Shown: piece by piece, positions 1-64,000 of the stretch
Position numbering within the stretch: position 1 is the first letter of the stretch
Layout: each line of letters begins with the position of its first letter
Assembly: GCA_001029295.1 (NCBI GenBank)
Contig: LDXJ01000060.1
Span: forward strand, 220,454 to 284,453
Source: Peptococcaceae bacterium CEB3
GTDB taxonomy: Bacteria > Bacillota > Desulfitobacteriia > Desulfitobacteriales > Desulfitobacteriaceae
DNA length: 64,000 nt
Reading direction: 5' to 3'
The notes under the pieces: generated by a model
Database searches by the model: none
What the model was told of the DNA's origin: nothing
What the model saw: the letters and a program-made list of their open reading frames with translations, nothing else
Made by a program: the position numbers and the translations under genes

Positions 1-90
1 ACCTCTGCCCGCGTTGTGTCAGAGTAGTCAACAAGCTCATGGCGGAGAGGGCCGGTGGGGAGTAAGGGCAGGGAAGGCGGGTTGGAAGAG

Positions 91-948
91 ATGCAATTGA
101 CGCAAAGCATAGCCAACCGGATTGCGGAACTGATCGCGCAAGAAAGCGGGTATCCCGTTATTGTCTGTAATACGGCGGGTGAGATCATTGCCGATTCGGA
201 CCATAAGCGGGTTGGGGTTGCTCATTCCGGGGCCAGATCGATCATGACGACCGAGGCGGAGTACGCTCTGGTGACGGCGGAGGATGAGGCGGGCTCGAGC
301 GGGAAATTGCGCGAAGGGTTTAATGTGGCGATCCGGGCGGAGGGCAAGAAGATCGGTACGTTCGGGGTCGCGGCTCCGGTTGAGATTGCCCGCCCCATCA
401 CGAAGATCGCGGCAGGGCTGGTCGTTTCGACCTTGCGCGAAGAAGAACTGAAAGAGGTTATCCGCGGGCAGGTCAACAAGCTGAACGATTCCTTGGGGCA
501 GGCGGCCAGCGCGGTTCAACAGATTGCCGCTTCTTCACAGGAGGTGGCGGCGATCAGCCAGACCGTAACGGAGGTCGCCGCTACGGGGGCCCAGCAGGTG
601 AAGGCGACGGCGGGGATTCTAGATTTTATTAGGCGAGTGGCCAAACAGACCAACCTGCTCGGCTTAAACGCCGCCATTGAGGCGGCGCGGGCAGGGGAAC
701 AAGGGAAGGGATTTTCCGTGGTTGCCGGGGAAGTGCGAAAACTGGCCGAGGAAAGCGGACGCTCGGCCAATGAGATCAACGGCATTCTGACCCAATTCCA
801 GGATGTGATGGACCGGGTTATGGAAGGGGTTCTGCAGAACGCGACCATAACCCAGGAACAGGCGCGTTCCACCCAAGACATCGCCCATATGGTTGACAAT
901 GTCCGCCAGGTGGGACTGGAATTGGGGGCTTTGGCCGAAAGCCTCTAG
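91..948 (+). CDS. soluble methyl-accepting chemotaxis-like protein with diacid-type sensor domain
   Basis: This 285-residue protein has no membrane segment. Residues 1 to about 125 resemble the sugar-diacid recognition domain found in CdaR-type regulators (opening [10 protein letters not shown], then [13 protein letters not shown] and [18 protein letters not shown]). Residues about 140-285 are a short MCP signalling coiled coil with the conserved hairpin tip around [20 protein letters not shown]. It is therefore probably a cytoplasmic chemoreceptor or MCP-like signal protein; the ligand is unknown. The ATG at 91 is preferred over an upstream in-frame GTG at 55 because the family match begins there and purine-rich sequence precedes it. 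The stop codon lies inside a 14-bp tandem repeat, so the extreme C-terminus may have been reset by repeat expansion. Confidence 0.8.
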
Positions 949-975
949 CCGAAAGCCTCTAGCCGAAAGCCTCTA
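934..975 (+). repeat. 14-bp tandem repeat x3 at the end of the chemoreceptor gene
   Basis: Three perfect copies of GCCGAAAGCCTCTA run head to tail. The first copy encodes the last residues of the chemoreceptor and part of its TAG stop; the other two are downstream. Confidence 0.9.
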
Positions 976-999
976 GCGAGGAGGGTTCTTTCCGCAACG

Positions 1000-1236
1000 T
1001 CAGGAGGGGTTGACCACCGTTCCTTCGGGGTCGGCGTCCTTTGCGCCTGTTCTGTCCGCAGGCTGAGCATCGGCTTGCAGGGAACCGAAAGAGACGTCGC
1101 TGGCTACGATAATTGGGGCCCCGACGAAAACATCTCCTTCCGGATAGCCGGCCGCCACCATTTCCAGATAGCGCTGCTTGGCTTCATCTTCATTGAGTAA
1201 GTCCAGTTCGGATTTGAGTCCGACGACATATTTCAC
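1000..1236 (-). CDS. small hypothetical protein
   Basis: This is an unrecognised protein of about 78 residues on the minus strand. The GTG at 1236 is chosen because a GAGGTG ribosome site lies six bases upstream; an ATG two codons earlier would sit directly against that site. The N-terminal half (KYVVGLKSELDLLNEDEAKQ) looks like an ordered alpha/beta fold with acidic helices. The C-terminal tail is rich in D, A, G and P and probably disordered. It is transcribed away from the glycine riboswitch promoter. No function is proposed. Confidence 0.5.
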   Translation of the reverse strand: MKYVVGLKSELDLLNEDEAKQRYLEMVAAGYPEGDVFVGAPIIVASDVSFGSLQADAQPADRTGAKDADPEGTVVNPS

Positions 1237-1295
1237 GATCATCACCTCAGTTCGAATTATGGGCAATTTTTCGAACTTCTATGCATGGAAAAGAG

Positions 1296-1324
1296 TAGAC
1301 TTTGGGGCCGGGGCGTTATACAAT
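1296..1324 (+). promoter_or_regulatory. sigma-A-like promoter of the gcv operon
   Basis: TAGACT (1296-1301) and TACAAT (1319-1324) are separated by 17 bp and lie about 40 bp upstream of the glycine riboswitch. The assignment is from sequence only. Confidence 0.6.
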
Positions 1325-1362
1325 ATGATACAGATAAAACTGAATACATTCCGGATGATTCC

Positions 1363-1545
1363 GGCGGGAGAGTCTCGGGTAACCGGGCGCCGAAGGAGAA
1401 AACCACCGCGTGTCGCTTGTGCGGGAGGGGAAACTCTCAGGCAAAAGAACCGCTGAAAGACGGGGCTCTGGAGAGTTTCTCTTCAAGACGAAGGGAACAC
1501 CAAAGGGGAAGCCGCAAGGCAAATCTCTCAGGTTCAAGGACAGAG
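1363..1545 (+). promoter_or_regulatory. tandem glycine riboswitch (gcvT element)
   Basis: Two glycine aptamers lie in series. The first runs about 1363-1463 (GGGAGAGTCTCGGG, then GCGCCGAAGGAG and CTCTCAGGCAAAAGAACCG). The second runs about 1464-1545 (GCTCTGGAGAG, then CACCAAAGGGGAAGCC and CTCTCAGGTTCAAGGACAGAGG). These are the conserved core blocks of the gcvT RNA class, in the expected place ahead of the glycine cleavage operon. The terminator stem begins where the second aptamer ends, so glycine binding should favour read-through by freeing the 5' arm of the terminator, as known for this class. Confidence 0.95.
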
Positions 1546-1575
1546 GAAGTGCGATTGCACTCCTCTGTTTTTTTA
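1541..1575 (+). terminator. riboswitch expression-platform terminator
   Basis: CAGAGGA and GTGC pair with GCAC and TCCTCTG around a GATT loop, with one bulged A, followed by seven T. It overlaps the P1 end of the second glycine aptamer. Confidence 0.9.
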
Positions 1576-1596
1576 TTTGGGCGTGGCGGTCATTAA

Positions 1597-1655
1597 GAGT
1601 GAACGCCCCGGAGAGCCGGCGGGAAGCCTCTGACTTCTGTCAGGGAAGGGTCAAA
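1597..1655 (+). mobile_element. IS200/IS605 right-end (omega-RNA 3' end)-like two-hairpin element, copy 1
   Basis: A GC hairpin (CCCCGG-AGAG-CCGGCGGG) is followed by a second hairpin around CCTCTGAC-TTCT-GTCAG and then GGGTCAAAA. The layout, starting near GTGAACGCCCC and ending in GGTCAA, resembles the right ends of IS200/IS605 elements that encode the 3' end of TnpB guide RNA. No tnpB or tnpA is nearby. A second copy lies at 42873-42924. It may be a solo end or a domesticated hairpin. Confidence 0.4.
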
Positions 1656-1701
1656 AGTGCCCGAACTGCACATACTGAATCTTTAAGGGAGGTGTTTTAA
1701 A

Positions 1702-2820
1702 ATGGCCGAACTGAAACGCACGCCGCTCTATGCGGAACATGTGGCCGCGAAAGCCAAAGTCATTGATTTCGGCGGCTGGGAAATGCCGGTGCAGTACGCG
1801 GGGGTGATCGAAGAACATAAGGCGGTCAGGACCAAGGCGGGACTGTTCGATGTGTCCCACATGGGCGAAGTGGACGTTCAGGGACCGGATGCGCTGGCTT
1901 TTGTCAACCACCTGATCACAAATGATGCCTCAAGGATAGCGGACGGCCAAATTCTTTATTCCCCCATGTGCTATCCCAACGGGGGAATTGTCGACGATCT
2001 TCTGGTGTACCGCTACAGTCCCGGGCATTTTTACTTGGTGGTCAACGCGTCCAACACGGACAAGGACTATGCCTGGATGGAAGAGCAAAAACAGGGTTTT
2101 GACGTGGCTTTGGCCAATGTTTCCTCCCAGACGGCGCAGCTGGCGCTCCAAGGTCCGTCGGCGGAGAGGATCTTGCAAAAGCTGAGCGACGTTGACCTCC
2201 GTAAAATCAAGTATTACTGGTTTACTCAGGGCAAAATTGACGGAGTTCCCTGTCTCATTTCCCGTACGGGTTACACCGGGGAAGACGGGTTTGAGTTCTA
2301 TTTTTCGCCGCAGTATGCCGCCGGCCTGTGGAACCGGGTTCTGGAGAGCGGCCGGGGGGAAGGGATTCAGCCCATCGGCCTGGGAGCGCGCGATACCTTG
2401 CGTTTCGAAGCCCGTCTGCCCCTGTACGGCAATGAACTGGGACCGGATATTTCCCCTCTGGAAGCGGGACTGGGGATTTTCGTCAAACTCGACAAGCCTT
2501 CACGACCGGAACGGGAGGGTTTTGTCGGGCAGACAGCGTTGCTGCGTCAAAAAAAGGAAGGCCTGAGCCGCCGGTTGGTCGGGCTGGAGATGATTGGCCG
2601 GGGAATTGCCCGCTCGCACTACCCCGTCAGCAAAAACGGGGCGGAAGTCGGGTTTGTCACTTCCGGTTCTTTCTCTCCCACATTGGATAAAAACATCGCT
2701 TTGGCTCTGGTGCGTGCGGACCTGGCGTCGGTCGGGGAAGACCTCGAAGTAATCATCCGCAATAAACCGGTCGAAGCCCGGGTCATTCCGACTCCTTTTT
2801 ACAACAGGCAAAGGGTCTGA
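1702..2820 (+). CDS. gcvT: aminomethyltransferase, T protein of glycine cleavage
   Basis: GcvT moves the methylene group from aminomethyl-lipoyl GcvH to tetrahydrofolate and releases ammonia. The 372-residue length is typical. Recognisable blocks are the N-terminal TPLYAEHVAAKAKVIDFGGWEMPVQY, GLFDVSHMGE, the folate-domain SRTGYTGEDGFEFY, and GLGARDTLRFEA. A strong AAGGGAGGTG ribosome site precedes the ATG. It is the first gene after the glycine riboswitch and is co-directional with gcvH, gcvPA and gcvPB. Confidence 0.97.
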   Translation: MAELKRTPLYAEHVAAKAKVIDFGGWEMPVQYAGVIEEHKAVRTKAGLFDVSHMGEVDVQGPDALAFVNHLITNDASRIADGQILYSPMCYPNGGIVDDLLVYRYSPGHFYLVVNASNTDKDYAWMEEQKQGFDVALANVSSQTAQLALQGPSAERILQKLSDVDLRKIKYYWFTQGKIDGVPCLISRTGYTGEDGFEFYFSPQYAAGLWNRVLESGRGEGIQPIGLGARDTLRFEARLPLYGNELGPDISPLEAGLGIFVKLDKPSRPEREGFVGQTALLRQKKEGLSRRLVGLEMIGRGIARSHYPVSKNGAEVGFVTSGSFSPTLDKNIALALVRADLASVGEDLEVIIRNKPVEARVIPTPFYNRQRV

Positions 2821-2850
2821 AGCCGGAAGCCGGGGTGAAGGCGGCAAGTT

Positions 2851-2960
2851 CAGACCTAAAGGTCTTACCAAGAGGAAAGGGGTCAAGGAAAGGGGTCAGA
2901 CCTAAAGGTCTTACCAAGAGGAAAGGGGTCAAGGAAAGGGGTCAGACCTAAAGGTCTTAC
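2851..2960 (+). repeat. 46-bp tandem repeat with internal palindrome, gcvT-gcvH gap
   Basis: The unit recurs at 2851, 2897 and 2943 (two full copies and a partial third). Each copy contains the palindrome AGACCTAAAGGTCT, able to form a small hairpin in the polycistronic mRNA between gcvT and gcvH. Confidence 0.85.
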
Positions 2961-2983
2961 CCCAATTTGAAGGAGGAATTTTT

Positions 2984-3373
2984 ATGACGAATCCGGCAGA
3001 ATTAAAGTACAGTAAAGACCATGATTGGGCCAAAGTCGAAGGGAATGTCGTGACTTTGGGGATCACAGACCATGCCCAGGAAAGTCTGGGGGACGTCGTT
3101 TTTGTGGAATTGCCCGGCGTGGGGGACAAAATTGTGGCGGGAGAGTCTTACGGGACGGTAGAATCCGTCAAGGCAGTTTCCGATATCGTCGCGGCCGTGA
3201 GCGGGACGGTTGTGGAGGTCAACGAGGGAGTAGTGGATGCTCCGGACACGCTGAATAACGATCCCTATGGAGAGGGATGGTTGGTCCGGGTGGAGGCCGA
3301 CGACTTAAAGCCTTTGGACAATCTTTTGAACGTGCAACAGTATGAAGCGCTCCTAGCCGAGGAAGAGCACTGA
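2984..3373 (+). CDS. gcvH: glycine cleavage system H protein
   Basis: GcvH is the lipoyl carrier that shuttles the aminomethyl group between the P, T and L proteins. The 129-residue protein has the lipoyl-domain block GESYGTVESVKAVSDI, with Lys63 as the expected lipoylation site, and the usual C-terminal GEGWLVRVE segment. An AAGGAGGAA ribosome site precedes the ATG. It is the probable client of the LipM and radical SAM pair encoded at 6.8-9.7 kb. Confidence 0.97.
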   Translation: MTNPAELKYSKDHDWAKVEGNVVTLGITDHAQESLGDVVFVELPGVGDKIVAGESYGTVESVKAVSDIVAAVSGTVVEVNEGVVDAPDTLNNDPYGEGWLVRVEADDLKPLDNLLNVQQYEALLAEEEH

Positions 3374-3521
3374 GGCAGAGGGCCCTCGACTGGGAAGCAT
3401 CGAGGAAGCCGCCAATTTTAAGCGCGAGAAGGAATTGACGCTCGGGAACCCAGAATCTGCCAAATTTATGCAGGCAGAGTTTACTGAGTAAGTACGATTG
3501 TTACCGGGAAGGGGCATTAGG

Positions 3522-4862
3522 ATGAATTATGTGCCAAATACGGCCGGGCAGCAGGAAAAACTTTTAGCCCGGATCGGCATCTCTTCCGTGGAGGAACTGT
3601 TTCAGGATATTCCCGAATCGGTCCGCTTGCAAGGGGCGCTGAAGGTTCGGGGAGGAATGTCCGAGCAGGAACTGGTGAAACTGGTGAAAGGCCTGGCCCG
3701 GGAAAACGGCGACCTGGAAGAATATACCTCGTACCTGGGGGCGGGAGCCTATGAACACTACATCCCGAGCTTCGTCGACCAGCTTCTGTTGCGCTCGGAG
3801 TTTTACACGGCTTATACTCCTTATCAGCCGGAGATTAGTCAGGGGACGCTGCAGGCGATTTACGAGTATCAGACGCTCGTCTGCGAACTGACGGGGATGG
3901 ACGCCGCGAATGCCTCCATGTATGACGGGGCCTCGGCCCTGGCCGAAGCGGCCTTGATGAGCTGTGACGCGACCCGGCGCCGCACGGTGTTGGTAAGCCA
4001 AACCGTGCATCCGGAATACCGGGAGGTTTTGAAGACCTATCTGCCGGCGCGCGGGGTTGAGATCCGGGAGATCCCGTACAAGGAAGGTCGCCTGGATACG
4101 GAGGTTTTGGCCCAAGCCCTGAACAAGGAAGTGGCCGGAGTCGTCACGCAAGTGCCGAACTTCTTCGGCGGTATCGAATCAGGGGAGGAAGTGGCCGCCC
4201 TGGCCCACGCTCAGGGGGCACTTCTGGTGGCGTCGGTTAACCCGGTGTCTCTGGGCTTGCTGAAGTCGCCCGGTGAATACGGAGCCGATATCGTGACCGG
4301 GGAAGGGCAGCCTTTCGGCAATCCCTTGAATTTTGGCGGGCCTTACCTAGGATTTTTGGCCTGCCGCGAAAAGTACGTGCGCAGGATGCCGGGACGGATC
4401 GTGGGCGCGACGACGGACAAGAACGGGCTCAAGGGCTATGTGCTCACTCTCCAGGCCCGGGAACAGCATATCCGCCGGGAAAAGGCCACCTCAAATATCT
4501 GTTCCAACGAGGCTTTGTGCGCCCTGGCTTTCACTCTGCACCTGAGCGCTTTGGGAAAATCAGGGCTGCGCCGCTTGGCAAACTTGAATCTGCAAAAAGC
4601 ACACTACGCCGCAGCCGGAATCGCGGCCGTGCCGGGGATGGACTTGGCCTTCCCGGGGGCATTTTTCCACGAGTTCGTGATCAAAGTGGAAAAGGAACCG
4701 GCCAAAGTCAACGCGGAACTCCTGCAAAACAAGATCATCGGCGGACTTGACCTGTCCCGTTTCTATCCCGAGCTAGACCATCATCTCCTCTTTTGTGTGA
4801 CGGAAACCAAGAGCAAGAGCGATATTGACAGGCTCGTGGCCAGATTGGGGGATATCCGATGA
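3522..4862 (+). CDS. gcvPA: glycine dehydrogenase (decarboxylating) subunit 1
   Basis: This is the N-terminal half of the PLP-dependent P protein, which in many Bacillota and archaea is split into two chains. The start [20 protein letters not shown] and the blocks [21 protein letters not shown] and [18 protein letters not shown] are typical. The ATG at 3522 is preferred over an in-frame TTG at 3498 because it follows the GGGAAGGGG purine stretch at a usable distance and matches the family start. Its last four bases overlap the gcvPB start (ATGA), so the two subunits are translationally coupled. Confidence 0.95.
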
Positions 4863-6322
4863 GAGTTTTAGAACCGTTGATTTTTGAACAAAGTGCCGAG
4901 GGCCGGACCGGTGTGGACCTGCCGGAATTGGATGTTCCAGGGGAGGATGCAGCGTCTTTAGTTCCGGAGGAGATGCTGCGCCAAACGGAGGCGGAGTTGC
5001 CGGAAGTGAGCGAGGTCGACGCGGTGCGCCATTTCACGCGCTTGTCCACTTTCAATCACGGGGTGGATACCGGATTCTATCCGCTCGGCTCCTGTACGAT
5101 GAAATACAATCCGAAAGTGAATGAGACTCTGGCCCGCCTGCCCGGCTTTATCAATCTGCACCCCTACCAGCCGGAGGAACTCACTCAGGGTGCCCTGCGC
5201 CTCATGAGCGAACTCCAGGATGATCTTGCTGAAATAACCGGGATGGACGCCTTTACTCTGCAGCCGGCCGCGGGGGCTCATGGTGAAATGACCGGGATCT
5301 TAATCATTAAAGCTTATCACCAAAATCGCCGGGACGCCAAGCGGACCAAGGTGATCGTTCCCGATTCGGCCCACGGTACAAACCCGGCCACGGCCGCCAT
5401 GGCGGGTTTCCAAATTATTCAGGTGCCTTCCGATGAACGGGGCGGGGTTAATCTGGAGGAACTGCGCAAGGTGGCCAATGAGGAAGTGGCCGCTCTCATG
5501 CTCACCAATCCCAATACCCTGGGACTTTTTGATGAAAACATTGCGGAAATCGCGCGCATCATCCATGAGGTGGGCGGGCTCGTCTACTATGACGGGGCGA
5601 ATGCCAACGCCATTATGGGCTGGGCCCGCCCCGGAGATATGGGTTTTGACGCGGTCCATATCAACCTGCACAAGACGTTTTCCACTCCCCACGGCGGTGG
5701 GGGCCCGGGAGCCGGGCCGGTGGGGGTCAAAGAGTTTCTGGCGCCGTTTTTGCCCAAACCGCTGGTCAAGAGGAAAGAAAACGGGAAGTACACCCTGGAT
5801 TATGATCGTCCCTTATCGATTGGGAGGGTACGGGCTTTTTACGCCAGTTTTTCGGTGCTGGTCAAGGCTTATGCCTACATTCGCGGCTTAGGGGGAGAAG
5901 GACTGAAAAAGGCTTCGGAAAACGCGGTGCTTAACGCCAACTTCCTCATGAGCGTGCTCAAGGAGCCCTGTCATTTGCCATATGATCGGGTTTGCCAACA
6001 TGAATTTGTCATTACTCCGAAAAACCTTAAGTCCTATGGCGTCCATACCCTGGACTTGGCCAAACGGCTGCTCGATTACGGCTATCATCCTCCGACCATC
6101 TATTTTCCGCTGATCGTGGAAGAAGCGATGATGATTGAACCGACCGAGACCGAGAGTTTGGAGACCCTGGAGCGTTTTGCCGAGACCATGATTAAAATTG
6201 CGGAGGAAGTCCGCACAGATGTCGATCTGGTCAAGAATGCGCCCCATACGACCTTGGTTTCCCGCCTCGACGAGGTAGCGGCCGCGCGTAAGCCGGATAT
6301 CCGCTGGAAAAAAAGCGAGTAG
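4859..6322 (+). CDS. gcvPB: glycine dehydrogenase (decarboxylating) subunit 2
   Basis: This is the catalytic, PLP-binding half of the P protein, which decarboxylates glycine and loads the aminomethyl group on lipoyl GcvH. The 487-residue protein has [23 protein letters not shown] and the PLP-lysine block [16 protein letters not shown], where Lys272 is the expected Schiff-base residue. It overlaps gcvPA by 4 bp and ends the gcv operon just ahead of a strong hairpin. Confidence 0.97.
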
Positions 6323-6410
6323 GCGCCGGGAGAGAACCGAGCCGAAATGCGGCAATGGGCGGAAGGCCTGTGGGGAAGGCATAGCCGGTTCCGAAGTCGT
6401 TCCGTTGGTG

Positions 6411-6443
6411 GGACCGCCTCCTCGGAGGCGGTCCTTCGTTTTC
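6411..6443 (+). terminator. rho-independent terminator after gcvPB
   Basis: GGACCGCCTCC and GGAGGCGGTCC form an 11-bp perfect stem with a TC loop, followed by TTCGTTTTC. It should separate the gcv operon from the lipoate genes. Confidence 0.75.
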
Positions 6444-6827
6444 CCGCCCGGAACGCGGAGACGGGAATCTTCCTTAGGCCGGCAGGACGCCTGGGCCCGT
6501 AACAAATGTGCCCTCGAAAAGTAAGAACAAGGTCCATATCCTTGACCATTGTCTACTGGGCCTGTAACAAATGTTCTCCCGGAAAACGGAGAGAAGAATC
6601 TTCCCGGGCGGAGCGAGTGAGGGGAGGGTGACCGCAGCGGGGATGCCCGAGGCCTTGCCTGCGAACACTGGGGATGAAGATGAACGGAACTCACGAAGAT
6701 GAACCCCGGGGAAGAAAGTGAACCGGCAGGTGAAGATGAACCGGGGGACGAAGATTAACCGGGGGGATGAAGATCAATCGGGGGACGGAGATTAACCAGG
6801 TGATGAGGATTAACCGGAGGGATGAAG
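6444..6827 (+). repeat. non-coding gap with two repeat families upstream of the lipoate genes
   Basis: GTAACAAATGT recurs about 65 bp apart near 6497 and 6563, and the surrounding bases (CCCGGAA, CGGAGA, AATCTTCC) are also loosely duplicated. From about 6670 to 6830 a degenerate unit of about 16 bp based on GATGAAGATTAACCGGGG is repeated some nine times. The last unit supplies the GGAGGG ribosome site and the ATG of the next gene, so repeat growth reaches the translation start. No gene is seen here. Confidence 0.7.
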
Positions 6828-7715
6828 ATGGACTGGGGCGGCACGCTTAACAGAGAGACAGAGGAGTGGATAGAGAAAGGCTGGGCGGTTCGCCTGGCGA
6901 ACTTTCCCACCGAACTCTATTGCGATTTTCCGGTCGCCACGGCCGGCATCAGTGTGACCGGAACGGCTTGTGCGCTGAACTGTGCCCATTGTGGCGGGCA
7001 TTACCTGCGGGGAATGCGCCCGGTGGACGAAGTCAAGAACACGGGGGGAAAGTTCGACTTTCGAAGCGCGCTCATCAGTGGGGGCTGCACGACTGACGGA
7101 AGGGTGCCTTTTTTGCCCCAGCAGGACTTTTTGAGGAAACTCAAAGAGCAGGTGCGTTTAAATTTTCATGTCGGGCTCATCGACGGGGACGAAATGCCTG
7201 TTTTAAAAGAACTCGCTGATGTCGTCTCTTTTGATTTTGTGGCGGATGAGGAGACGATCAGGGAGGTGTACGGGCTTAAACGTTCACCCGAAGATTACTT
7301 CGAGGCTTACCGGAGGCTGCGGGGTTCGGTCCGGGTGGTACCCCACCTGACTTTAGGGTTAAAAGGCGGGGAATGGCAAGGTGAAGAAAGAGCGCTCGCC
7401 AAGTTGGAGGAACTGGGACTGGACGGGCTGGTTTTCTTGGTCTTCATCCCCACCCCGGGGACGCGCTACGCTAAACGGCAGCCGCCCACGGTTGAGGAAG
7501 TAATCGCTTTCCTGGCCAGAGCCAGGGTAAGGTTTCCGCATATTCCCCTGGCTCTGGGCTGCATGCGCCCCAAAGGAAAATACCGCCGGGTTTTGGACGA
7601 AGCGGCGGTGGCCCTGGGTCTCAACCGGATCGTCATGCCGACGCCCGGGGCGAGAAAACTGGCCGGCGAACTGGGCTTGACGCCGGTGCGGACAGAGGAG
7701 TGTTGTGCCTTATGA
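6828..7715 (+). CDS. BioB-like radical SAM protein, probable LipS-type lipoyl synthase component 1
   Basis: This 295-residue radical SAM protein carries a CX3CX2C cluster motif at Cys48, Cys52 and Cys55 (CALNCAHCGG). It has biotin-synthase-like sequence downstream but is not BioB or classical LipA. It overlaps the next radical SAM gene by 4 bp, and an LipM-type gene follows. Two BioB-like radical SAM proteins acting together as LipS1 and LipS2 are known to insert the two sulfurs into octanoyl groups in Thermococcus and some bacteria. The context here fits that pair; which one this is was not resolved. The start at 6828 is chosen because GGAGGG lies six bases upstream, whereas the ATG at 6822 abuts it. 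Confidence 0.7.
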   Translation: MDWGGTLNRETEEWIEKGWAVRLANFPTELYCDFPVATAGISVTGTACALNCAHCGGHYLRGMRPVDEVKNTGGKFDFRSALISGGCTTDGRVPFLPQQDFLRKLKEQVRLNFHVGLIDGDEMPVLKELADVVSFDFVADEETIREVYGLKRSPEDYFEAYRRLRGSVRVVPHLTLGLKGGEWQGEERALAKLEELGLDGLVFLVFIPTPGTRYAKRQPPTVEEVIAFLARARVRFPHIPLALGCMRPKGKYRRVLDEAAVALGLNRIVMPTPGARKLAGELGLTPVRTEECCAL

Positions 7716-8860
7716 TTCGCTGCTCTTTAGGGACGGCGCAGGTCTTAGGCCTGAAAAAGGTCAAAGTGGACGCGCTGCCCACCACCGCCTATTTGATGAT
7801 CGGCGAGCACTGCCGGTTTAACTGCGCTTTCTGTGCTCAGGCGCGAGACAGTTCGGCCCGGGCTGACCTTCTGTCCCGCGTGAGCTGGCCGGCTTACGAG
7901 GACGCGGAGGTCTTGGGGGCGTTGGACAGCCGCGCGGAAAGGGCGGACCAAGATGGGACGCGAGAAGGCGCCAAAGTCCCCGGGGTGTTCGGGGTTCCGC
8001 TGTCTCTCCAAGGCAGCGGGGAAAACACGGGGGCTTCCGCGGTTTCCGGGGCGGCCGGGGCCCCGCTGTCTCTCCAAGGCAGCGGGGAAAACACGAGGGC
8101 TTCCGCGGTTTCCGGGGTCGCGGGAAGTCCCCTGTCTTCGGTTTTGCGCCGGGTTTGCTTCCAGGTGGTTCAAGACAGGGAGGCGTTGGCGGAAGCCAAA
8201 AAATGGCTGGGGGAAGTCCGGAAACACTCCGCTCTTCCCATTTGTGTTTCCGCCGGCCCGAGCAGCTCGGAAGAAGTGGGGGAACTCCTGCGGCTGGGGG
8301 CGGACCATGTGAGCATCGCCCTGGATGCCGCGACGGCGGAGGTTTTCGCCCGTGTGAAAGACGGCTCCTGGTCCGCACGGTATGAGCTTCTGCGCGCCGC
8401 GGCCCAGCGTTACCCCGGACGGATCGCCACCCACCTGATCGTGGGACTGGGGGAAAGCGAAGAAGATATGGTCCGGCGCTTGGCTGAGATGTATCAACTG
8501 GGCGTGACCGTGGCTTTGTTTGCTTTCACTCCTGTGCGCGGCACCCGTTTGGAAAGTGCCGGACCGCCGGACATCGGGCAGTACCGCCGCGTGCAGGCGG
8601 CTAACTACCTGCTGCGCGAGCATTTGGCCGATATCGCCGGCTTTCGCTTTGTCGGCGGGAGGATTGAGGATTTCGGCATGACCAGGGCCGAATTGAAGGA
8701 TTACCTGGCAGGCGGGGAGGCTTTCCGGACTTCGGGCTGTGAGGGCTGTAACCGGCCCTATTATAACGAAGTTCCGGGACGGGAACTCTACAATTATCCC
8801 TGTCCCTTGACGGAAGCGGAGAAGGAAGGGGCCTGGGAGCGCCTTTGGCAACATCCGTAA
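7712..8860 (+). CDS. BioB-like radical SAM protein, probable LipS-type lipoyl synthase component 2
   Basis: This 382-residue radical SAM protein has a CX3CX2C motif at Cys34, Cys38 and Cys41 (CRFNCAFCAQ). Its cysteine-containing C-terminus (GCEGCNRPYYNE) is typical of biotin-synthase-related proteins. The ATG at 7712 overlaps the upstream stop (ATGA). Residues about 85-140 are an odd Gly/Ser/Ala-rich insertion encoded by a 66-bp tandem duplication; this should be a surface loop. With its partner and LipM downstream it is best read as half of a LipS1/LipS2 lipoyl synthase serving GcvH. Biotin synthesis is less likely because no bio genes are nearby. Confidence 0.7.
   Translation: MIRCSLGTAQVLGLKKVKVDALPTTAYLMIGEHCRFNCAFCAQARDSSARADLLSRVSWPAYEDAEVLGALDSRAERADQDGTREGAKVPGVFGVPLSLQGSGENTGASAVSGAAGAPLSLQGSGENTRASAVSGVAGSPLSSVLRRVCFQVVQDREALAEAKKWLGEVRKHSALPICVSAGPSSSEEVGELLRLGADHVSIALDAATAEVFARVKDGSWSARYELLRAAAQRYPGRIATHLIVGLGESEEDMVRRLAEMYQLGVTVALFAFTPVRGTRLESAGPPDIGQYRRVQAANYLLREHLADIAGFRFVGGRIEDFGMTRAELKDYLAGGEAFRTSGCEGCNRPYYNEVPGRELYNYPCPLTEAEKEGAWERLWQHP
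7985..8125 (+). repeat. in-frame 66-bp tandem duplication inside the second radical SAM gene
   Basis: Two copies with a 66-bp period, for example CCGCTGTCTCTCC at 7997 and 8063, keep the frame open and encode two 22-residue units containing PLSLQGSGENT and ASAVSG. Confidence 0.9.
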
Positions 8861-8898
8861 AGGGAACCCCGGGATTGTACGAGAAGGGAGGACCGGAT

Positions 8899-9705
8899 AT
8901 GGAATGGCGTTATCTGCCGTTTGAAGTGCGGACGGGAGCCGAAAACATGGCCATCGATGAGGCTATATTGCTAACTCTGGCTCGCGACAGGGAATTGATA
9001 CCAACCTTGCGTTTTTACGGCTGGGAGCCGGCCGCTTTGTCTTTGGGTTATGCCCAAAGTTTTGCCAAAGAGGTGGATGAGGAAGCTTGCCGGGAAGCGG
9101 GGGTCGATATCGTCAGGAGGCCGACCGGAGGCCGGGCGGTCCTCCATCAGTACGAGCTGACGTACAGTGTAATCGCTCCGGAGGCGGATGAGCACGTTCA
9201 AGGAACGGTGATGGAATCCTATTTAAAGATCAGCCGGGCTTTGCTGGCGGGCTTCCGGGCCTTGGGTGTAGCGGCGGAAATGGCTCACGGGGATTTGGCA
9301 GCCGCCGGTTCGGCGGCCTGTTTTGACGCCCCCTCCTGGTACGAACTGGTGGTGGAAGGCAGGAAACTGGTGGGCAGTGCCCAGGTGAGGAAAGACGGGG
9401 TTCTGCTTCAACATGGTTCGATCATCCTGCATTTTGACGCGGATCTCCTTTTTCGAGTGCTGCGCTTTCCCAGCGAGGCCGTCAGAGGGAGAGTCTTGGC
9501 CGCGTTTCACCGCAAGGCCTGTGCCCTGGACGAAGTTTGGCCGCGGCCTTTGTCCCGCGCCGAACTGGAACAAGCCCTATATGACGGGTTTGCCGAAGTT
9601 ATGGGTGTGCGATTCGTGACCCCGGGTCTGAGTGCGGCCGAACAGACCCTGGCCCAAAGCTTGAGGACAAAATACCTGGGTGGCGAATGGACCCGGAGGC
9701 GCTGA
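8899..9705 (+). CDS. lipM: octanoyl-[GcvH]:protein octanoyltransferase, LipM type
   Basis: LipM moves octanoate from acyl carrier protein to GcvH, the first step of lipoyl assembly in Bacillota. The 268-residue protein belongs to the biotin/lipoate ligase fold. It opens EWRYLPFEVRTGAENMAIDEA, has RRPTGGRAVLH, and carries the LipM signature CFDAPSWYELVV...GRKLVGSAQVR with Cys141 as the expected acyl-accepting residue. The ATG at 8899 follows GGGAGGA; upstream in-frame starts lie inside the preceding gene. It follows two radical SAM genes that probably finish lipoate synthesis on the octanoyl-protein. Confidence 0.88.
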   Translation: MEWRYLPFEVRTGAENMAIDEAILLTLARDRELIPTLRFYGWEPAALSLGYAQSFAKEVDEEACREAGVDIVRRPTGGRAVLHQYELTYSVIAPEADEHVQGTVMESYLKISRALLAGFRALGVAAEMAHGDLAAAGSAACFDAPSWYELVVEGRKLVGSAQVRKDGVLLQHGSIILHFDADLLFRVLRFPSEAVRGRVLAAFHRKACALDEVWPRPLSRAELEQALYDGFAEVMGVRFVTPGLSAAEQTLAQSLRTKYLGGEWTRRR

Positions 9706-9867
9706 GTCGGCTTTGCGGCGCGGCCTAAAAAAGAATTTTAGCCAAAACGTGTTTTCGGACTTAAAAATTCGACGGAAACGCGATATTATAAATGGTAGTG
9801 GCGGGCTCAAAATTCGAGCCCCGGCGATGTCACTCACTCCGCGAAACGAGAATTTTGTGCTCGGGAG

Positions 9868-10608
9868 GTGAACATAATAAAAGTCGAAGTTTTACCGAGT
9901 GCAGGTTCGGCCATCTTGCCTTATTTGGAGGATAAACTGGTCGTAGTGATTGACGTTCTGCGCGCCACGAGTACGATGGTCACCGCTTTAGCCAACGGCT
10001 GCCAGGCCATAGTTCCGGTCTTGACGGCCGAGGAGGCTGTGGAGAAGCGCTGGGCCCTGCCGGGGTCGCTGCTCGGCGGTGAACGCCGGTCTTTACGGAT
10101 GGAGGGGTTTGACCTGGGAAATTCCCCGTTCGACTACGTGCCGGAAAAGGTCGGCGGCAAGAGAGTGATCATGACGACAACCAACGGTACGAGGGCCATT
10201 CGGGCGGCAGTGGGAGCCAAGCATGTCTGGATGGCTTCTTTTCTCAATCTCCAGAGCGTGGCCCAGGCTATCGGGCACAAGATGGAAGAAGAACCGGACC
10301 TAGAGGGCATTGTGATTTTTTGTGCGGGTACTGAAGGCCGGTTTGATCTCCCGGATACTTTCTGCGCCGGTCTTTTGATTCAGGAATTGGGGCCTCAGGC
10401 AGAGCTCAACGACTTGGGGCAGGCGGCCAGGACCCTCTATGGCGCGGCGGAAGGGCATCTCCTGGACGCGATCCGCGGCTCCGAACACGGCCGCAGATTG
10501 GTAAGTCTTGGCTTTGAACAGGATGTCATTTACTGCGTGACCAGCAACATCCTGCCGATTGTTCCGGCGTTTGTGGAAGGGGAGGTTGTTTGGCTGACTG
10601 ATCTCTGA
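9868..10608 (+). CDS. comB: 2-phosphosulfolactate phosphatase family protein (ComB-like)
   Basis: The 246-residue protein matches the ComB family (VVVIDVLRATSTMVTALANG, LLGGERRSLRMEGFDLGNSP, TTTNGTRAI, GTEGRFDLPDTFCAG). The founding member is a Mg-dependent phosphatase giving sulfolactate on the coenzyme M route. Many bacteria without coenzyme M carry homologues of unknown substrate, and that is likely here because no other com genes are seen. The start is uncertain: the GTG at 9868 sits inside GGGAGGTG, so initiation a few codons later (possibly at ATA) cannot be excluded. Confidence 0.8.
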   Translation: MNIIKVEVLPSAGSAILPYLEDKLVVVIDVLRATSTMVTALANGCQAIVPVLTAEEAVEKRWALPGSLLGGERRSLRMEGFDLGNSPFDYVPEKVGGKRVIMTTTNGTRAIRAAVGAKHVWMASFLNLQSVAQAIGHKMEEEPDLEGIVIFCAGTEGRFDLPDTFCAGLLIQELGPQAELNDLGQAARTLYGAAEGHLLDAIRGSEHGRRLVSLGFEQDVIYCVTSNILPIVPAFVEGEVVWLTDL

Positions 10609-10661
10609 GGGTCGATTTTCTTAATAGGATGTTTTTTCCGAAGAAAGGAACGGTGAGGTGG

Positions 10662-11204
10662 GTGCAAATCTTTGAACGGCCCGGACGTGAAAATACGGAA
10701 ACCGCTATTTCCTTGGCAGTTCAGCGGGCGAAAGAATTGGGCATTTCGACTCTGGTCGTGGCCACAAATACCGGCGAGACCGGCGAACGCTGTTTGGGGC
10801 GCGGGCTTGAGGTGGTCTGCGTGACTCATCACGTGGGTTTTGCGGGACCGGGCGTGGATGAAATGGAACCGGACAAAAGGGCTTGGCTAATCGAAAAGGG
10901 AGCGAAGCTTTTGACGACGACCCACCTCTTTGCCGGAATTGACCGGGCCCTGCGTATTCAGGCCGGGGGACTTTATCCGGGGGAAATTGTGGGACATACC
11001 CTGCGCATGTTCGGCCAAGGGGTCAAAGTGGGTATCGAGTGTTCCGTCATGGCGCTGGATGCCGGGCTGATTAAACACGGGCAGCGGGTAGTGGCGCTCG
11101 GCGGGACCGGCCGGGGAGCGGACAGCGCCATTATCGTGACTCCGGAGCATTCCAATCAGTTCTTCGGCACGAAGATTCACGAGATTATTTGCAAACCCGG
11201 GTGA
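10662..11204 (+). CDS. pyruvate kinase C-terminal-domain-like protein
   Basis: About 180 residues resemble the free-standing pyruvate kinase alpha/beta C-terminal domain family (TAISLAVQRAKELGISTLVVATNTGETG, HHVGF, GGTGRGADSAIIVTPEHSNQFF). There is no catalytic pyruvate kinase barrel, so it is not an active kinase; the domain normally binds effectors or nucleotides. The GTG at 10662 is preferred because GAGGTGG precedes it; an upstream in-frame ATG at 10629 lacks a ribosome site. It directly follows the ComB-like gene. Its role is unknown. Confidence 0.7.
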   Translation: MQIFERPGRENTETAISLAVQRAKELGISTLVVATNTGETGERCLGRGLEVVCVTHHVGFAGPGVDEMEPDKRAWLIEKGAKLLTTTHLFAGIDRALRIQAGGLYPGEIVGHTLRMFGQGVKVGIECSVMALDAGLIKHGQRVVALGGTGRGADSAIIVTPEHSNQFFGTKIHEIICKPG

Positions 11205-11246
11205 GGATCGAACTCGGTCCGAGCGGGTCATCCTCAGACCTTGCTC

Positions 11247-11371
11247 GACCGGAATCATCGCGCTTTGCTCTGACCGGAATCATCGCACTTTGCTTCGACC
11301 TGAATCATTGCTCTTTACTTTGACCGGAATCATCGCACGTTGTTTCGACCGGAATCACCATACTTTGCTCC
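11247..11371 (+). repeat. 25-bp tandem repeat x5 upstream of pduL
   Basis: Five copies of a 25-bp unit beginning GACCGGAATCATCGCACTTTG lie end to end with a few substitutions per copy. No gene is visible in the surrounding gap 11205-11431. Confidence 0.85.
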
Positions 11372-11431
11372 CCCACTCAAATCTTTTCCCCGTTTCGGTG
11401 AGATACTAACCGAGCAGGGAGGTTGAGCGCT

Positions 11432-12037
11432 ATGGCAAAATTAATGGTTCCCGTCGGGATTTCGAGCCGGCACGTTCATTTGACGACAGAGCATATTGAA
11501 CAGCTTTTCGGCCCAGGGCACCGTTTGACCAAGCTCAAAGACCTTAGTCAGCCAGGCCAATTTGCTTGTGAGGAGACTGTGACTCTCATCGGTCCCAAGG
11601 GTTCCCTCAGCGGGGTCCGCATTTTGGGGCCGGCGCGGCAAGAATCCCAGGTAGAACTGGCAGCCACCGATACTTTCAAATTGGGCGTGAAACCGCCTGT
11701 ACGTGACTCAGGCAATCTCGGCGGTACACCCGGGATCGAACTCGTCGGCACGAGCGGCAGAGTTCGCTTGGTTCAAGGGGTGATCATTGCTGCCCGGCAC
11801 ATTCACATGAGCCCCATGGAGGCGGCTGCCTACGGGCTGAAGGACGGCGATCGGGTGGAGGTTCCCGTGCCCGGAGACCGGGGCGGGATTCTGGACAATG
11901 TCCGGATCAGGGTCGGGCCGCACTACGCGTTGGATTTTCATCTGGATACGGATGAGGGCAACGCGTTTGGCCTCAAAAACGGCGAGATGCTGGAAGTCAC
12001 GCTGGCTCGGAGAGAATGGAGAAGAGCCGCCGTTTAA
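11432..12037 (+). CDS. pduL: phosphate propanoyltransferase (PduL family)
   Basis: PduL interconverts acyl-CoA and acyl-phosphate and, in anaerobes lacking Pta, can supply acetyl-phosphate for ATP formation. The 201-residue protein has the duplicated beta-barrel signature: VPVGISSRHVHLTTEHIEQLFG near the N-terminus and VIIAARHIHMSPMEAAAYGLKDGD near residue 120, each with the HXH metal-binding histidines, plus LGPARQESQVELAATDTFKLG. The ATG at 11432 follows GGGAGG at a good distance. No microcompartment genes are nearby, so a housekeeping acetate role is more likely than propanediol use. Confidence 0.9.
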   Translation: MAKLMVPVGISSRHVHLTTEHIEQLFGPGHRLTKLKDLSQPGQFACEETVTLIGPKGSLSGVRILGPARQESQVELAATDTFKLGVKPPVRDSGNLGGTPGIELVGTSGRVRLVQGVIIAARHIHMSPMEAAAYGLKDGDRVEVPVPGDRGGILDNVRIRVGPHYALDFHLDTDEGNAFGLKNGEMLEVTLARREWRRAAV

Positions 12038-12059
12038 AGAGCCGCCGCTTAAAGGGTGG

Positions 12060-12085
12060 GCCCGGGAAATCCCGGGCTTTTTTTT
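12060..12085 (+). terminator. rho-independent terminator after pduL
   Basis: GCCCGGG and CCCGGGC form a 7-bp stem with an AAAT loop, followed by a run of eight T. Confidence 0.9.
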
Positions 12086-12233
12086 GCCCCAGCGGGTTTA
12101 TACGTCGCGAACCGTGAACTCGCTTCGCAGCAGCTGAACTTCAGCCAACGGTTCCAAAAGGAAGTTTTGCGGGTAAAGAGAGCGCGGCCGGGGCAAAATG
12201 ATCCGGAAAGAAATGTGCGGGGAGGAAAAAGAT

Positions 12234-12890
12234 ATGGGCGATGACGACTTAATCCGGAAACTGCGCGAGGATAAGCGGAAATGGCAAGAGATAGCGGACG
12301 AACTCTTGAGCGGAGACATGAGGGACTCTCTCTCGGAATTATCCGTATTGGACAATCACCCGGCTGATATCGGTACGGAACTCTATCAGCGGGAACGGGA
12401 TGTCGCTCTTCGCGATAACATTGGGCATAAGATTGAGGCTATCGACGCGGCCCTGCAACGTTATGAAAAAGGGGAATACGGGATTTGTGAGCACTGCGGC
12501 GGGCCTATCCCCGCCGAACGCCTGCAAGCTTTGCCCTACACGACGGTTTGCGCCGAATGCAGCCGCGCGGAGGAACGGGAAGAACAACATTCTTTTCAAC
12601 GCGATCCGGTGGAGAACGAGATCATCAACCGGCCGTTCGCCCGGACTTTTAATGATGGGACAGACCGCGTCGAGTTCGACGGTGAGGATTCCTGGCAGGC
12701 GGTGGCGCGCTATGGGACGTCGGATTCTCCGCAGGATTTGGGGACGAACAGGGACGTCAAGGATTTCAGCTCGGCTTCCGAAGACGCGGACGAATGGGCC
12801 GGAGCGGTCCAGGAGGTGGAGACGATTCCGACTGAACGTGAACCGGGGCGGGACAACACGATCCATTACAGCCGGGAACACCGGGGGTAG
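12234..12890 (+). CDS. TraR/DksA-type zinc-finger protein (YteA/YlyA family)
   Basis: The 218-residue protein has an N-terminal coiled coil and a zinc finger CEHCGGPIPAERLQALPYTTVCAEC, the DksA/TraR four-cysteine pattern, followed by the acidic C-terminal extension usual for the YteA family of spore formers. Such proteins act at RNA polymerase or in sporulation, but the target is not known here. The ATG at 12234 follows GGGAGGAAAA. Its position just ahead of lspA matches B. subtilis ylyA, which supports the family call. Confidence 0.85.
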   Translation: MGDDDLIRKLREDKRKWQEIADELLSGDMRDSLSELSVLDNHPADIGTELYQRERDVALRDNIGHKIEAIDAALQRYEKGEYGICEHCGGPIPAERLQALPYTTVCAECSRAEEREEQHSFQRDPVENEIINRPFARTFNDGTDRVEFDGEDSWQAVARYGTSDSPQDLGTNRDVKDFSSASEDADEWAGAVQEVETIPTEREPGRDNTIHYSREHRG

Positions 12891-13012
12891 ATTGGGGTCC
12901 GCGTCTTGGGGCACATTTCCGAGAGGGTTTCGCGTTAAACCTGACCGGCGGATCTACGCCTGAGCTGTTACTTTGAGGCCCGGGCCTGAGGAGCCGGGTT
13001 AGGCGGGGCTTT

Positions 13013-13065
13013 GTCAAAGTCGGATTGATCCACTGATATCGGCTCGTGGAGTGACTTTGACGTTT
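13013..13065 (+). terminator. long hairpin terminator after the zinc-finger gene
   Basis: GTCAAAGTC (13013-13021) pairs with GACTTTGAC (13053-13061), with an inner TCCAC/GTGGA stem, followed by GTTTTCC. Confidence 0.6.
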
Positions 13066-13088
13066 TCCTGGGGGGTAGGGGTTTCGGG

Positions 13089-13117
13089 TTGTCACAGAAG
13101 TCCCGCTGTGTTAAGAT
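13089..13117 (+). promoter_or_regulatory. promoter of lspA-rluD
   Basis: TTGTCA and TAAGAT are spaced by 17 bp, ending about 26 bp before the lspA start codon. Confidence 0.65.
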
Positions 13118-13143
13118 GAAGTCAAAAACAGGGAGGACTTCCA

Positions 13144-13593
13144 GTGTTGGTATGGTTAACCATGATCATGGTGTGGCTCATTGACCGGGCCTTAAAAATA
13201 GTGATAGCGAGCCGCTTTGTTCCCGGTCAGTCCGTCGTATTGATACCGAAAGTCCTGCATCTGACCTATGTTTTGAATCCAGGCGCGGCTTTTGGCTTAA
13301 TGGCAGGCCGGACCTGGATTTTTATTGCGACGGCTTTGATCGTGGTTCTGGTCATCATCTTTGTACAGAGAAAGGTTCCCAAAGGAGAGACCATGATCCG
13401 GCTGGCGATGGGAATGATCGGCGGAGGGGCTTTGGGCAACCTCTACGATCGGATACATTCGGGTTTGGTCATTGATTATCTGGATTTTAGGATTTGGCCG
13501 TTTGTCTTCAATTTTGCCGACAGCATGATCGTCATTGGGGTCGGGCTGCTCTTATTGGCCGTTTATCGTAAGGAGCGCAGAGGGGGAGAATGA
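13144..13593 (+). CDS. lspA: lipoprotein signal peptidase II
   Basis: LspA is a membrane aspartyl protease that cleaves prolipoprotein signal peptides. The 149-residue protein has four hydrophobic segments and the two catalytic-Asp blocks: GNLYDRIHSGLVIDYLDF and FVFNFADSMIVIG. The GTG at 13144 follows GGGAGGAC. It overlaps rluD by 4 bp (ATGA), the same lspA-rluD pair seen in B. subtilis. Confidence 0.95.
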   Translation: MLVWLTMIMVWLIDRALKIVIASRFVPGQSVVLIPKVLHLTYVLNPGAAFGLMAGRTWIFIATALIVVLVIIFVQRKVPKGETMIRLAMGMIGGGALGNLYDRIHSGLVIDYLDFRIWPFVFNFADSMIVIGVGLLLLAVYRKERRGGE

Positions 13594-14654
13594 CGATGCC
13601 TGAGAGAGGAAAATTACGGCTCGCCGCGGCCCGAAGGGTGAAGATGCCTGATGGTCGGGAGAAGAGCGGTGGTTTGGACGGTGGTCGGCAGGACTCCGGA
13701 CGATGGGCAAACGGTCGGGCTAAGGACGGCAGTCAGGATGGTGGTCGTTGGGAGGGGGAAGTGGAGCTCCCTCCCGCGGGGGAACGCCTTGACGTTGGCT
13801 TAACGCATGTATTGGCTAAATCGAGGTCCTATGTCCAAACTCTCATTGAGCAAGGCTTCGTTCAGGTCAACGGGACCAGTCGCAAAGCCAACTACAGAAT
13901 TAGAGAGGGAGATCAACTGCGCGTCTTTATTCCGGAAGCGAAAGAATTGGCGGTGGAGGCGGAAAATATTCCGCTGGCTATCGTTTACGAAGACGAGGAG
14001 CTCTTGGTCGTCAATAAGCCCCAGGGCATGGTGGTTCACCCTGCACCCGGGGCTTGGTCCGGAACTCTGGTCAATGCTCTCCTCTACCACTGCCGCCACC
14101 TTTCCGGGATCAACGGAGTATTGCGCCCGGGCATCGTGCACCGCATTGATAAAGATACCTCGGGCCTGCTGGTGGTCGCCAAAACGGACCGGGCCCACCA
14201 AGGGCTGGCCGCTCAGATCAAAGAGCACAGTATGGCCCGGCGTTATCAGGCGATTGTCCACGGCTTGCTTACTGAGGCGGAGGGGACGATTGATGCCCCC
14301 ATCGGCCGGGACCCGAAAGAGCGCAAGAGGATGGCGGTGCGGTTTGTCAACTCCAAACCGGCCCTGACTCACTACGCGGTCCTTAGGCGCTGGCGCGAAT
14401 ACACGGAAGTGGAGGCTCGTTTGGAAACCGGCAGAACGCACCAGATCCGGGTACACATGGCCTACATCGGGCACCCTGTTTTGGGGGATTTACTCTACGG
14501 CCCCAAACACAACCCCATGCATCTTATGGGGCAGATGCTGCACGCCCGGCTCCTGGGCTTCCGTCATCCGGTCAGCGGGGACTGGCTGGAATTTGAGGCT
14601 CCCCTGCCGGAACGTTTTTTGGAAGTGAGAGCGAGGCTGAGCGGGGAGGGATAG
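13590..14654 (+). CDS. rluD: RluD-type 23S rRNA pseudouridine synthase
   Basis: This is an RluA-family pseudouridine synthase with an S4 RNA-binding domain (about residues 60-110, GERLDVGLTHVLAKSRSYVQ) and the catalytic block GIVHRIDKDTSGLLVVAKT, whose Asp is the nucleophile. At 354 residues it is about 50 longer than usual. The extra N-terminal part is a low-complexity G/R/D/S segment (DGGRQDSGRWANGR) encoded by imperfect repeats of GGTGGTCGG, so translation could also begin further in. It overlaps lspA by 4 bp. Confidence 0.92.
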   Translation: MTMPERGKLRLAAARRVKMPDGREKSGGLDGGRQDSGRWANGRAKDGSQDGGRWEGEVELPPAGERLDVGLTHVLAKSRSYVQTLIEQGFVQVNGTSRKANYRIREGDQLRVFIPEAKELAVEAENIPLAIVYEDEELLVVNKPQGMVVHPAPGAWSGTLVNALLYHCRHLSGINGVLRPGIVHRIDKDTSGLLVVAKTDRAHQGLAAQIKEHSMARRYQAIVHGLLTEAEGTIDAPIGRDPKERKRMAVRFVNSKPALTHYAVLRRWREYTEVEARLETGRTHQIRVHMAYIGHPVLGDLLYGPKHNPMHLMGQMLHARLLGFRHPVSGDWLEFEAPLPERFLEVRARLSGEG

Positions 14655-15063
14655 GCTCACCGCCGCCCGAGACGGCGGCGTGCCGCCATATTGAAAGCAA
14701 GGAGTCTTTCCTGAGGATGTGGTCAGGTGTATAACGCGGCATTTAATGGAACCTTGATAAAGTATAATGGTATTACAGCTGACTTGCTATTGGATAACGG
14801 TATTAAAGTTTATACAGAAGAAAACTTTAAAGAAATATCGTTTTAAAAATCCCAAGGTCACAGAATATGGGAACAAACAAAAGGGAGTAAGTATAAAATG
14901 TCTAGAGTAGGAATTCTAACTTGTGCTGAATTATGAACAGTCAACAAAACATTTAAAATTTCCTGAGCGAGTCAATAATATGTTGACTTCCTGCTGAACT
15001 TCGCATACAATACAATTAGATATAGATATGGAATCACATTATTCTCGAAGGGAGGGAAAATCC
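14655..15063 (+). other. left edge of accessory island, with gene-tail remnant
   Basis: After rluD a GC-rich inverted repeat (near CGCCGCCCGAGACGGCGGCG) ends the core segment. From about 14700 the sequence becomes AT-rich. An open stretch at 14727-14846 reads VYNAAFNGTLIKYNG...TEENFKEISF and stops at TAA; it has no good start and looks like the 3' tail of a lost gene. The rest, up to the XRE promoter, shows no gene. Confidence 0.5.
14971..15011 (+). promoter_or_regulatory. promoter and likely operator of the XRE/ImmA pair
   Basis: TTGACT (14983-14988) and TACAAT (15006-15011) are spaced 17 bp. The inverted repeat GTCAATAATATGTTGAC (14971-14987) overlaps the -35 box and is a plausible site for autorepression by the XRE protein. 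Confidence 0.6.
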
Positions 15064-15411
15064 ATGTATGCTATGAATTTTGCGCAAGTTGGAAAAAACA
15101 TTTCCAACGTTATGACGCAACGCGGGATGACGCAGCAGAACCTTGCTGATAAGCTTGGTATTTCAAAACAAGTTATGAGCAAAATTATTAAGGGAAATAA
15201 AGCCATCAATGTGACGGAACTTTCACAGATTGCGTCTATTCTTGGTAGCACCACGGATTCGCTGCTTACCGTCGAAAGCAACACTATCACCCGTGAACCT
15301 GGTCTTGCCTTTATGGGGATGATCAAAGACGAGGAGACCCAGACAAAAGTTGAACTTCTCAGAAACGCAATTGATCAGATCCGTTTATTGGAGGAACTGG
15401 CTAATGATTGA
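15064..15411 (+). CDS. XRE-family helix-turn-helix regulator
   Basis: The 115-residue protein has a Cro/CI-type helix-turn-helix (VGKNISNVMTQRGMTQQNLADKLGISKQVMSKII) and a short C-terminal tail. The ATG at 15064 follows GAAGGGAGGG. Its last 8 bp overlap the ImmA/IrrE-type protease gene. Such XRE plus ImmA pairs control mobile elements or phage-like functions: the protease cleaves the repressor. Base composition is more AT-rich than in the flanking core genes. Confidence 0.85.
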   Translation: MYAMNFAQVGKNISNVMTQRGMTQQNLADKLGISKQVMSKIIKGNKAINVTELSQIASILGSTTDSLLTVESNTITREPGLAFMGMIKDEETQTKVELLRNAIDQIRLLEELAND

Positions 15412-16255
15412 GACAAAGCGAATCGCCCGACTTTCCAGTGGCGAGATAGCCGATGTCCAACGGCAAGCGCGCGCCAAGTTGGGTGAATGCAGAAAAACAC
15501 AGGACGTTATCGGGACTCAGATTTTTTCAATATTGAGCCTGTATGCCCGTGTGTTCTATTACCCGTTGGGTAAGATAGGACCGTGGGGCATAACGTATAT
15601 GTGGGGTTTAGATAGCGATGATCGCGCTGAGAAGCCGTTTGTCACAATCAACACTTCTATTTCAGTTGATGAGCAGGTGTTCGCCGCAGCACACGAATTG
15701 TATCACATCTGGTTTGATGAAAAGGCAGAAGCTATACCAGCATCAATCCTTGGCGATACCGACGAGCACGGCGCACAACTGGACTTCTCAGAGCTGAAGG
15801 CAAACCGCTTTGCAGCAGATTTCTTGGTTGCTGAGGAAATGCTTCTGCAGGAAATGCGTATCTATTCAATTACGCCACATCAAATTAGTGCTAAAGACAT
15901 TCTTCGACTTGCAACATTGTTTACCGTACCCTATAAGACGATGGTGAAGCGGTTACACGAGACTGAAATGTTAACCATGGAAGAGCGCGAACAGTATCTT
16001 GCAAAACCCGAAAGAAGTATTGAGCAATTGCGCAAGAGATATTCTTTTTCTCTTCCTGAAACCGCTAACAGAATAGCCTTAGATAATCTCGTGGATCTTG
16101 CTGTAGCTGTATATGAGAAGAGAAAAATCACCTACGAGAAGTTGCAATATTTACTTTCCATTAGCAATCTTGAGCCAAGCGACGTCGGCATCACAGAGCC
16201 ACAGGTTTTTATTCCTCCAAGCGATGATGAACTCGATGACATCATGGAGGAATGA
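15404..16255 (+). CDS. ImmA/IrrE-family zinc metallopeptidase
   Basis: The 283-residue protein has the zinc protease motif HELYH (His97, Glu98, His101) in VFAAAHELYHIWFDEKA, with a downstream LKANRFAADFL helix typical of the ImmA/IrrE family. The likely substrate is the XRE repressor encoded immediately upstream, whose gene it overlaps. The ATG at 15404 follows GGAGGAACTG. The C-terminal 90 residues are helical and of unknown role. Confidence 0.88.
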   Translation: MIETKRIARLSSGEIADVQRQARAKLGECRKTQDVIGTQIFSILSLYARVFYYPLGKIGPWGITYMWGLDSDDRAEKPFVTINTSISVDEQVFAAAHELYHIWFDEKAEAIPASILGDTDEHGAQLDFSELKANRFAADFLVAEEMLLQEMRIYSITPHQISAKDILRLATLFTVPYKTMVKRLHETEMLTMEEREQYLAKPERSIEQLRKRYSFSLPETANRIALDNLVDLAVAVYEKRKITYEKLQYLLSISNLEPSDVGITEPQVFIPPSDDELDDIMEE

Positions 16256-16494
16256 ACATGTTGGAACAAATGATTATTGATGCCGATTTACAACCGATTA
16301 TTGATTCACTGCTCAATACGGGTATAAATTACATACGCTGTCTACGAATCGTTGACATGATTAACATGGCGAAGTGTGGACAGATTAACATACCTCGTAA
16401 AAGGGCAAAGGCAATCTGGACAATTTCAGGAAAGAGCAGAGACGATTTTGACCGCACTGTGTGGCTTTCACGGTGGCTCCAGGGGTGCGTCTGA
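16252..16494 (+). CDS. small protein of the XRE/ImmA operon, possibly truncated
   Basis: The 80-residue product overlaps the protease gene by 4 bp (ATGA), so it is the third gene of the operon. It begins MNMLEQMIIDADLQPIIDSLLNTGINYIRCLR and matches no family I recognise. Its end coincides with a change of sequence. The region 16495-16560, read on the minus strand, shows a short stretch like the start of Tn3-family transposases (YYTLSDEDLAMIRR), so the gene may have been cut by a past insertion. Confidence 0.5.
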   Translation: MNMLEQMIIDADLQPIIDSLLNTGINYIRCLRIVDMINMAKCGQINIPRKRAKAIWTISGKSRDDFDRTVWLSRWLQGCV

Positions 16495-16647
16495 TCATAG
16501 CTAGGTCTTCGTCGGAGAGCGTGTAATAGCTGTGCAAGTAGCCGCAACGTATCATGTTGCAAGGCGTAAATGACAGGTATTGTCCACTTGCTAGCAAGTA
16601 GCGTCTGAAGCTGATGTGTGCCCGTTGTTTTCTGCCCACCCGGCATA

Positions 16648-17706
16648 CTAATCCTCTGTTTGTTTTCCGTAGTATTCAGCGACGGCCTTGAAGGCCTCTT
16701 TCGGTTCCCATGTCATATCGGGATAAGTTGTTCCATGTCTGCCACCCTCAAAGTATTTCACTAGACTTGAACTCGCTCTGTCCAAGTCGTATTTTGGCGT
16801 ATCACTATATGGGTAGTGCGAGAATATGAAGGTGTCTATAAACGCACCGCTAAAGCCAGCTCTGTCGAGCAGCTTGAGATTGTCTGTTAAACGCTCGGCT
16901 TGCAATGCTTCATCACGTTCCTGGACGACTTTGAGCTTCGATCTGACAAAGCGTCCAACGACGGGTAGTTGGTGTAGAAGTATTGAAAAGAAGGGAATAT
17001 CCCCCATCGTTGACGCCATGCCAACAATCGGTGCATTGGTCGTGTTAAAACCAAACCCCGTATTAATCACTGGCTTGCCATGGGTAAACAAGGGCTTCAC
17101 CATGTCAATGTAACGGTCTTTTATCTTTTCGGCCCAATAGTGGTCAACGCCAATCAGGTCAAAGTTGCTCCAGTCAACCTCCTCGAACGATAGCGAACGA
17201 TACATGACTGGCCCATCAAACACGCTCCGGACTGCTTCATTTACTTTAGCCAAAAAGTCGTTCAGTGGACGATTGTGTTGGCCTGACTTTACAAAGCCTT
17301 GCTTAAAAACAGTATTTATCCGCTCCATGAATGTCTTGCCTGGTACGATACCTTGCATAAACAACGTAAACTCTGAACCGACACTGAGTACTACCTTACC
17401 TGGGTAGCGTTCGTGGAGTGGCTGAGCTGCCTTGGCTGCTTCGGTAATATAGGCAAGTGTAGGTTCAGGCGGTTTATTAGTCCAATCGGATGGATTTAAC
17501 CAGGCTTCTAAGCCCAAGCTTAGGGCAGCTTCAGCCGTCACCACCACACGATTAATGTCTTTGCCACTAATACCGACGGCGTTGCAGTGTAAGTCGTTCT
17601 TAATAATCTCTAGTTCTCGTTCTGTGGTTTGCGGATGATAGTCTGGTCGCCAGTTGACACCCATAACGGTACCAACGTCGTAGTTTACGCCTCTGTGTTC
17701 TATCAT
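16648..17706 (-). CDS. TIM-barrel, glycoside-hydrolase-like protein of the type annotated as abortive infection protein
   Basis: The 352-residue protein begins MIEHRGVNYDVGTVMGVNWRPDYHPQ, continues with EIIKNDLHCNAVGISGKDINRVV and VLSVGSEFTLFMQGIVPG, and has GVDHYWAEKIKDRY and FIDTFIFSHYPYSD. This layout of beta strands, conserved Glu/Asp residues and aromatic groups is that of a glycoside-hydrolase-like barrel. Similar actinobacterial proteins are often labelled abortive infection protein, but no mechanism is established. It lies in the island with opposite orientation to the XRE genes. Whether it is a defence gene or a sugar-active enzyme is open. Confidence 0.5.
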   Translation of the reverse strand: MIEHRGVNYDVGTVMGVNWRPDYHPQTTERELEIIKNDLHCNAVGISGKDINRVVVTAEAALSLGLEAWLNPSDWTNKPPEPTLAYITEAAKAAQPLHERYPGKVVLSVGSEFTLFMQGIVPGKTFMERINTVFKQGFVKSGQHNRPLNDFLAKVNEAVRSVFDGPVMYRSLSFEEVDWSNFDLIGVDHYWAEKIKDRYIDMVKPLFTHGKPVINTGFGFNTTNAPIVGMASTMGDIPFFSILLHQLPVVGRFVRSKLKVVQERDEALQAERLTDNLKLLDRAGFSGAFIDTFIFSHYPYSDTPKYDLDRASSSLVKYFEGGRHGTTYPDMTWEPKEAFKAVAEYYGKQTED

Positions 17707-17806
17707 GATTACTCCTTTGTCTCTTGGGCCTTGTCAGTGTTCTTAACAGCGGCTTCAAATTTCACGAGGAGTGTATGAAGTTCATCGAGATCGTGTGGGG
17801 TAAACT
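17707..17806 (-). pseudogene. 3' tail of a truncated gene
   Basis: On the minus strand an open stretch reads QFTPHDLDELHTLLVKFEAAVKNTDKAQETKE and stops at TAA just before the ATG of the barrel protein. An in-frame TGA lies three codons upstream and there is no start, so only about 33 residues of a helical C-terminus survive, joined directly to the end of the TetR gene. It may have been the regulator partner of the barrel gene. Confidence 0.45.
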
Positions 17807-17813
17807 GACCCTT

Positions 17814-18446
17814 TCATCCCACTTTCTTTTTTGTTCGAGGGAATCGGGAGGGTTTGAGCATGCCCTGGATGATCCTGGCATCGGGAAAATGCGCCTGGAA
17901 GCGCTCCGGATCGATGAGCGCCAGCCTGGTTAACCCATCCAGAGCCGCCATAACCGCCGTCACCAGTTGGTCGGGATCGGCGGCGCGGACCGAGCCTTCG
18001 GCCTGGCCCTCAACGATCAGACGCCGCAGCAGGTCGTGAAAGCGCTGGGCGTACCTAAGCGCTTGTTCACGCAGGTCCGGAGGTGTCGCTGCATCGCTCA
18101 GTACCTGATAATGCACCTGCGCGAATTCTGGGTGGTCACGGCGGGTCTCGACCAGCTGCGCAATAAGCTTGTCCAGACGCTCCCCTGGCGTCCAAGGAAG
18201 CGCGAAACGCTGGGAGAAGGCGTCCTCGGAATGGAGGGTCTGCTCCACCAGTGCTTGCAGGATGGCCTCCTTGCTGTCAAAGTAGCGATAGGTCAGCCCA
18301 TAACTGATCTGAGCGGCCTCAGCGACATCCGCCATTGTCATCGCCCGGCCTTTCTGTGCGAAGACCTTCCAAGCGGCTTCCAGGATGTTGGCGCGCTGAG
18401 TATCACGAATCTGCTGATTGGCTTCTTCCGTGCGTGGCATATCCAT
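17814..18446 (-). CDS. TetR/AcrR-family transcriptional regulator
   Basis: The 210-residue protein has an N-terminal helix-turn-helix (ILEAAWKVFAQKGRAMTMADVAEAAQISYGLTYRYFDSKEAILQAL) and a helical ligand-binding domain. The ATG at 18446 abuts the AAAGGA site; the ATG two codons later (18440) has better spacing and may be the true start. It is GC-rich relative to its island neighbours, which suggests a separate origin. Its target is not evident. Confidence 0.85.
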   Translation of the reverse strand: MDMPRTEEANQQIRDTQRANILEAAWKVFAQKGRAMTMADVAEAAQISYGLTYRYFDSKEAILQALVEQTLHSEDAFSQRFALPWTPGERLDKLIAQLVETRRDHPEFAQVHYQVLSDAATPPDLREQALRYAQRFHDLLRRLIVEGQAEGSVRAADPDQLVTAVMAALDGLTRLALIDPERFQAHFPDARIIQGMLKPSRFPRTKKKVG

Positions 18447-18523
18447 TCCTTTCTTTATGATTGACGAAATCGGTCATTGCTAAGCATAGTAAGTATAGTG
18501 TGCGAAGACGGTCGTGTCAAGGG

Positions 18524-18718
18524 GTGTGGATAGAGAAAGACAGTACAGGCTACTATGTGGCAACTTGCCCTATCTTGGACGGATGTTATACCCAGGGGAA
18601 AACTGTCGACGAGGCCCTGGAAAATATCAAGGAAGCGATAGCGCTGTGTCTGGAGGATCTGAAAGAAGACGAAATTCCAGACACAAACAGCATTTTTATT
18701 GGTCAGGTGGTGGTCTGA
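18524..18718 (+). CDS. HicB-family antitoxin-like protein, N-terminally reduced
   Basis: About 64 residues match the HicB fold: WIEKDSTGYYVATCPILDGCYTQGKTVDEALENIKEAIALCLEDL. HicB proteins normally begin a few residues before IEKD and are paired with HicA toxin, but no hicA is visible on either side. The GTG at 18524 gives the most family-like start; upstream in-frame starts (from 18461) add unrelated residues. It is likely an orphan or degraded antitoxin. A short open stretch after it (to 18763) reads LTNDNLLTQEEFDSLL and is not a recognisable gene. Confidence 0.6.
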   Translation: MWIEKDSTGYYVATCPILDGCYTQGKTVDEALENIKEAIALCLEDLKEDEIPDTNSIFIGQVVV

Positions 18719-18897
18719 CGAATGACAACCTTTTAACTCAAGAGGAGTTTGACAGCCTTTTGTAAAACTCTAGATTGTAGAGAAAAGGCCCGGGGGGAAC
18801 GTATTTTATCCTATAGTGGTAAAGTACGCTTTTTTGTATTGATCAAAGATAATTAAAGTTTCTTTCCGCTTGCTCTAAATTTCTAACTAGGCCGGTA

Positions 18898-18997
18898 TTG
18901 ACAGTAGGACCGGGTGGTCGTATAATCAAGCCATCAAATGACCACCTGGTCTCATGTAAAGGGGAATTTTTTTTACCGACAAAGCGACCACCTAGTC
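18898..18997 (+). promoter_or_regulatory. promoter with three palindromic operators for the downstream TetR regulator
   Basis: TTGACA (18898-18903), a 17-bp spacer and TATAAT (18921-18926) form a consensus promoter. Three copies of a 12-bp palindrome, GACCGGGTGGTC (18908-18919, inside the spacer), GACCACCTGGTC (18940-18951) and GACCACCTAGTC (18986-18997), are probable TetR binding sites. Occupation would block RNA polymerase directly, so the TetR gene at 19014 should be autorepressed together with the resistance-like gene after it. Confidence 0.8.
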
Positions 18998-19013
18998 ACA
19001 ATAATGAGAGGTT

Positions 19014-19616
19014 ATGGCTGTGCCTAAAAACACTTTTTACAACTTAAGCGATGAAAAGAAAGGTCGAATCTTCGACGCCGCCTTGGAGGAGTTTTCAGTC
19101 CGGACATTCGATCAAGCATCCCTTAACCAGATCATCAAGAATGCGGGCATTCCCAAGGGCAGCTTCTATCAATATTTTGAAAACAAAGAAGACATCTATC
19201 TCTATATGGCAGAAATAATTTTAAAAGAAAAGTCGGATATACTCAACTGCGTAAGAGGAATAGATCCGGACGCGGACGTTTTTGAAATAATTATGCATAC
19301 GACCAGAGAATTCATTAAACAGGGAAAAGAAAAGCCGGGGTATGCCGAGGCGGGGATGCGGATGAAATTGGACAACAGTGAAATTGCAAAGAGAGTCCGC
19401 AAATCATCCGCCGAAAAGTTTGTAACAATGCTTGAGCGTGATAAAGAGCGCGGTCTCATCAAACCGGAAGTCGATTCCCAAGTTGTTATCAATATGATTT
19501 CCACATTCAGCTTAAATGAATATTACGAGAACGGATCGGACAAGGAAAGGTATCTGAAGAATTTGGGTCAGGCGATTAAGATTATCAAGGACGGAATTGC
19601 CCAGCCAAAGGATTAA
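19014..19616 (+). CDS. TetR/AcrR-family regulator of the phosphotransferase gene
   Basis: The 200-residue protein has a TetR DNA-binding domain (KGRIFDAALEEFSVRTFDQASLNQIIKNAGIPKGSFYQYFENKEDIY) and a helical sensor domain. Its promoter carries three GACCNNCTGGTC-like sites. It is followed after 128 bp by a co-directional rifampin phosphotransferase-like gene, so it probably senses a drug or phenolic ligand and controls itself and that enzyme. The ATG at 19014 follows GAGAGG. Confidence 0.88.
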   Translation: MAVPKNTFYNLSDEKKGRIFDAALEEFSVRTFDQASLNQIIKNAGIPKGSFYQYFENKEDIYLYMAEIILKEKSDILNCVRGIDPDADVFEIIMHTTREFIKQGKEKPGYAEAGMRMKLDNSEIAKRVRKSSAEKFVTMLERDKERGLIKPEVDSQVVINMISTFSLNEYYENGSDKERYLKNLGQAIKIIKDGIAQPKD

Positions 19617-19651
19617 CAGCCATAAAATACCTGGCGGATTACGACATTCGT

Positions 19652-19735
19652 AGCAAGTAGAAAGTAGAACGTAACAAGTAATAAGTAATAAGTAACAAGT
19701 AACAAGCAGCAAGCAGTATGTAGCAAGTAGAAAGG
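19652..19735 (+). repeat. short CAAGTAA-type tandem repeat between tetR and rph
   Basis: About ten degenerate 7-9-bp units of the form (A/C)AAGTA(A/G) lie end to end. They reach within 10 bp of the next start codon and include the AGAAAGGGG ribosome site. Confidence 0.75.
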
Positions 19736-19744
19736 GGTATCTGT

Positions 19745-22375
19745 ATGAATACCTATGTACTTGGCTTTCAGGATATCGATAAAACTAAGCTTCCCATCGT
19801 AGGGGGAAAAGCCGCCAATCTCGGGGAGCTGTCCGGAATAGAGGGGATTAGAGTACCGGAAGGCTTCTGCGTTACGACGGAAGCATATGAGAAGACGATG
19901 GAGCAGACGCAGGAGCTCCCCGAGCTCTTGGAGCAACTCTCACGTATAAAAGTGGCGGAGGATAAGGAAAGTATCGCTGAAATCAGCGCTAAGATCCGCC
20001 GTGCCATCGAAGAAATAGCTATCCCGGCGGAGATTGCCGAAGCGGTCACGCGTCATTTGCTGGGCCTGGGAGATAAAGCTGCCTGTGCCGTACGGTCCAG
20101 CGCCACGGCGGAGGACCTGGCGACGGCCTCCTTCGCCGGGCAGCAGGATACGTATTTGAACATCATCGGTAAGGAAGCCATATTGCGGCATATCAGCAAG
20201 TGCTGGGCATCACTGTTTACCGATCGGGCCGTGACCTATCGCATCCAAAACGGCTTTGATCACCGCAAGGTCTATCTGGCCGTCGTCATCCAGAAGATGG
20301 TCTTTCCTCAAGCCGCGGGGATCATGTTCACAGCCGACCCTATCACTTGTAACAGGAAGGTTACATCCATCGACGCGAGCTTCGGGCTTGGCGAAGCACT
20401 GGTCTCAGGCCTGGTAAACGCGGACAACTATAAGGTACGTGAAGGCAGAATCGTTGATAAGAAGATTTCGACTAAGAAGCTGGCGATCTATGCCGTAAAG
20501 GAAGGGGGAACAGAGGAAAAGAGGATTGAGGCAGAACGCCAGAACATCCAGACGCTGACGGACGAACAGATCCTGGAGCTTGAAAAGACAGGCAGACGGA
20601 TAGAAGCCTGTTTCGGCAGCCCCCGGGACATTGAATGGTGCCTGTATGAAAACACGATCTTCATCGTCCAGAGCCGTCCCATCACCACCCTTTACCCCGT
20701 TCCGGATGTGCGGGATGGGAAAAACCACGTGTACATGTCTTTCGGCCATCAACAGATGATGACCGACGCCATGAAACCATTGGGATTATCGTTTTTTCAG
20801 TTAGGATTTGAAGAGACTCCCCTCATGAAAATTGGCGGAAGGCTGTTCTTAGATCTATCGCACGATTTGGCTTCTCCCGTGGGACGAAAAATAATGCTCG
20901 CTTCCTTGGGTAAAGTGGATCCTCTCGTCCTCAACGCGGTCAAGAGCTTGCTGAAACGACAATCCTTTGTAGACTCATTGGCACGTAACGGCAAAGGATT
21001 CTCCAGCATGAGCAAAGGGTATTTGTCATCTTCGCTGCCCATTCAGTTTATAAGGACATACCGAAGCAATGACGGAAGCCTTGTTCAAAACCTGATGTCT
21101 CAGAATGAGGCGTCTGTTGGGGGGCTGCAGCAAAGGATGGCAAATGTGTCCGGCGACGAACTGTTTGCCTCTATAATCGAGGCTCATAAGCAATTACAAG
21201 AAGCCATGAAACAAAGCATGGCAACGGTTTATGTCGGCGTATACGCGGTGAGCTGGCTCAATAAGAAAATGGAAAAGTGGTTGGGGGAAAAGAGTGCAGC
21301 GGATGCGCTTTCCAAATCAGCAGCCAACAACGTTACCTCGGAGATGGGGCTGGCGCTGTTGGACGTGGCGGACGTCGTCAGGCAATATCCGGCGGTGCTG
21401 GAGTATTTCGAGCACGCCAATGACGACACTTTCTCTGCGGACCTAGCCAGGCTGGAGGGCGGCAGTGCTGTCAGCCAATCCATGCGGGCGTATCTAAAAA
21501 AATACGGAATGCGTTGTTCCGGTGAGATAGATATCACCAGACCCCGTTTCAATGAACAGCCAACAGCCCTCGTCGCCATGATTCTCAGTAACATCCAAAA
21601 CTTTGAACCGGGTGCTCATAAGGCTATTTTTGAGCAAGGGCTGCTGGAAGCAAAACAGAAAGAGCAGGATCTCCTAAACCGTGTGGAACAACTGCCCGGC
21701 GGAAAACGAAAGGCCGAAAAGACCAGGAAAATGATCAGCCGTTTGCGCAATTTTGTCGGCTATCGGGAGTACCCGAAATATATCATGGTTTGGCATTACT
21801 GGGTCATCAAGCAGGCCTTGTTGAAGGAGGCCGTAGGGCTCGTACAAAAGGAGGTTATCCGGGAGAAGGAGGATATTTTCTACCTGTCTTTTGAAGAACT
21901 GCGGGAGGTCGTGCGAACAAATCGGTTGGATGACAGCATCATCACCAAGCGAAAGGAGGAATACGAGGTTTATAAGAAGCTGACTCCGCCGCGGGTGATG
22001 ACATCCGAGGGCGAGATTGTATCCGGCGAATACGACGCCGATAACATCCCGAAGGGTGCTCTGGCCGGTATACCGGCTTCAGCCGGCACCATTGAAGGCA
22101 GGGCACGGGTTATTCTAAGAATGGAGGACGCCGTTATCGAGGAAGGCGACATTTTAGTCACGCCGTTTACCGACCCAAGTTGGACACCGGTGTTTGTATC
22201 TATAAAGGGTTTGGTTACGGAAGTAGGCGGAATGATGACCCACGGCTCCGTGGTCGCCAGAGAATACGGCCTGCCCGCGGTCGTGGGCGTGGAAAACGCG
22301 GCCAAGCAGATTAAAGACGGACAGCGGATCAGGGTAAACGGTACGGAAGGGTATGTAGAAATACTGGGTATGTAG
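19745..22375 (+). CDS. rph: rifampin phosphotransferase-like PEP-synthase family enzyme
   Basis: The 876-residue length and order match rifampin phosphotransferase: an N-terminal ATP-grasp domain (GGKAANLGELSGIEGIRVPEGFCV, AVRSSATAEDLATASFAGQQDTYL, QSRPITTLYP), a middle substrate-binding domain, and a C-terminal swivelling His domain (GGMMTHGSVVAREYGLPAVVGV) whose His carries the phosphate. RPH uses ATP to phosphorylate rifamycins, giving AMP and phosphate. PEP synthase is the main alternative; the Met-Met-Thr-His form of the His motif and the lack of the PpsA C-terminal PEP barrel favour RPH. The adjacent tetR supports a drug-response module. Confidence 0.75.
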   Translation: MNTYVLGFQDIDKTKLPIVGGKAANLGELSGIEGIRVPEGFCVTTEAYEKTMEQTQELPELLEQLSRIKVAEDKESIAEISAKIRRAIEEIAIPAEIAEAVTRHLLGLGDKAACAVRSSATAEDLATASFAGQQDTYLNIIGKEAILRHISKCWASLFTDRAVTYRIQNGFDHRKVYLAVVIQKMVFPQAAGIMFTADPITCNRKVTSIDASFGLGEALVSGLVNADNYKVREGRIVDKKISTKKLAIYAVKEGGTEEKRIEAERQNIQTLTDEQILELEKTGRRIEACFGSPRDIEWCLYENTIFIVQSRPITTLYPVPDVRDGKNHVYMSFGHQQMMTDAMKPLGLSFFQLGFEETPLMKIGGRLFLDLSHDLASPVGRKIMLASLGKVDPLVLNAVKSLLKRQSFVDSLARNGKGFSSMSKGYLSSSLPIQFIRTYRSNDGSLVQNLMSQNEASVGGLQQRMANVSGDELFASIIEAHKQLQEAMKQSMATVYVGVYAVSWLNKKMEKWLGEKSAADALSKSAANNVTSEMGLALLDVADVVRQYPAVLEYFEHANDDTFSADLARLEGGSAVSQSMRAYLKKYGMRCSGEIDITRPRFNEQPTALVAMILSNIQNFEPGAHKAIFEQGLLEAKQKEQDLLNRVEQLPGGKRKAEKTRKMISRLRNFVGYREYPKYIMVWHYWVIKQALLKEAVGLVQKEVIREKEDIFYLSFEELREVVRTNRLDDSIITKRKEEYEVYKKLTPPRVMTSEGEIVSGEYDADNIPKGALAGIPASAGTIEGRARVILRMEDAVIEEGDILVTPFTDPSWTPVFVSIKGLVTEVGGMMTHGSVVAREYGLPAVVGVENAAKQIKDGQRIRVNGTEGYVEILGM

Positions 22376-23420
<1,045 letters not shown>

Positions 23421-23518
23421 AACCGACAGCACCCTGTGATCCAAAACGTCCCTTGATAAACAACAACACTTTTAATAAACAACACCTTTTGATATTAATA
23501 TCTTTAAAACACCCTTTA

Positions 23519-23598
23519 AATGCCTTCCAGTGAGTCGGCCAAGGGTTGAGGAGAGTAAAGACGTCTTTTCCTCTTGCCTTGGGGCAAGAGGATTTTTT
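23519..23598 (+). promoter_or_regulatory. second PyrR attenuator, between pyrR and pyrB
   Basis: A PyrR-loop-like hairpin CCTTCCAGTGAGTCGGCCAAGG (23523-23544) precedes a possible antiterminator (GAGGA...AAAGACGTCTTT...TCCTC). A terminator follows, with stem CCTCTTGCC (23570-23578) and GGCAAGAGG (23583-23591) and an ATTTTTT tail. The antiterminator and terminator share CCTC, so they exclude each other. Confidence 0.7.
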
Positions 23599-23767
23599 CA
23601 TGCCATTCGTGCTATCTGGAAAGTATAGCTTTAGCGCCGGCGCCGGGTTGTCGGCATTGAGCGGTGTTCGGCTTAGGCCGAAGATTTCACCCGTTCGACA
23701 GTTCCCGCGGGCGCCCGCCCGCATGAAACAGACTAAGGATTTTATTTTTGACTGGGGAGGAACCAAA

Positions 23768-23890
23768 ATGGAAGCCATGAGTGTCTGGAATGGCTTCCGA
23801 GAGTTCAGAAGCGGCTGCCGAGTGATGTTGATTGGCAGCAAGGAATTTGGCAAGGAGGAAACGGTATGCGGATGTTTAAAGATCTATTAG
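23768..23890 (+). CDS. possible 40-codon upstream ORF coupled to pyrB
   Basis: An ATG with the strong site GGGGAGGAACCAAA opens a 40-codon frame ([16 protein letters not shown]...) that ends 25 bp inside pyrB in another frame. It could be a leader peptide or an aid to pyrB translation. The peptide matches nothing I know, so it may be non-functional. The rest of the gap 23598-23767 shows no gene. Confidence 0.3.
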
Positions 23891-24798
23891 GTTTGGAGGG
23901 CCTGAGTCCGGACGAGATCAGGCACATTCTGCAAACCGCCAAACCGATGAAAGATGTGTTGCTGCGTCCGGTAAAGAAGCTGCCGACGCTGAGAGGAAAG
24001 GCGGTCTACACTCTTTTCTATGAGGCGAGCACCCGGACCAAGACATCGTTTGAGATGGCGGCCAAGGTGCTGGGGGCTGACGCGGTGAACATCGGAGTCT
24101 CCCAGAGCAGTGTCAACAAAGGGGAGAGCTTGCTGGATACGGCAAAAACCTTGCAGGCGATGCAGACGGATTTGATCATCATTCGGCATTCCTCTTCCGG
24201 GGCCGCGGGATTCCTGGCCAGGCACCTGGAGGCAGGAGTGATCAACGCCGGGGACGGACAGCACGAACATCCGACCCAAGCCCTGCTGGACATTTTTACG
24301 ATGCGGGAGAAGCTGGGGGATTTGAACGGCAAGAAAGTGATTATTGTGGGGGATGTTCTTCATTCCCGCGTGGCCAGGAGCAATGTCTGGGGATTGACCA
24401 AGCTCGGCGCCGAGGTCGTCTTAGTCGGACCGCCGACGTTGCTGCCACCGGAAATGTCGGCTCTGGGCGTGAAACTGAGCTACGATCTGGACCGGGAGCT
24501 GCCCGGAGCGGATGTGGTCATGGCTTTGCGCCTGCAGTTGGAACGCCAGCAGGCGGGATTGTTTCCCAGCTTGCGGGAATACAGCCGCAGCTATGGTCTG
24601 GACAGGGCTCGCCTTAGAGCCACAGGCAAGGACACGCTCATCCTGCATCCGGGTCCGATGAACCGGGGCGTAGAGATTGCCAGTGATCTGGCCGACGGCC
24701 CTCAGGGGATGGTCGAAGAGCAGGTGACCAATGGGGTGGCGGTGCGCATGGCCGTTATTTATCTGTTGATGGGAGGAACGACCAATGTGGTGGCTTAA
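23866..24798 (+). CDS. pyrB: aspartate carbamoyltransferase catalytic chain
   Basis: PyrB condenses carbamoyl phosphate with aspartate, the committed step of pyrimidine synthesis. The 310-residue protein has the carbamoyl-phosphate loop [28 protein letters not shown] and [11 protein letters not shown]. No pyrI regulatory gene is present, as is usual in Bacillota. AAGGAGGAAACGGT precedes the ATG, and the gene overlaps pyrC by 14 bp. Confidence 0.97.
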
Positions 24799-26119
24799 GA
24801 ACGTTTATGCGGTTGATCCGGCCGGGTTCTCCGGAAGGCGTGATATTTTAATTCGGGGCGGAAAAATAGAGGCGAACGCCGAGGGCTTAAGTCCGGAAGA
24901 AGTGGCGGAACGAGCAGGGCGAGAGCCGGTCGAAACTTTGAACGGAGAAGGGAAATACCTTTTCCCCGGCCTCATTGACGCCCATACCCACCTGAGAGAG
25001 CCGGGACAGGAGGCAAAAGAAGACATTGCCAGCGGGGCGGCTGCTGCCGTGAAAGGTGGTTTCACCTCTGTCGTCACCATGGCCAACACCGAGCCTCCGG
25101 TGGACAGCCGGGGCTTGGTGGAGTTTGTCCGGGCCCAAGGAGTCCGGGCCGGCCTGGCTCGGGTTTATCCCTTGGGGACGGTCACCAAAGGTATGCGGGG
25201 GCAAGAATTGGTCGAAATGCTCGATCTGAAGGAGGGCGGAGCGGTTGGCTTTTCCGATGACGGGCACAATATCCAGAACTCCGAGGTTATGCGCTTGGCC
25301 TTGGAATATGCCAAACTCACCGGTCTGCCGATTGTCAGCCACAGCGAGGATGAGAATCTGGCCCGCGGGGGGGCGATGCACCGGGGGAAAGCGGCGGCCA
25401 GGCTCGGTTTGAAAGGGATCCCTTCTTCTGCCGAGACTATCATGGTAGCCAGGGATTTGATGCTTGCCGCGGAAACGGGGGGCAAGCTCCATCTGGCTCA
25501 TATCTCCTGCCGGGAAAGTGTGCAACTCATCAGGGAGGCCAAAGAGCGCGGCCTTGATGTGAGTGCCGAAGTCAATCCCCATCATTTGCTCTTCACCGAC
25601 CGGGACGTGGACTTATTTAACACTTCTCTAAAAGTGAATCCCCCTCTGCGTTCGGAGGAGGATCAAGAAGCGCTTTTGGTGGGACTGCTGGACGGAACCC
25701 TGGACATGTTGGCCACCGACCATGCTCCCCATGTTTGGGAAGAGAAGGCCAGGCCCTTTTCGGAGGCACCTTTTGGCATCATCGGCTTGGAAACGGCATT
25801 GGCCGCTGTCTGGCAGCAGCTGGTGGTGCCGGGCAAACTGAGCCCGGAGCGGTTGGCGGAGGCTTGGAGTCTCGCCCCAGCCAGGCGGTTTGGTCTTCCC
25901 GGCGGCACTCTTCGTCCCGGAAGCCCGGCCGACTTGGTCCTCTTTGACCCGGAGTGGCGGGAAAGAATTACTCCCGACAACCTGGCCTCCAAGGCCCAAA
26001 ACACACCTTTCCTGGGGCAGGAACTCCGGGGTTTCCCCACCATGGTCTGGGTGGGCGGAGAGACTGTGCTCAGAGGGCGGCGGCTTTACCCGGCCGGGGA
26101 AGGAGTCCGGCGCGAGTAA
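24785..26119 (+). CDS. pyrC: dihydroorotase
   Basis: PyrC closes carbamoyl aspartate to dihydroorotate. The 444-residue zinc amidohydrolase has the metal-binding [24 protein letters not shown] and the DHAPH block ([14 protein letters not shown]). It belongs to the class I dihydroorotases of Gram-positive bacteria. It starts inside the end of pyrB, so the two are translationally coupled. Confidence 0.97.
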
Positions 26120-26194
26120 GAAGGGCGCGCGGGCCCAAACCCTCGATGTTTTGGAGGGGCCAAGTCCAACGTCCGGTACGGATGAGACGGATGC

Positions 26195-26345
26195 AAGGCT
26201 AAGAGGATATAAGGCTAAGAGGATACGAGGGCTAAGAGGATAAAAAGGGTGAGAGGATAACAAGGGCTAAGAGGATAACAAGGGTAAGAGGATAACACGG
26301 GCTAAATACAGGGCTGAAGGGCTAAGAGAATGCCAGGGGGTAAAA
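26195..26345 (+). repeat. about 19-bp degenerate tandem repeat between pyrC and carA
   Basis: Some seven units based on GGGCTAAGAGGATAACAA follow one another. The rest of the gap (26120-26417) has no gene; a GGGAGG-like ribosome site for carA lies at its end. Confidence 0.8.
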
Positions 26346-26417
26346 AGGGTACGGGAGGCAAGGAGACGGCAGGGTAAGAAAGATGCCGGGGAAGAAGGAC
26401 GCGGGAGGATTTAAGGA

Positions 26418-27518
26418 ATGGCATACCTGATTTTGCGGGATGGCCTGGTTTTTGAGGGAGAGACTTTTGGAGCCTGGCCTGATCAAGGGGTGCGGGCGGG
26501 AGAAGTCGTGTTTAATACTTCTATGAGCGGTTATCAGGAGATGATCACGGATTTATCCTATGCCGGACAGATATTGGTTTTGACCCAGCCGCAAATTGGC
26601 AACTATGGCTGGCATGATGAAGAAAGCGAGGCGGAAAGGATCCTTTTGCGGGGCCTGGTGGTGCGCGAACTCTGCGGGGGCGAAGGGAGCCTGCACGCGG
26701 ATCGTTCCCTGGCTGATTTTTGTTGCCAGCGCGGGATCTGGGGGCTGAAAGGAGTGGACACCCGGGCCCTGACCCGGCACATCCGCCGGTATGGCACTCT
26801 GCCCGGAGTTCTGGCAAAAAGGGCGGAAGAAGGGCTTGAGTATTGGCGGAAGGCAGGCTCTTCAGGCAGGCACTGGGTTTACCGGGCCTGTATCCGGGAG
26901 GAGTATGAGATTCCCGGGCCGGGAGAACTCCTGGCCGTGCTCGACTTTGGCGCCAAGCGCAATATCCTCAGGGAACTCAGCCGCAGAGGGTTTCGGATTA
27001 AAGTGTTTCCAGCTTGGACGGAAGCCGGGGAGATCCTGGATTGTCACCCGGCGGGGCTGGTTCTGACCAACGGCCCCGGGGACCCCGGAGAGTTGCCAGA
27101 AATTGCTAGGAACCTCCGGGTACTGCTGCCGCGCTTGCCCATTTTGGGTATCTGTCTCGGGCACCAGCTTCTAGCTTTGGTGGCGGGAGGAAAAACTTAC
27201 AAGCTGCCTTTCGGGCATCGGGGGGCTAATCACCCGGTTCAGGACCTCCGCACTTTGAAGACTACCATGACTTCCCAGAATCACGGTTACGCGGTGGAAG
27301 AAGGCTCGTTGCGGGGTACCGGTTTTCGGGCGGTGCTCAAGAACCTGAACGACGGCACGGTGGAGGGGATGGAACATGAGGACTATCCGATTATCAGCGT
27401 GCAGTACCATCCGGAAGGAGCCCCCGGCCCGGAAGAGAACCGGGATGTTTTTGAACGGTTTGTCGAGCTTTTAAACGGACGGAGATGTTCCCCGGAGGCG
27501 AGCTCGTCCACGATATAG
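26418..27518 (+). CDS. carA: carbamoyl-phosphate synthase small (glutaminase) subunit
   Basis: CarA hydrolyses glutamine and feeds ammonia to CarB. The 366-residue protein has the N-terminal domain (LILRDGLVFEGETFG, NTSMSGYQEMITD) and a class I glutamine amidotransferase domain with the catalytic Cys in GICLGHQLLALV and the His/Glu pair in QYHPEGAPGPE. It lies inside the pyr operon, 114 bp before carB. Confidence 0.97.
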   Translation: MAYLILRDGLVFEGETFGAWPDQGVRAGEVVFNTSMSGYQEMITDLSYAGQILVLTQPQIGNYGWHDEESEAERILLRGLVVRELCGGEGSLHADRSLADFCCQRGIWGLKGVDTRALTRHIRRYGTLPGVLAKRAEEGLEYWRKAGSSGRHWVYRACIREEYEIPGPGELLAVLDFGAKRNILRELSRRGFRIKVFPAWTEAGEILDCHPAGLVLTNGPGDPGELPEIARNLRVLLPRLPILGICLGHQLLALVAGGKTYKLPFGHRGANHPVQDLRTLKTTMTSQNHGYAVEEGSLRGTGFRAVLKNLNDGTVEGMEHEDYPIISVQYHPEGAPGPEENRDVFERFVELLNGRRCSPEASSSTI

Positions 27519-27632
27519 GCGGGACAGTGGATGTCGGAATCTGTTACGGGGCAGGCGGCGCGACGGGCCGTCCCGTCGACCGAGCGGAGCCGCACTTTGT
27601 TAGCGAGATTTCCCGGAGGAGGTTAAGACGGG

Positions 27633-30600
27633 ATGCCAAAGAAAAGTTGGAAAAAAGTACTGGTGATCGGTTCCGGTCCCATCGTCATCGGGCAGGCGGC
27701 GGAGTTCGACTACGCGGGGACTCAAGCTTGCCGGGCTTTGCGGGAGGAAGGGGTCGAAGTCGTCCTGGTCAATTCCAACCCGGCGACCATTATGACCGAC
27801 CGCGAGGTGGCGGATAGGGTCTACATGGAACCGCTGACGGTTGAGTTTTTGGAGCGGATTCTGGAGCGGGAACGCCCGGACGGGCTGATTCCTACGATGG
27901 GGGGACAGACAGGTCTCAATCTGGCCTTTCAGCTGGCTGAGGCCGGCGTGCTGGAACGCTGTGGGGTAACACTGCTCGGGACTTCTCTGGAAAGTATCCG
28001 CCGAGCTGAGGACCGGAAGAGTTTCCGTACCCTTATGCAGTCGATCAGGGAGCCGGTGCCCGCCAGTGCCATTGTTTCCAGCGCCGAAGAGGCCTTGGCT
28101 TTCGGCAGAGAGACCGGCTATCCTTTGATCGTGAGGCCGGCCTTTACGCTGGGCGGGACCGGCGGAGGGATAGCGGAGACGGAAGAGGAGCTGGAGCGTT
28201 ATGCGCTGAGCGGGCTCCAGGCCAGTTTGATTGGGCAAATCTTGGTTGAGCGCAGCGTGGCCGGCTGGAAAGAGATTGAGTATGAGGTTCTTCGGGACGG
28301 AGGCGGCAATTGTATTACCGTCTGTCATATGGAGAACCTAGATCCTGTCGGAGTGCACACGGGGGACAGTATCGTCGTGGCCCCCTGCCAGACGTTGACG
28401 GACAGGGAAGTCCAGATGCTGCGCAGTTCTTCCCGCCGCATCGTCGAGGCCTTGGGGATTGAAGGCGGGTGCAATGTGCAGTTCGCTTTGCATCCCGAGC
28501 GGCCGGAATACGTGGTCATCGAGGTGAACCCGCGGCTCAGCCGTTCCAGCGCCTTGGCTTCCAAGGCCACGGGTTATCCCATAGCCAAAGTGGCGGCGAA
28601 GATCGCTTTGGGTTATTCCCTGCCGGAACTGACCAATGCCGTGACCGGAAAGACCTCGGCTTGTTTTGAACCGGCTTTGGACTATGTCGTCATCAAGATT
28701 CCGCGCTGGCCGTTTGACAAGTTCTCAGACGCGGACCGGGAATTGGGCACGCAGATGAAAGCGACAGGGGAAGTGATGGGGCTGGGACGCAACCTTGAAA
28801 CCGCCCTCCAAAAAGCGGTACGTTCCTTGGAGACAGGAGTTTACGGGCTTTTACCGGAAGGGCTGGAGGAAGTGCCGGAGGCGGAATTAGCGGAGCGCTG
28901 TCGCAGGCCCGACGACCGGCAGCTTTTCACCTTCGCCGAGGGTTTAAGGCGGGGCTGGACGGTCGAGAAAATCGCCGCTCTCAGCCGCTGGAATCCGTAT
29001 TTTCTGGCGGCACTGCGGCGCATCGTCGAGCTTGCCGGGGCACTGGCGAATTCTCCTTGGGACGCGGGGCTTTTGCGCCGGGCGAAGGGGTTGGGCTTTG
29101 CCGACCGGGAGATCGCCCGGCTCTGGCGGGGGACGGAAGAAGAGGTTTATCGCTTGAGGCGGAAGGAAGGAATTCTGCCGGATTTCAAAATGGTGGACAC
29201 CTGCGCCGGAGAGTTCGAGGCGGTGACACCCTATTTTTATTCGAGCTACGATGGAGAGGATGAAGGGGATATCTCGGGCAAACGCAAGATCGTGGTTTTG
29301 GGTTCCGGCCCGATTCGCATCGGGCAGGGGATCGAGTTTGATTACTGTTCCGTCCATGCGGTTCTGGCTTTGCGCAAGTTGGGGATCGAGAGCATCATCA
29401 TTAACAACAATCCCGAGACGGTCTCCACGGATTTTGACACGGCCGACAGGCTTTACTTCGAACCCCTGACTCTGGAAGACGTCTCAGCGGTGCTGGATAA
29501 GGAAAAACCGGAGGGAGTTATTGTCCAGTTCGGGGGACAGACGGCGATCGGCTTAGCCGGGGCGCTGGAGAAGCGGGGTTATCCCATCCTGGGGACGGCG
29601 GTGGCGGACATTGACCGGGCCGAGGAGCGGGGGCATTTTGACCGGGTCTTGCAGGCTCTGGGGGCCAAGCGTCCGCGGGGGGGCTGTGCCTCCGACCCGG
29701 TTGAGGCGGAAAGGGTGGCGTCGGAGATCGGATATCCGTTGATCGTTCGCCCCTCCTATGTCTTGGGCGGACGGGCCATGGAAATCGTCTACGAACCTGA
29801 AGAATTGCGCGTCGTAGTGGAACGGGCGTTGAATGAGTTCCCCGGGCAGGAGGTCTGGCTTGACCAATACCTGCTGGGAAAAGAGGTGGAAGTGGATGCC
29901 GTTTCCGACGGTGTCGGGGTCAGTATTCCGGGAATTATGGAGCATCTGGAACGGGCCGGCGTCCATTCCGGGGATTCCATCGCGGTCTGTCCGCCGCTGA
30001 CACTGAGCGGGGAGACGCAAAAGCGCGTGGTCGATTTGACTGTGGCTTTGGCCAGAGCCCTGCGCATTAAGGGGCTGCTCAATGTTCAGTATGTCGTCTA
30101 CCGGGGAGAGGTTTATGTCTTGGAGGTCAACCCGCGTTCCAGCCGGACGGTGCCCTTCCTGAGCAAAGTTACGGGTATGCCGGTGGTGGATCTGGCGACA
30201 CAGGTGATCTGCGGGTGCCGTTTGCAGGAGACGGATTGGCCGCAGGGCTTGCACCCGGCGGGCAGTCTGTGGGCGGTAAAGGCCCCCGTGTTCTCGTTTT
30301 CCAAGCTGCACCTGGTCGAACCTTCCTTGGGCCCTGAGATGAAGTCCACCGGGGAAGTGATGGGAGTGGACAGGACGTATGAAAAAGCCCTGTATAAGGC
30401 CCTGTTGGGGGCGGGCATCTCCATGCGGGACCATGGCACGGTTTTGGTGACCCTGGCTGACCGGGACAAAGAGGAGGGGAGCGCCCTCGTACGCAGGCTG
30501 GTCGGACTCGGTTTTCGCATCCTGGCCACGGAAGGGACGGCCCAGGCTTTAGCCGAGAGCGGTTTAAAAGTGGAACGGGTCGCCAAGCTCCATCAGGGGT

Positions 30601-30809
30601 CGAACGAGATCGTGGACGGGATTCGCGCTGGGCGGATTCAAACGGTGTTTAATACCACTACCCACGGCCGGGTTCAGGCCAGCGACGGTTTTGCCATCCG
30701 CCGGACAGCGGTGGAGTGCGGTATTCCCTGCTTCACCAGTCTGGATACGGCGGCGGCCTGGCTGCATGTGATGGAGACCGTCTCGCCCAGCCTGCTTCCT
30801 TTAGTCTAG
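27633..30809 (+). CDS. carB: carbamoyl-phosphate synthase large subunit
   Basis: CarB makes carbamoyl phosphate from bicarbonate, ammonia and two ATP. The 1058-residue protein has the two homologous ATP-grasp halves, each opening with [21 protein letters not shown] or [20 protein letters not shown], and a C-terminal MGS-like allosteric domain from about residue 930 ([32 protein letters not shown]). The length is normal and no disruption is seen. GGAGGTTAAGACGGG precedes the ATG. Confidence 0.98.
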
Positions 30810-30815
30810 GCGGGT

Positions 30816-31040
30816 GACCGAAAAGCTTCGCCGTAAGCCCCTTACGGGTTGCCCCCGACCAGAGTGCCGGTTGGCGTGTATGAGGAAAAAGCTCAGCGTA
30901 AGCTCCTTACGGGTTGCCCCCAACCAGTACGACGGTTGGCGTGTATGAGGAAAAAGCTCAGCCGTAAAGCTCCTTACGGGTTGCCCCCAAGTAGTATGCC
31001 GATTGGTGTATATTACCGAAAAGCTTAGCCGCAAGCCCCC
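30816..31040 (+). repeat. 65-67-bp tandem repeat x3 downstream of carB
   Basis: Three copies are marked by CCTTACGGGTTGCCCCC at a spacing of 65 and 67 bp. Each copy contains CCGTAAG...CTTACGG-type complementary arms and could form a hairpin. Confidence 0.85.
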
Positions 31041-31265
31041 GGTTTTGGCCGGTTTTAGCTGTGGGGAGACGCAGACTCCGGATGAGAGAGGGCTCGCAGG
31101 CGGCTCCTTCCGCAGCGGGGGACGAGGGACAGGATAGTATGGGCACTTGGCGAAAAATGAGCAGTCTTTCCGGCGGCGGGGGATGAGTGACAGGGGATAG
31201 AGGCAGATGCCGGCTGCGGACAGAGGCAGATGCAGGCAGCGGTGTCCGCCCTGAAGCGAGGAGCG

Positions 31266-31400
31266 AAAGAAGACGCAGGGACGCCGTGTGAGAGGATGCA
31301 TGGATGCCGTGTAAGAGGACGCAGGAATGCCGTGTGGGGGACGCGGAAATGCCGTATGAGAAGATACGGGAATACCGTATGAGAAGACGCACGAGTGAAA
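31266..31400 (+). repeat. 23-bp tandem repeat upstream of pyrK
   Basis: About five and a half copies of a unit like GACGCAGGAATGCCGTGTGAGAG run up to the pyrK ribosome site. Between this and the carB repeat (31041-31265) the sequence is GC-rich, loosely repetitive (GGCAGATGC twice) and without a gene. Confidence 0.85.
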
Positions 31401-31413
31401 AGGAGAGGGTCTT

Positions 31414-32253
31414 ATGCCGCTTTCGTATGAAGAAATCATCAGTCATGAAAGTCAGGGTAACCCGGCGGAGGGGCTGAGACGCCTGGTTCTGCGCGGAAGT
31501 GTGGCTGCCACGGCCCGTCCGGGACAATTTCTGCATGTGCGGGTGAGCGACCGGCTTGAGCCCTTGCTCAGGCGCCCTTTAAGCATTGCCTCGATCGACC
31601 GTACCCGGGGGGAAGTCACCCTTCTTTACCGGGTGCGGGGAAGGGGAACGGAAACCCTGGCCCGGAAGCGATCCGGTGAGAGGCTCGATGTTTTGGGCCC
31701 TTTGGGAAACGGATTTAGTATTCCGGAAAAGGGCGAGCTCTGGCTGGTGGCGGGGGGGATCGGGATTTTCCCGCTCTACGCCTTGGCTCGGGCCGGTCTA
31801 GCCGCTGGGTTAAAGGTTCACCTCTTCTGGGGAGGAGAGAGCCGGAACTTTTTGCAAAGCGCAGGGCTGGCCGAGTGGCAGGATCTTGGTATCCCCCTCC
31901 ATTTGAGCACCATGGACGGGAGTCTGGGGGATAAGGGGACGGTTATGCTCCCGCTGGGAAAAGCTGAGGATCCCCGTTCCGCGGCGAACCGTTTGTCCGG
32001 ACAGCCGCTGCCGGCTCTGTCCGTGGCGGTTTGTGGACCGAGGGGTATGATGCAGGCTGTGGCCGAATTAGGGTCGGCCCGGGGATGGAGAGTGGAAGTT
32101 TCTCTGGAAGAGCGCATGGCTTGCGGAGTTGGGGCCTGCCTCGGCTGTTCCGTCACCGTCCGCGATGAGCGGGGCCGGCTTACAAACCGTAAAGTCTGTC
32201 AGGACGGACCGGTTTTCCCGGGGAAGGAGGTCGTCTGGAATGGCGCGAGATAA
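31414..32253 (+). CDS. pyrK: dihydroorotate dehydrogenase electron transfer subunit
   Basis: PyrK passes electrons from the PyrD flavin to NAD. The 279-residue protein has an FAD domain (RRPLSIASIDRTRGEVTLLYRVRGRGTETL), an NAD domain (LVAGGIGIFPLYALARA) and the C-terminal 2Fe-2S cysteines (ACGVGACLGCSV...KVCQDGPVF). AAAGGAGAGG precedes the ATG, and the gene overlaps pyrD by 14 bp. Confidence 0.96.
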   Translation: MPLSYEEIISHESQGNPAEGLRRLVLRGSVAATARPGQFLHVRVSDRLEPLLRRPLSIASIDRTRGEVTLLYRVRGRGTETLARKRSGERLDVLGPLGNGFSIPEKGELWLVAGGIGIFPLYALARAGLAAGLKVHLFWGGESRNFLQSAGLAEWQDLGIPLHLSTMDGSLGDKGTVMLPLGKAEDPRSAANRLSGQPLPALSVAVCGPRGMMQAVAELGSARGWRVEVSLEERMACGVGACLGCSVTVRDERGRLTNRKVCQDGPVFPGKEVVWNGAR

Positions 32254-33190
32254 AGGAGCGGCCGGCGGGGCCGAGATCGACCTGGGGGTGCGCCTGACGG
32301 GTTTGGAATTGAAGAACCCCGTTATCGCCGCCTCCGGCACCTATGGTTTCGGCCGGGAGTATGACCTGTATTGCCCGGTGGAAACCTGGGGAGGAATCGC
32401 GGTCAAGGGGATCACGCCGGAGCCGCGTTTGGGCAACCCCGTGCCCCGATTGGCGGAGACCCCGGCGGGGGTTCTTAACGCGGTAGGTTTGGAAAATCCC
32501 GGCTTGGAGGAATTCCTCAAATCTTATCTTCCCCGCCTGGCTGATCTGCCTACAGCCGTCATCGTGAATATCTCCGGCTTCTCCGTCGAGGACTATGCGC
32601 TCCTGGCCCGCTCCCTGGGGCGGGAGAAGGGGATAGCCGCCCTGGAGGTCAATATATCTTGTCCCAATGTCAGACACGGGGGCCTTCAGTTCGGGACGGA
32701 TCCGGGCAGTGCGGAAGAGGTGGTGGCGGCGGTAAGGCGGGAGACAGACCTGCCGGTTATCGCCAAACTTTCCCCCAACGTGACCGACATCCGGGAATTG
32801 GCCCGGGCCGTGGAGCGGGGAGGCGCGGACATAATCTCCTTGATCAATACCCTCGTGGGCATGAGTATCGATGTGGAGGAGAAGCGCCCGGTCTTGGGCA
32901 ATGTTTTCGGCGGACTTTCCGGGCCGGCCGTACGTCCGGTGGCGGTGCGCATGGTCTGGGAGGTTTATCAGGCCGTCGATCTGCCTATCATCGGGATGGG
33001 CGGAATTACCTGCTGGCAGGACGCGGTGGAATTTATGCTGGCGGGGGCCGACGCGGTGAGCATTGGCAGCGGCAATTTCGTGAATCCCCTGGTTCCGTCG
33101 GAGGTCTTGGCGGGACTCGAGAGTTATTGCCGCCGGCACGGATTTTCTTCCGTGCGGGAGCTGACGGGATTGGCCCAAAGCAAATCTTAA
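32240..33190 (+). CDS. pyrD: dihydroorotate dehydrogenase, NAD-type catalytic subunit (class 1B)
   Basis: PyrD oxidises dihydroorotate to orotate with FMN. The 316-residue protein has KNPVIAASGTYGFG, EVNISCPNVRHGG with the class 1 catalytic Cys, VIAKLSPNVTDI and MGGITCWQDAVEF. Pairing with pyrK makes it the heterotetrameric 1B type. The ATG at 32240 inside the pyrK end follows GGGAAGGAGG and gives the family start; in-frame starts further upstream are inside pyrK. Confidence 0.96.
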   Translation: MARDKGAAGGAEIDLGVRLTGLELKNPVIAASGTYGFGREYDLYCPVETWGGIAVKGITPEPRLGNPVPRLAETPAGVLNAVGLENPGLEEFLKSYLPRLADLPTAVIVNISGFSVEDYALLARSLGREKGIAALEVNISCPNVRHGGLQFGTDPGSAEEVVAAVRRETDLPVIAKLSPNVTDIRELARAVERGGADIISLINTLVGMSIDVEEKRPVLGNVFGGLSGPAVRPVAVRMVWEVYQAVDLPIIGMGGITCWQDAVEFMLAGADAVSIGSGNFVNPLVPSEVLAGLESYCRRHGFSSVRELTGLAQSKS

Positions 33191-33213
33191 TTTATCGAGA
33201 GGAGGGCTGCACC

Positions 33214-33993
33214 TTGGCTGACAAGGCCAATAAGCCGGATGAGCCGGATAAGCCGGATGAACCCAATAAGTCGGATAAGTCCGATAAGCTGAATGAAAAA
33301 GTCATTGTCGCTTTGGATCTGCCGGGAAGAAAAGAAGCCCTGAGGATGGCCGAGACATTGGCGGGGAGCGGCTGCCGGGTAAAAGTGGGCCTCGAACTTT
33401 ACGCTTACGAAGGTCCCCGGCTGATAGGAGAACTAAAAGATCTGGGCTTTCCCGTGTTTTTGGATCTGAAACTGCATGACATTCCGGCGACGGTGGAGCG
33501 GACGGTGCGGGCTTTGCTCAACTGGGAGCCGGAGATGCTGGATGTACACTGCAGCGGCGGCTATGAGATGATGGCCAGGGCGGCGGAGGCCTTGCATGAG
33601 GCCGGCGCTCAGAGAGGGTATGAGCCGAAGCTCCTGGGGATCACGGTGCTGACGAGCATGGGTGAAGAGGCCTTGAGACGGGAACTCGGGGTGGGAGTCA
33701 CGCTGGCAGAGCACGTGCTTGCCTTAGCTCGCCTGGCCAAGAGGGCGGGGCTGGACGGAGTGGTCGCCTCCGCACGGGAAGCGCCCCTTCTCCGTCAGGC
33801 CTTGGGACCGGACTTTCTCCTGGTGACGCCCGGTATCCGTCCGCCCGGGAGCGCATTGAACGATCAAGCAAGAGTGTTGACCCCCGGGGAAGCTCTGGCC
33901 GCCGGCAGTTCCTACTTGGTGATCGGGCGGCCGATCACGCGGGCTGACAATCCGCGCCGGGCTTTGGCAAGAATTTGGGAAGAGGTGGACTAG
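33214..33993 (+). CDS. pyrF: orotidine 5'-phosphate decarboxylase
   Basis: PyrF makes UMP from OMP. The 259-residue protein has VIVALDLPGRKEAL, the catalytic FLDLKLHDIPATV with its Asp-Lys-Asp tetrad residues, and TPGIRPPGS. The TTG at 33214 follows GAGAGGAGGG. The first about 27 residues are a low-complexity K/P/D/E/N/S tail (KPDEPDKPDEPNKSDKSDK) coded by 9-bp repeats and absent from typical PyrF; the enzyme core begins at EKVIVALD. Confidence 0.95.
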   Translation: MADKANKPDEPDKPDEPNKSDKSDKLNEKVIVALDLPGRKEALRMAETLAGSGCRVKVGLELYAYEGPRLIGELKDLGFPVFLDLKLHDIPATVERTVRALLNWEPEMLDVHCSGGYEMMARAAEALHEAGAQRGYEPKLLGITVLTSMGEEALRRELGVGVTLAEHVLALARLAKRAGLDGVVASAREAPLLRQALGPDFLLVTPGIRPPGSALNDQARVLTPGEALAAGSSYLVIGRPITRADNPRRALARIWEEVD

Positions 33994-33997
33994 CCAT

Positions 33998-34570
33998 ATG
34001 AAAGAAGATTTCTTGAACATTTTTAAAGAAAGCGGGGCGCTCCTGGAAGGGCATTTTCTTCTTACTTCCGGCCGGCACAGCGGGCGCTATATGCAGTGTG
34101 CCCAGGTCTTGCAATATCCCCATCTGGCCGCGCGTTTGGCGGAAGAATTGGTACGGCCTTTTCGGGACATGGGGATTGAAACGGTCATCGGACCGGCCAT
34201 GGGGGGGATCCTGGTGGCTCATGAAGCCGCTCGGGCTTTGGGCGTAAGGGCCCTCTTTACGGAAAGGGAAAACGGGGTCATGCACTTGAGGCGCGGCTTC
34301 ACACTGGCGCCGCAAGAGAGGGTTCTGGTCGTCGAAGATGTGATTACGACCGGGGGCTCGGTGCGTGAGGTGATCGAGGAAGTGCGGCAAAGCGGGGCCT
34401 TGCCGTTGGCCGTCGGGGTCTTGGTCGACCGCAGCGGGGGTGGGGTCGATTTCGGGCTTCCCCTGGCAGCCGTGGTGGAGTTGGAAATCGAAACCTACTC
34501 CGCCGAGGATTGCCCCCTCTGCCGGCAGGGGCTCCCCTGTGTCAAACCCGGCAGCCGGAAACAGCGCTGA
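33998..34570 (+). CDS. pyrE: orotate phosphoribosyltransferase
   Basis: PyrE joins orotate to PRPP to give OMP. The 190-residue protein has the PRPP loop VLVVEDVITTGGSVREVIEEV and LTSGRHSGRYMQCAQVLQYP near the N-terminus. The cysteine-bearing tail (CPLCRQGLPCVKPGSRK) is typical of the thermophile/clostridial form. It is the last pyr gene, four bases after pyrF. Confidence 0.96.
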   Translation: MKEDFLNIFKESGALLEGHFLLTSGRHSGRYMQCAQVLQYPHLAARLAEELVRPFRDMGIETVIGPAMGGILVAHEAARALGVRALFTERENGVMHLRRGFTLAPQERVLVVEDVITTGGSVREVIEEVRQSGALPLAVGVLVDRSGGGVDFGLPLAAVVELEIETYSAEDCPLCRQGLPCVKPGSRKQR

Positions 34571-34605
34571 GGCCGGGCCGGGATTTTTACGTCTGATTTT
34601 TTAAG

Positions 34606-34634
34606 ATGACAATTTAACAGCATTTTGATATAAT
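34606..34634 (+). promoter_or_regulatory. promoter of the phosphodiesterase-like gene
   Basis: ATGACA and TATAAT are spaced 17 bp, about 100 bp before the start codon, giving the gene its own transcription unit after pyrE. Confidence 0.65.
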
Positions 34635-34731
34635 TCTCTCGCATGTTGGAATCTCGGGATTTGGCGCGAAAGCCGGATATGGGAGAAGGTCGTGGTTGGG
34701 CCCGGGGGATTTTGAGAGAGGGAGTCGTGCA

Positions 34732-36222
34732 ATGAAGAAATTGATCTTGTTTGTCATAGACTCTCTTCACCCCGTTATTTTGGGCCGCACCCTCTCGGAG
34801 GGAAACGCTCCGGCCTTGCGCTTTCTGGCTCGCAACGGCAAATATTTTCAGGAAGTGGTCTCTTGTTTTCCTACCATGACACCGGTCGCGATGAGCTCTA
34901 TTATCACCGGACGGCTGCCGGACCGGCACGAGGTTCCGGGGTTTATTTGGTATAACGAAAAAATATCCCAAATCGTCGATTATGGAGCCACTTGGCAGAG
35001 CCTGGTCAAACTGGGGCCGGATCGTGTGATCCGTAATTTGCTCAAACGTCTGAATGAAGAGCATCTGAGCCCGGAAATCCCGACGCTTTACGAAAAGCTG
35101 GAGGAAAAAGGGCTTGTGACGGGTAACATAAATTTCTTTATTCATAGGGGAGTTCAAGAATACATTACGCGCATTCCCCTGCTCATGTCCCTGGCCACGG
35201 GTTTCCGTCTCTATAAAGAGAAGGTTCGCGGTCCTAAGGTCTTAACCCTGGGTAGTTTGATCCATCCTGTTGTGGGCAAGCGGCCTTTTTTCCCGCACAA
35301 CGGGATTTTTCATCGCTTTGGTTTTAATGATATTTATTCAGGGAGAATGGCCAGCCAGATCATCGAAGCAGGCCAACAGCCTGATTTTTTAATGGTCTAT
35401 TTTCCGGATAATGATAAACACTCCCATCAAAAAGGTCCATGGCGAACGGGCGCTTCCATAGAGCGAGCCGACCGGCAAGTGGCGGCTGTCCTGGATGCCC
35501 TGGGTCCGTGGGAGAAGGCGCTGGAGGAGAATGTCATCATCGTGACGGGAGATCATTCCCAGACGACCGTGGGCTTGGGCAACGAGTACCTGATTGACCT
35601 TGACCGCGCCCTGCGCTCTTTCAAACGCCTCAAGGCGACGGAGAACGCGGACGATAAGAACAAAGAAATAGCCATTTGTCCCAATGAACGAATGGCCTTT
35701 ATTTATATTCTGGAACAGAAAAAGCGGGTCTTGCCGCAGCTTGTCGAGATCCTCGCCCGCGATCCGCGCAACGCCCAGATCGCCTGGAAAGCCAAGCATA
35801 AGCAGTATGTGGTGGTACAGGGCGGCACGGAAAAAAGGCTCAACTTCTATCCGGGCGGACCTTACCGGGACCTCTACGGACAAACCTGGGGTTTTGAGGG
35901 AAAGCTGGAGGTGGTAGACGCCCAACTGGGGCCCGACGGGGTCATCACGTTCGGGCAATACCCGGACGCTTTCAGCCGTCTCTCCTCCTCTCTGGAAGCC
36001 CGCAAAGGGAGCAGGATCGTCCTTTCGGCCCGCTCGGGTTATGAGTATTTTGCCGAAGGGGGGCCCATTCATCCGGGAGGAGGAAGCCACGGCTCTTTGG
36101 AACAGGAGGATTCGATCGTCCCCATGATCATCGCCGGGACGGAGCAGACTCTGGAAAACCCCAGGATCACGGATTTATTCGGCTTCATTATTAAACATTT
36201 CGGCTTTGCCGGCACCGGCTGA
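34732..36222 (+). CDS. alkaline phosphatase / nucleotide pyrophosphatase superfamily protein
   Basis: The 496-residue protein belongs to the type I phosphodiesterase fold. Metal and nucleophile blocks are LFVIDSLHP near residue 10, FPTMTPVAMSSIITG near 45 (Thr nucleophile), YFPDNDKHSH near 225, VTGDHSQTTVG near 275 and a late HGSLEQED near 455. There is no signal peptide, so it is probably cytoplasmic. The substrate is unknown; related proteins hydrolyse phosphodiesters, phosphonates or nucleotides. The ATG at 34732 follows GAGAGGGAG. Confidence 0.8.
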   Translation: MKKLILFVIDSLHPVILGRTLSEGNAPALRFLARNGKYFQEVVSCFPTMTPVAMSSIITGRLPDRHEVPGFIWYNEKISQIVDYGATWQSLVKLGPDRVIRNLLKRLNEEHLSPEIPTLYEKLEEKGLVTGNINFFIHRGVQEYITRIPLLMSLATGFRLYKEKVRGPKVLTLGSLIHPVVGKRPFFPHNGIFHRFGFNDIYSGRMASQIIEAGQQPDFLMVYFPDNDKHSHQKGPWRTGASIERADRQVAAVLDALGPWEKALEENVIIVTGDHSQTTVGLGNEYLIDLDRALRSFKRLKATENADDKNKEIAICPNERMAFIYILEQKKRVLPQLVEILARDPRNAQIAWKAKHKQYVVVQGGTEKRLNFYPGGPYRDLYGQTWGFEGKLEVVDAQLGPDGVITFGQYPDAFSRLSSSLEARKGSRIVLSARSGYEYFAEGGPIHPGGGSHGSLEQEDSIVPMIIAGTEQTLENPRITDLFGFIIKHFGFAGTG

Positions 36223-36400
36223 CAGAGCGCATCCAAAGAACGCAAAAGAGCGTGCGCATCCAGAGAACGTAAAAAGTGCACATCCAGAGAACGTATAGGG
36301 CGCGTGTCCCGAGAAAGTAAAGAGAGCGTATCCCGAGAGAGTAAAGAACGCATACCTCGAGAGAGTAAAGAGCGCACATCCCGGGAACCTAAAGACCGCT
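36222..36400 (+). repeat. about 24-bp tandem repeat x7 between the phosphodiesterase and rqcH genes
   Basis: Units such as GCGCATCCAGAGAACGTAAA and GCGTATCCCGAGAGAGTAAA alternate with small drift (one copy is 27 bp). The array fills the space between two convergent genes. Confidence 0.85.
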
Positions 36401-36406
36401 CGGGTT

Positions 36407-38218
36407 TCACAGCTGAGGTGAGGAGTCTTCCGTTTGCAACAGGGCTGCGAGAACCTCCGGCTGGGGTGTCACAAATAGAGTCCAATTCTGCTCATACACG
36501 ACCATTCCGGGTTTGGCAGAATTGGGCTTTTTGATTTGGCGGACATGGGTATAGTCGACCGGGACGAGTGACGAACCCCTGGCCTGGCTGAAATAAACGG
36601 CTAAAGCCGCGGCCTCTTCCAGGGTGGTATCGTCGGGGAACTCTTCCCCGCCGGTCAGGGGAATGAGAACGTGAGAGCCGGGAATGTTTTTGACGTGGAG
36701 CCAGAGGTCTCCGGGTTTGCCCCTTTTCAAGGTCAGCCAGTCATTTTGCCGGTTGTTTTTACCGACCCAAATCGGGCGGCCTTGGCTGGAACGAAAGGAG
36801 CGGGGTTTGATCTCCGGTCCGGTTTTTTTGTTGGCGCTTTTTTTCTTTCCTTCCCGGGTAAGGGCTTTGCCGGACAGATATTTTTGTTCGACGAGTTCGG
36901 TGTGGACCTCTTCCAGGTCAGCCGGACTTTCAGCTTGTTCAAGGCTGAGGAGGACGGATTCGAGATAGGAGAGATCGGCCAGGGCGGTTTGCCGCAAGGG
37001 TTCGGTTTTTTGCAGGGCCGCTTTGGCCTTGTTATACAGTTTGTAGTAGCGTTGGGCGTTATCAATGGCATTTAAAGCCGGATCGAGCGGGATGCGAACA
37101 AGGGGCTGCTCCTCTTCGTGATAATCTTCCACTTCGACTTCAGCCATTCCCGGCTGAACGCGGTAGACATTGGCGGTGAGCAGTTCGCCCCAAAGCCGGT
37201 ATTTAAAAGAAGTGCGGGCCGAGCCCAGGGTCTCTTCATAAATGCTCAGTTTTTTGCTCACGTGAGACCGAATTTCCCGTACGAGCTTAAGCAGGGATCC
37301 CCTCTGAGCGGCCAGAGCGTTTTGCCCCGAACGGGTTTCAAAGAAGCGGGCCACCGTCTCGTCCACGCTCGTAAGAACGGTAGAGGGGAGGCCCTCGTAC
37401 TGTTCATAGGGCACAAAGGTAAAAACCGCCGGGGTGTGGTCCCCCCGGAAGCGGTAATAGATCCGGGGGTCGGGGTGGGTCCCCTGCTTGCGACCCAAGC
37501 GGGTGTAAGTTTGGTAGAGACGGACTAAATCGATTTCTCCGCATTCGCCGAGGCGGGTTTTGCCATCCAGGCCGGAGGCGAGCACGATCTCCAGGGCAAG
37601 CTCGGGACCTAGGCCGTCAAAATGGGCGAGGAGAAGATCACTGAGCTTGCCTTCCAGATCGCCGGCCAAGAGCGTCTCTCGGAAGGTCTCCTCGTCGGTC
37701 GCGTCGATTTTTCCCTGGGAAGGGGGAAGCAGGTAGGGACGGCCGGGCAGGACTTCACGGTGGCGGCTCAGAGCGTGGGAATAGCGGCGGATGCCGTCGA
37801 GAATCTGGCCTGTCCCGGGGTCGACGAGCAAAAGATTGGAGTGCTTGCCCATGATCTCCAGGGTCAGGTGCAGGGTCGCTAAATCACCGTATTCATTATA
37901 ATTTTGGATACTCAACGTGACGATGCGCTCCAAACCCAACTGGCGAAGCTCCAGAATCTTGCCGCCTTCCAAGTGTTTGCGCAGGATCATGCAGAACATG
38001 GGCGGACTGGCGGGGTTTTTCTTGCTTCGCCCAGTCAGGTGAAGGCGGGCGCCCGTGGAGCCGGCGTTGAGCACGAGGCGCAGAGAGGTTCCCTGGCGGC
38101 GGAGAACGAGATGGATCTCATCTTTTTCCGGTTGCAAGATCTTATCGATGCGGGCTCCGACCAGCTGTGGAGCCAGTTCGGCCGTCAGGTAGGAAAGGGT
38201 AATTCCATCTAAAGCCAT
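36407..38218 (-). CDS. rqcH: RqcH, ribosome-associated quality control protein (NFACT / Rqc2 homolog)
   Basis: RqcH binds obstructed 50S subunits with peptidyl-tRNA and adds C-terminal alanine tails that mark the chain for degradation. The protein of about 603 residues has NFACT-N (MALDGITLSYLTAELAPQLVGARIDKI), helical and coiled-coil middle parts, and NFACT-R near residue 490-560 (GDLWLHVKNIPGSHVLIP). It was formerly annotated as fibronectin-binding protein A. The ATG at 38218 gives the family start. It is divergent from the ATPase gene, matching the yloA-yloB pair of B. subtilis apart from orientation. Confidence 0.95.
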   Translation of the reverse strand: MALDGITLSYLTAELAPQLVGARIDKILQPEKDEIHLVLRRQGTSLRLVLNAGSTGARLHLTGRSKKNPASPPMFCMILRKHLEGGKILELRQLGLERIVTLSIQNYNEYGDLATLHLTLEIMGKHSNLLLVDPGTGQILDGIRRYSHALSRHREVLPGRPYLLPPSQGKIDATDEETFRETLLAGDLEGKLSDLLLAHFDGLGPELALEIVLASGLDGKTRLGECGEIDLVRLYQTYTRLGRKQGTHPDPRIYYRFRGDHTPAVFTFVPYEQYEGLPSTVLTSVDETVARFFETRSGQNALAAQRGSLLKLVREIRSHVSKKLSIYEETLGSARTSFKYRLWGELLTANVYRVQPGMAEVEVEDYHEEEQPLVRIPLDPALNAIDNAQRYYKLYNKAKAALQKTEPLRQTALADLSYLESVLLSLEQAESPADLEEVHTELVEQKYLSGKALTREGKKKSANKKTGPEIKPRSFRSSQGRPIWVGKNNRQNDWLTLKRGKPGDLWLHVKNIPGSHVLIPLTGGEEFPDDTTLEEAAALAVYFSQARGSSLVPVDYTHVRQIKKPNSAKPGMVVYEQNWTLFVTPQPEVLAALLQTEDSSPQL

Positions 38219-38541
38219 GTTCAAAACTCCCTCAATCTTCTTATTGAACCTGGGTTCGCTCGAACCGCGGGTTCTCGAACCGTGGGTTTTGGGGACGGCT
38301 TCATTCTAGCGTATCGCGGGGTCAGTATCAAACGAACCGCCAAAACATCGGCGGCGATCTGTTTGTTGATTGCGGCGGGGGGGAATCCAAACGGGGGAGA
38401 ATTCAACCTGGGAAGAACCCTTACCCGGAGCCCGCTGAGCAAGGGACGAGAAGAAAGCCGGAGGGAGTGGACAGGGGGTATTTTTGTCCACCTTTGCGAA
38501 TATGGATTATCAGAAACGTTAAAGGGGAGGAAAGCGAGGGC
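38219..38541 (+). other. intergenic region between rqcH and the ATPase gene
   Basis: This divergent gap holds imperfect repeats of GAACCGCGGGTTCTCGAACC near 38250-38295 and a small hairpin TGGACAGGGGGTATTTTTGTCCA near 38468-38490. No gene is seen. The promoters of both flanking genes must lie here but none is clear. Confidence 0.4.
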
Positions 38542-41277
38542 ATGAAGCAGCAGGCATGGCATGTGTTACCCTGGTTGGATGTGGCAAAAATCCTCGACGT
38601 CCATCCGGGCAAAGGATTGAACATGAGAGAGGTCAACCGCAGGTTGGCGGAAATCGGGCAGAACGTTCTCAGCGAGAAGAAAGGATTGCACCCGGTTTTC
38701 CTGTTCTTGGGACAGTTCAAAGACTTTATGGTCATGGTGCTCTTGGCCGCGACTGTCGTTTCGGGGCTGTTGGGCGAGTTGGCGGACGCCGTCACGATTA
38801 TGGCCATTCTTATTATCAATGCCGTTCTGGGATTTATTCAGGAATACCGGGCGGAGCGCTCTATGGAGTCTTTGCGCTCCCTGACGGCCCCCGAGGCGCG
38901 TGTCCTGCGAGAGGGGCGTGAACAAAAGATTCCGGCGGCAGATCTGGTGCCCGGGGACATCGTGCTTCTCGAGGCGGGGGACCGGATTCCGGCCGATATG
39001 CGCTTCATCCAAGCGGTGAACCTGGAGATTGAAGAATCGGCGTTGACCGGAGAGTCGCACGCTGTGCGGAAGAATATCGCTCCTCTGGCCGATGATCTGA
39101 CGCCGATGGCTGATCGGAGAAATATGGGCTACATGGGCACCACAGTCGTCAACGGCCGGGGAGCCGGGGTGGTGGTGTCGACCGGGATGGATACAGAAAT
39201 GGGCATCATTGCCGGGATGATTCAGAGTGTCGAGGAAGAAGAGACTCCTCTGCAAAAGCGCCTGGCCCAGTTGGGCAAATGGCTGGTGATCATCAGTGTA
39301 GCCGTCTGCGCGGCCGTCGTCATCACGGGGATCTTGCGGGGTGAGGGGTTCTATAAGATGTTCTTTGCCGGAGTGTCCCTGGCGGTGGCAGCCATTCCCG
39401 AAGGACTGCCGGCCATCGTAACCGTAGCCCTTGCCATCGGCGTACAGCGGATGGTGAAACGCCAGGCGATCATCCGCAAGCTGCCGGCCGTGGAAACCTT
39501 GGGCTGTGCCACGGTCATTTGCTCGGATAAAACCGGCACTTTGACCAAAAACGAGATGACTGTGAGGCGGATTTATGCGGGCGGCCGGATGATCACGGTT
39601 TCCGGCCGGGGCTACGACCCGAAAGGGGAGTTTCAGGGTGCGGATCCGGAGCAGGAGCGCGAGCCTTTGCGGGAGGCCCTGAAAATTTCGGCCCTCTGCA
39701 ATAATGCCACCTTGACCAAAAAAGGGGTCCAAGTGGCGGGTTTGTTTCGCTCAACGACAAAAGATGCTCCCTGGGGGATCGAGGGAGATCCTACGGAAGG
39801 GGCCCTCCTAGTGGCGGCAGCTAAAGGGGGAATTTGGCGGGAAGTTCTGGAGCGCAAAGAGGAACGCTTGGCGGAGATTCCGTTTGACTCCGAACGCAAG
39901 CGCATGAGTGTGGTTTATCAGACAAAGAGAGGCAAACGGGCTCTGGTCAAAGGGGCCCCGGACACGATCCTGGGGCTCTGTCGGCGGGAGTTGACCGAAA
40001 AGGGGTCCGTGGCTCTGACAGACGAGCGCCGGCGGGAAATTATGCGGGCCAACGACAGCATGGCTCGCCAGGCCCTGAGAGTCCTGGCTTTGGCCGAGAG
40101 GGATGTGACCCAACCGTTGCCCCAGGAGGAGCTGGAACAAGACTTGACTCTTGTCGGGTTGATGGGCATGATCGATCCGCCTCGCTCCAGCGCCCGCAAA
40201 GCGATTCAGGTCTGCCGCCGGGCCGGGATTAAACCCGTCATGATCACGGGGGACCACCGCCTAACGGCCGAAGCGGTGGCTGAGGAACTCGGGATCCTAC
40301 GGGGGAAACGGGCGGGGATCTTGACCGGGGCCCAGATGGACAAGATGACAGACGGGGAACTGACCGAATCAGTGATGGACGTCGCCGTCTTCGCCAGGGT
40401 GACGCCGCGGGATAAACTGCGCATCGTCAGGGCTCTGAAAAAGCGCGGCCAGATCGTAGCGATGACCGGGGATGGGGTGAATGACGCACCGGCCGTGAAA
40501 GAAGCGGATATCGGGGTATCAATGGGCAAAACCGGCACAGATGTAACAAAGGAAGCCTCCGCCATGGTCCTGGGGGATGATAATTTTGCCACGATCGTCG
40601 CGGCGGTGGAAGAAGGGCGGGGCATCTATGACAATATCCGCAAATTCATCCGTTATTTATTGGCCTGCAATTTGGGGGAAGTCCTGACCATGTTTGTGGC
40701 TACTCTGGTGGGACTGCCTCTGCCCCTGCTGCCCATTCAAATCTTGTGGGTCAACCTGGTCACAGACGGACTGCCGGCCATGGCCCTGGGCGTGGACGGG
40801 GCGGATCCGGACGTCATGGAACGACCGCCCCGCGCTCCTGGGGAAAGCATTTTCGCCAGGGGTTTGGCCCGCAAAATCGGCGTGCGGGGAACTCTGATCG
40901 GGCTCGGCACTTTGGTGGTCTTTGTCGCCGCCCTCTTCTTGGGGAGCGACATGTTGGCGGCGCGGACGATGGCCTTTTCCACCCTGGTCTTTTCCCAGCT
41001 CTTTCATGTCTTTGACTGCAAATCCGAAGACAGAGGGATTTTTGAAGTGGGGATTTTTTCGAATCCTTATCTCGTCGGGGCGGTGACCGTGTCGACTTTG
41101 ATGCAGCTCAGCGTCGTTTATCTCGCGCCAATGCAAGCCATCTTTAAGACGGCCGCTTTGCTCGGGTGGCAGTGGGGTCTTATTCTGGCGGTGGCCGGGG
41201 GACCCTCGCTTCTCATCGGGGTCTATCGCTTACTAAGGAACACCTGGTTGGGCAGAGCGGCGGGGCAGAAAGTATAA
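38542..41277 (+). CDS. calcium-transporting P-type ATPase (type IIA, YloB-like)
   Basis: The 911-residue protein pumps divalent cations, most likely Ca2+, across the cell membrane. Seen are an N-terminal cation-ATPase domain, [12 protein letters not shown] in the actuator domain, the M4 site PEGLPAIV, the phosphorylation motif CSDKTGTLT with Asp329, the nucleotide-domain KGAPD, and the hinge [18 protein letters not shown]. The six C-terminal membrane segments are intact. The ATG at 38542 follows AAAGGGGAGGAAAG. B. subtilis yloB lies in the same neighbourhood and is a sporulation-linked Ca2+ ATPase. Confidence 0.93.
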
Positions 41278-41914
41278 CGCGGGCCCGGTACCGAACAGAG
41301 GGCAATATTGAGGAACCAGGGTTGCTTGGTTACGGAAACGTAGCGGGTCCGGTACACAACAGAAGGGTCGGGTAGCCTGAATGCCTGAGGTTCGCGAAAT
41401 CTAATAGGGGACGGGTGGAACGCAAATATTCCGTGCACCGCGTTCGGGTGATTCGAGCGATTCCACCTGTTGACCTTGTGAGTGTTTTCGTAGTATTCTT
41501 AACCTGGCGTGAGGTGTAGCGTGATGAGTCTGGGCGGATGGCGGAGCTATTGACGGAGCCATCCGGTCCTCCAACGTCGGACGACAGGCGGAATATATCA
41601 AGGGTAATAGGTCGGTGTCCCACGAGGGGCGCCTTTAACTCGCCGAGATGCGGGGAACGCTCCGAGCCACCGGGAAAGCGGGAACTGTTCCGGAGCCGCC
41701 GGGAAGGTGGGGGCTGTTCCGGAGCCGCCGGGAAGGCGGGGGCTGTTCCGAGGCGACCGAGAAGCGGGAACGTTCCGGAGCCGCCGGGAAAGCGGGGGCT
41801 GTTCGGGAGCCACCGGGAAAGTGGGGGCTGTTCCGGAGCCGCCGGGAAGGCGGGGCTGTTCCGAGGCCACCGGAAAGGCGGGGACCGTCCCAAAGAGTGG
41901 GGAAGTGATAACTC
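41278..41914 (+). repeat. 637-bp gap with a 29-bp GC-rich tandem repeat before dapF
   Basis: From about 41651 to 41895 some eight copies of a 29-bp unit (GGAGCCGCCGGGAAGGCGGG then GGCTGTTCC) run head to tail. The last copies abut the dapF ribosome site (GGGGAAGTG). Between 41278 and 41650 there are weaker duplications (CGGGTCCGGTAC, GGGCCCGGTAC) and no gene. Frames open across the repeat are artefacts of its composition. Confidence 0.8.
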
Positions 41915-42874
41915 GTGGAGTTTGTAAAAATGCACGGCCTGGGTAATGATTTTGTCCTTCTGGATTATTTTTTGACTGAGCCCGAAAGTGACAGGGACAG
42001 CGAGTATGAGAATCTAGCCCGCAAGCTTTGTCATCGTCAATTCGGTGTCGGAGGGGACGGGCTCCTGGTCGTTCTGCCGTCGGAGAGAGCGGATGCGCGG
42101 ATGCGGATTTTTAACCCGGACGGCTCCGAGCCCGAAATGTGCGGGAACGGTATCCGCTGTCTGGCGCGCTACGTCTATGAGCGCGGTTATGTAAGGCATA
42201 ACCCGGTTCGGGTGGAGACTCTGGCCGGTATCCTCAGTCTCGGGATCAAGCTGGCGCAAAATAATAGTGAAGTAGAAAGCGCCAAAGCGCAAAGTACAAA
42301 GGTAGAAGACGCCAAAGCACAAAGCACCAAAGCAGAAAATACCAAAGTGGAAAGCATCAAAGAAAAAAACGCCAAAGTAGAAAGCATCAGGGTGGATATG
42401 GGTGAGCCGATTCTCGACCCCGAGTTCATACCGGTGCGGTCCGCGGGCAAACGGGCCATTGGAGAGAGCCTGGAAGCAGAAGGGCGGGAATTCCGCTTTA
42501 CGGCCGTGTCCATGGGTAATCCGCACTGTGTAATCTTTGGTGAAGACCTGTCAGAGAAGGATTTTTACCATTACGGACCTCTTCTCGAAAAACATCCGCT
42601 CTTTCCCCGCAAGACGAATGTGGAATTCATTACGGTACACTCCAGGCGGGAAATGACTATGAGGGTTTGGGAACGCGGCGCGGGCCCGACCTTGGCTTGC
42701 GGCACCGGAGCTTCGGCCTCGGCCGTGGCCGCCGTGTTGAATGATCTCATTGACCGGGAAGTGACCGTCCACTTGCCCGGGGGCGATCTGCTGATTGAAT
42801 GGGCCGACGATAATCACGTTTACATGACCGGTCCGGCCGCTTATGCTTTCCGGGGGGTCTGGCTCGGAGATTGA
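41915..42874 (+). CDS. dapF: diaminopimelate epimerase with repeat insertion
   Basis: DapF interconverts LL- and meso-diaminopimelate for lysine and peptidoglycan. The 319-residue protein has the two catalytic-Cys blocks PEMCGNGIRCLARY and LACGTGASASAV, plus the start EFVKMHGLGNDF. It is about 40 residues longer than usual because of an insertion at about residues 112-158 made of near-repeats of SAKAQSTKVE / NTKVESIKE, encoded by 15-21-bp repeats. The insertion falls between the two halves of the first domain, so activity may survive. The start is GTG at 41915. Confidence 0.93.
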   Translation: MEFVKMHGLGNDFVLLDYFLTEPESDRDSEYENLARKLCHRQFGVGGDGLLVVLPSERADARMRIFNPDGSEPEMCGNGIRCLARYVYERGYVRHNPVRVETLAGILSLGIKLAQNNSEVESAKAQSTKVEDAKAQSTKAENTKVESIKEKNAKVESIRVDMGEPILDPEFIPVRSAGKRAIGESLEAEGREFRFTAVSMGNPHCVIFGEDLSEKDFYHYGPLLEKHPLFPRKTNVEFITVHSRREMTMRVWERGAGPTLACGTGASASAVAAVLNDLIDREVTVHLPGGDLLIEWADDNHVYMTGPAAYAFRGVWLGD

Positions 42875-42924
42875 AATCCCCGGAAGTAGCCGGGAATCCT
42901 CTGACTTCAGTCAGGGGAGGGTCG
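42873..42924 (+). mobile_element. IS200/IS605 right-end-like two-hairpin element, copy 2
   Basis: CCCCGG-AAGTAG-CCGGG is followed by CCTCTGAC-TTCA-GTCAGGGGAGGGTC. It aligns along its whole length with 1601-1652 (shared CCTCTGACTTC, GTCAGGG and AGGGTC). It begins at the end of dapF, so it may now serve as that gene's 3' hairpin. No transposase is present. Confidence 0.4.
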
Positions 42925-43000
42925 GGTGATTCGGATCAAGCCGAACATCGAGACGTTGGGTCAGCGGGGAACGAGGGGTTCCCCGTTCTTTCGTGCTCCC

Positions 43001-43048
43001 TGTTGGTTCGGGACCAAGAGGCCGCAGGTTCGAATCCGTTCTCGTCCT
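43001..43048 (+). pseudogene. 3' half of a tRNA-Pro (CGG)-like sequence
   Basis: TTGG-TTCGGGA-CCAA forms an anticodon arm with anticodon CGG. GAGG follows, then CCGCAGGTTCGAATCC, which fits the variable loop and T-arm of tRNA-Pro. The T-stem has mismatches and no D-arm or 5' acceptor strand is found upstream, where a GGGGAAC/GTTCCCC hairpin lies instead (42967-42985). It is best read as a tRNA remnant, perhaps an old integration site. Confidence 0.4.
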
Positions 43049-43152
43049 CCTTGTGCTCCTCGGACGAAGCTCATGTATAGATTGGCATCCGGCTGCGCAA
43101 GACATAGATCAAAGGAGACTATAGATAGAAAAAAAATAAAGGAGAGGATTAG

Positions 43153-44031
43153 ATGGCAGTCAGCATGACGGGGTTTGGTCGGGGAGAGGCCAACGGCCGG
43201 GGTTATCGGGTTACAGTGGAACTGAAGTCGGTCAATCACCGCTTCCTGGAGGTGGTGGCCAGGCTGCCTCGGCCGTATGGCGGCTTGGAGGACCGGGTGA
43301 GGAAGGTGATTCAGGCAAGCGTCCGACGCGGGCGGATTGAAGTGTATATTAATACGGTGGAAACGGAAGAAAGAAAGAGATTGGTTAAGGTTGACAAAGA
43401 ATTAGCGCTGTCGTATGATAAAACACTGAAGGAACTCGCGTCAACGCTTCAAACGTCTTATGACACAGACATCTACCGTTTGGCGGTCTTGCCTGAAGTC
43501 CTTGAGGTGGAAGAACCTGAGGTGGATTTGGAGGCGGTCTGGCAAGTATGGGCAGGGGCCTTAGAGCAAGCCTTGGACCGTTTTAACGAGATGCGTCGCG
43601 CGGAGGGTGTCAAACTGGCCCAGGATATGCAAAAGCGGCTCGAGGGGATCGGAGAGGACCTCGGCCTGATCGAGGGGCGTGCCGAGACCCTGCCGGCTGA
43701 GTACCGGGAGAAACTTAAGGAAAGGATTCAGATCTTGTTGGCGGAGACGGTGGTGGATGAGGCCCGTCTGCTCAACGAGGCGGCCTTCTTTGCGGACAAG
43801 GTTTCTATTACAGAAGAACTGGTCCGCTTGCGCAGTCATATCATGCAGAGTGGGAGCGCTTTGCAGGCGGCCGAGCCCAGCGGACGCAAGCTCGACTTTT
43901 TACTGCAGGAGATGAATCGCGAGATTAACACCATCGGTTCAAAGGCCAATGATTTGGCTGTCGCCGAGGCTGTGATCCGGGTTAAGAGCGAGTTGGAGAA
44001 AATCCGGGAACAAGTGCAGAATATCGAATAA
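43153..44031 (+). CDS. yicC: YicC/YloC-family protein
   Basis: The 292-residue protein has the family start [12 protein letters not shown] and the C-terminal [39 protein letters not shown]. YicC homologues are reported to be endoribonucleases involved in small-RNA turnover. It is the first gene of a tight run yicC-remA-gmk-rpoZ-coaBC-metK, the same order as in B. subtilis up to coaBC. AAAGGAGAGG precedes the ATG. Confidence 0.93.
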
Positions 44032-44053
44032 TATACATATTGGAGGGTTCAGG

Positions 44054-44329
44054 TTGGATATCAGATTAATTAACATCGGCTTCGGTAATATCGTTTCGGC
44101 AAACCGCATCATTACAATCGTCAGCCCGGAATCAGCCCCGATCAAGCGCATCATTCAAGAGGCCAGAGACGGAGGGATGCTGATCGACGCCACTTACGGC
44201 CGGAGGACCCGCGCCGTGATCATTTGCGACAGCCATCATGTCATCCTCTCGGCGGTTCAGCCCGAAACAGTGGCCCATCGGCTCTCCGCCAGAGACTCCG
44301 GCGCGCATGCGGAAGATCCCGCTGATTAA
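44054..44329 (+). CDS. remA: RemA-family DNA-binding regulator (DUF370)
   Basis: The 91-residue protein begins [31 protein letters not shown] and has [38 protein letters not shown], typical of RemA. In B. subtilis RemA activates matrix and osmoprotection genes. The start is TTG at 44054 after GGAGGGTTCAGG. Its 3' end overlaps the likely start of gmk. Confidence 0.92.
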
Positions 44330-44948
44330 GGTGAGCGGGGTGGAGAAAAGCAACGGTTTGCTCATTGTTCTTTCCGGTCCGTCCGGTGCCGGCAAGGGGA
44401 CACTTTGTCAGGAACTTCTGCGCCAGTTTCCTGACGTGGTGTACTCTGTCTCGGCGACCAGCCGTGCGGCGCGCCCCGGGGAAATGGAAGGAGTTCATTA
44501 TTTTTTTCGGTCGAGGGACGAATTCCGGCTCATGGTGGAGCGGGACGAACTCTTGGAGTGGGCTGAGTTTTGCGGCAACTATTACGGTACGCCGCGTTTT
44601 GCCGTTGAGCAGTCTCTGCAAGCGGGCCGGGATGTAATTCTGGAAATCGAGATTCAAGGAGCACTTCAGGTCAAAAAGCGCTTTCCTCAAGGGGTGTTTA
44701 TCTTTGTTGTGCCCCCGTCTTTGGACGTGTTGGCAGAACGGATTCACAAGCGCGGGACCGAAGCCGAGGAAGTCATCCGCAAACGCCTGGACACTGCCGT
44801 ACATGAGTTGGAATACGTTTCAGAGTATGACTATGTGGTTGAAAACGACGAAATTCTTACGGCCGTGGAAAAACTGCACAGCATATTGGTCGCGGAAAAA
44901 TGCCGGGTTAAGAGGAGACCGTTTTTCTTTAAGGGGGCAGTTTCATGA
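44307..44948 (+). CDS. gmk: guanylate kinase
   Basis: Gmk phosphorylates GMP to GDP. The protein (about 213 residues from the ATG at 44307) has the P-loop [12 protein letters not shown], the GMP-binding [16 protein letters not shown] and [18 protein letters not shown]. The start is uncertain: the GTG at 44340, with AAGGTGAG upstream, would give the usual length of about 202. It overlaps remA if the ATG is used and overlaps rpoZ by 4 bp. Confidence 0.95.
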
Positions 44949-45151
44949 AACAACCTTCCTTGGATATTTTGATGCAAAAGGTCGACAGTAAATATTCTCT
45001 AGTCGTGGCGGCGGCCAAGCGGGCCCGTATGTTGATGGAGAATCCGGAACAAGAGGAACTGGCCAAGGGCGTTAAAGCGGTGAGTGTGGCTCTGGAAGAA
45101 ATTGCGGAGGGAAAGCTGATTTTGGAGAACCCTCGTGAAGAGGTTAAATAA
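44945..45151 (+). CDS. rpoZ: RNA polymerase omega subunit
   Basis: The 68-residue protein has [27 protein letters not shown] and a C-terminal acidic helix, as in the omega subunit that aids RNA polymerase assembly. It overlaps gmk by 4 bp (ATGA) and coaBC by 1 bp. Confidence 0.95.
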
Positions 45152-46359
45152 TGCTAGAAGGCAAGAAAATTCTCGTGGGTATTACCGGCGGCATCGCCGC
45201 CTATAAGACAGCCGAAGTGGTAAGCCGCCTGCGCAAACTGGGCGCGGACGTGCACGTGGCCATGACGGATTCCGCGGTCCGCTTCATCACTCCGGTCACC
45301 CTCCGCAGTCTGTCGGGCAATCCCGTCCATCTCGACCTCTACGCGGAACCGGCCTTGGGCACGGTTGAACATGTGGCTCTGGCGGAATTGGCCGACGCGG
45401 CTTTGATCGCCCCGGCCACAGCGAACTTTTTGGCGAAAATGACGATTGGCCTGGCGGATGATTTTCTCTCCACCGTGATCCTGGCGACTAAGGCGCCGCT
45501 CTTCGTCGCCCCGGCCATGAATCATGTCATGTTCCACAGCCCGGCCACCCAGGACAACCTTCGTCTCTTGGGCGAACGCGGGGTGAGGGTCATCGGCCCG
45601 GCCAGCGGTTTTCAGGCTTGCGGCAGCGAGGGAGACGGGCGGATGAGCGAACCGGAGGAAATCGTTCGCTTCTTGGAGCGCTTTTTCGCCCAACAGGGGC
45701 TCTTAAGCGGAAGAAGGGCGATTGTTACGGCCGGCGGAACTCAGGAACCCATCGATCCTGTGCGTTATCTCACGAACCGCAGCTCCGGTCGGATGGGTTA
45801 CGCTGTGGCCGAAGCTATGCAAGAAGCGGGTGCTAAGACGATTTTGGTCAGCGCTCCCACGGCCCTCTCACCGCCTGCGGGTGTCGAAACCGTTCAGGTA
45901 TCCACGGCTCTGAAGATGCGGGAAGCGGTTTTGGATCTCTATGCTGAGACTGACATCGTGGTCATGGCGGCGGCGGTGGCGGATTACCGGCCGGCGCAAG
46001 AAGCCTGGCAGAAGATCAAAAAGACCGAAGCCAATTTGCGGCTGGAGCTCGTGCCCAACCCCGATATCCTGGCGGAACTGGGTCAGAAGAAGAAAAAACA
46101 GATTCTGGTCGGTTTTGCGGCCGAAACGGAGAACCTCATTGCTTTCGCCAGGGAAAAAATGCAGCGCAAAAACCTGGACATGCTGGTCGCTAATGACGTG
46201 ACCCGGCCCGGGGCAGGGTTCGGCAGCCCGACGAATATTGTCAGTTTCCTCTTTCCCGACGGAAGGAGAGAAGATCTGCCTAAGATGAATAAACTCGAGG
46301 TTGCGCGCCGACTCGTTCAAGAGATCGAAGCTTTACTCGGGCTGGAAACGAAGGAGTGA
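45151..46359 (+). CDS. coaBC: phosphopantothenoylcysteine synthetase/decarboxylase
   Basis: CoaBC performs two steps of coenzyme A synthesis. The 402-residue protein has an N-terminal flavoprotein decarboxylase ([40 protein letters not shown] with the catalytic Cys) and a C-terminal synthetase ([27 protein letters not shown]). It lies in the yicC-to-metK run, matching B. subtilis order. Confidence 0.97.
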
Positions 46360-46363
46360 GGAC

Positions 46364-47554
46364 ATGGTAAAGAGGCTTTTTACTTCGGAATCGGTGACTG
46401 AGGGGCATCCGGACAAAATTTGCGACCAGATATCGGACGCGATTCTCGATGCGATTTTTGCCAAAGATCCCGAAGCCAGGGTGGCCTGTGAGACCGCGGT
46501 GACGACCGGCCTGGTCTTGGTGAGCGGGGAGATCACGACCCATTGTTATGTGGATATTCCGCATATTGTCAGAGACACGATCCGGGAGATCGGCTACACC
46601 CGGGCTAAGTTTGGCTTTGACGCCGATACCTGCGCGGTTCTGACTTCCATCGGGGAACAATCCGCGGACATCGCCTTGGGTGTGGATAAAGCCCTGGAAG
46701 CGAAGACCGGGGAAATGTCAGACGGCGAGATCGAGGCCATCGGGGCGGGTGACCAGGGCATGATGTTCGGCTATGCCACGAATGAAACGGACAGCTACAT
46801 GCCGCTGCCGATTGACTTGGCTCATCGCTTGGCCCGCCGCCTGTCCGAGGTGCGCAAATCCGACCTCTTGGATTACCTGCGCCCGGACGGGAAGACCCAG
46901 GTGACAGTCGAATATCAGGATAACAAACCGGCGCGGGTGGACACTATCGTCATCTCCACTCAGCATCATCCGCAAATTGCCCAGGAGCAGATCCGGCGCG
47001 ACCTCTTGGAGCACGTGATCTTTCCGACCGTGCCGGCGGAACTGCTGGACGAGCACACGAAATACTTTATCAATCCCACCGGCCGCTTCGTGATCGGAGG
47101 GCCCCAGGGAGACGCGGGGCTGACTGGACGGAAAATCATCGTGGACACCTATGGCGGCATGGCCCGGCATGGCGGCGGGGCCTTTTCGGGCAAGGATCCG
47201 ACAAAGGTAGACCGTTCGGCCGCTTACGCCGCCCGCTATGTGGCGAAAAATGTCGTGGCCGCCGGCTTGGCGGAACGCTGCGAGATCCAGCTCGCCTATG
47301 CCATCGGCGTGGCCCGTCCGGTCTCGGTCTCGGTCGAGACCTTTGGCACGGGCAGGATCCCGGATGAGAAAATCGGCCAACTGGTCAAGGCCAACTTTGA
47401 CCTGCGCCCGGCCGGAATCATCAAGAGCCTAAACCTGCGTCGCCCCATCTACCGCCAGACGGCCGCCTACGGCCACTTCGGCCGCACCGACCTCGACCTG
47501 CCCTGGGAGATGACGGACAAGGCGGAGGCTCTGAAGGAGCAGGCGGGGTTGTAA
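46364..47554 (+). CDS. metK: S-adenosylmethionine synthetase
   Basis: MetK makes S-adenosylmethionine from ATP and methionine. The 396-residue protein has [32 protein letters not shown] and [19 protein letters not shown]. The ATG at 46364 follows AAGGAGTGAGG and gives the family start; the longer in-frame opening lies inside coaBC. No SAM riboswitch is visible, as expected for a gene four bases after coaBC. Confidence 0.97.
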
Positions 47555-47672
47555 AGAAGCAAGGCCATGTTCCTTGACTATGATGTCAAAATAGAGTTCC
47601 GATGGCACTGTGGGCTAGAACATCCCGGTAGCACAACTCACAGCCGTCAATGGGCGGCCTATAGGGGTTACG

Positions 47673-47715
47673 AAGCAAAAGTAGCTCTCGCTTGCTGGGC
47701 GGGCTACTTTTGCTT
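47673..47715 (+). terminator. 13-bp perfect hairpin downstream of metK
   Basis: AAGCAAAAGTAGC (47673-47685) and GCTACTTTTGCTT (47703-47715) pair perfectly. The T-rich arm lets it terminate in either direction; the following tail is only TATG. Confidence 0.6.
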
Positions 47716-47898
47716 ATGTCTCAACTAAGGTTGCAAACGCAATTATCAGTGAAAGTGATTGATACACCGTCAAGGCCTCACCCCCTTTCAGGGGATTGGC
47801 CGCCCACCCAGGCCCCTATTGAGTTAGCATGGTTGAAGTAACACTGCCGCCTGTGGCAAAGCCGTCTAAACTCGGCTTCGACAGTTTTTCGTGGATTT

Positions 47899-47928
47899 AG
47901 GCATCCGAAACAATGGATGCCTTTATTT
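47899..47928 (+). terminator. hairpin terminator
   Basis: GGCATCC and GGATGCC form a 7-bp stem with an 8-nt loop, followed by TTTATTTAT. Confidence 0.6.
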
Positions 47929-48325
47929 ATGCAGTCAGTAATTTTTTATGATATGAACTCCCACTGTTCCCTGAACTTCTGCAGTTTCTGGCGTCCCGCG
48001 TCGTTGAAGGAGAAAATGAACTGATTGGCTGTCGTTGCAGATTTTTGTCCAGGGGTTTTGGTATTATGGAGCTACGCGGGTGACATGGTGTAATCCAGTT
48101 CGAGGGTCCTTGAGTATGTCAATACTTAGGGAGGTGAGTACTTTAACGGGTCCCATCTCTACATGCTCTCGGCGGCGGACTCTCGATATGATCTGCCCTT
48201 GTATCCAAGGCTACAGCCTGCTTCCAGACGTCTGTTTTGTGGGCGGACCCGACTCGCACCACGGCATGTCGGGCTAGACAGGAGGGAAGAGCTTGAGCGG
48301 CGCAGACTTTTAGTTCGGTGCCATG

Positions 48326-48354
48326 AAAAAATGCCCCCGGATCGTTCCGGAAGC
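48326..48354 (-). terminator. terminator of the crRNA-mimic RNA
   Basis: On the minus strand GCTTCCGGA pairs with TCCGGGGGC (two T-G wobbles) around an ACGA loop, followed by A and six T. Confidence 0.75.
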
Positions 48355-48503
48355 CTTGCTTTGGGGTAGGTTGAAAGAAACGCACATGTGCCAGGTTTTC
48401 AGGGGTAGAAAGCAACGGAACATTAGATGTGAAGGTTGCGAAGTCAGAAGAGCGCATTATAAAAATTATGTTTCAATACATTGGCGCCTTCAACCTACCG
48501 TCG
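48326..48503 (-). ncRNA. crRNA-mimic regulatory RNA (CreR/CreA class) targeting the cas promoter region
   Basis: Read on the minus strand, a degenerate repeat (48499-48470) ends ATGTATTGAAA, identical to bases 19-29 of the array repeat. A 28-nt pseudo-spacer (48469-48442) follows. A second degenerate repeat begins at 48441; it shares AACCTTCACAT (48437-48427) and matches 18 of the first 26 repeat positions. The pseudo-spacer opens ATAATTTTTATAATGCG. The minus strand at 48605-48589, at the start of the cas transcript, reads ATAATATTTATAATGCG: 16 of 17 bases agree, and the only mismatch is at position 6, which type I Cascade does not pair. The target is preceded by TCA, a plausible I-B PAM. A promoter (48539-48510) and a terminator (48354-48326) frame the gene. 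The predicted role is Cas-guided repression of the cas operon. Confidence 0.8.
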
Positions 48504-48509
48504 AATCAT

Positions 48510-48539
48510 AGTATATCCAAATTGACAGAAAAAAGTCAA
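48510..48539 (-). promoter_or_regulatory. promoter of the crRNA-mimic RNA
   Basis: On the minus strand TTGACT (48539-48534), an 18-bp spacer and TATACT (48515-48510) predict a start near 48503, four bases before the first degenerate repeat. The -35 box is also one arm of an inverted repeat TTGAC-N8-GTCAA (48522-48539), a possible protein site. Confidence 0.75.
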
Positions 48540-48547
48540 CAGAGGCC

Positions 48548-48576
48548 TTGACAAACCTCATCTCGGCTCGTATCAT
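48548..48576 (+). promoter_or_regulatory. cas operon promoter
   Basis: TTGACA (48548-48553) and TATCAT (48571-48576) are spaced 17 bp, predicting a start near 48583. The -35 boxes of this and the divergent RNA promoter are 8 bp apart. Confidence 0.8.
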
Positions 48577-48588
48577 TAAGGTGGATTC

Positions 48589-48608
48589 CGCATTATAAAT
48601 ATTATTGA
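48589..48608 (-). promoter_or_regulatory. predicted Cascade binding site in the cas leader
   Basis: The 17-nt match to the pseudo-spacer lies at 48605-48589 on the minus strand with TCA (48608-48606) on its 5' side. It covers about +7 to +23 of the cas transcript, so bound Cascade would obstruct initiation or early elongation. Confidence 0.7.
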
Positions 48609-48632
48609 ATAGGAGGTGCGCCTGGACTAACG

Positions 48633-48668
48633 ATGAAAGAATTAGGAGAGATTGCAAGGGGGAGGTGA
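48633..48668 (+). CDS. possible 11-codon leader ORF before cas6
   Basis: ATG at 48633 opens MKELGEIARGR and stops at TGA inside the GGGAGGTGATCAG ribosome site of cas6. An AGGAGGTG lies 14 bases upstream. It could couple translation into cas6 or be fortuitous. Confidence 0.3.
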   Translation: MKELGEIARGR

Positions 48669-48672
48669 TCAG

Positions 48673-49371
48673 GTGGAGAAATGTTTCTATGAGTTGATGT
48701 CGACCATTATACTGAACGAGGACGTACCAGTGGATGAGGTGCAGTCCGTCTTGGCGGGAATAATAAGCTACAGTATGCTGCAGGACGAGCAATTAAAAGA
48801 CCAGCACCGTCAAACTGGATTTAAACCCTATGTCTTCAGCGGGCCCTACCCGTTGGAACCTGACCGGATATACCGAGAGAGAAGGATGTACCGCTTTCAC
48901 CTGCGTACGCCGAACCTTAGTTTCGCCTTGGCTATGAAGAGGTGCTTGCCGACAGGCAATAGGGTCGCCAAATTTGTCTCGGTGGAGATGAAGAACTTTA
49001 CGGAAGAGCATATTGGTGAGCTGATTAGTTTGACTCCCATTGTATCCACAGTGAGCAACCGTTGCTGGATGCCAGAGAACGGCTTAGGGCTATTGGCCGA
49101 GCGTTTGCACGTGAACGCCTCCAAAAAATGCAAGGTCCTAGACGCATCCTTTAAAGCGCCGGACGAATATTTCTTTGAGCATATTGAGTTACTCAACCGT
49201 AAGCCGATCCTCGTCAAGTACAAGAGTAAAGGCGCGGTATTGCTTGGACATAAGGTGCGTCTGAGAGTGAAGGCTAACGACTGGGCTCAGCAACTGGCTT
49301 ATACCGCCCTGACATTGGGCTTGTCGGAAAAGAATACGCTTGGCTTTGGCTATTGTTTGGCGAGGAGGTGA
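48673..49371 (+). CDS. cas6: Cas6, CRISPR repeat endoribonuclease
   Basis: Cas6 cuts pre-crRNA within the repeat, leaving an 8-nt handle, here probably ATTGAAAT. The 232-residue protein has a ferredoxin-like layout and the C-terminal glycine-rich loop ALTLGLSEKNTLGFGYC that marks the family. The GTG at 48673 is chosen for the GGGAGGTGATCAG site. It is the first gene of the cas operon, and cas8 starts four bases after it. The same nuclease would be expected to process the crRNA-mimic RNA upstream. Confidence 0.92.
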   Translation: MEKCFYELMSTIILNEDVPVDEVQSVLAGIISYSMLQDEQLKDQHRQTGFKPYVFSGPYPLEPDRIYRERRMYRFHLRTPNLSFALAMKRCLPTGNRVAKFVSVEMKNFTEEHIGELISLTPIVSTVSNRCWMPENGLGLLAERLHVNASKKCKVLDASFKAPDEYFFEHIELLNRKPILVKYKSKGAVLLGHKVRLRVKANDWAQQLAYTALTLGLSEKNTLGFGYCLARR

Positions 49372-49375
49372 AAGT

Positions 49376-51136
49376 GTGTTAGAGGAACTGCTCAGCGAGT
49401 TCGGTGACCACCAGGTCCAGTACCCCGAGTTTGATCCCGATACCATGGTTTTGACAAACTATCATCTGAAGCCTGGACTTTACGTGCGATTGAACGAGGA
49501 TGGCAGCAAGGAAGAGATTTATATCGGAAAGAAAACCGAGCCGCCAGAAAATACTCCACTGGTGGACTGGTTCAAGCAAGCGGATTTTGCCAGCAGCTTG
49601 ATAGAGATGAACAAGCCGGTTGACCCTAAGAAACAAATACACAGTTGCAATTATCTTAGCTTGTTCTGTAAACGCGACACGTTCTGGCAGGACGGAAACG
49701 TGCATCCGAAATTGCCGGAGCACATCGAGCGCTATTTCGCTGCGCTGTCTGCTGTAAAAGACAAAGAAAGTGCCAGGATCCTGGCGACAGCCGGTTACGG
49801 TCCGCTCAAGGAGGAACAGGTTGCGGCTGGGAAGGAACGTTTTCTTGCTTCATTGGCAGAAGTCGGAGAGCTTGTAAAAGCCTATAATATCAAGGATAAC
49901 TCCTATGTTAAACTCTTCCTCAACGCAAGCCTTGAGACATACATCTATGAAAGCGGCCGGTATTTGCTGCCTAGAATATTTAACAATAACAAGTATAATG
50001 TCGAGGTTGGCGGCAACGTTTTCGGTTTGTCGAACACGGACATGGGGATGAACGCCAAGAAGCCATATTTGGAGCATAAAACTACTCAGTTCGAGGTGCC
50101 CTACCGTATCACTGCTGAAGAAGCAGTTTTGTTGCGCAAGCTGTTCTTGTGGCTAAATGGCCAAACGAGAGAAGGGAAAGTTGTCTACGGCGGGTACGTT
50201 CAGGTGGGGGTGCATGACCCGGGGCTTTTGGTCCAGAGAAGGGACGTGAGTGTACGGAAACCTGTTGTCTACCTGCACTTTGACAGGAGGATGGACTTGT
50301 CGGTCGACCATTACGATTTTCTGCCTAGCTTTGCTGATCGGATGGACAGACCCGTTACATTTAGGAATTTCGTGGATGCACCGAAGTACCAGGGAGGAAA
50401 GCTGGACAGGCTGAGTGCTGTGGAAGCGCACATTAACGAAAACCTATATGCTTTTCAGCTGGTGCGTAGCTACGATGAAGAACGTATTCAGGTGACTGAC
50501 AAGTTACCCCAGGTGCTGGCTTCCCAAATTGTGCTGTCAAGGGAGGCGATGCGGGCATGGTTGCGCAAGGGGGATTCCTTGCCCATCCAAAATAGTGTTG
50601 ACCGGATGACAAAGGGGGTAATTTTGGCCCGGCTGCAGAATTTGGAGTATGTGCCTGCCCTAGGCCATGCCTTAAATGTTCGATTTTCTCTGTTGAACTA
50701 CTTTGATAAGGGGGGAAACGATATGGGATATGCCATAGAAGAAACGTATAGAGGATTGAAAGAGAAGGTGTTGAACACTGAGAAAAGAAAAGAATCCGCT
50801 GCTTGCCAAAATGCTGTGGAGTTTTACCTGGCAGTTGGTCAACTTCTATATTATTATTTTAGCCTGAGCGAGGCACAGAAGCTCCACTATGATGTGCTGT
50901 GGAGGGGCATCGCCTCGGCCAAGGACTTAGAAGGTATCAAAAAGGAACACTGGAAATACTTCCAAAAATACTCCTATGCTATCGACACTAACAATCCCCG
51001 TTTCAATAATATGTTGAGCGTCGTTTCTTCCTATACTCCTGAGCAAGATGAGCCAATTAATCTCGACGCATTGCTTTATGGCTTTGCTGCCAACAGTATT
51101 ATTTATTATAAGGAGGATTCAAATGAAAAAGACTAA
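49376..51136 (+). CDS. cas8b: Cas8b, large subunit of type I-B Cascade
   Basis: The 586-residue protein lies between cas6 and cas7, where type I-B loci carry the large subunit that recognises the PAM. Sequence among Cas8b proteins is poorly conserved. Here KPGLYVRLNEDGSKEEIYIGKK near the N-terminus and the helical C-terminal part (YLAVGQLLYYYFSLSEAQKLHYD, small-subunit-like) are consistent. GAGGAGGTGAAA precedes the GTG at 49376. Its 3' end overlaps cas7 by 14 bp. The subtype of Cas8b was not resolved. Confidence 0.85.
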   Translation: MLEELLSEFGDHQVQYPEFDPDTMVLTNYHLKPGLYVRLNEDGSKEEIYIGKKTEPPENTPLVDWFKQADFASSLIEMNKPVDPKKQIHSCNYLSLFCKRDTFWQDGNVHPKLPEHIERYFAALSAVKDKESARILATAGYGPLKEEQVAAGKERFLASLAEVGELVKAYNIKDNSYVKLFLNASLETYIYESGRYLLPRIFNNNKYNVEVGGNVFGLSNTDMGMNAKKPYLEHKTTQFEVPYRITAEEAVLLRKLFLWLNGQTREGKVVYGGYVQVGVHDPGLLVQRRDVSVRKPVVYLHFDRRMDLSVDHYDFLPSFADRMDRPVTFRNFVDAPKYQGGKLDRLSAVEAHINENLYAFQLVRSYDEERIQVTDKLPQVLASQIVLSREAMRAWLRKGDSLPIQNSVDRMTKGVILARLQNLEYVPALGHALNVRFSLLNYFDKGGNDMGYAIEETYRGLKEKVLNTEKRKESAACQNAVEFYLAVGQLLYYYFSLSEAQKLHYDVLWRGIASAKDLEGIKKEHWKYFQKYSYAIDTNNPRFNNMLSVVSSYTPEQDEPINLDALLYGFAANSIIYYKEDSNEKD

Positions 51137-52046
51137 CAGGGTCTATGGGATCATTGCGGTAGGCGCCTATATGGCTAATTTTAACGCTGATTTGTCGGGC
51201 TATCCCAAAGCGACTACCGATAACACGATCTTCGGTAGTGATAAAGCAGTGAAATATCCGATGAAACGCATGTGGCAGCTGCAAGGGCTTCCCGTGCTTT
51301 ACATCAAAAGTATGCAAAATAATAAAGATAACGACAAGATTCAGCCCAGGGATTTGAACGAGCGGTACACGCATCTGTTTGGCACTTTGGATGAGAAAAC
51401 ATCGTCGGGAGAGGTGCTGGGTAACTTGTTCTCTGCTATTGACGTCATGAATTTCGGCGCCACCTTCGCGGAGAAAAAGCAAAACATTAGCATTACCGGT
51501 GCAGTGCAAATCAATCAAGGCTTTAACCATTTCGAACATACGAATATAGTAACTCAGGACATCCTGTCGCCATTTCGCAATTCTAATGAAAAGAGCGAGG
51601 GAAAACTTGCCTCTTCCATGGGCACCAAGATTGTGACCGATGAAGCGCACTATGTCTATTCCTTTTCCGTTAATCCAGGTAATTACGCGGACTTCATTGG
51701 ATTGGCGGACGGTTTTGAAGGCTACACGGTTGAAGCGTATGAAAACTTCAAGTGGGCGGCAAGGGTTGCTACAACGGCGTTCAACACCAATTCAAAGAGC
51801 GGATGTGAGAATGAGCTTGCCCTTTTCATCGAGTTAAAGGAAGACAGTCGCCTGTTTTTGGCCAACCTTGACCGCTACATTGCGGTAAAGAAAAAGGAAG
51901 ACCGCGTACTCTACGATCTCAGTAGACTGGCAGAAATGATTACGCCGCATTTAGGAGAGATTCAGTCCATTGACCTTTACAGCAATATGGTTGCTAGTGA
52001 GGTAGACTATGGGTCTCTTCCCTGCAGCATTCAATCAATTTATTGA
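51123..52046 (+). CDS. cas7: Cas7, Cascade backbone protein (Csh2 type)
   Basis: Cas7 polymerises along the crRNA spacer. The 307-residue protein starts MKKTNRVYGIIAVGAYMANFN, has NLFSAIDVMNFGATFAEKKQNISITGAVQINQGFN and SMGTKIVTDEAHYVYSFSVNPGNY, the RAMP-fold features of Csh2/DevR proteins of type I-B. The ATG at 51123 follows AAGGAGGATTCAA and lies inside the end of cas8b. Its thumb is what displaces every sixth crRNA base, relevant to the upstream crRNA-mimic. Confidence 0.93.
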   Translation: MKKTNRVYGIIAVGAYMANFNADLSGYPKATTDNTIFGSDKAVKYPMKRMWQLQGLPVLYIKSMQNNKDNDKIQPRDLNERYTHLFGTLDEKTSSGEVLGNLFSAIDVMNFGATFAEKKQNISITGAVQINQGFNHFEHTNIVTQDILSPFRNSNEKSEGKLASSMGTKIVTDEAHYVYSFSVNPGNYADFIGLADGFEGYTVEAYENFKWAARVATTAFNTNSKSGCENELALFIELKEDSRLFLANLDRYIAVKKKEDRVLYDLSRLAEMITPHLGEIQSIDLYSNMVASEVDYGSLPCSIQSIY

Positions 52047-52057
52047 GGAGGGAGTCA

Positions 52058-52795
52058 ATGAAAAGCCTGTGCTTCACACTTTCCGGACCAGCGGCATGTT
52101 TTCGGCAACCTGACGTGAATGCAAAGGTATATTTTACTTACAATAATATCCATAAAGTGGCGCTCTTAGGCCTGCTCGGAGCGATACTTGGTTTGAGCGG
52201 GTATCGGAGCGCGAAGCTGTATGGTAAGGATGAGCCTGTATATCCTGAGTTTTACCAAGTACTATCCCTCTTAGGGGTGTCGGTCGTGCCTAATGGAAAA
52301 AACGGGTACTTCAGAAAGAAGATACAATATTTTAACAACAGTGTGGGTTATGCGTCTAGAGAAGAAGGGGGCAATCTGCAGGTACGCGAACAGTGGCTGG
52401 AAGATCCCAACTGGACGGTTTTCCTTGCCCAACGCAACTTAGACGGGGCTATTTGGGAGAGGCTTTGCGAGTCTCTGTTGAACGGACAGTGTGCATATAT
52501 ACCGTACCTAGGCCGAAATGACTTCCCAGCCCAGATTGGGGATGTTCACGTAGCTGAGCTCTCGCCCTCGCACAGACCAAACATTCACTCCTTGTTCTTA
52601 TATGACGGGGATCTGAAAGCCCTTTCCGGGGGGCCAAAAGGATATCTATTCGTGGAAACAGCACCCGTGGGACTGGTTCCCAACCAGAATTTTTATGAGT
52701 TTGGACGGTATGTCTTCACAAATGCAGCTGTTCCAGAGGGAGCCTTACCTTCTCACTTGTATACTGACGGCGAGCGACAGTACTGTTTCTACTAG
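52058..52795 (+). CDS. cas5: Cas5, Cascade subunit binding the crRNA 5' handle
   Basis: The 245-residue protein opens KSLCFTLSGPAACFRQPDVNAKVYFTYNNIHKVALLGLLGAILGL, the usual Cas5 start, and has a Cas5h-like length. GAGGAGGGAGTCA precedes the ATG at 52058. An inverted repeat in the 69-bp gap to cas3 divides Cascade genes from the nuclease and adaptation genes. Confidence 0.92.
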   Translation: MKSLCFTLSGPAACFRQPDVNAKVYFTYNNIHKVALLGLLGAILGLSGYRSAKLYGKDEPVYPEFYQVLSLLGVSVVPNGKNGYFRKKIQYFNNSVGYASREEGGNLQVREQWLEDPNWTVFLAQRNLDGAIWERLCESLLNGQCAYIPYLGRNDFPAQIGDVHVAELSPSHRPNIHSLFLYDGDLKALSGGPKGYLFVETAPVGLVPNQNFYEFGRYVFTNAAVPEGALPSHLYTDGERQYCFY

Positions 52796-52809
52796 GGTCT
52801 AGAGTCTAG

Positions 52810-52843
52810 GGCAGAAAGCTGATCTACGGAGGGGCTTTCTGCC
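52810..52843 (+). promoter_or_regulatory. 10-bp hairpin between cas5 and cas3
   Basis: GGCAGAAAGC (52810-52819) pairs perfectly with GCTTTCTGCC (52834-52843). There is no T-run, so it may protect or process the upstream Cascade message, or dampen cas3 expression, rather than terminate fully. Confidence 0.6.
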
Positions 52844-52864
52844 TGTCAGTCAGGGGGGTTTGCC

Positions 52865-55246
52865 GTGAAGACAGAAGGACTGGTTCCGCCGCAGTTGATG
52901 CTAGACGACCGTTATCTTGCACACACCAAGGACAGCGATGGTCATCGGCGGGTGGAAACCTTATCTGAGCACTCTGAGTTAACTCTGCGCTACTATGAAC
53001 GATATTGTGACCGTAAGAGGATTGATGAGATCGTTGAAGGGCTAATTTTCGCCTGTGGGTTTAGGGGGCAGGAGATCCCAAAGGTTCGTTTAATGTTTGT
53101 CCACGCGATTTATTTGCACGATATAGGGAAGACCAATCCCCGCTACCAGTATGACGTGCTGAAAAACGACTCTTTTCGCGGGCAAAGGCAGCGGGCCAGT
53201 AACTCTAACCATGCCCTAGCTTCCGCTTACATGTATGTCGATTATATGTACAAGCTGCTTGAGGAAGAGCCGACGTCGATGGTGGAAAAGTGTCTGGTGG
53301 CTTTTGCGTATTGTATTAGCAAGCATCACGGAAGATTGGGTAATGGAAGTGAATTCTCCGAGTTGGAAACGTGGGAGGAAGAATACTATAAGTGCGAAGT
53401 GGATGGCAGGGTTTTTGAGGATGTGCGCTTCTATATGCAGGAGCAGGGCACGGTTGAACCAATTCCCTTTTATATTCTCTGCCGCTTGCTCTACGCATTG
53501 ATAACAGGTTGTGACTATTGCGCTACCCAAGAATTTATGGCGGGCTCTGCCGTTGAGCTGTCAGTCATCACAAACGGGGGCAAGGAATTAGCGCGGGTTT
53601 ACGATGACAGCGAAAGATGCAGGAGTATCCGACAATATCAAAGGGATCCCTCCGCATTCAGTGGCGAGCCTATTAACGCCTTACGCAATCAAATATTCCT
53701 TGAGGCGGAGCGGAACCTGCTTGCCAAGGCAGACTCCGACATCTACTATTTGGAGGCGCCAACGGGGGCAGGAAAAACCAACATGGCCGTTAACCTCGCG
53801 CTGCGTGTGTTGGAGGTGGACAACAGTATTAACAACGTTTTCTATGTCTTTCCATTTAACACCCTTGTGGAACAAACGAGCGAATACTTACGCCCCCTCT
53901 TTGGCGGAAAGATGGCCGTGGTTAATTCGATTACACCGGTTCTCGTAGGTGGGGACGGTCAAAATGTAGATTATGAAGTTGCCTGGCTCGATCATATCTC
54001 TAACAACTATCCTATCGTGTTGACTTCTCACGTAAATTTCTTCAACGCACTTTTTGGTTGCGGGCGCGGTCAGTGCTTTCCTTTGCTTAAGATTTGTAAC
54101 AGTGTCGTCGTACTTGATGAAATACAAAGCTACAAAAATAGCATCTGGAGGGAAATCATCGGTTTTCTGCAAAAATATGCAAGATTGCTCCATATGAAAA
54201 TCATCATAATGTCTGCCACCCTGCCGCAATTGGACAGGCTCCTAAAAAATGTGGATGCCCAGTTTACGGCTCTGATAGAAAGTCCTGACAGGTATTATAG
54301 TCATCCCCTGTTTCAGGGACGGGTGCGCTTGGATTTTTCCCTCTTGGAGCAACACCGGATAAGTTTGGAACGGTTAAAGGAGGAGGTTTTAAGGTTCCGG
54401 GATAAACAAGTGCTTGTGGAGTTTGTCAAGAAAAAAACGGCCATGGAGTTCTACAAGCTTTGCAAGGACGATTGCAACGCCGTTTTGTTGACTGGAGATG
54501 ACAGCGCTGCCAGACGAGGGGAGGTCATTGCGCGAATACGCGGTGGCGAATCTCTAGTCCTTGTCGCTACGCAGGTCATTGAGGCGGGCGTTGATATCGA
54601 CATGGAAGTTGGATTCAAAGACATCTCTCTCCCGGACGCGGAGGAGCAGTTTTTGGGCCGGATTAATCGCTCTTGCCTGAGGCCGGGAGGGGGTATCGCT
54701 TATTTTTTTGACTACGATGATCCTGCCACCGTCTACAAAGGGGACGCTAGGCTGCGGCATTCCATTCTGGATCCGGACGTTAGGTTGTGTCTAGAGAAAA
54801 AGCGATTTGCCGAGGTATACGCAAGGGTCTTTAAAGATCTGATTGCTAGAACGAGTAAGCCCAATCAGAAAAACATAGCCAATGTGGATAAGCAATGTGT
54901 TCAGCTTAATTTCCGAGTGATAGAGGATCAGATGCGTTTGATAGGGCCGAGCTTCCAGTTGTTTATACCGTACGTCCTAGGTGAAGTTGACGGTTATCAG
55001 GTGTGGCAGGAGTTTAAAGAATTGGGCAGCAACCAAGCCTTTAGCTATGCGCAGAGAATGGTGGAATATTCCAGGATTGCATTACGGATGTCGTACTTTA
55101 CCTTCCAAGTGTTCCGGGATAAAATTCCTGAGGGCGCTGAGGAATACGGAGGCTACTATTTCCTTGACGGCGGGGAACGGTTTATCGACGGCGGCGTTCT
55201 AAACAGGGAGGCGCTGGAAAAATATTATGGAGGGATCTTTTTGTAA
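52865..55246 (+). CDS. cas3: Cas3, HD nuclease-helicase
   Basis: Cas3 is recruited by target-bound Cascade to unwind and degrade DNA. The 793-residue protein has an N-terminal HD nuclease domain (YLHDIGKTNP, His85-Asp86; YCISKHHG) and an SF2 helicase with Walker A PTGAGKTN (Lys304), DEIQ at 418-421 in place of DEAD/H, MSATLPQLD, and the C-terminal QVIEAGVDIDM and EEQFLGRINR motifs. All look intact. The start is GTG at 52865; cas4 starts on its stop codon. Confidence 0.95.
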   Translation: MKTEGLVPPQLMLDDRYLAHTKDSDGHRRVETLSEHSELTLRYYERYCDRKRIDEIVEGLIFACGFRGQEIPKVRLMFVHAIYLHDIGKTNPRYQYDVLKNDSFRGQRQRASNSNHALASAYMYVDYMYKLLEEEPTSMVEKCLVAFAYCISKHHGRLGNGSEFSELETWEEEYYKCEVDGRVFEDVRFYMQEQGTVEPIPFYILCRLLYALITGCDYCATQEFMAGSAVELSVITNGGKELARVYDDSERCRSIRQYQRDPSAFSGEPINALRNQIFLEAERNLLAKADSDIYYLEAPTGAGKTNMAVNLALRVLEVDNSINNVFYVFPFNTLVEQTSEYLRPLFGGKMAVVNSITPVLVGGDGQNVDYEVAWLDHISNNYPIVLTSHVNFFNALFGCGRGQCFPLLKICNSVVVLDEIQSYKNSIWREIIGFLQKYARLLHMKIIIMSATLPQLDRLLKNVDAQFTALIESPDRYYSHPLFQGRVRLDFSLLEQHRISLERLKEEVLRFRDKQVLVEFVKKKTAMEFYKLCKDDCNAVLLTGDDSAARRGEVIARIRGGESLVLVATQVIEAGVDIDMEVGFKDISLPDAEEQFLGRINRSCLRPGGGIAYFFDYDDPATVYKGDARLRHSILDPDVRLCLEKKRFAEVYARVFKDLIARTSKPNQKNIANVDKQCVQLNFRVIEDQMRLIGPSFQLFIPYVLGEVDGYQVWQEFKELGSNQAFSYAQRMVEYSRIALRMSYFTFQVFRDKIPEGAEEYGGYYFLDGGERFIDGGVLNREALEKYYGGIFL

Positions 55247-55731
55247 TGCTGACCGGAACTGTGGTTAATTATCATACGCATTGCAAGCGGCAGTGCTGGT
55301 TGTTCTATCACCATATCAATTTAGAAGACAACTCTGAGGATGTACGCATAGGCCGGATTTTGCACGAGCTTAAGAGGCAGGAGAAGGAGGAGATTGCGCT
55401 GGATGGTATTAAGCTCGACAGGGTGACTGGCGAGTATGTTACGGAGATCAAGAAGTCAGATGCCGATCTTGCGGCGGCGATGGCGCAACTGGAGTACTAC
55501 TTAATTGTCCTTCGGGACAAAGGAATCGAGCGCAAAGGGCGCCTGGAATGTCTGGAGAAAAATAGACAGAGCAAAAGTGTTCACACCCTGACCCTGACGG
55601 ACGAGCAAATCGAGGAACGCAAAGCTCAGTATCGTCGAATTGAAGAGTTTCTGGACTCCGACTCCCCGCCCGCTCCTGTGTTGAAGCGCGCTTGTAAGAA
55701 ATGCGCCTATTATGAATACTGTTTTGTATAG
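55246..55731 (+). CDS. cas4: Cas4, spacer-adaptation nuclease
   Basis: Cas4 trims prespacers and enforces PAM choice with Cas1-Cas2. The 161-residue protein has the RecB-like active site around EIKKS and QLEYYL, and four Fe-S cysteines: Cys13 and Cys17 (CKRQC) plus the C-terminal CKKCAYYEYC set. It overlaps cas3 by one base. Confidence 0.93.
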   Translation: MLTGTVVNYHTHCKRQCWLFYHHINLEDNSEDVRIGRILHELKRQEKEEIALDGIKLDRVTGEYVTEIKKSDADLAAAMAQLEYYLIVLRDKGIERKGRLECLEKNRQSKSVHTLTLTDEQIEERKAQYRRIEEFLDSDSPPAPVLKRACKKCAYYEYCFV

Positions 55732-55740
55732 GGGGATAGC

Positions 55741-56742
55741 ATGAACAGCGATTGTAGATATATCTTTTCCACGGGGGATTTGTTCCAGAAAGATTTCTCC
55801 ATTGTGCTTCGCAAAGATGACGGTAATTTTTATCTCCCGGTCAAGGACACGCGGGAATTGTACTGTTTCAACGACATAACCCTGAGTACAAGACTCCTAC
55901 AACTTTTGGCGAAGGCCGGCATTGTCGTCCACTTTTTCGGTTATTACCAGAACTATATAGGCACCTTTTATCCGAAAGAGGACCTAATGAGCGGACGGGT
56001 CACCGTTGCCCAGGCCTTGGCCTATGAGCACAGCAGGATGGATATCGCTAGGCCCCTGGTCAGGGGAATAGCGAATAACATTCATTCCGCATTGTATCAT
56101 TATTACCGCCATGGAAAAAATGAGTTGAAAGAGTTCCTGGATTGGTTGCGTGCGGATGTTCCCAGCTTGACAGATAAGGTCACTGGTATCAAGCAATTGC
56201 TACGGATTGAGGGAGAAATTTGGGCTCGGTTTTATCAAAGCTTTCGGCTGTTTTTGCCAGAATCCTTTGCAATGAACAAACGGGTAAAGCGTCCCCCCGA
56301 TAATCCTATAAATGCTTTGGTGTCCTTCGGAAATACGTTACTCTACACCAAGACAATTACTGAGATTTATCACACGCACTTAAACCAAACAATTTCATAC
56401 CTGCATGAGCCAGCGGAGCGTCGCTTTTCTCTCAGTCTTGATTTGTCAGAGGTGTTTAAGCCGACTTTGGTCTATAAAACCATCTTCGACTGTGTTAACA
56501 ACCGCAAGATCTCAGTGGAAAAGCATTTTGATAAAAGTCTGAACTACGCGTTATTGAATGACGCTGGGAGGAAAGTATTCATTGAAGCTTTTGAGGAGCG
56601 CCTTAACCAGACATTTCAACACAGCACGTTAAACAGGCGGGTTAGTTACAAACAGGCCATCCGCCTGGATGGTTACAAGCTAGTCAAATATATACTTGAG
56701 GGCAAGGATTTTCTACCGTTTAGCACGGAGGACAAGAGGTAA
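55741..56742 (+). CDS. cas1: Cas1 integrase
   Basis: Cas1 inserts new spacers with Cas2. The 333-residue protein has an N-terminal beta domain (YIFSTGDLFQKDFSIVLRKDDG, AGIVVHFFGYYQNYIGTFYPKE) and the helical catalytic part with ALVSFGNTLLYTK, SYLHEPAERRFSLSLDLSEVFKP, where the expected Glu, His and Asp metal ligands lie. It overlaps cas2 by one base. Confidence 0.96.
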   Translation: MNSDCRYIFSTGDLFQKDFSIVLRKDDGNFYLPVKDTRELYCFNDITLSTRLLQLLAKAGIVVHFFGYYQNYIGTFYPKEDLMSGRVTVAQALAYEHSRMDIARPLVRGIANNIHSALYHYYRHGKNELKEFLDWLRADVPSLTDKVTGIKQLLRIEGEIWARFYQSFRLFLPESFAMNKRVKRPPDNPINALVSFGNTLLYTKTITEIYHTHLNQTISYLHEPAERRFSLSLDLSEVFKPTLVYKTIFDCVNNRKISVEKHFDKSLNYALLNDAGRKVFIEAFEERLNQTFQHSTLNRRVSYKQAIRLDGYKLVKYILEGKDFLPFSTEDKR

Positions 56743-57032
56743 TGAGCACGGCAAATTATAACTATAATTACGCCATTGTTTTATACGACGTTGGAGAGAA
56801 GCGGGTGGCAAAAATGTTCAAGATCTGCAAGCAGTATTTAAAGCACTACCAGAAGTCCGTATTCAGGGGACATATCACTCCTGCCAATTACCTTGAACTG
56901 AAGGCGAAGCTAAAGAGCGCCATCGACCCACAACACGACTTTGTAGCCTTTATCCGAATGCTTGGCGAATCTTCGTTCTACGAAGAAAGCCTGGGTAACA
57001 CCGGGGTTGATCCGGAGGCAACTATCATTTGA
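56742..57032 (+). CDS. cas2: Cas2, adaptation complex subunit
   Basis: The 96-residue protein has the ferredoxin-fold start YAIVLYDVGEKRVAKMFKICKQYLKHYQKSVFRGHI, as in Cas2 of type I-B. It ends the cas operon 175 bp before the array. Confidence 0.95.
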   Translation: MSTANYNYNYAIVLYDVGEKRVAKMFKICKQYLKHYQKSVFRGHITPANYLELKAKLKSAIDPQHDFVAFIRMLGESSFYEESLGNTGVDPEATII

Positions 57033-57207
57033 CTTTTTCCAACCGGAGCTGTATAGTCATGCTGTTGAGTGCCCGAGTGTAGCGGGTTGTAGGGACAGCA
57101 GCCAGATATTTTCGAGATGGGCAAGCACTTGGAAAAACGCTCGCTAAAGCCGCTTGTACCGCGCAATCGAGGGTTTTCCGAGGGGCGCGAGAGCGCTGTT
57201 CATCTTG
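57033..57207 (+). promoter_or_regulatory. CRISPR leader
   Basis: The 175 bp between cas2 and the first repeat should be the leader, given that the repeat 3' end (ATTGAAAT) points rightward and cas2 lies to the left. It is not notably AT-rich and no clear promoter was found in it. Confidence 0.7.
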
Positions 57208-60200
57208 GCGGAACCTTCACATTGGATGTATTGAAATAAATGATTCAGATACAAATATCTATTTACTTTTTGGGCGGAACCTTCACATTGGATGTATTGA
57301 AATTTATGCGCGAGATATTGCGTGGGCAATCGAAGGAGTGCGGAACCTTCACATTGGATGTATTGAAATAGGGAAAAGAAAAGGTTGCAAAAATCACTGA
57401 AATTGCGGAACCTTCACATTGGATGTATTGAAATTGCGCTGGATGACCGTTAAAATGCCTCAGAATCGAAGCGGAACCTTCACATTGGATGTATTGAAAT
57501 ATAGCACCGGAAAGGGTTAGTAAATCCTCCTTGGCGCGGAACCTTCACATTGGATGTATTGAAATCCGATTTGTTGTATTGACTCCCCTGCGGATGGAGG
57601 CGGAACCTTCACATTGGATGTATTGAAATTCGTTTATCACTCCCGATCTCGATAAATTACTTAAGCGGAACCTTCACATTGGATGTATTGAAATGCGATA
57701 GCAAATGAATTCCTTGATCGCAAAATCCCGCGGAACCTTCACATTGGATGTATTGAAATTTGCTATCCGTACTTAGGTAGCCGTATCGCCAATCGGCGGA
57801 ACCTTCACATTGGATGTATTGAAATTACCAAAAGGAAAGGATAATGCCATATGCGTCAAACGCGGAACCTTCACATTGGATGTATTGAAATAGCGTTCAT
57901 ACTTCGAACAAGCCAAGCGAAATCTGCGGAACCTTCACATTGGATGTATTGAAATCGGCCACATTCGCGCTCGATGAAGCGGCGGATTCGCGCGGAACCT
58001 TCACATTGGATGTATTGAAATCGGTTTCTTTAGTGAGGAACGATGGATACGGTTCGAGCGGAACCTTCACATTGGATGTATTGAAATGCGTCAGGCGGGA
58101 GTGCAAGGAAACGGCGGAACGCTGCGGAACCTTCACATTGGATGTATTGAAATATCTATGCGCATCGGCCTTTCGTGTGCAGACAATTGCGGAACCTTCA
58201 CATTGGATGTATTGAAATAGAGAGACATCAAGGAGAGCGGTAAAAGGCCGCCACGCGGAACCTTCACATTGGATGTATTGAAATACAGCCCTGGGAATAG
58301 CTTTTCTCAGGGCTTCGCTGCGGAACCTTCACATTGGATGTATTGAAATTTAGTTCCGGCTTTGGTGTTGGAGAGGAAGTTGCTCGCGGAACCTTCACAT
58401 TGGATGTATTGAAATAGGCGCATGATTAGCAATATTGGTTGTGAGGACTGCGCGGAACCTTCACATTGGATGTATTGAAATTGGAAATGCTAGGAGATAT
58501 GGAAAAAGCCAAACCGGCGGAACCTTCACATTGGATGTATTGAAATGGCACCAAGATAGACACCTGATACGCCACGTCGTGCGGAACCTTCACATTGGAT
58601 GTATTGAAATTGGGGCCGTGATGCTCCGCTGTGGCCCGGTGGGAGGCGGAACCTTCACATTGGATGTATTGAAATGTAGGGCATCGGCTTTTGCGGTATC
58701 TCCTTCGTTAGCGGAACCTTCACATTGGATGTATTGAAATAGGCGTTCTCGGGAAAGATGCGTCAAGATATTACAGCGGAACCTTCACATTGGATGTATT
58801 GAAATTGAATACTCGGCTTTTCCAGCCCTTTGGAATGACCGCGGAACCTTCACATTGGATGTATTGAAATTTGTAAGCACGACGAGTACCCCCCAATCAG
58901 CGGCTAGCGGAACCTTCACATTGGATGTATTGAAATGGAGATCGTTATACGACTTCGGCATGACCCTTCCATCGCGGAACCTTCACATTGGATGTATTGA
59001 AATAGCGGCGGCCGGCACCGTCGCTTTTTGTTATCCGTTGCGGAACCTTCACATTGGATGTATTGAAATCGCTCACGGGTAACACAGCCTGGTCCAGTCC
59101 GCAAGCGGAACCTTCACATTGGATGTATTGAAATAGGATGGAGTTGGCAAAGACGAACTAGCTCGGCGGGCGGAACCTTCACATTGGATGTATTGAAATC
59201 AAACCCCGTTAAGACGGCGAATGGTGTCTGGGATACGCGGAACCTTCACATTGGATGTATTGAAATACAACAAGGTAATCCGTGCTGGCATCCAGCCAGC
59301 TGCGGAACCTTCACATTGGATGTATTGAAATTTTATTTTGCCTCTTCTTTTGTGATTCCTCCTTTCGCGGAACCTTCACATTGGATGTATTGAAATTTGG
59401 TAATGTCCACGACACCCGTTGTTCTGTGAAAGCGGAACCTTCACATTGGATGTATTGAAATTAAACCCCTTAGCTAAGCCATTTTTTGAGTCCCTTGCGG
59501 AACCTTCACATTGGATGTATTGAAATCTAGGTATAGCCGGGGTCGGCGGCCACCGGGACACAGCGGAACCTTCACATTGGATGTATTGAAATAGAAAAAT
59601 ACCCGGAATACTGGTCAGGGGTAGATAGCGGAACCTTCACATTGGATGTATTGAAATTTCATTCACCCCAGAGTGTGAGATCACGGCCATTGCGCGGAAC
59701 CTTCACATTGGATGTATTGAAATATCTATGCGCATCGGCCTTTCGTGTGCAGACAATTTGCGGAACCTTCACATTGGATGTATTGAAATCCCCGTGGAGT
59801 CACAGAATCCATTCAGTGCCATCAGCGGAACCTTCACATTGGATGTATTGAAATAATTCTCCTTCGGCTTTACTGAAGGCTTGAACAGCGCGGAACCTTC
59901 ACATTGGATGTATTGAAATAAGGCCCCTCTTACGCCATTCTTGAATCGTTTGCCGGCGGAACCTTCACATTGGATGTATTGAAATCTGCCATGTGCTGAA
60001 CAATGCTCTTTAAGACTCGATGCGGAACCTTCACATTGGATGTATTGAAATAATTATGACCTGGGCCGGACAGACGAACAAGTGTTGCGGAACCTTCACA
60101 TTGGATGTATTGAAATACCATACCAGAAGGTCTGTAACTTCTTGTACATAAGGCGGAACCTTCACATTGGATGTATTGAAATATAATTCTGCAAACTGGG

Positions 60201-63200
60201 ATTCCATCTCCCCGACAGGCGGAACCTTCACATTGGATGTATTGAAATACCGCGGATGCCTTGAGACTCCTGGCGGCTGCTCCGCGGAACCTTCACATTG
60301 GATGTATTGAAATTGTGCCAGTATGTAGATGGCTTTTATGGGCAGTTAAGCGGAACCTTCACATTGGATGTATTGAAATTGGAGCGTGGCCCTCAGAAAG
60401 CCGTCCGATTTGGGAGCGGAACCTTCACATTGGATGTATTGAAATCTTCGGAGATCGTATTGGAGCCGCCTTTTTGCGTTTAGCGGAACCTTCACATTGG
60501 ATGTATTGAAATCAAACCCGTCCATAGTAACCAATAAACTTCCATACGCGGAACCTTCACATTGGATGTATTGAAATTTTATTGTTCATTGCGTTTCCAC
60601 GAATGATATTTAGCGGAACCTTCACATTGGATGTATTGAAATTCGTCCAGGAAGGCATGGATCTTTCTCCATTTATAGGCGGAACCTTCACATTGGATGT
60701 ATTGAAATTGGCACCGAAGGTTTTGGCCACGTTAGCAACAATCTGCGGAACCTTCACATTGGATGTATTGAAATCCGTTCCATGCCGTGCCCCTGTGGGA
60801 GTGATCCCAGCGGAACCTTCACATTGGATGTATTGAAATTGTTTTGCCTCACTTGAACATGAGACAGGGCCAATAGCGGAACCTTCACATTGGATGTATT
60901 GAAATCTAGGATCCCACCAGTCCCGCAATTTCTCTTTTTGGGCGGAACCTTCACATTGGATGTATTGAAATTTGCGTTTACCTCAAATATCAGAAAGATG
61001 TTTCATGCGGAACCTTCACATTGGATGTATTGAAATTTCATTCACCCCAGAGTGTGAGATCACGGCCATTGCGCGGAACCTTCACATTGGATGTATTGAA
61101 ATAGATATGGAATTATTGATTTTTGATTACACAATGAACGCGGAACCTTCACATTGGATGTATTGAAATTAGAGCAATACCACTGCACGATCATGCCCGT
61201 CCTGGCGGAACCTTCACATTGGATGTATTGAAATGAAGTCGAACAAAAAGGAGGTTAATGCCCTGGAAGTCGCGGAACCTTCACATTGGATGTATTGAAA
61301 TTCGACGATGATAACAAGGATGTCTATTTTGACGGGCGGAACCTTCACATTGGATGTATTGAAATAGTCTTGCTGGACGAGCGCATGCAATGGTTGAATA
61401 CGCGGAACCTTCACATTGGATGTATTGAAATTGCTGATTGCGGGGCAAGCGTCGGCAACGGTGCGGGCGGAACCTTCACATTGGATGTATTGAAATGAAT
61501 AAAGTTATGATGCCTGGGCAGGTTCTTTATTTGCGGAACCTTCACATTGGATGTATTGAAATAGCTCAGATAGCTCAAATCGTTGAACAAGTAAAAGCGC
61601 GGAACCTTCACATTGGATGTATTGAAATCGGATTTTCCGCAGGGTTTTGATACTAAAGCCGCTTGCGGAACCTTCACATTGGATGTATTGAAATAGGATG
61701 GAGTTGGCAAAGACGAACTAGCTCGGCGGCGCGGAACCTTCACATTGGATGTATTGAAATTGGGTAGCTCTTCGCCGAGCTGGACGGCAGTTTTGGCGGA
61801 ACCTTCACATTGGATGTATTGAAATTGCTGATTGCGGGGCAAGCGTCGGCAACGGTGCGGGCGGAACCTTCACATTGGATGTATTGAAATTCAAGAAAGG
61901 TGTGAGTATTATGGCCACCTTTATCGCGGAACCTTCACATTGGATGTATTGAAATTCGATTTACACGCTCAGACCGTCTCGCAGGTGGCCGGCGGAACCT
62001 TCACATTGGATGTATTGAAATCTATTTCCAGATAGCGTTGCCCCATACCGTGGCACGGGCGGAACCTTCACATTGGATGTATTGAAATGGTATACGGCAG
62101 CGCCAACATCCAGGGGGTGTGATCGCGGAACCTTCACATTGGATGTATTGAAATAATCCTCACCAAACGCCCAGAAAGAATGCGCCAATAGCGGAACCTT
62201 CACATTGGATGTATTGAAATAGGGAAGCACCCAAGAAAAGCCTACAGTTGACGGCGGCGGAACCTTCACATTGGATGTATTGAAATAGACGCCCGGTGTT
62301 ATCTCTGTGGCAAAGAAATTACCGCGGAACCTTCACATTGGATGTATTGAAATAGAGTCCCCTTTACAACCCCTCGGATCTTTTCAAAGCGGAACCTTCA
62401 CATTGGATGTATTGAAATGTTCTGCTTGATGGGATCAACACGGTTCAGAAAGCCGGCGGAACCTTCACATTGGATGTATTGAAATAACCTTGGAAGAACG
62501 AAGAAAGGCGCGACAAGAATGCGGAACCTTCACATTGGATGTATTGAAATCGGACTCGAGTTGCTTTCAAAATGAAAAACTCCTCAGCGGAACCTTCACA
62601 TTGGATGTATTGAAATTGTCGAGCTCATTCGAGAAGTGGTGATGCTTCGGCTCGCGGAACCTTCACATTGGATGTATTGAAATTCACGTCGTATGACGGA
62701 GTGACGCTGCAATGGCAAGGCGGAACCTTCACATTGGATGTATTGAAATACAAGATGCTCCGAGATGTCTTAAAAGATCGGAACCCGCGGAACCTTCACA
62801 TTGGATGTATTGAAATAGGAGGAGCTGTCCCTAGCCAGAGAAGACCGCGAGCGGAACCTTCACATTGGATGTATTGAAATGTAGATGATTTCTCGGTGGC
62901 TAAGATCGTAGCAGAGCGGAACCTTCACATTGGATGTATTGAAATTGGAATCGGTCAGAATAGTGATCTGGTCGCATATCAAGCGGAACCTTCACATTGG
63001 ATGTATTGAAATCTCAATGGCAAGACATCGTAACCATCAACAACCTAGGCGGAACCTTCACATTGGATGTATTGAAATTGGAACCATCTGGCAATCCTCT
63101 GTCCTGGATCTCCGCGGAACCTTCACATTGGATGTATTGAAATCCTCAAACGAATGCGGCCACGAATACACCTGCTGCGCGGAACCTTCACATTGGATGT

Positions 63201-64000
63201 ATTGAAATGGAGAAATTGGCCGTGCTACTGGATACAATTGAACAGCGGAACCTTCACATTGGATGTATTGAAATAAAAATTGCCCAAGCCAAAGCCGAAG
63301 TGCAGCATAGCGGAACCTTCACATTGGATGTATTGAAATTGTCTATTCGAGATCAAGTGCGGGCGCGGGATCACAAGCGGAACCTTCACATTGGATGTAT
63401 TGAAATTACAGCCAGACGTTCTGGGTCGGAGTCGTGCCCGTGCGGAACCTTCACATTGGATGTATTGAAATGAGTAATACTTCTCTGGATGGTGCCGTTT
63501 CACCCAGCGGAACCTTCACATTGGATGTATTGAAATAAAGCAAGGAAACATTGACATCAAATCTAACAACAAGCGGAACCTTCACATTGGATGTATTGAA
63601 ATTCGTCGATGACAAATCACTGGACGATTCTATTTTCCGCGGAACCTTCACATTGGATGTATTGAAATAAGGGCATAGCGCTCATGGGAAGCGTCGGAAC
63701 CGGCGGAACCTTCACATTGGATGTATTGAAATTGGCAATTCTATGAGTCAGCCATGCTCCAGTTCCTCGCGGAACCTTCACATTGGATGTATTGAAATCT
63801 ATTCCGGCGCAATCGGGCAGCAATCCGGGGACAGGCGGAACCTTCACATTGGATGTATTGAAATCTTCACCGGGGGGATTCTAGCGCTATCGAGATTGGG
63901 CGGAACCTTCACATTGGATGTATTGAAATGTAACACCCTTTCCGGATGTACGGAGATAAAGCGGAACCCGCGGAACCTTCACATTGGATGTATTGAAATA
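57208..64000 (+). CRISPR. large type I-B CRISPR array, 104 repeats in the window, right end not reached
   Basis: The 30-bp repeat begins GCGGAACCTTCACATT and ends GATGTATTGAAAT. By hand count there are 104 copies, the first at 57208-57237 and the last at 63970-63999, and I saw no variant copy. The 103 complete spacers are 34-37 bp except the last (63930-63969), which is 40. No degenerate terminal repeat is present, so the array continues past the window. The ATTGAAAT 3' end and the adjacent cas genes indicate type I-B and rightward transcription. Four spacers occur twice. Many open frames through this region (with GTFTLDVLK or NLHIGCIEI) are repeat artefacts. Confidence 0.99.

Follow-up and report, generated by a model that had tools for sequence, protein, structure and literature searches.

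Upstream of cas6 in this type I-B CRISPR–Cas locus lies a short element built of degenerate repeat pieces, which raises two questions: would its RNA direct Cascade to the promoter region of its own cas genes, and how might such an RNA mature from a first repeat in which only 1 of 4 local hairpin pairs can form? The window, i.e., the whole stretch of 64,000 nucleotides that was analysed, holds a complete operon in the order cas6-cas8b-cas7-cas5-cas3-cas4-cas1-cas2, with Cas6b, Cas8b, Cas7b, Cas5b and Cas3b identified by profile matches, and a CRISPR array. The element, here called creR, is divergent from the operon and lies about 170 bp from cas6 (Table 1). A sequence-only reading of this DNA had described two degenerate array repeats around a pseudo-spacer on the minus strand, preceded by a promoter and closed by a hairpin with a T tract. 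The repeat blocks are present, ATGTATTGAAA at 48481-48471 and AACCTTCACAT at 48437-48427, with no further copy of either on either strand of window positions 1-57100, and the promoter and hairpin were both found as consensus matches. Both repeats are thus real; the two-repeat anatomy was nonetheless incomplete, having overlooked a third, half repeat and a closing helix with a perfect 11-bp core (48499-48489 with 48375-48365).

Table 1. Positions in the window of the creR element, its target and the cas locus.
Feature	Position	Strand	Remarks
Terminator, intrinsic (predicted)	48333..48354	-	9-bp stem, then T6
Closing helix, 3' arm CTTTCAACCTACC	48365..48377	-	Partner of 48487-48499
Half repeat AACCTGGCACAT (= AACCTGGC-ACAT)	48386..48397	-	Read as displaced 5' half of first repeat
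Second repeat AACCTTC-ACAT-CTA-ATGT	48420..48437	-	Hairpin kept, handle lost
Pseudo-spacer (guide), 28 nt	48442..48469	-	First 17 nt match cas leader
First repeat, 3' half: ATGT + 8-nt handle ATTGAAAC	48470..48481	-	Predicted Cas6 cut between ATGT and handle
Closing helix, 5' arm GGTAGGTTGAAGG	48487..48499	-	Near predicted RNA 5' end; 13 bp (1 GU) with 48365-48377
creR promoter (predicted) TTGACT-N18-TATACT	48510..48539	-	10/12 consensus positions
cas promoter (predicted) TTGACA-N17-TATCAT	48548..48576	+	Consensus match
Guide target in cas leader	48589..48605	-	About +7 to +23 of predicted cas transcript
TCA, PAM-like trinucleotide before target	48606..48608	-	TCA in 12/12 plain-matched sites
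cas6 (Cas6b)	48673..49371	+	PDLC01784, 2e-70
cas8b, type I-B Cascade large subunit	49379..51136	+	PDLC01507, 1.9e-142
CRISPR array	57208..63999	+	104 exact copies of the true repeat GCGGAACCTTCACATTGGATGTATTGAAAT, first at 57208

Two further observations concern the surroundings of the element. An Rfam scan of 47500-48700 gave no match at the element and two sub-threshold matches, both inside 47697-47809, a gap after metK in which the minus strand weakly resembles BsrG (29 bits vs a gathering score of 55). Between the guide target and cas6 the window holds an 11-codon ORF (ATG...TGA, 48633-48668), the stop of which overlaps the cas6 ribosome-binding site; in the other loci displayed of the permuted type defined below, cas6 directly follows its ribosome-binding site, by eye.

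The first 17 bases of the guide (48469-48453) match the cas leader (48605-48589) at 16 of 17 positions, with the sole mismatch at position 6 and TCA just before the target, in agreement with the sequence-only reading. Among 20,000 dinucleotide-shuffled versions of the window leader none came to one mismatch; the best had two, reached once, and six to eight were typical. No second target for these 17 bases (up to three mismatches) was found in the 64 kb window besides the guide itself and the cas leader; a CreTA module, in which CreA represses a linked toxin RNA, was rejected on the grounds that the cas leader is the only other match within this limit. In C. pasteurianum and C. autoethanogenum, TCA functions as a PAM of type I-B systems (PMC4860712, PMC10328091). 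Compared with phages as a source for the PAM, the spacers of the window array gave one weak match (E 0.6, to a single cyanophage present in two records), and compared with plasmids none; the array stretches of G095 and L017 that were compared gave no phage matches.

Related loci were sought through the window Cas8b, a scan of genome contigs yielding 12. Whole-genome searches with this protein were positive for 3 of 198 relatives (E up to 1e-10). At 1e-20 the positive genomes numbered 6 of 398 for the phylum, 5 of 113 for the order that includes G228 (L017, Desulforamulus aeronauticus), 4 of 63 for the class of G211 (L011, Syntrophomonas wolfei) and 23 of 391 for that of G466 (L016); at 1e-100 they numbered 1 of 82, 1 of 6 and 1 of 20 in three further genome sets. 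These sets overlap, and the counts take in the window's own genome wherever it was searched; the viral contigs searched held no Cas8 relative. A seed-mask scan of 29 further loci gave a match with both TCA and handle in four (L040, L047, L048 and L049), and the elements of L041 and L046 were found by eye. Of the same 29, L010 gave no match, and the 22 more distant loci gave TCA and handle together in none, among the up to four matches listed for each, from which absence is not to be inferred, repeats there possibly being different and the matches in L058 and L063 being swamped by their own arrays. In one distant genome, G321, the cas leader (L030, 3317-3432) has a hairpin resembling the second repeat, with a different handle and no target by eye. 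Genome G795 has two cas8b loci, L049 and L067, with the element at L049 only, among the matches listed.

The element is carried by 14 loci, on the strand opposite to cas6, with 12 guides distinct over their first 18 bases (G095 and L011 share one, L048 and L049 another). All 14 retain the 8-nt handle, which is ATTGAAAT in the 13 loci other than the window, and in all 14 the second repeat keeps AACC and its hairpin (with a 4-nt loop in L041) and has no handle. In the Cas8 tree the clade that includes every carrier has 17 rows, namely the 14 carriers, L009 and L012, which are cut before the leader (contig ends also end L044 and L050), and L010. The sequence-only reading had looked to related cas loci for a repeat-like pair with a leader-matching pseudo-spacer; this search was positive, the element being present in 14 of the 15 loci of this clade with leader sequence. 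That reading had also named loss of the match in close relatives as evidence against itself; one close relative, L010, the sister of L017, lacks element and target, its 543 nt of leader (1-543) having no handle, no second repeat and, for the L017 guide, no site better than five mismatches in 18.

The initial guide scan had scored mismatches at positions 6 and 12 leniently. The matches were also counted plainly, i.e., with the first 18 bases of each guide against 400 bases of every leader, with no mask, no PAM rule and positions 6 and 12 scored in full. Plain matching found the own leader in 12 of 14 loci, with one to four mismatches in 18 and TCA at every site, and in these 12 the own leader gave the lowest count of all leaders, the only tie being between G095 and L011, which share a guide. 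Foreign leaders mostly had five to eight mismatches and never fewer than four, and shuffled own leaders did equally well in 0-9 of 500 trials per locus. In L048 and L049 plain matching did no better than chance, being equalled by 77 and 338 of 500 shuffles, respectively, and another leader matched better; their own-leader site, a 12-nt match with a mismatch at position 6 and TCA, was found by the seed mask only. After this 12-nt match the guide of both loci (L048 474-623, L049 478-627) has an extra T, and pairing resumes one base offset for about 10 bases.

The mismatches are strongly concentrated. Over positions 1-12 of the 11 distinct plain-matched loci, 12 of 22 cells are mismatched at positions 6 and 12 together vs 2 of 110 elsewhere (Fisher p = 1.4e-9), and over positions 1-16 of the same loci the figures are 12 of 22 and 7 of 154; L011, with the guide of G095, and L048 and L049, whose site plain matching missed, are excluded from these counts. 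Because L040 and L047 had first been found with a mask freeing positions 6 and 12, a separate count was made on seven distinct loci chosen for their handle and not for their match, which gave 7 of 14 at positions 6 and 12 vs 0 of 70 elsewhere. The guide common to G095 and L011 has A at position 12, where their targets carry G and T, respectively. Mismatches within the seed, at position 9, occur in L041 and L046. In experiments on CreA, bases 1-5 and 7-11 are reported to matter, and 6 and 12 not to (PMC8501985). In the light of these experiments, the mismatch pattern argues for DNA recognition by Cascade rather than RNA-RNA pairing. The guide is complementary to the cas transcript immediately before AGGAGGTG, as would suit a plain antisense regulator that pairs with the cas mRNA leader near the ribosome-binding site and has no need of Cascade. 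Such a regulator is very improbable here, being disfavoured by TCA at all 12 plain-matched sites and the sixth-base pattern and, further, by the retention of handle and second-repeat hairpin in every carrier.

The element resembles CreR, a crRNA-like RNA with which Cascade or Cas12a represses the cas promoter, and which is described as sensing crRNA abundance and anti-CRISPRs (PMC12737573, PMC12948488). CreR, known from types I and V-A, is, as the window element is predicted to be, a crRNA-like RNA that brings Cascade or Cas12a to its own cas promoter region, generally with no toxin, according to a review that also tells of repression and of release by crRNAs or anti-CRISPRs in other CreR systems (PMC12737573). 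The likeness extends to CreA of the CreTA modules of types I-B and I-F, in which a degenerate first repeat provides an 8-nt handle and the second repeat a 22-nt 3' part, and pairing spans positions 1-5 and 7-11, with 6 and 12 free (PMC8501985); unlike that of CreA, the window guide has a cas leader as its predicted target, and no second match within three mismatches in the window. In type II systems, long-form tracrRNA, which serves autoregulation, and scaRNA likewise make the effector a repressor through an ectopic, repeat-derived guide (PMC8730458), with Cas9 and tracrRNA in place of the Cascade and Cas6 expected here. Given these features, it is well supported, from sequence comparison, that creR is a gene for an autorepressor small RNA of the CreR type, i.e., of a known kind. 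The autorepression circuit proposed for this I-B system in the sequence-only reading gains support from the relatives, the own-leader matches with TCA in 12 of 14 loci, and the mismatches at positions 6 and 12.

Mechanistically, Cas6 would process this repeat like any other, at ATGT|ATTGAAAY, and the resulting handle-guide-hairpin product would load Cascade. Target sites lie just upstream of the ribosome-binding site, by eye, and the window site also follows the predicted -10 box of cas; because of this position a transcription block is the likely effect, with Cascade bound just downstream of the start. Cutting is not expected, because pairing spans only about 12-21 bases. The block would relax once crRNAs or anti-CRISPRs occupy Cascade. 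We consider it probable that the locus encodes a CreR-type RNA which is trimmed by Cas6, guides Cascade to its own cas leader and represses it, with a first repeat that is apparently permuted.

True repeats, as read in the arrays of the window, L007 (for G095), L009, L011, L013 and L017, have the form AACC-N3-ACAT-N3-ATGT-ATTGAAAT, with few variant copies, and their predicted anatomy is a 4-bp hairpin, a Cas6 cut and an 8-nt handle. Two types of first repeat are found among the elements. The local type (L014, L015, L016, L047, L048 and L049) has a contiguous first repeat with a hairpin of 4/4 pairs directly before the handle in all six loci, its letters mostly changed yet complementary, e.g., ACGT-TTT-ACGT or ACGC-ATA-GCGT. 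In the permuted type (eight rows representing seven distinct loci: the window, G095/L011, L013, L017, L040, L041 and L046) the first repeat comprises only the handle and a preceding ATGT or GTGT, close to where the RNA is predicted to begin; no row has the full local hairpin, and a contiguous first repeat, with the 5' half directly before the 3' half, is found in none of the eight. AACC occurs in the 24 nt before the handle in five of six local loci vs none of the eight permuted rows. The permuted loci carry a block AACC-N2-4-ACAY (ACAT or ACAC) 15-25 nt 3' of the second repeat, which is present in all seven distinct loci and in none of the six local ones, and arises by chance in 0.1-2.3% of shuffles per permuted locus. 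We infer that this half block is the missing 5' half of the first repeat. In L046 the first repeat has GTGT and the block ACAC, while the second repeat remains ACAT-ATGT; L013 allows two registers, GTGT-ACAC or, one step on, ACAT with a GU pair.

Each half is flanked by an arm of the closing helix. The 3' arm begins 2-8 nt after the half repeat and pairs over 8-14 bp, GU included, with the RNA 5' end in all seven distinct permuted loci; these outer arms, present in 7/7 permuted and 0/6 local loci, would stand in place of the hairpin loop. The MAFFT alignments A3 and A4, on which both covariance models were built, have certain rows in which the 3' arm is one or two columns out of place (by eye), and because of this misplacement an arm-swap test was used instead of alignment pair counts. 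In six of seven permuted loci the best partner of the 5' segment is the 3' segment of the same locus; L046 is the exception, with a 5' arm that fits the 3' segment of L013 (-21.0) as well as its own (-20.8). The own-pair sum is -130.5 kcal/mol, and 20,000 random permutations gave p = 0.0001, the smallest value that the 5,040 arrangements of seven loci allow; on the local set the same test gave p = 0.32. Taken singly, the arms of L013 are unremarkable (27 of 500 shuffles as good). This fit of arms to their own partners also bears on whether the element might be a functionless decayed mini-array or the remnant of a self-targeting spacer, as its degenerate repeats and the bare leader of L010 could suggest. 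That is exceedingly improbable, since guides and targets vary by lineage yet, compared plainly, still agree with each other inside 12 of the 14 loci, and the window element keeps a consensus promoter and terminator.

Predicted folding of the RNA alone yields a stable closing helix. The 4-bp pairing between the first repeat (R1) and the half repeat (R3) is weak in the window (pairing probability about 0.15), G095 (0.02), L011 (0.25) and L013 (0 in the register tested) and reaches about 0.4-0.9 in L017, L040, L041 and L046, and the whole window RNA folds just moderately better than shuffles (z -1.97). These features would also suit an ordinary CreR with two degenerate repeats, in which the closing helix is a stabilising clamp and AACC...ACAY the decayed third repeat of a mini-array, with no role in processing: R1-R3 pairing is weak in four of eight rows, three of the four local pairs remain in four of eight (L013, L040, L041 and L046), the third block has no handle, and in CreA, too, the first repeat is described as the more degenerate one (PMC9458426). 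Against a clamp of this kind speak a block that is specific to the permuted loci, lies within a few nucleotides of the 3' arm and occurs where the full local hairpin is missing, and the GTGT/ACAC change in L046 beside an unchanged second repeat (likewise in L013, in one of its two registers). We regard this alternative as unlikely, though deserving of some weight; the two registers of L013 and the three local pairs kept in four rows slightly lower the odds of the permuted reading itself.

The permuted rows form one clade of the Cas8 tree with support 100/100. The local locus L016 joins this clade with 87/91, and the local loci form a single group in 12% of bootstrap trees; because of these two placements, a contiguous ancestor is likely, though not certain. 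A covariance model trained on six permuted loci, from which the window and L011 were left out, recovered the window element with 65.2 bits (E 8e-13), the best match in the true array reaching 31.7 bits. The model of all eight rows matched strongly in 4 of 398 phylum genomes, in each case at a training locus, and all four are among the six genomes with this Cas8. In the class of G466 this model gave matches in 2 of 311 genomes, one having the L046 element and a second, weak place, the other (G763) a weak place away from its element. Weak matches apart, the RNA search thus gave no new member beyond the training loci in the 398 phylum and 311 class genomes.

Overall, we lean towards a circularly permuted repeat in which half repeats from the two ends of the RNA come together as the Cas6 substrate, with a helix in place of the loop, so that the guide would mature only from the complete, folded transcript, and which would have arisen once, in a CreR-bearing type I-B clade, from a contiguous repeat. 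The two halves of the first repeat would fold together, the long helix with its free ends replacing the 3-nt hairpin loop. Such a layout may delay maturation until the whole RNA is made, and recombination or spacer insertion may then find no second contiguous repeat to act on.

In permuted tRNA genes, the halves of one RNA fold are likewise encoded in reversed order; unlike these, the fold concerned here is a CRISPR repeat hairpin, and the RNA between the halves carries the product. The primary CreR papers are reportedly Liu et al. 2023, on a crRNA-like autorepressor of cas operons, and Shmakov 2023; among the other papers listed by literature searches, judged by title and start of the abstract, none reports a displaced repeat half. 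Compared with CreR as described in the review, the window's clade differs in a first repeat that appears permuted across the RNA ends and is closed by a long helix. Haloarchaeal CreA repeats are described as having no conserved hairpin (PMC9458426), in contrast with the window clade, which apparently keeps the hairpin halves and relocates them.

If Cas6 does cut the permuted repeat, the loop of a CRISPR repeat hairpin can be opened and a helix substituted for it. The permuted layout, if true, would be a new guide RNA architecture, and would offer a design idea, namely guides that mature only at full length, without a contiguous first repeat. With their targets, the 12 guides distinct over the first 18 bases make up a natural panel in which evolution itself displays the free sixth base of Cascade, and together these results suggest that autorepression of the cas genes operates throughout a type I-B clade of Bacillota.
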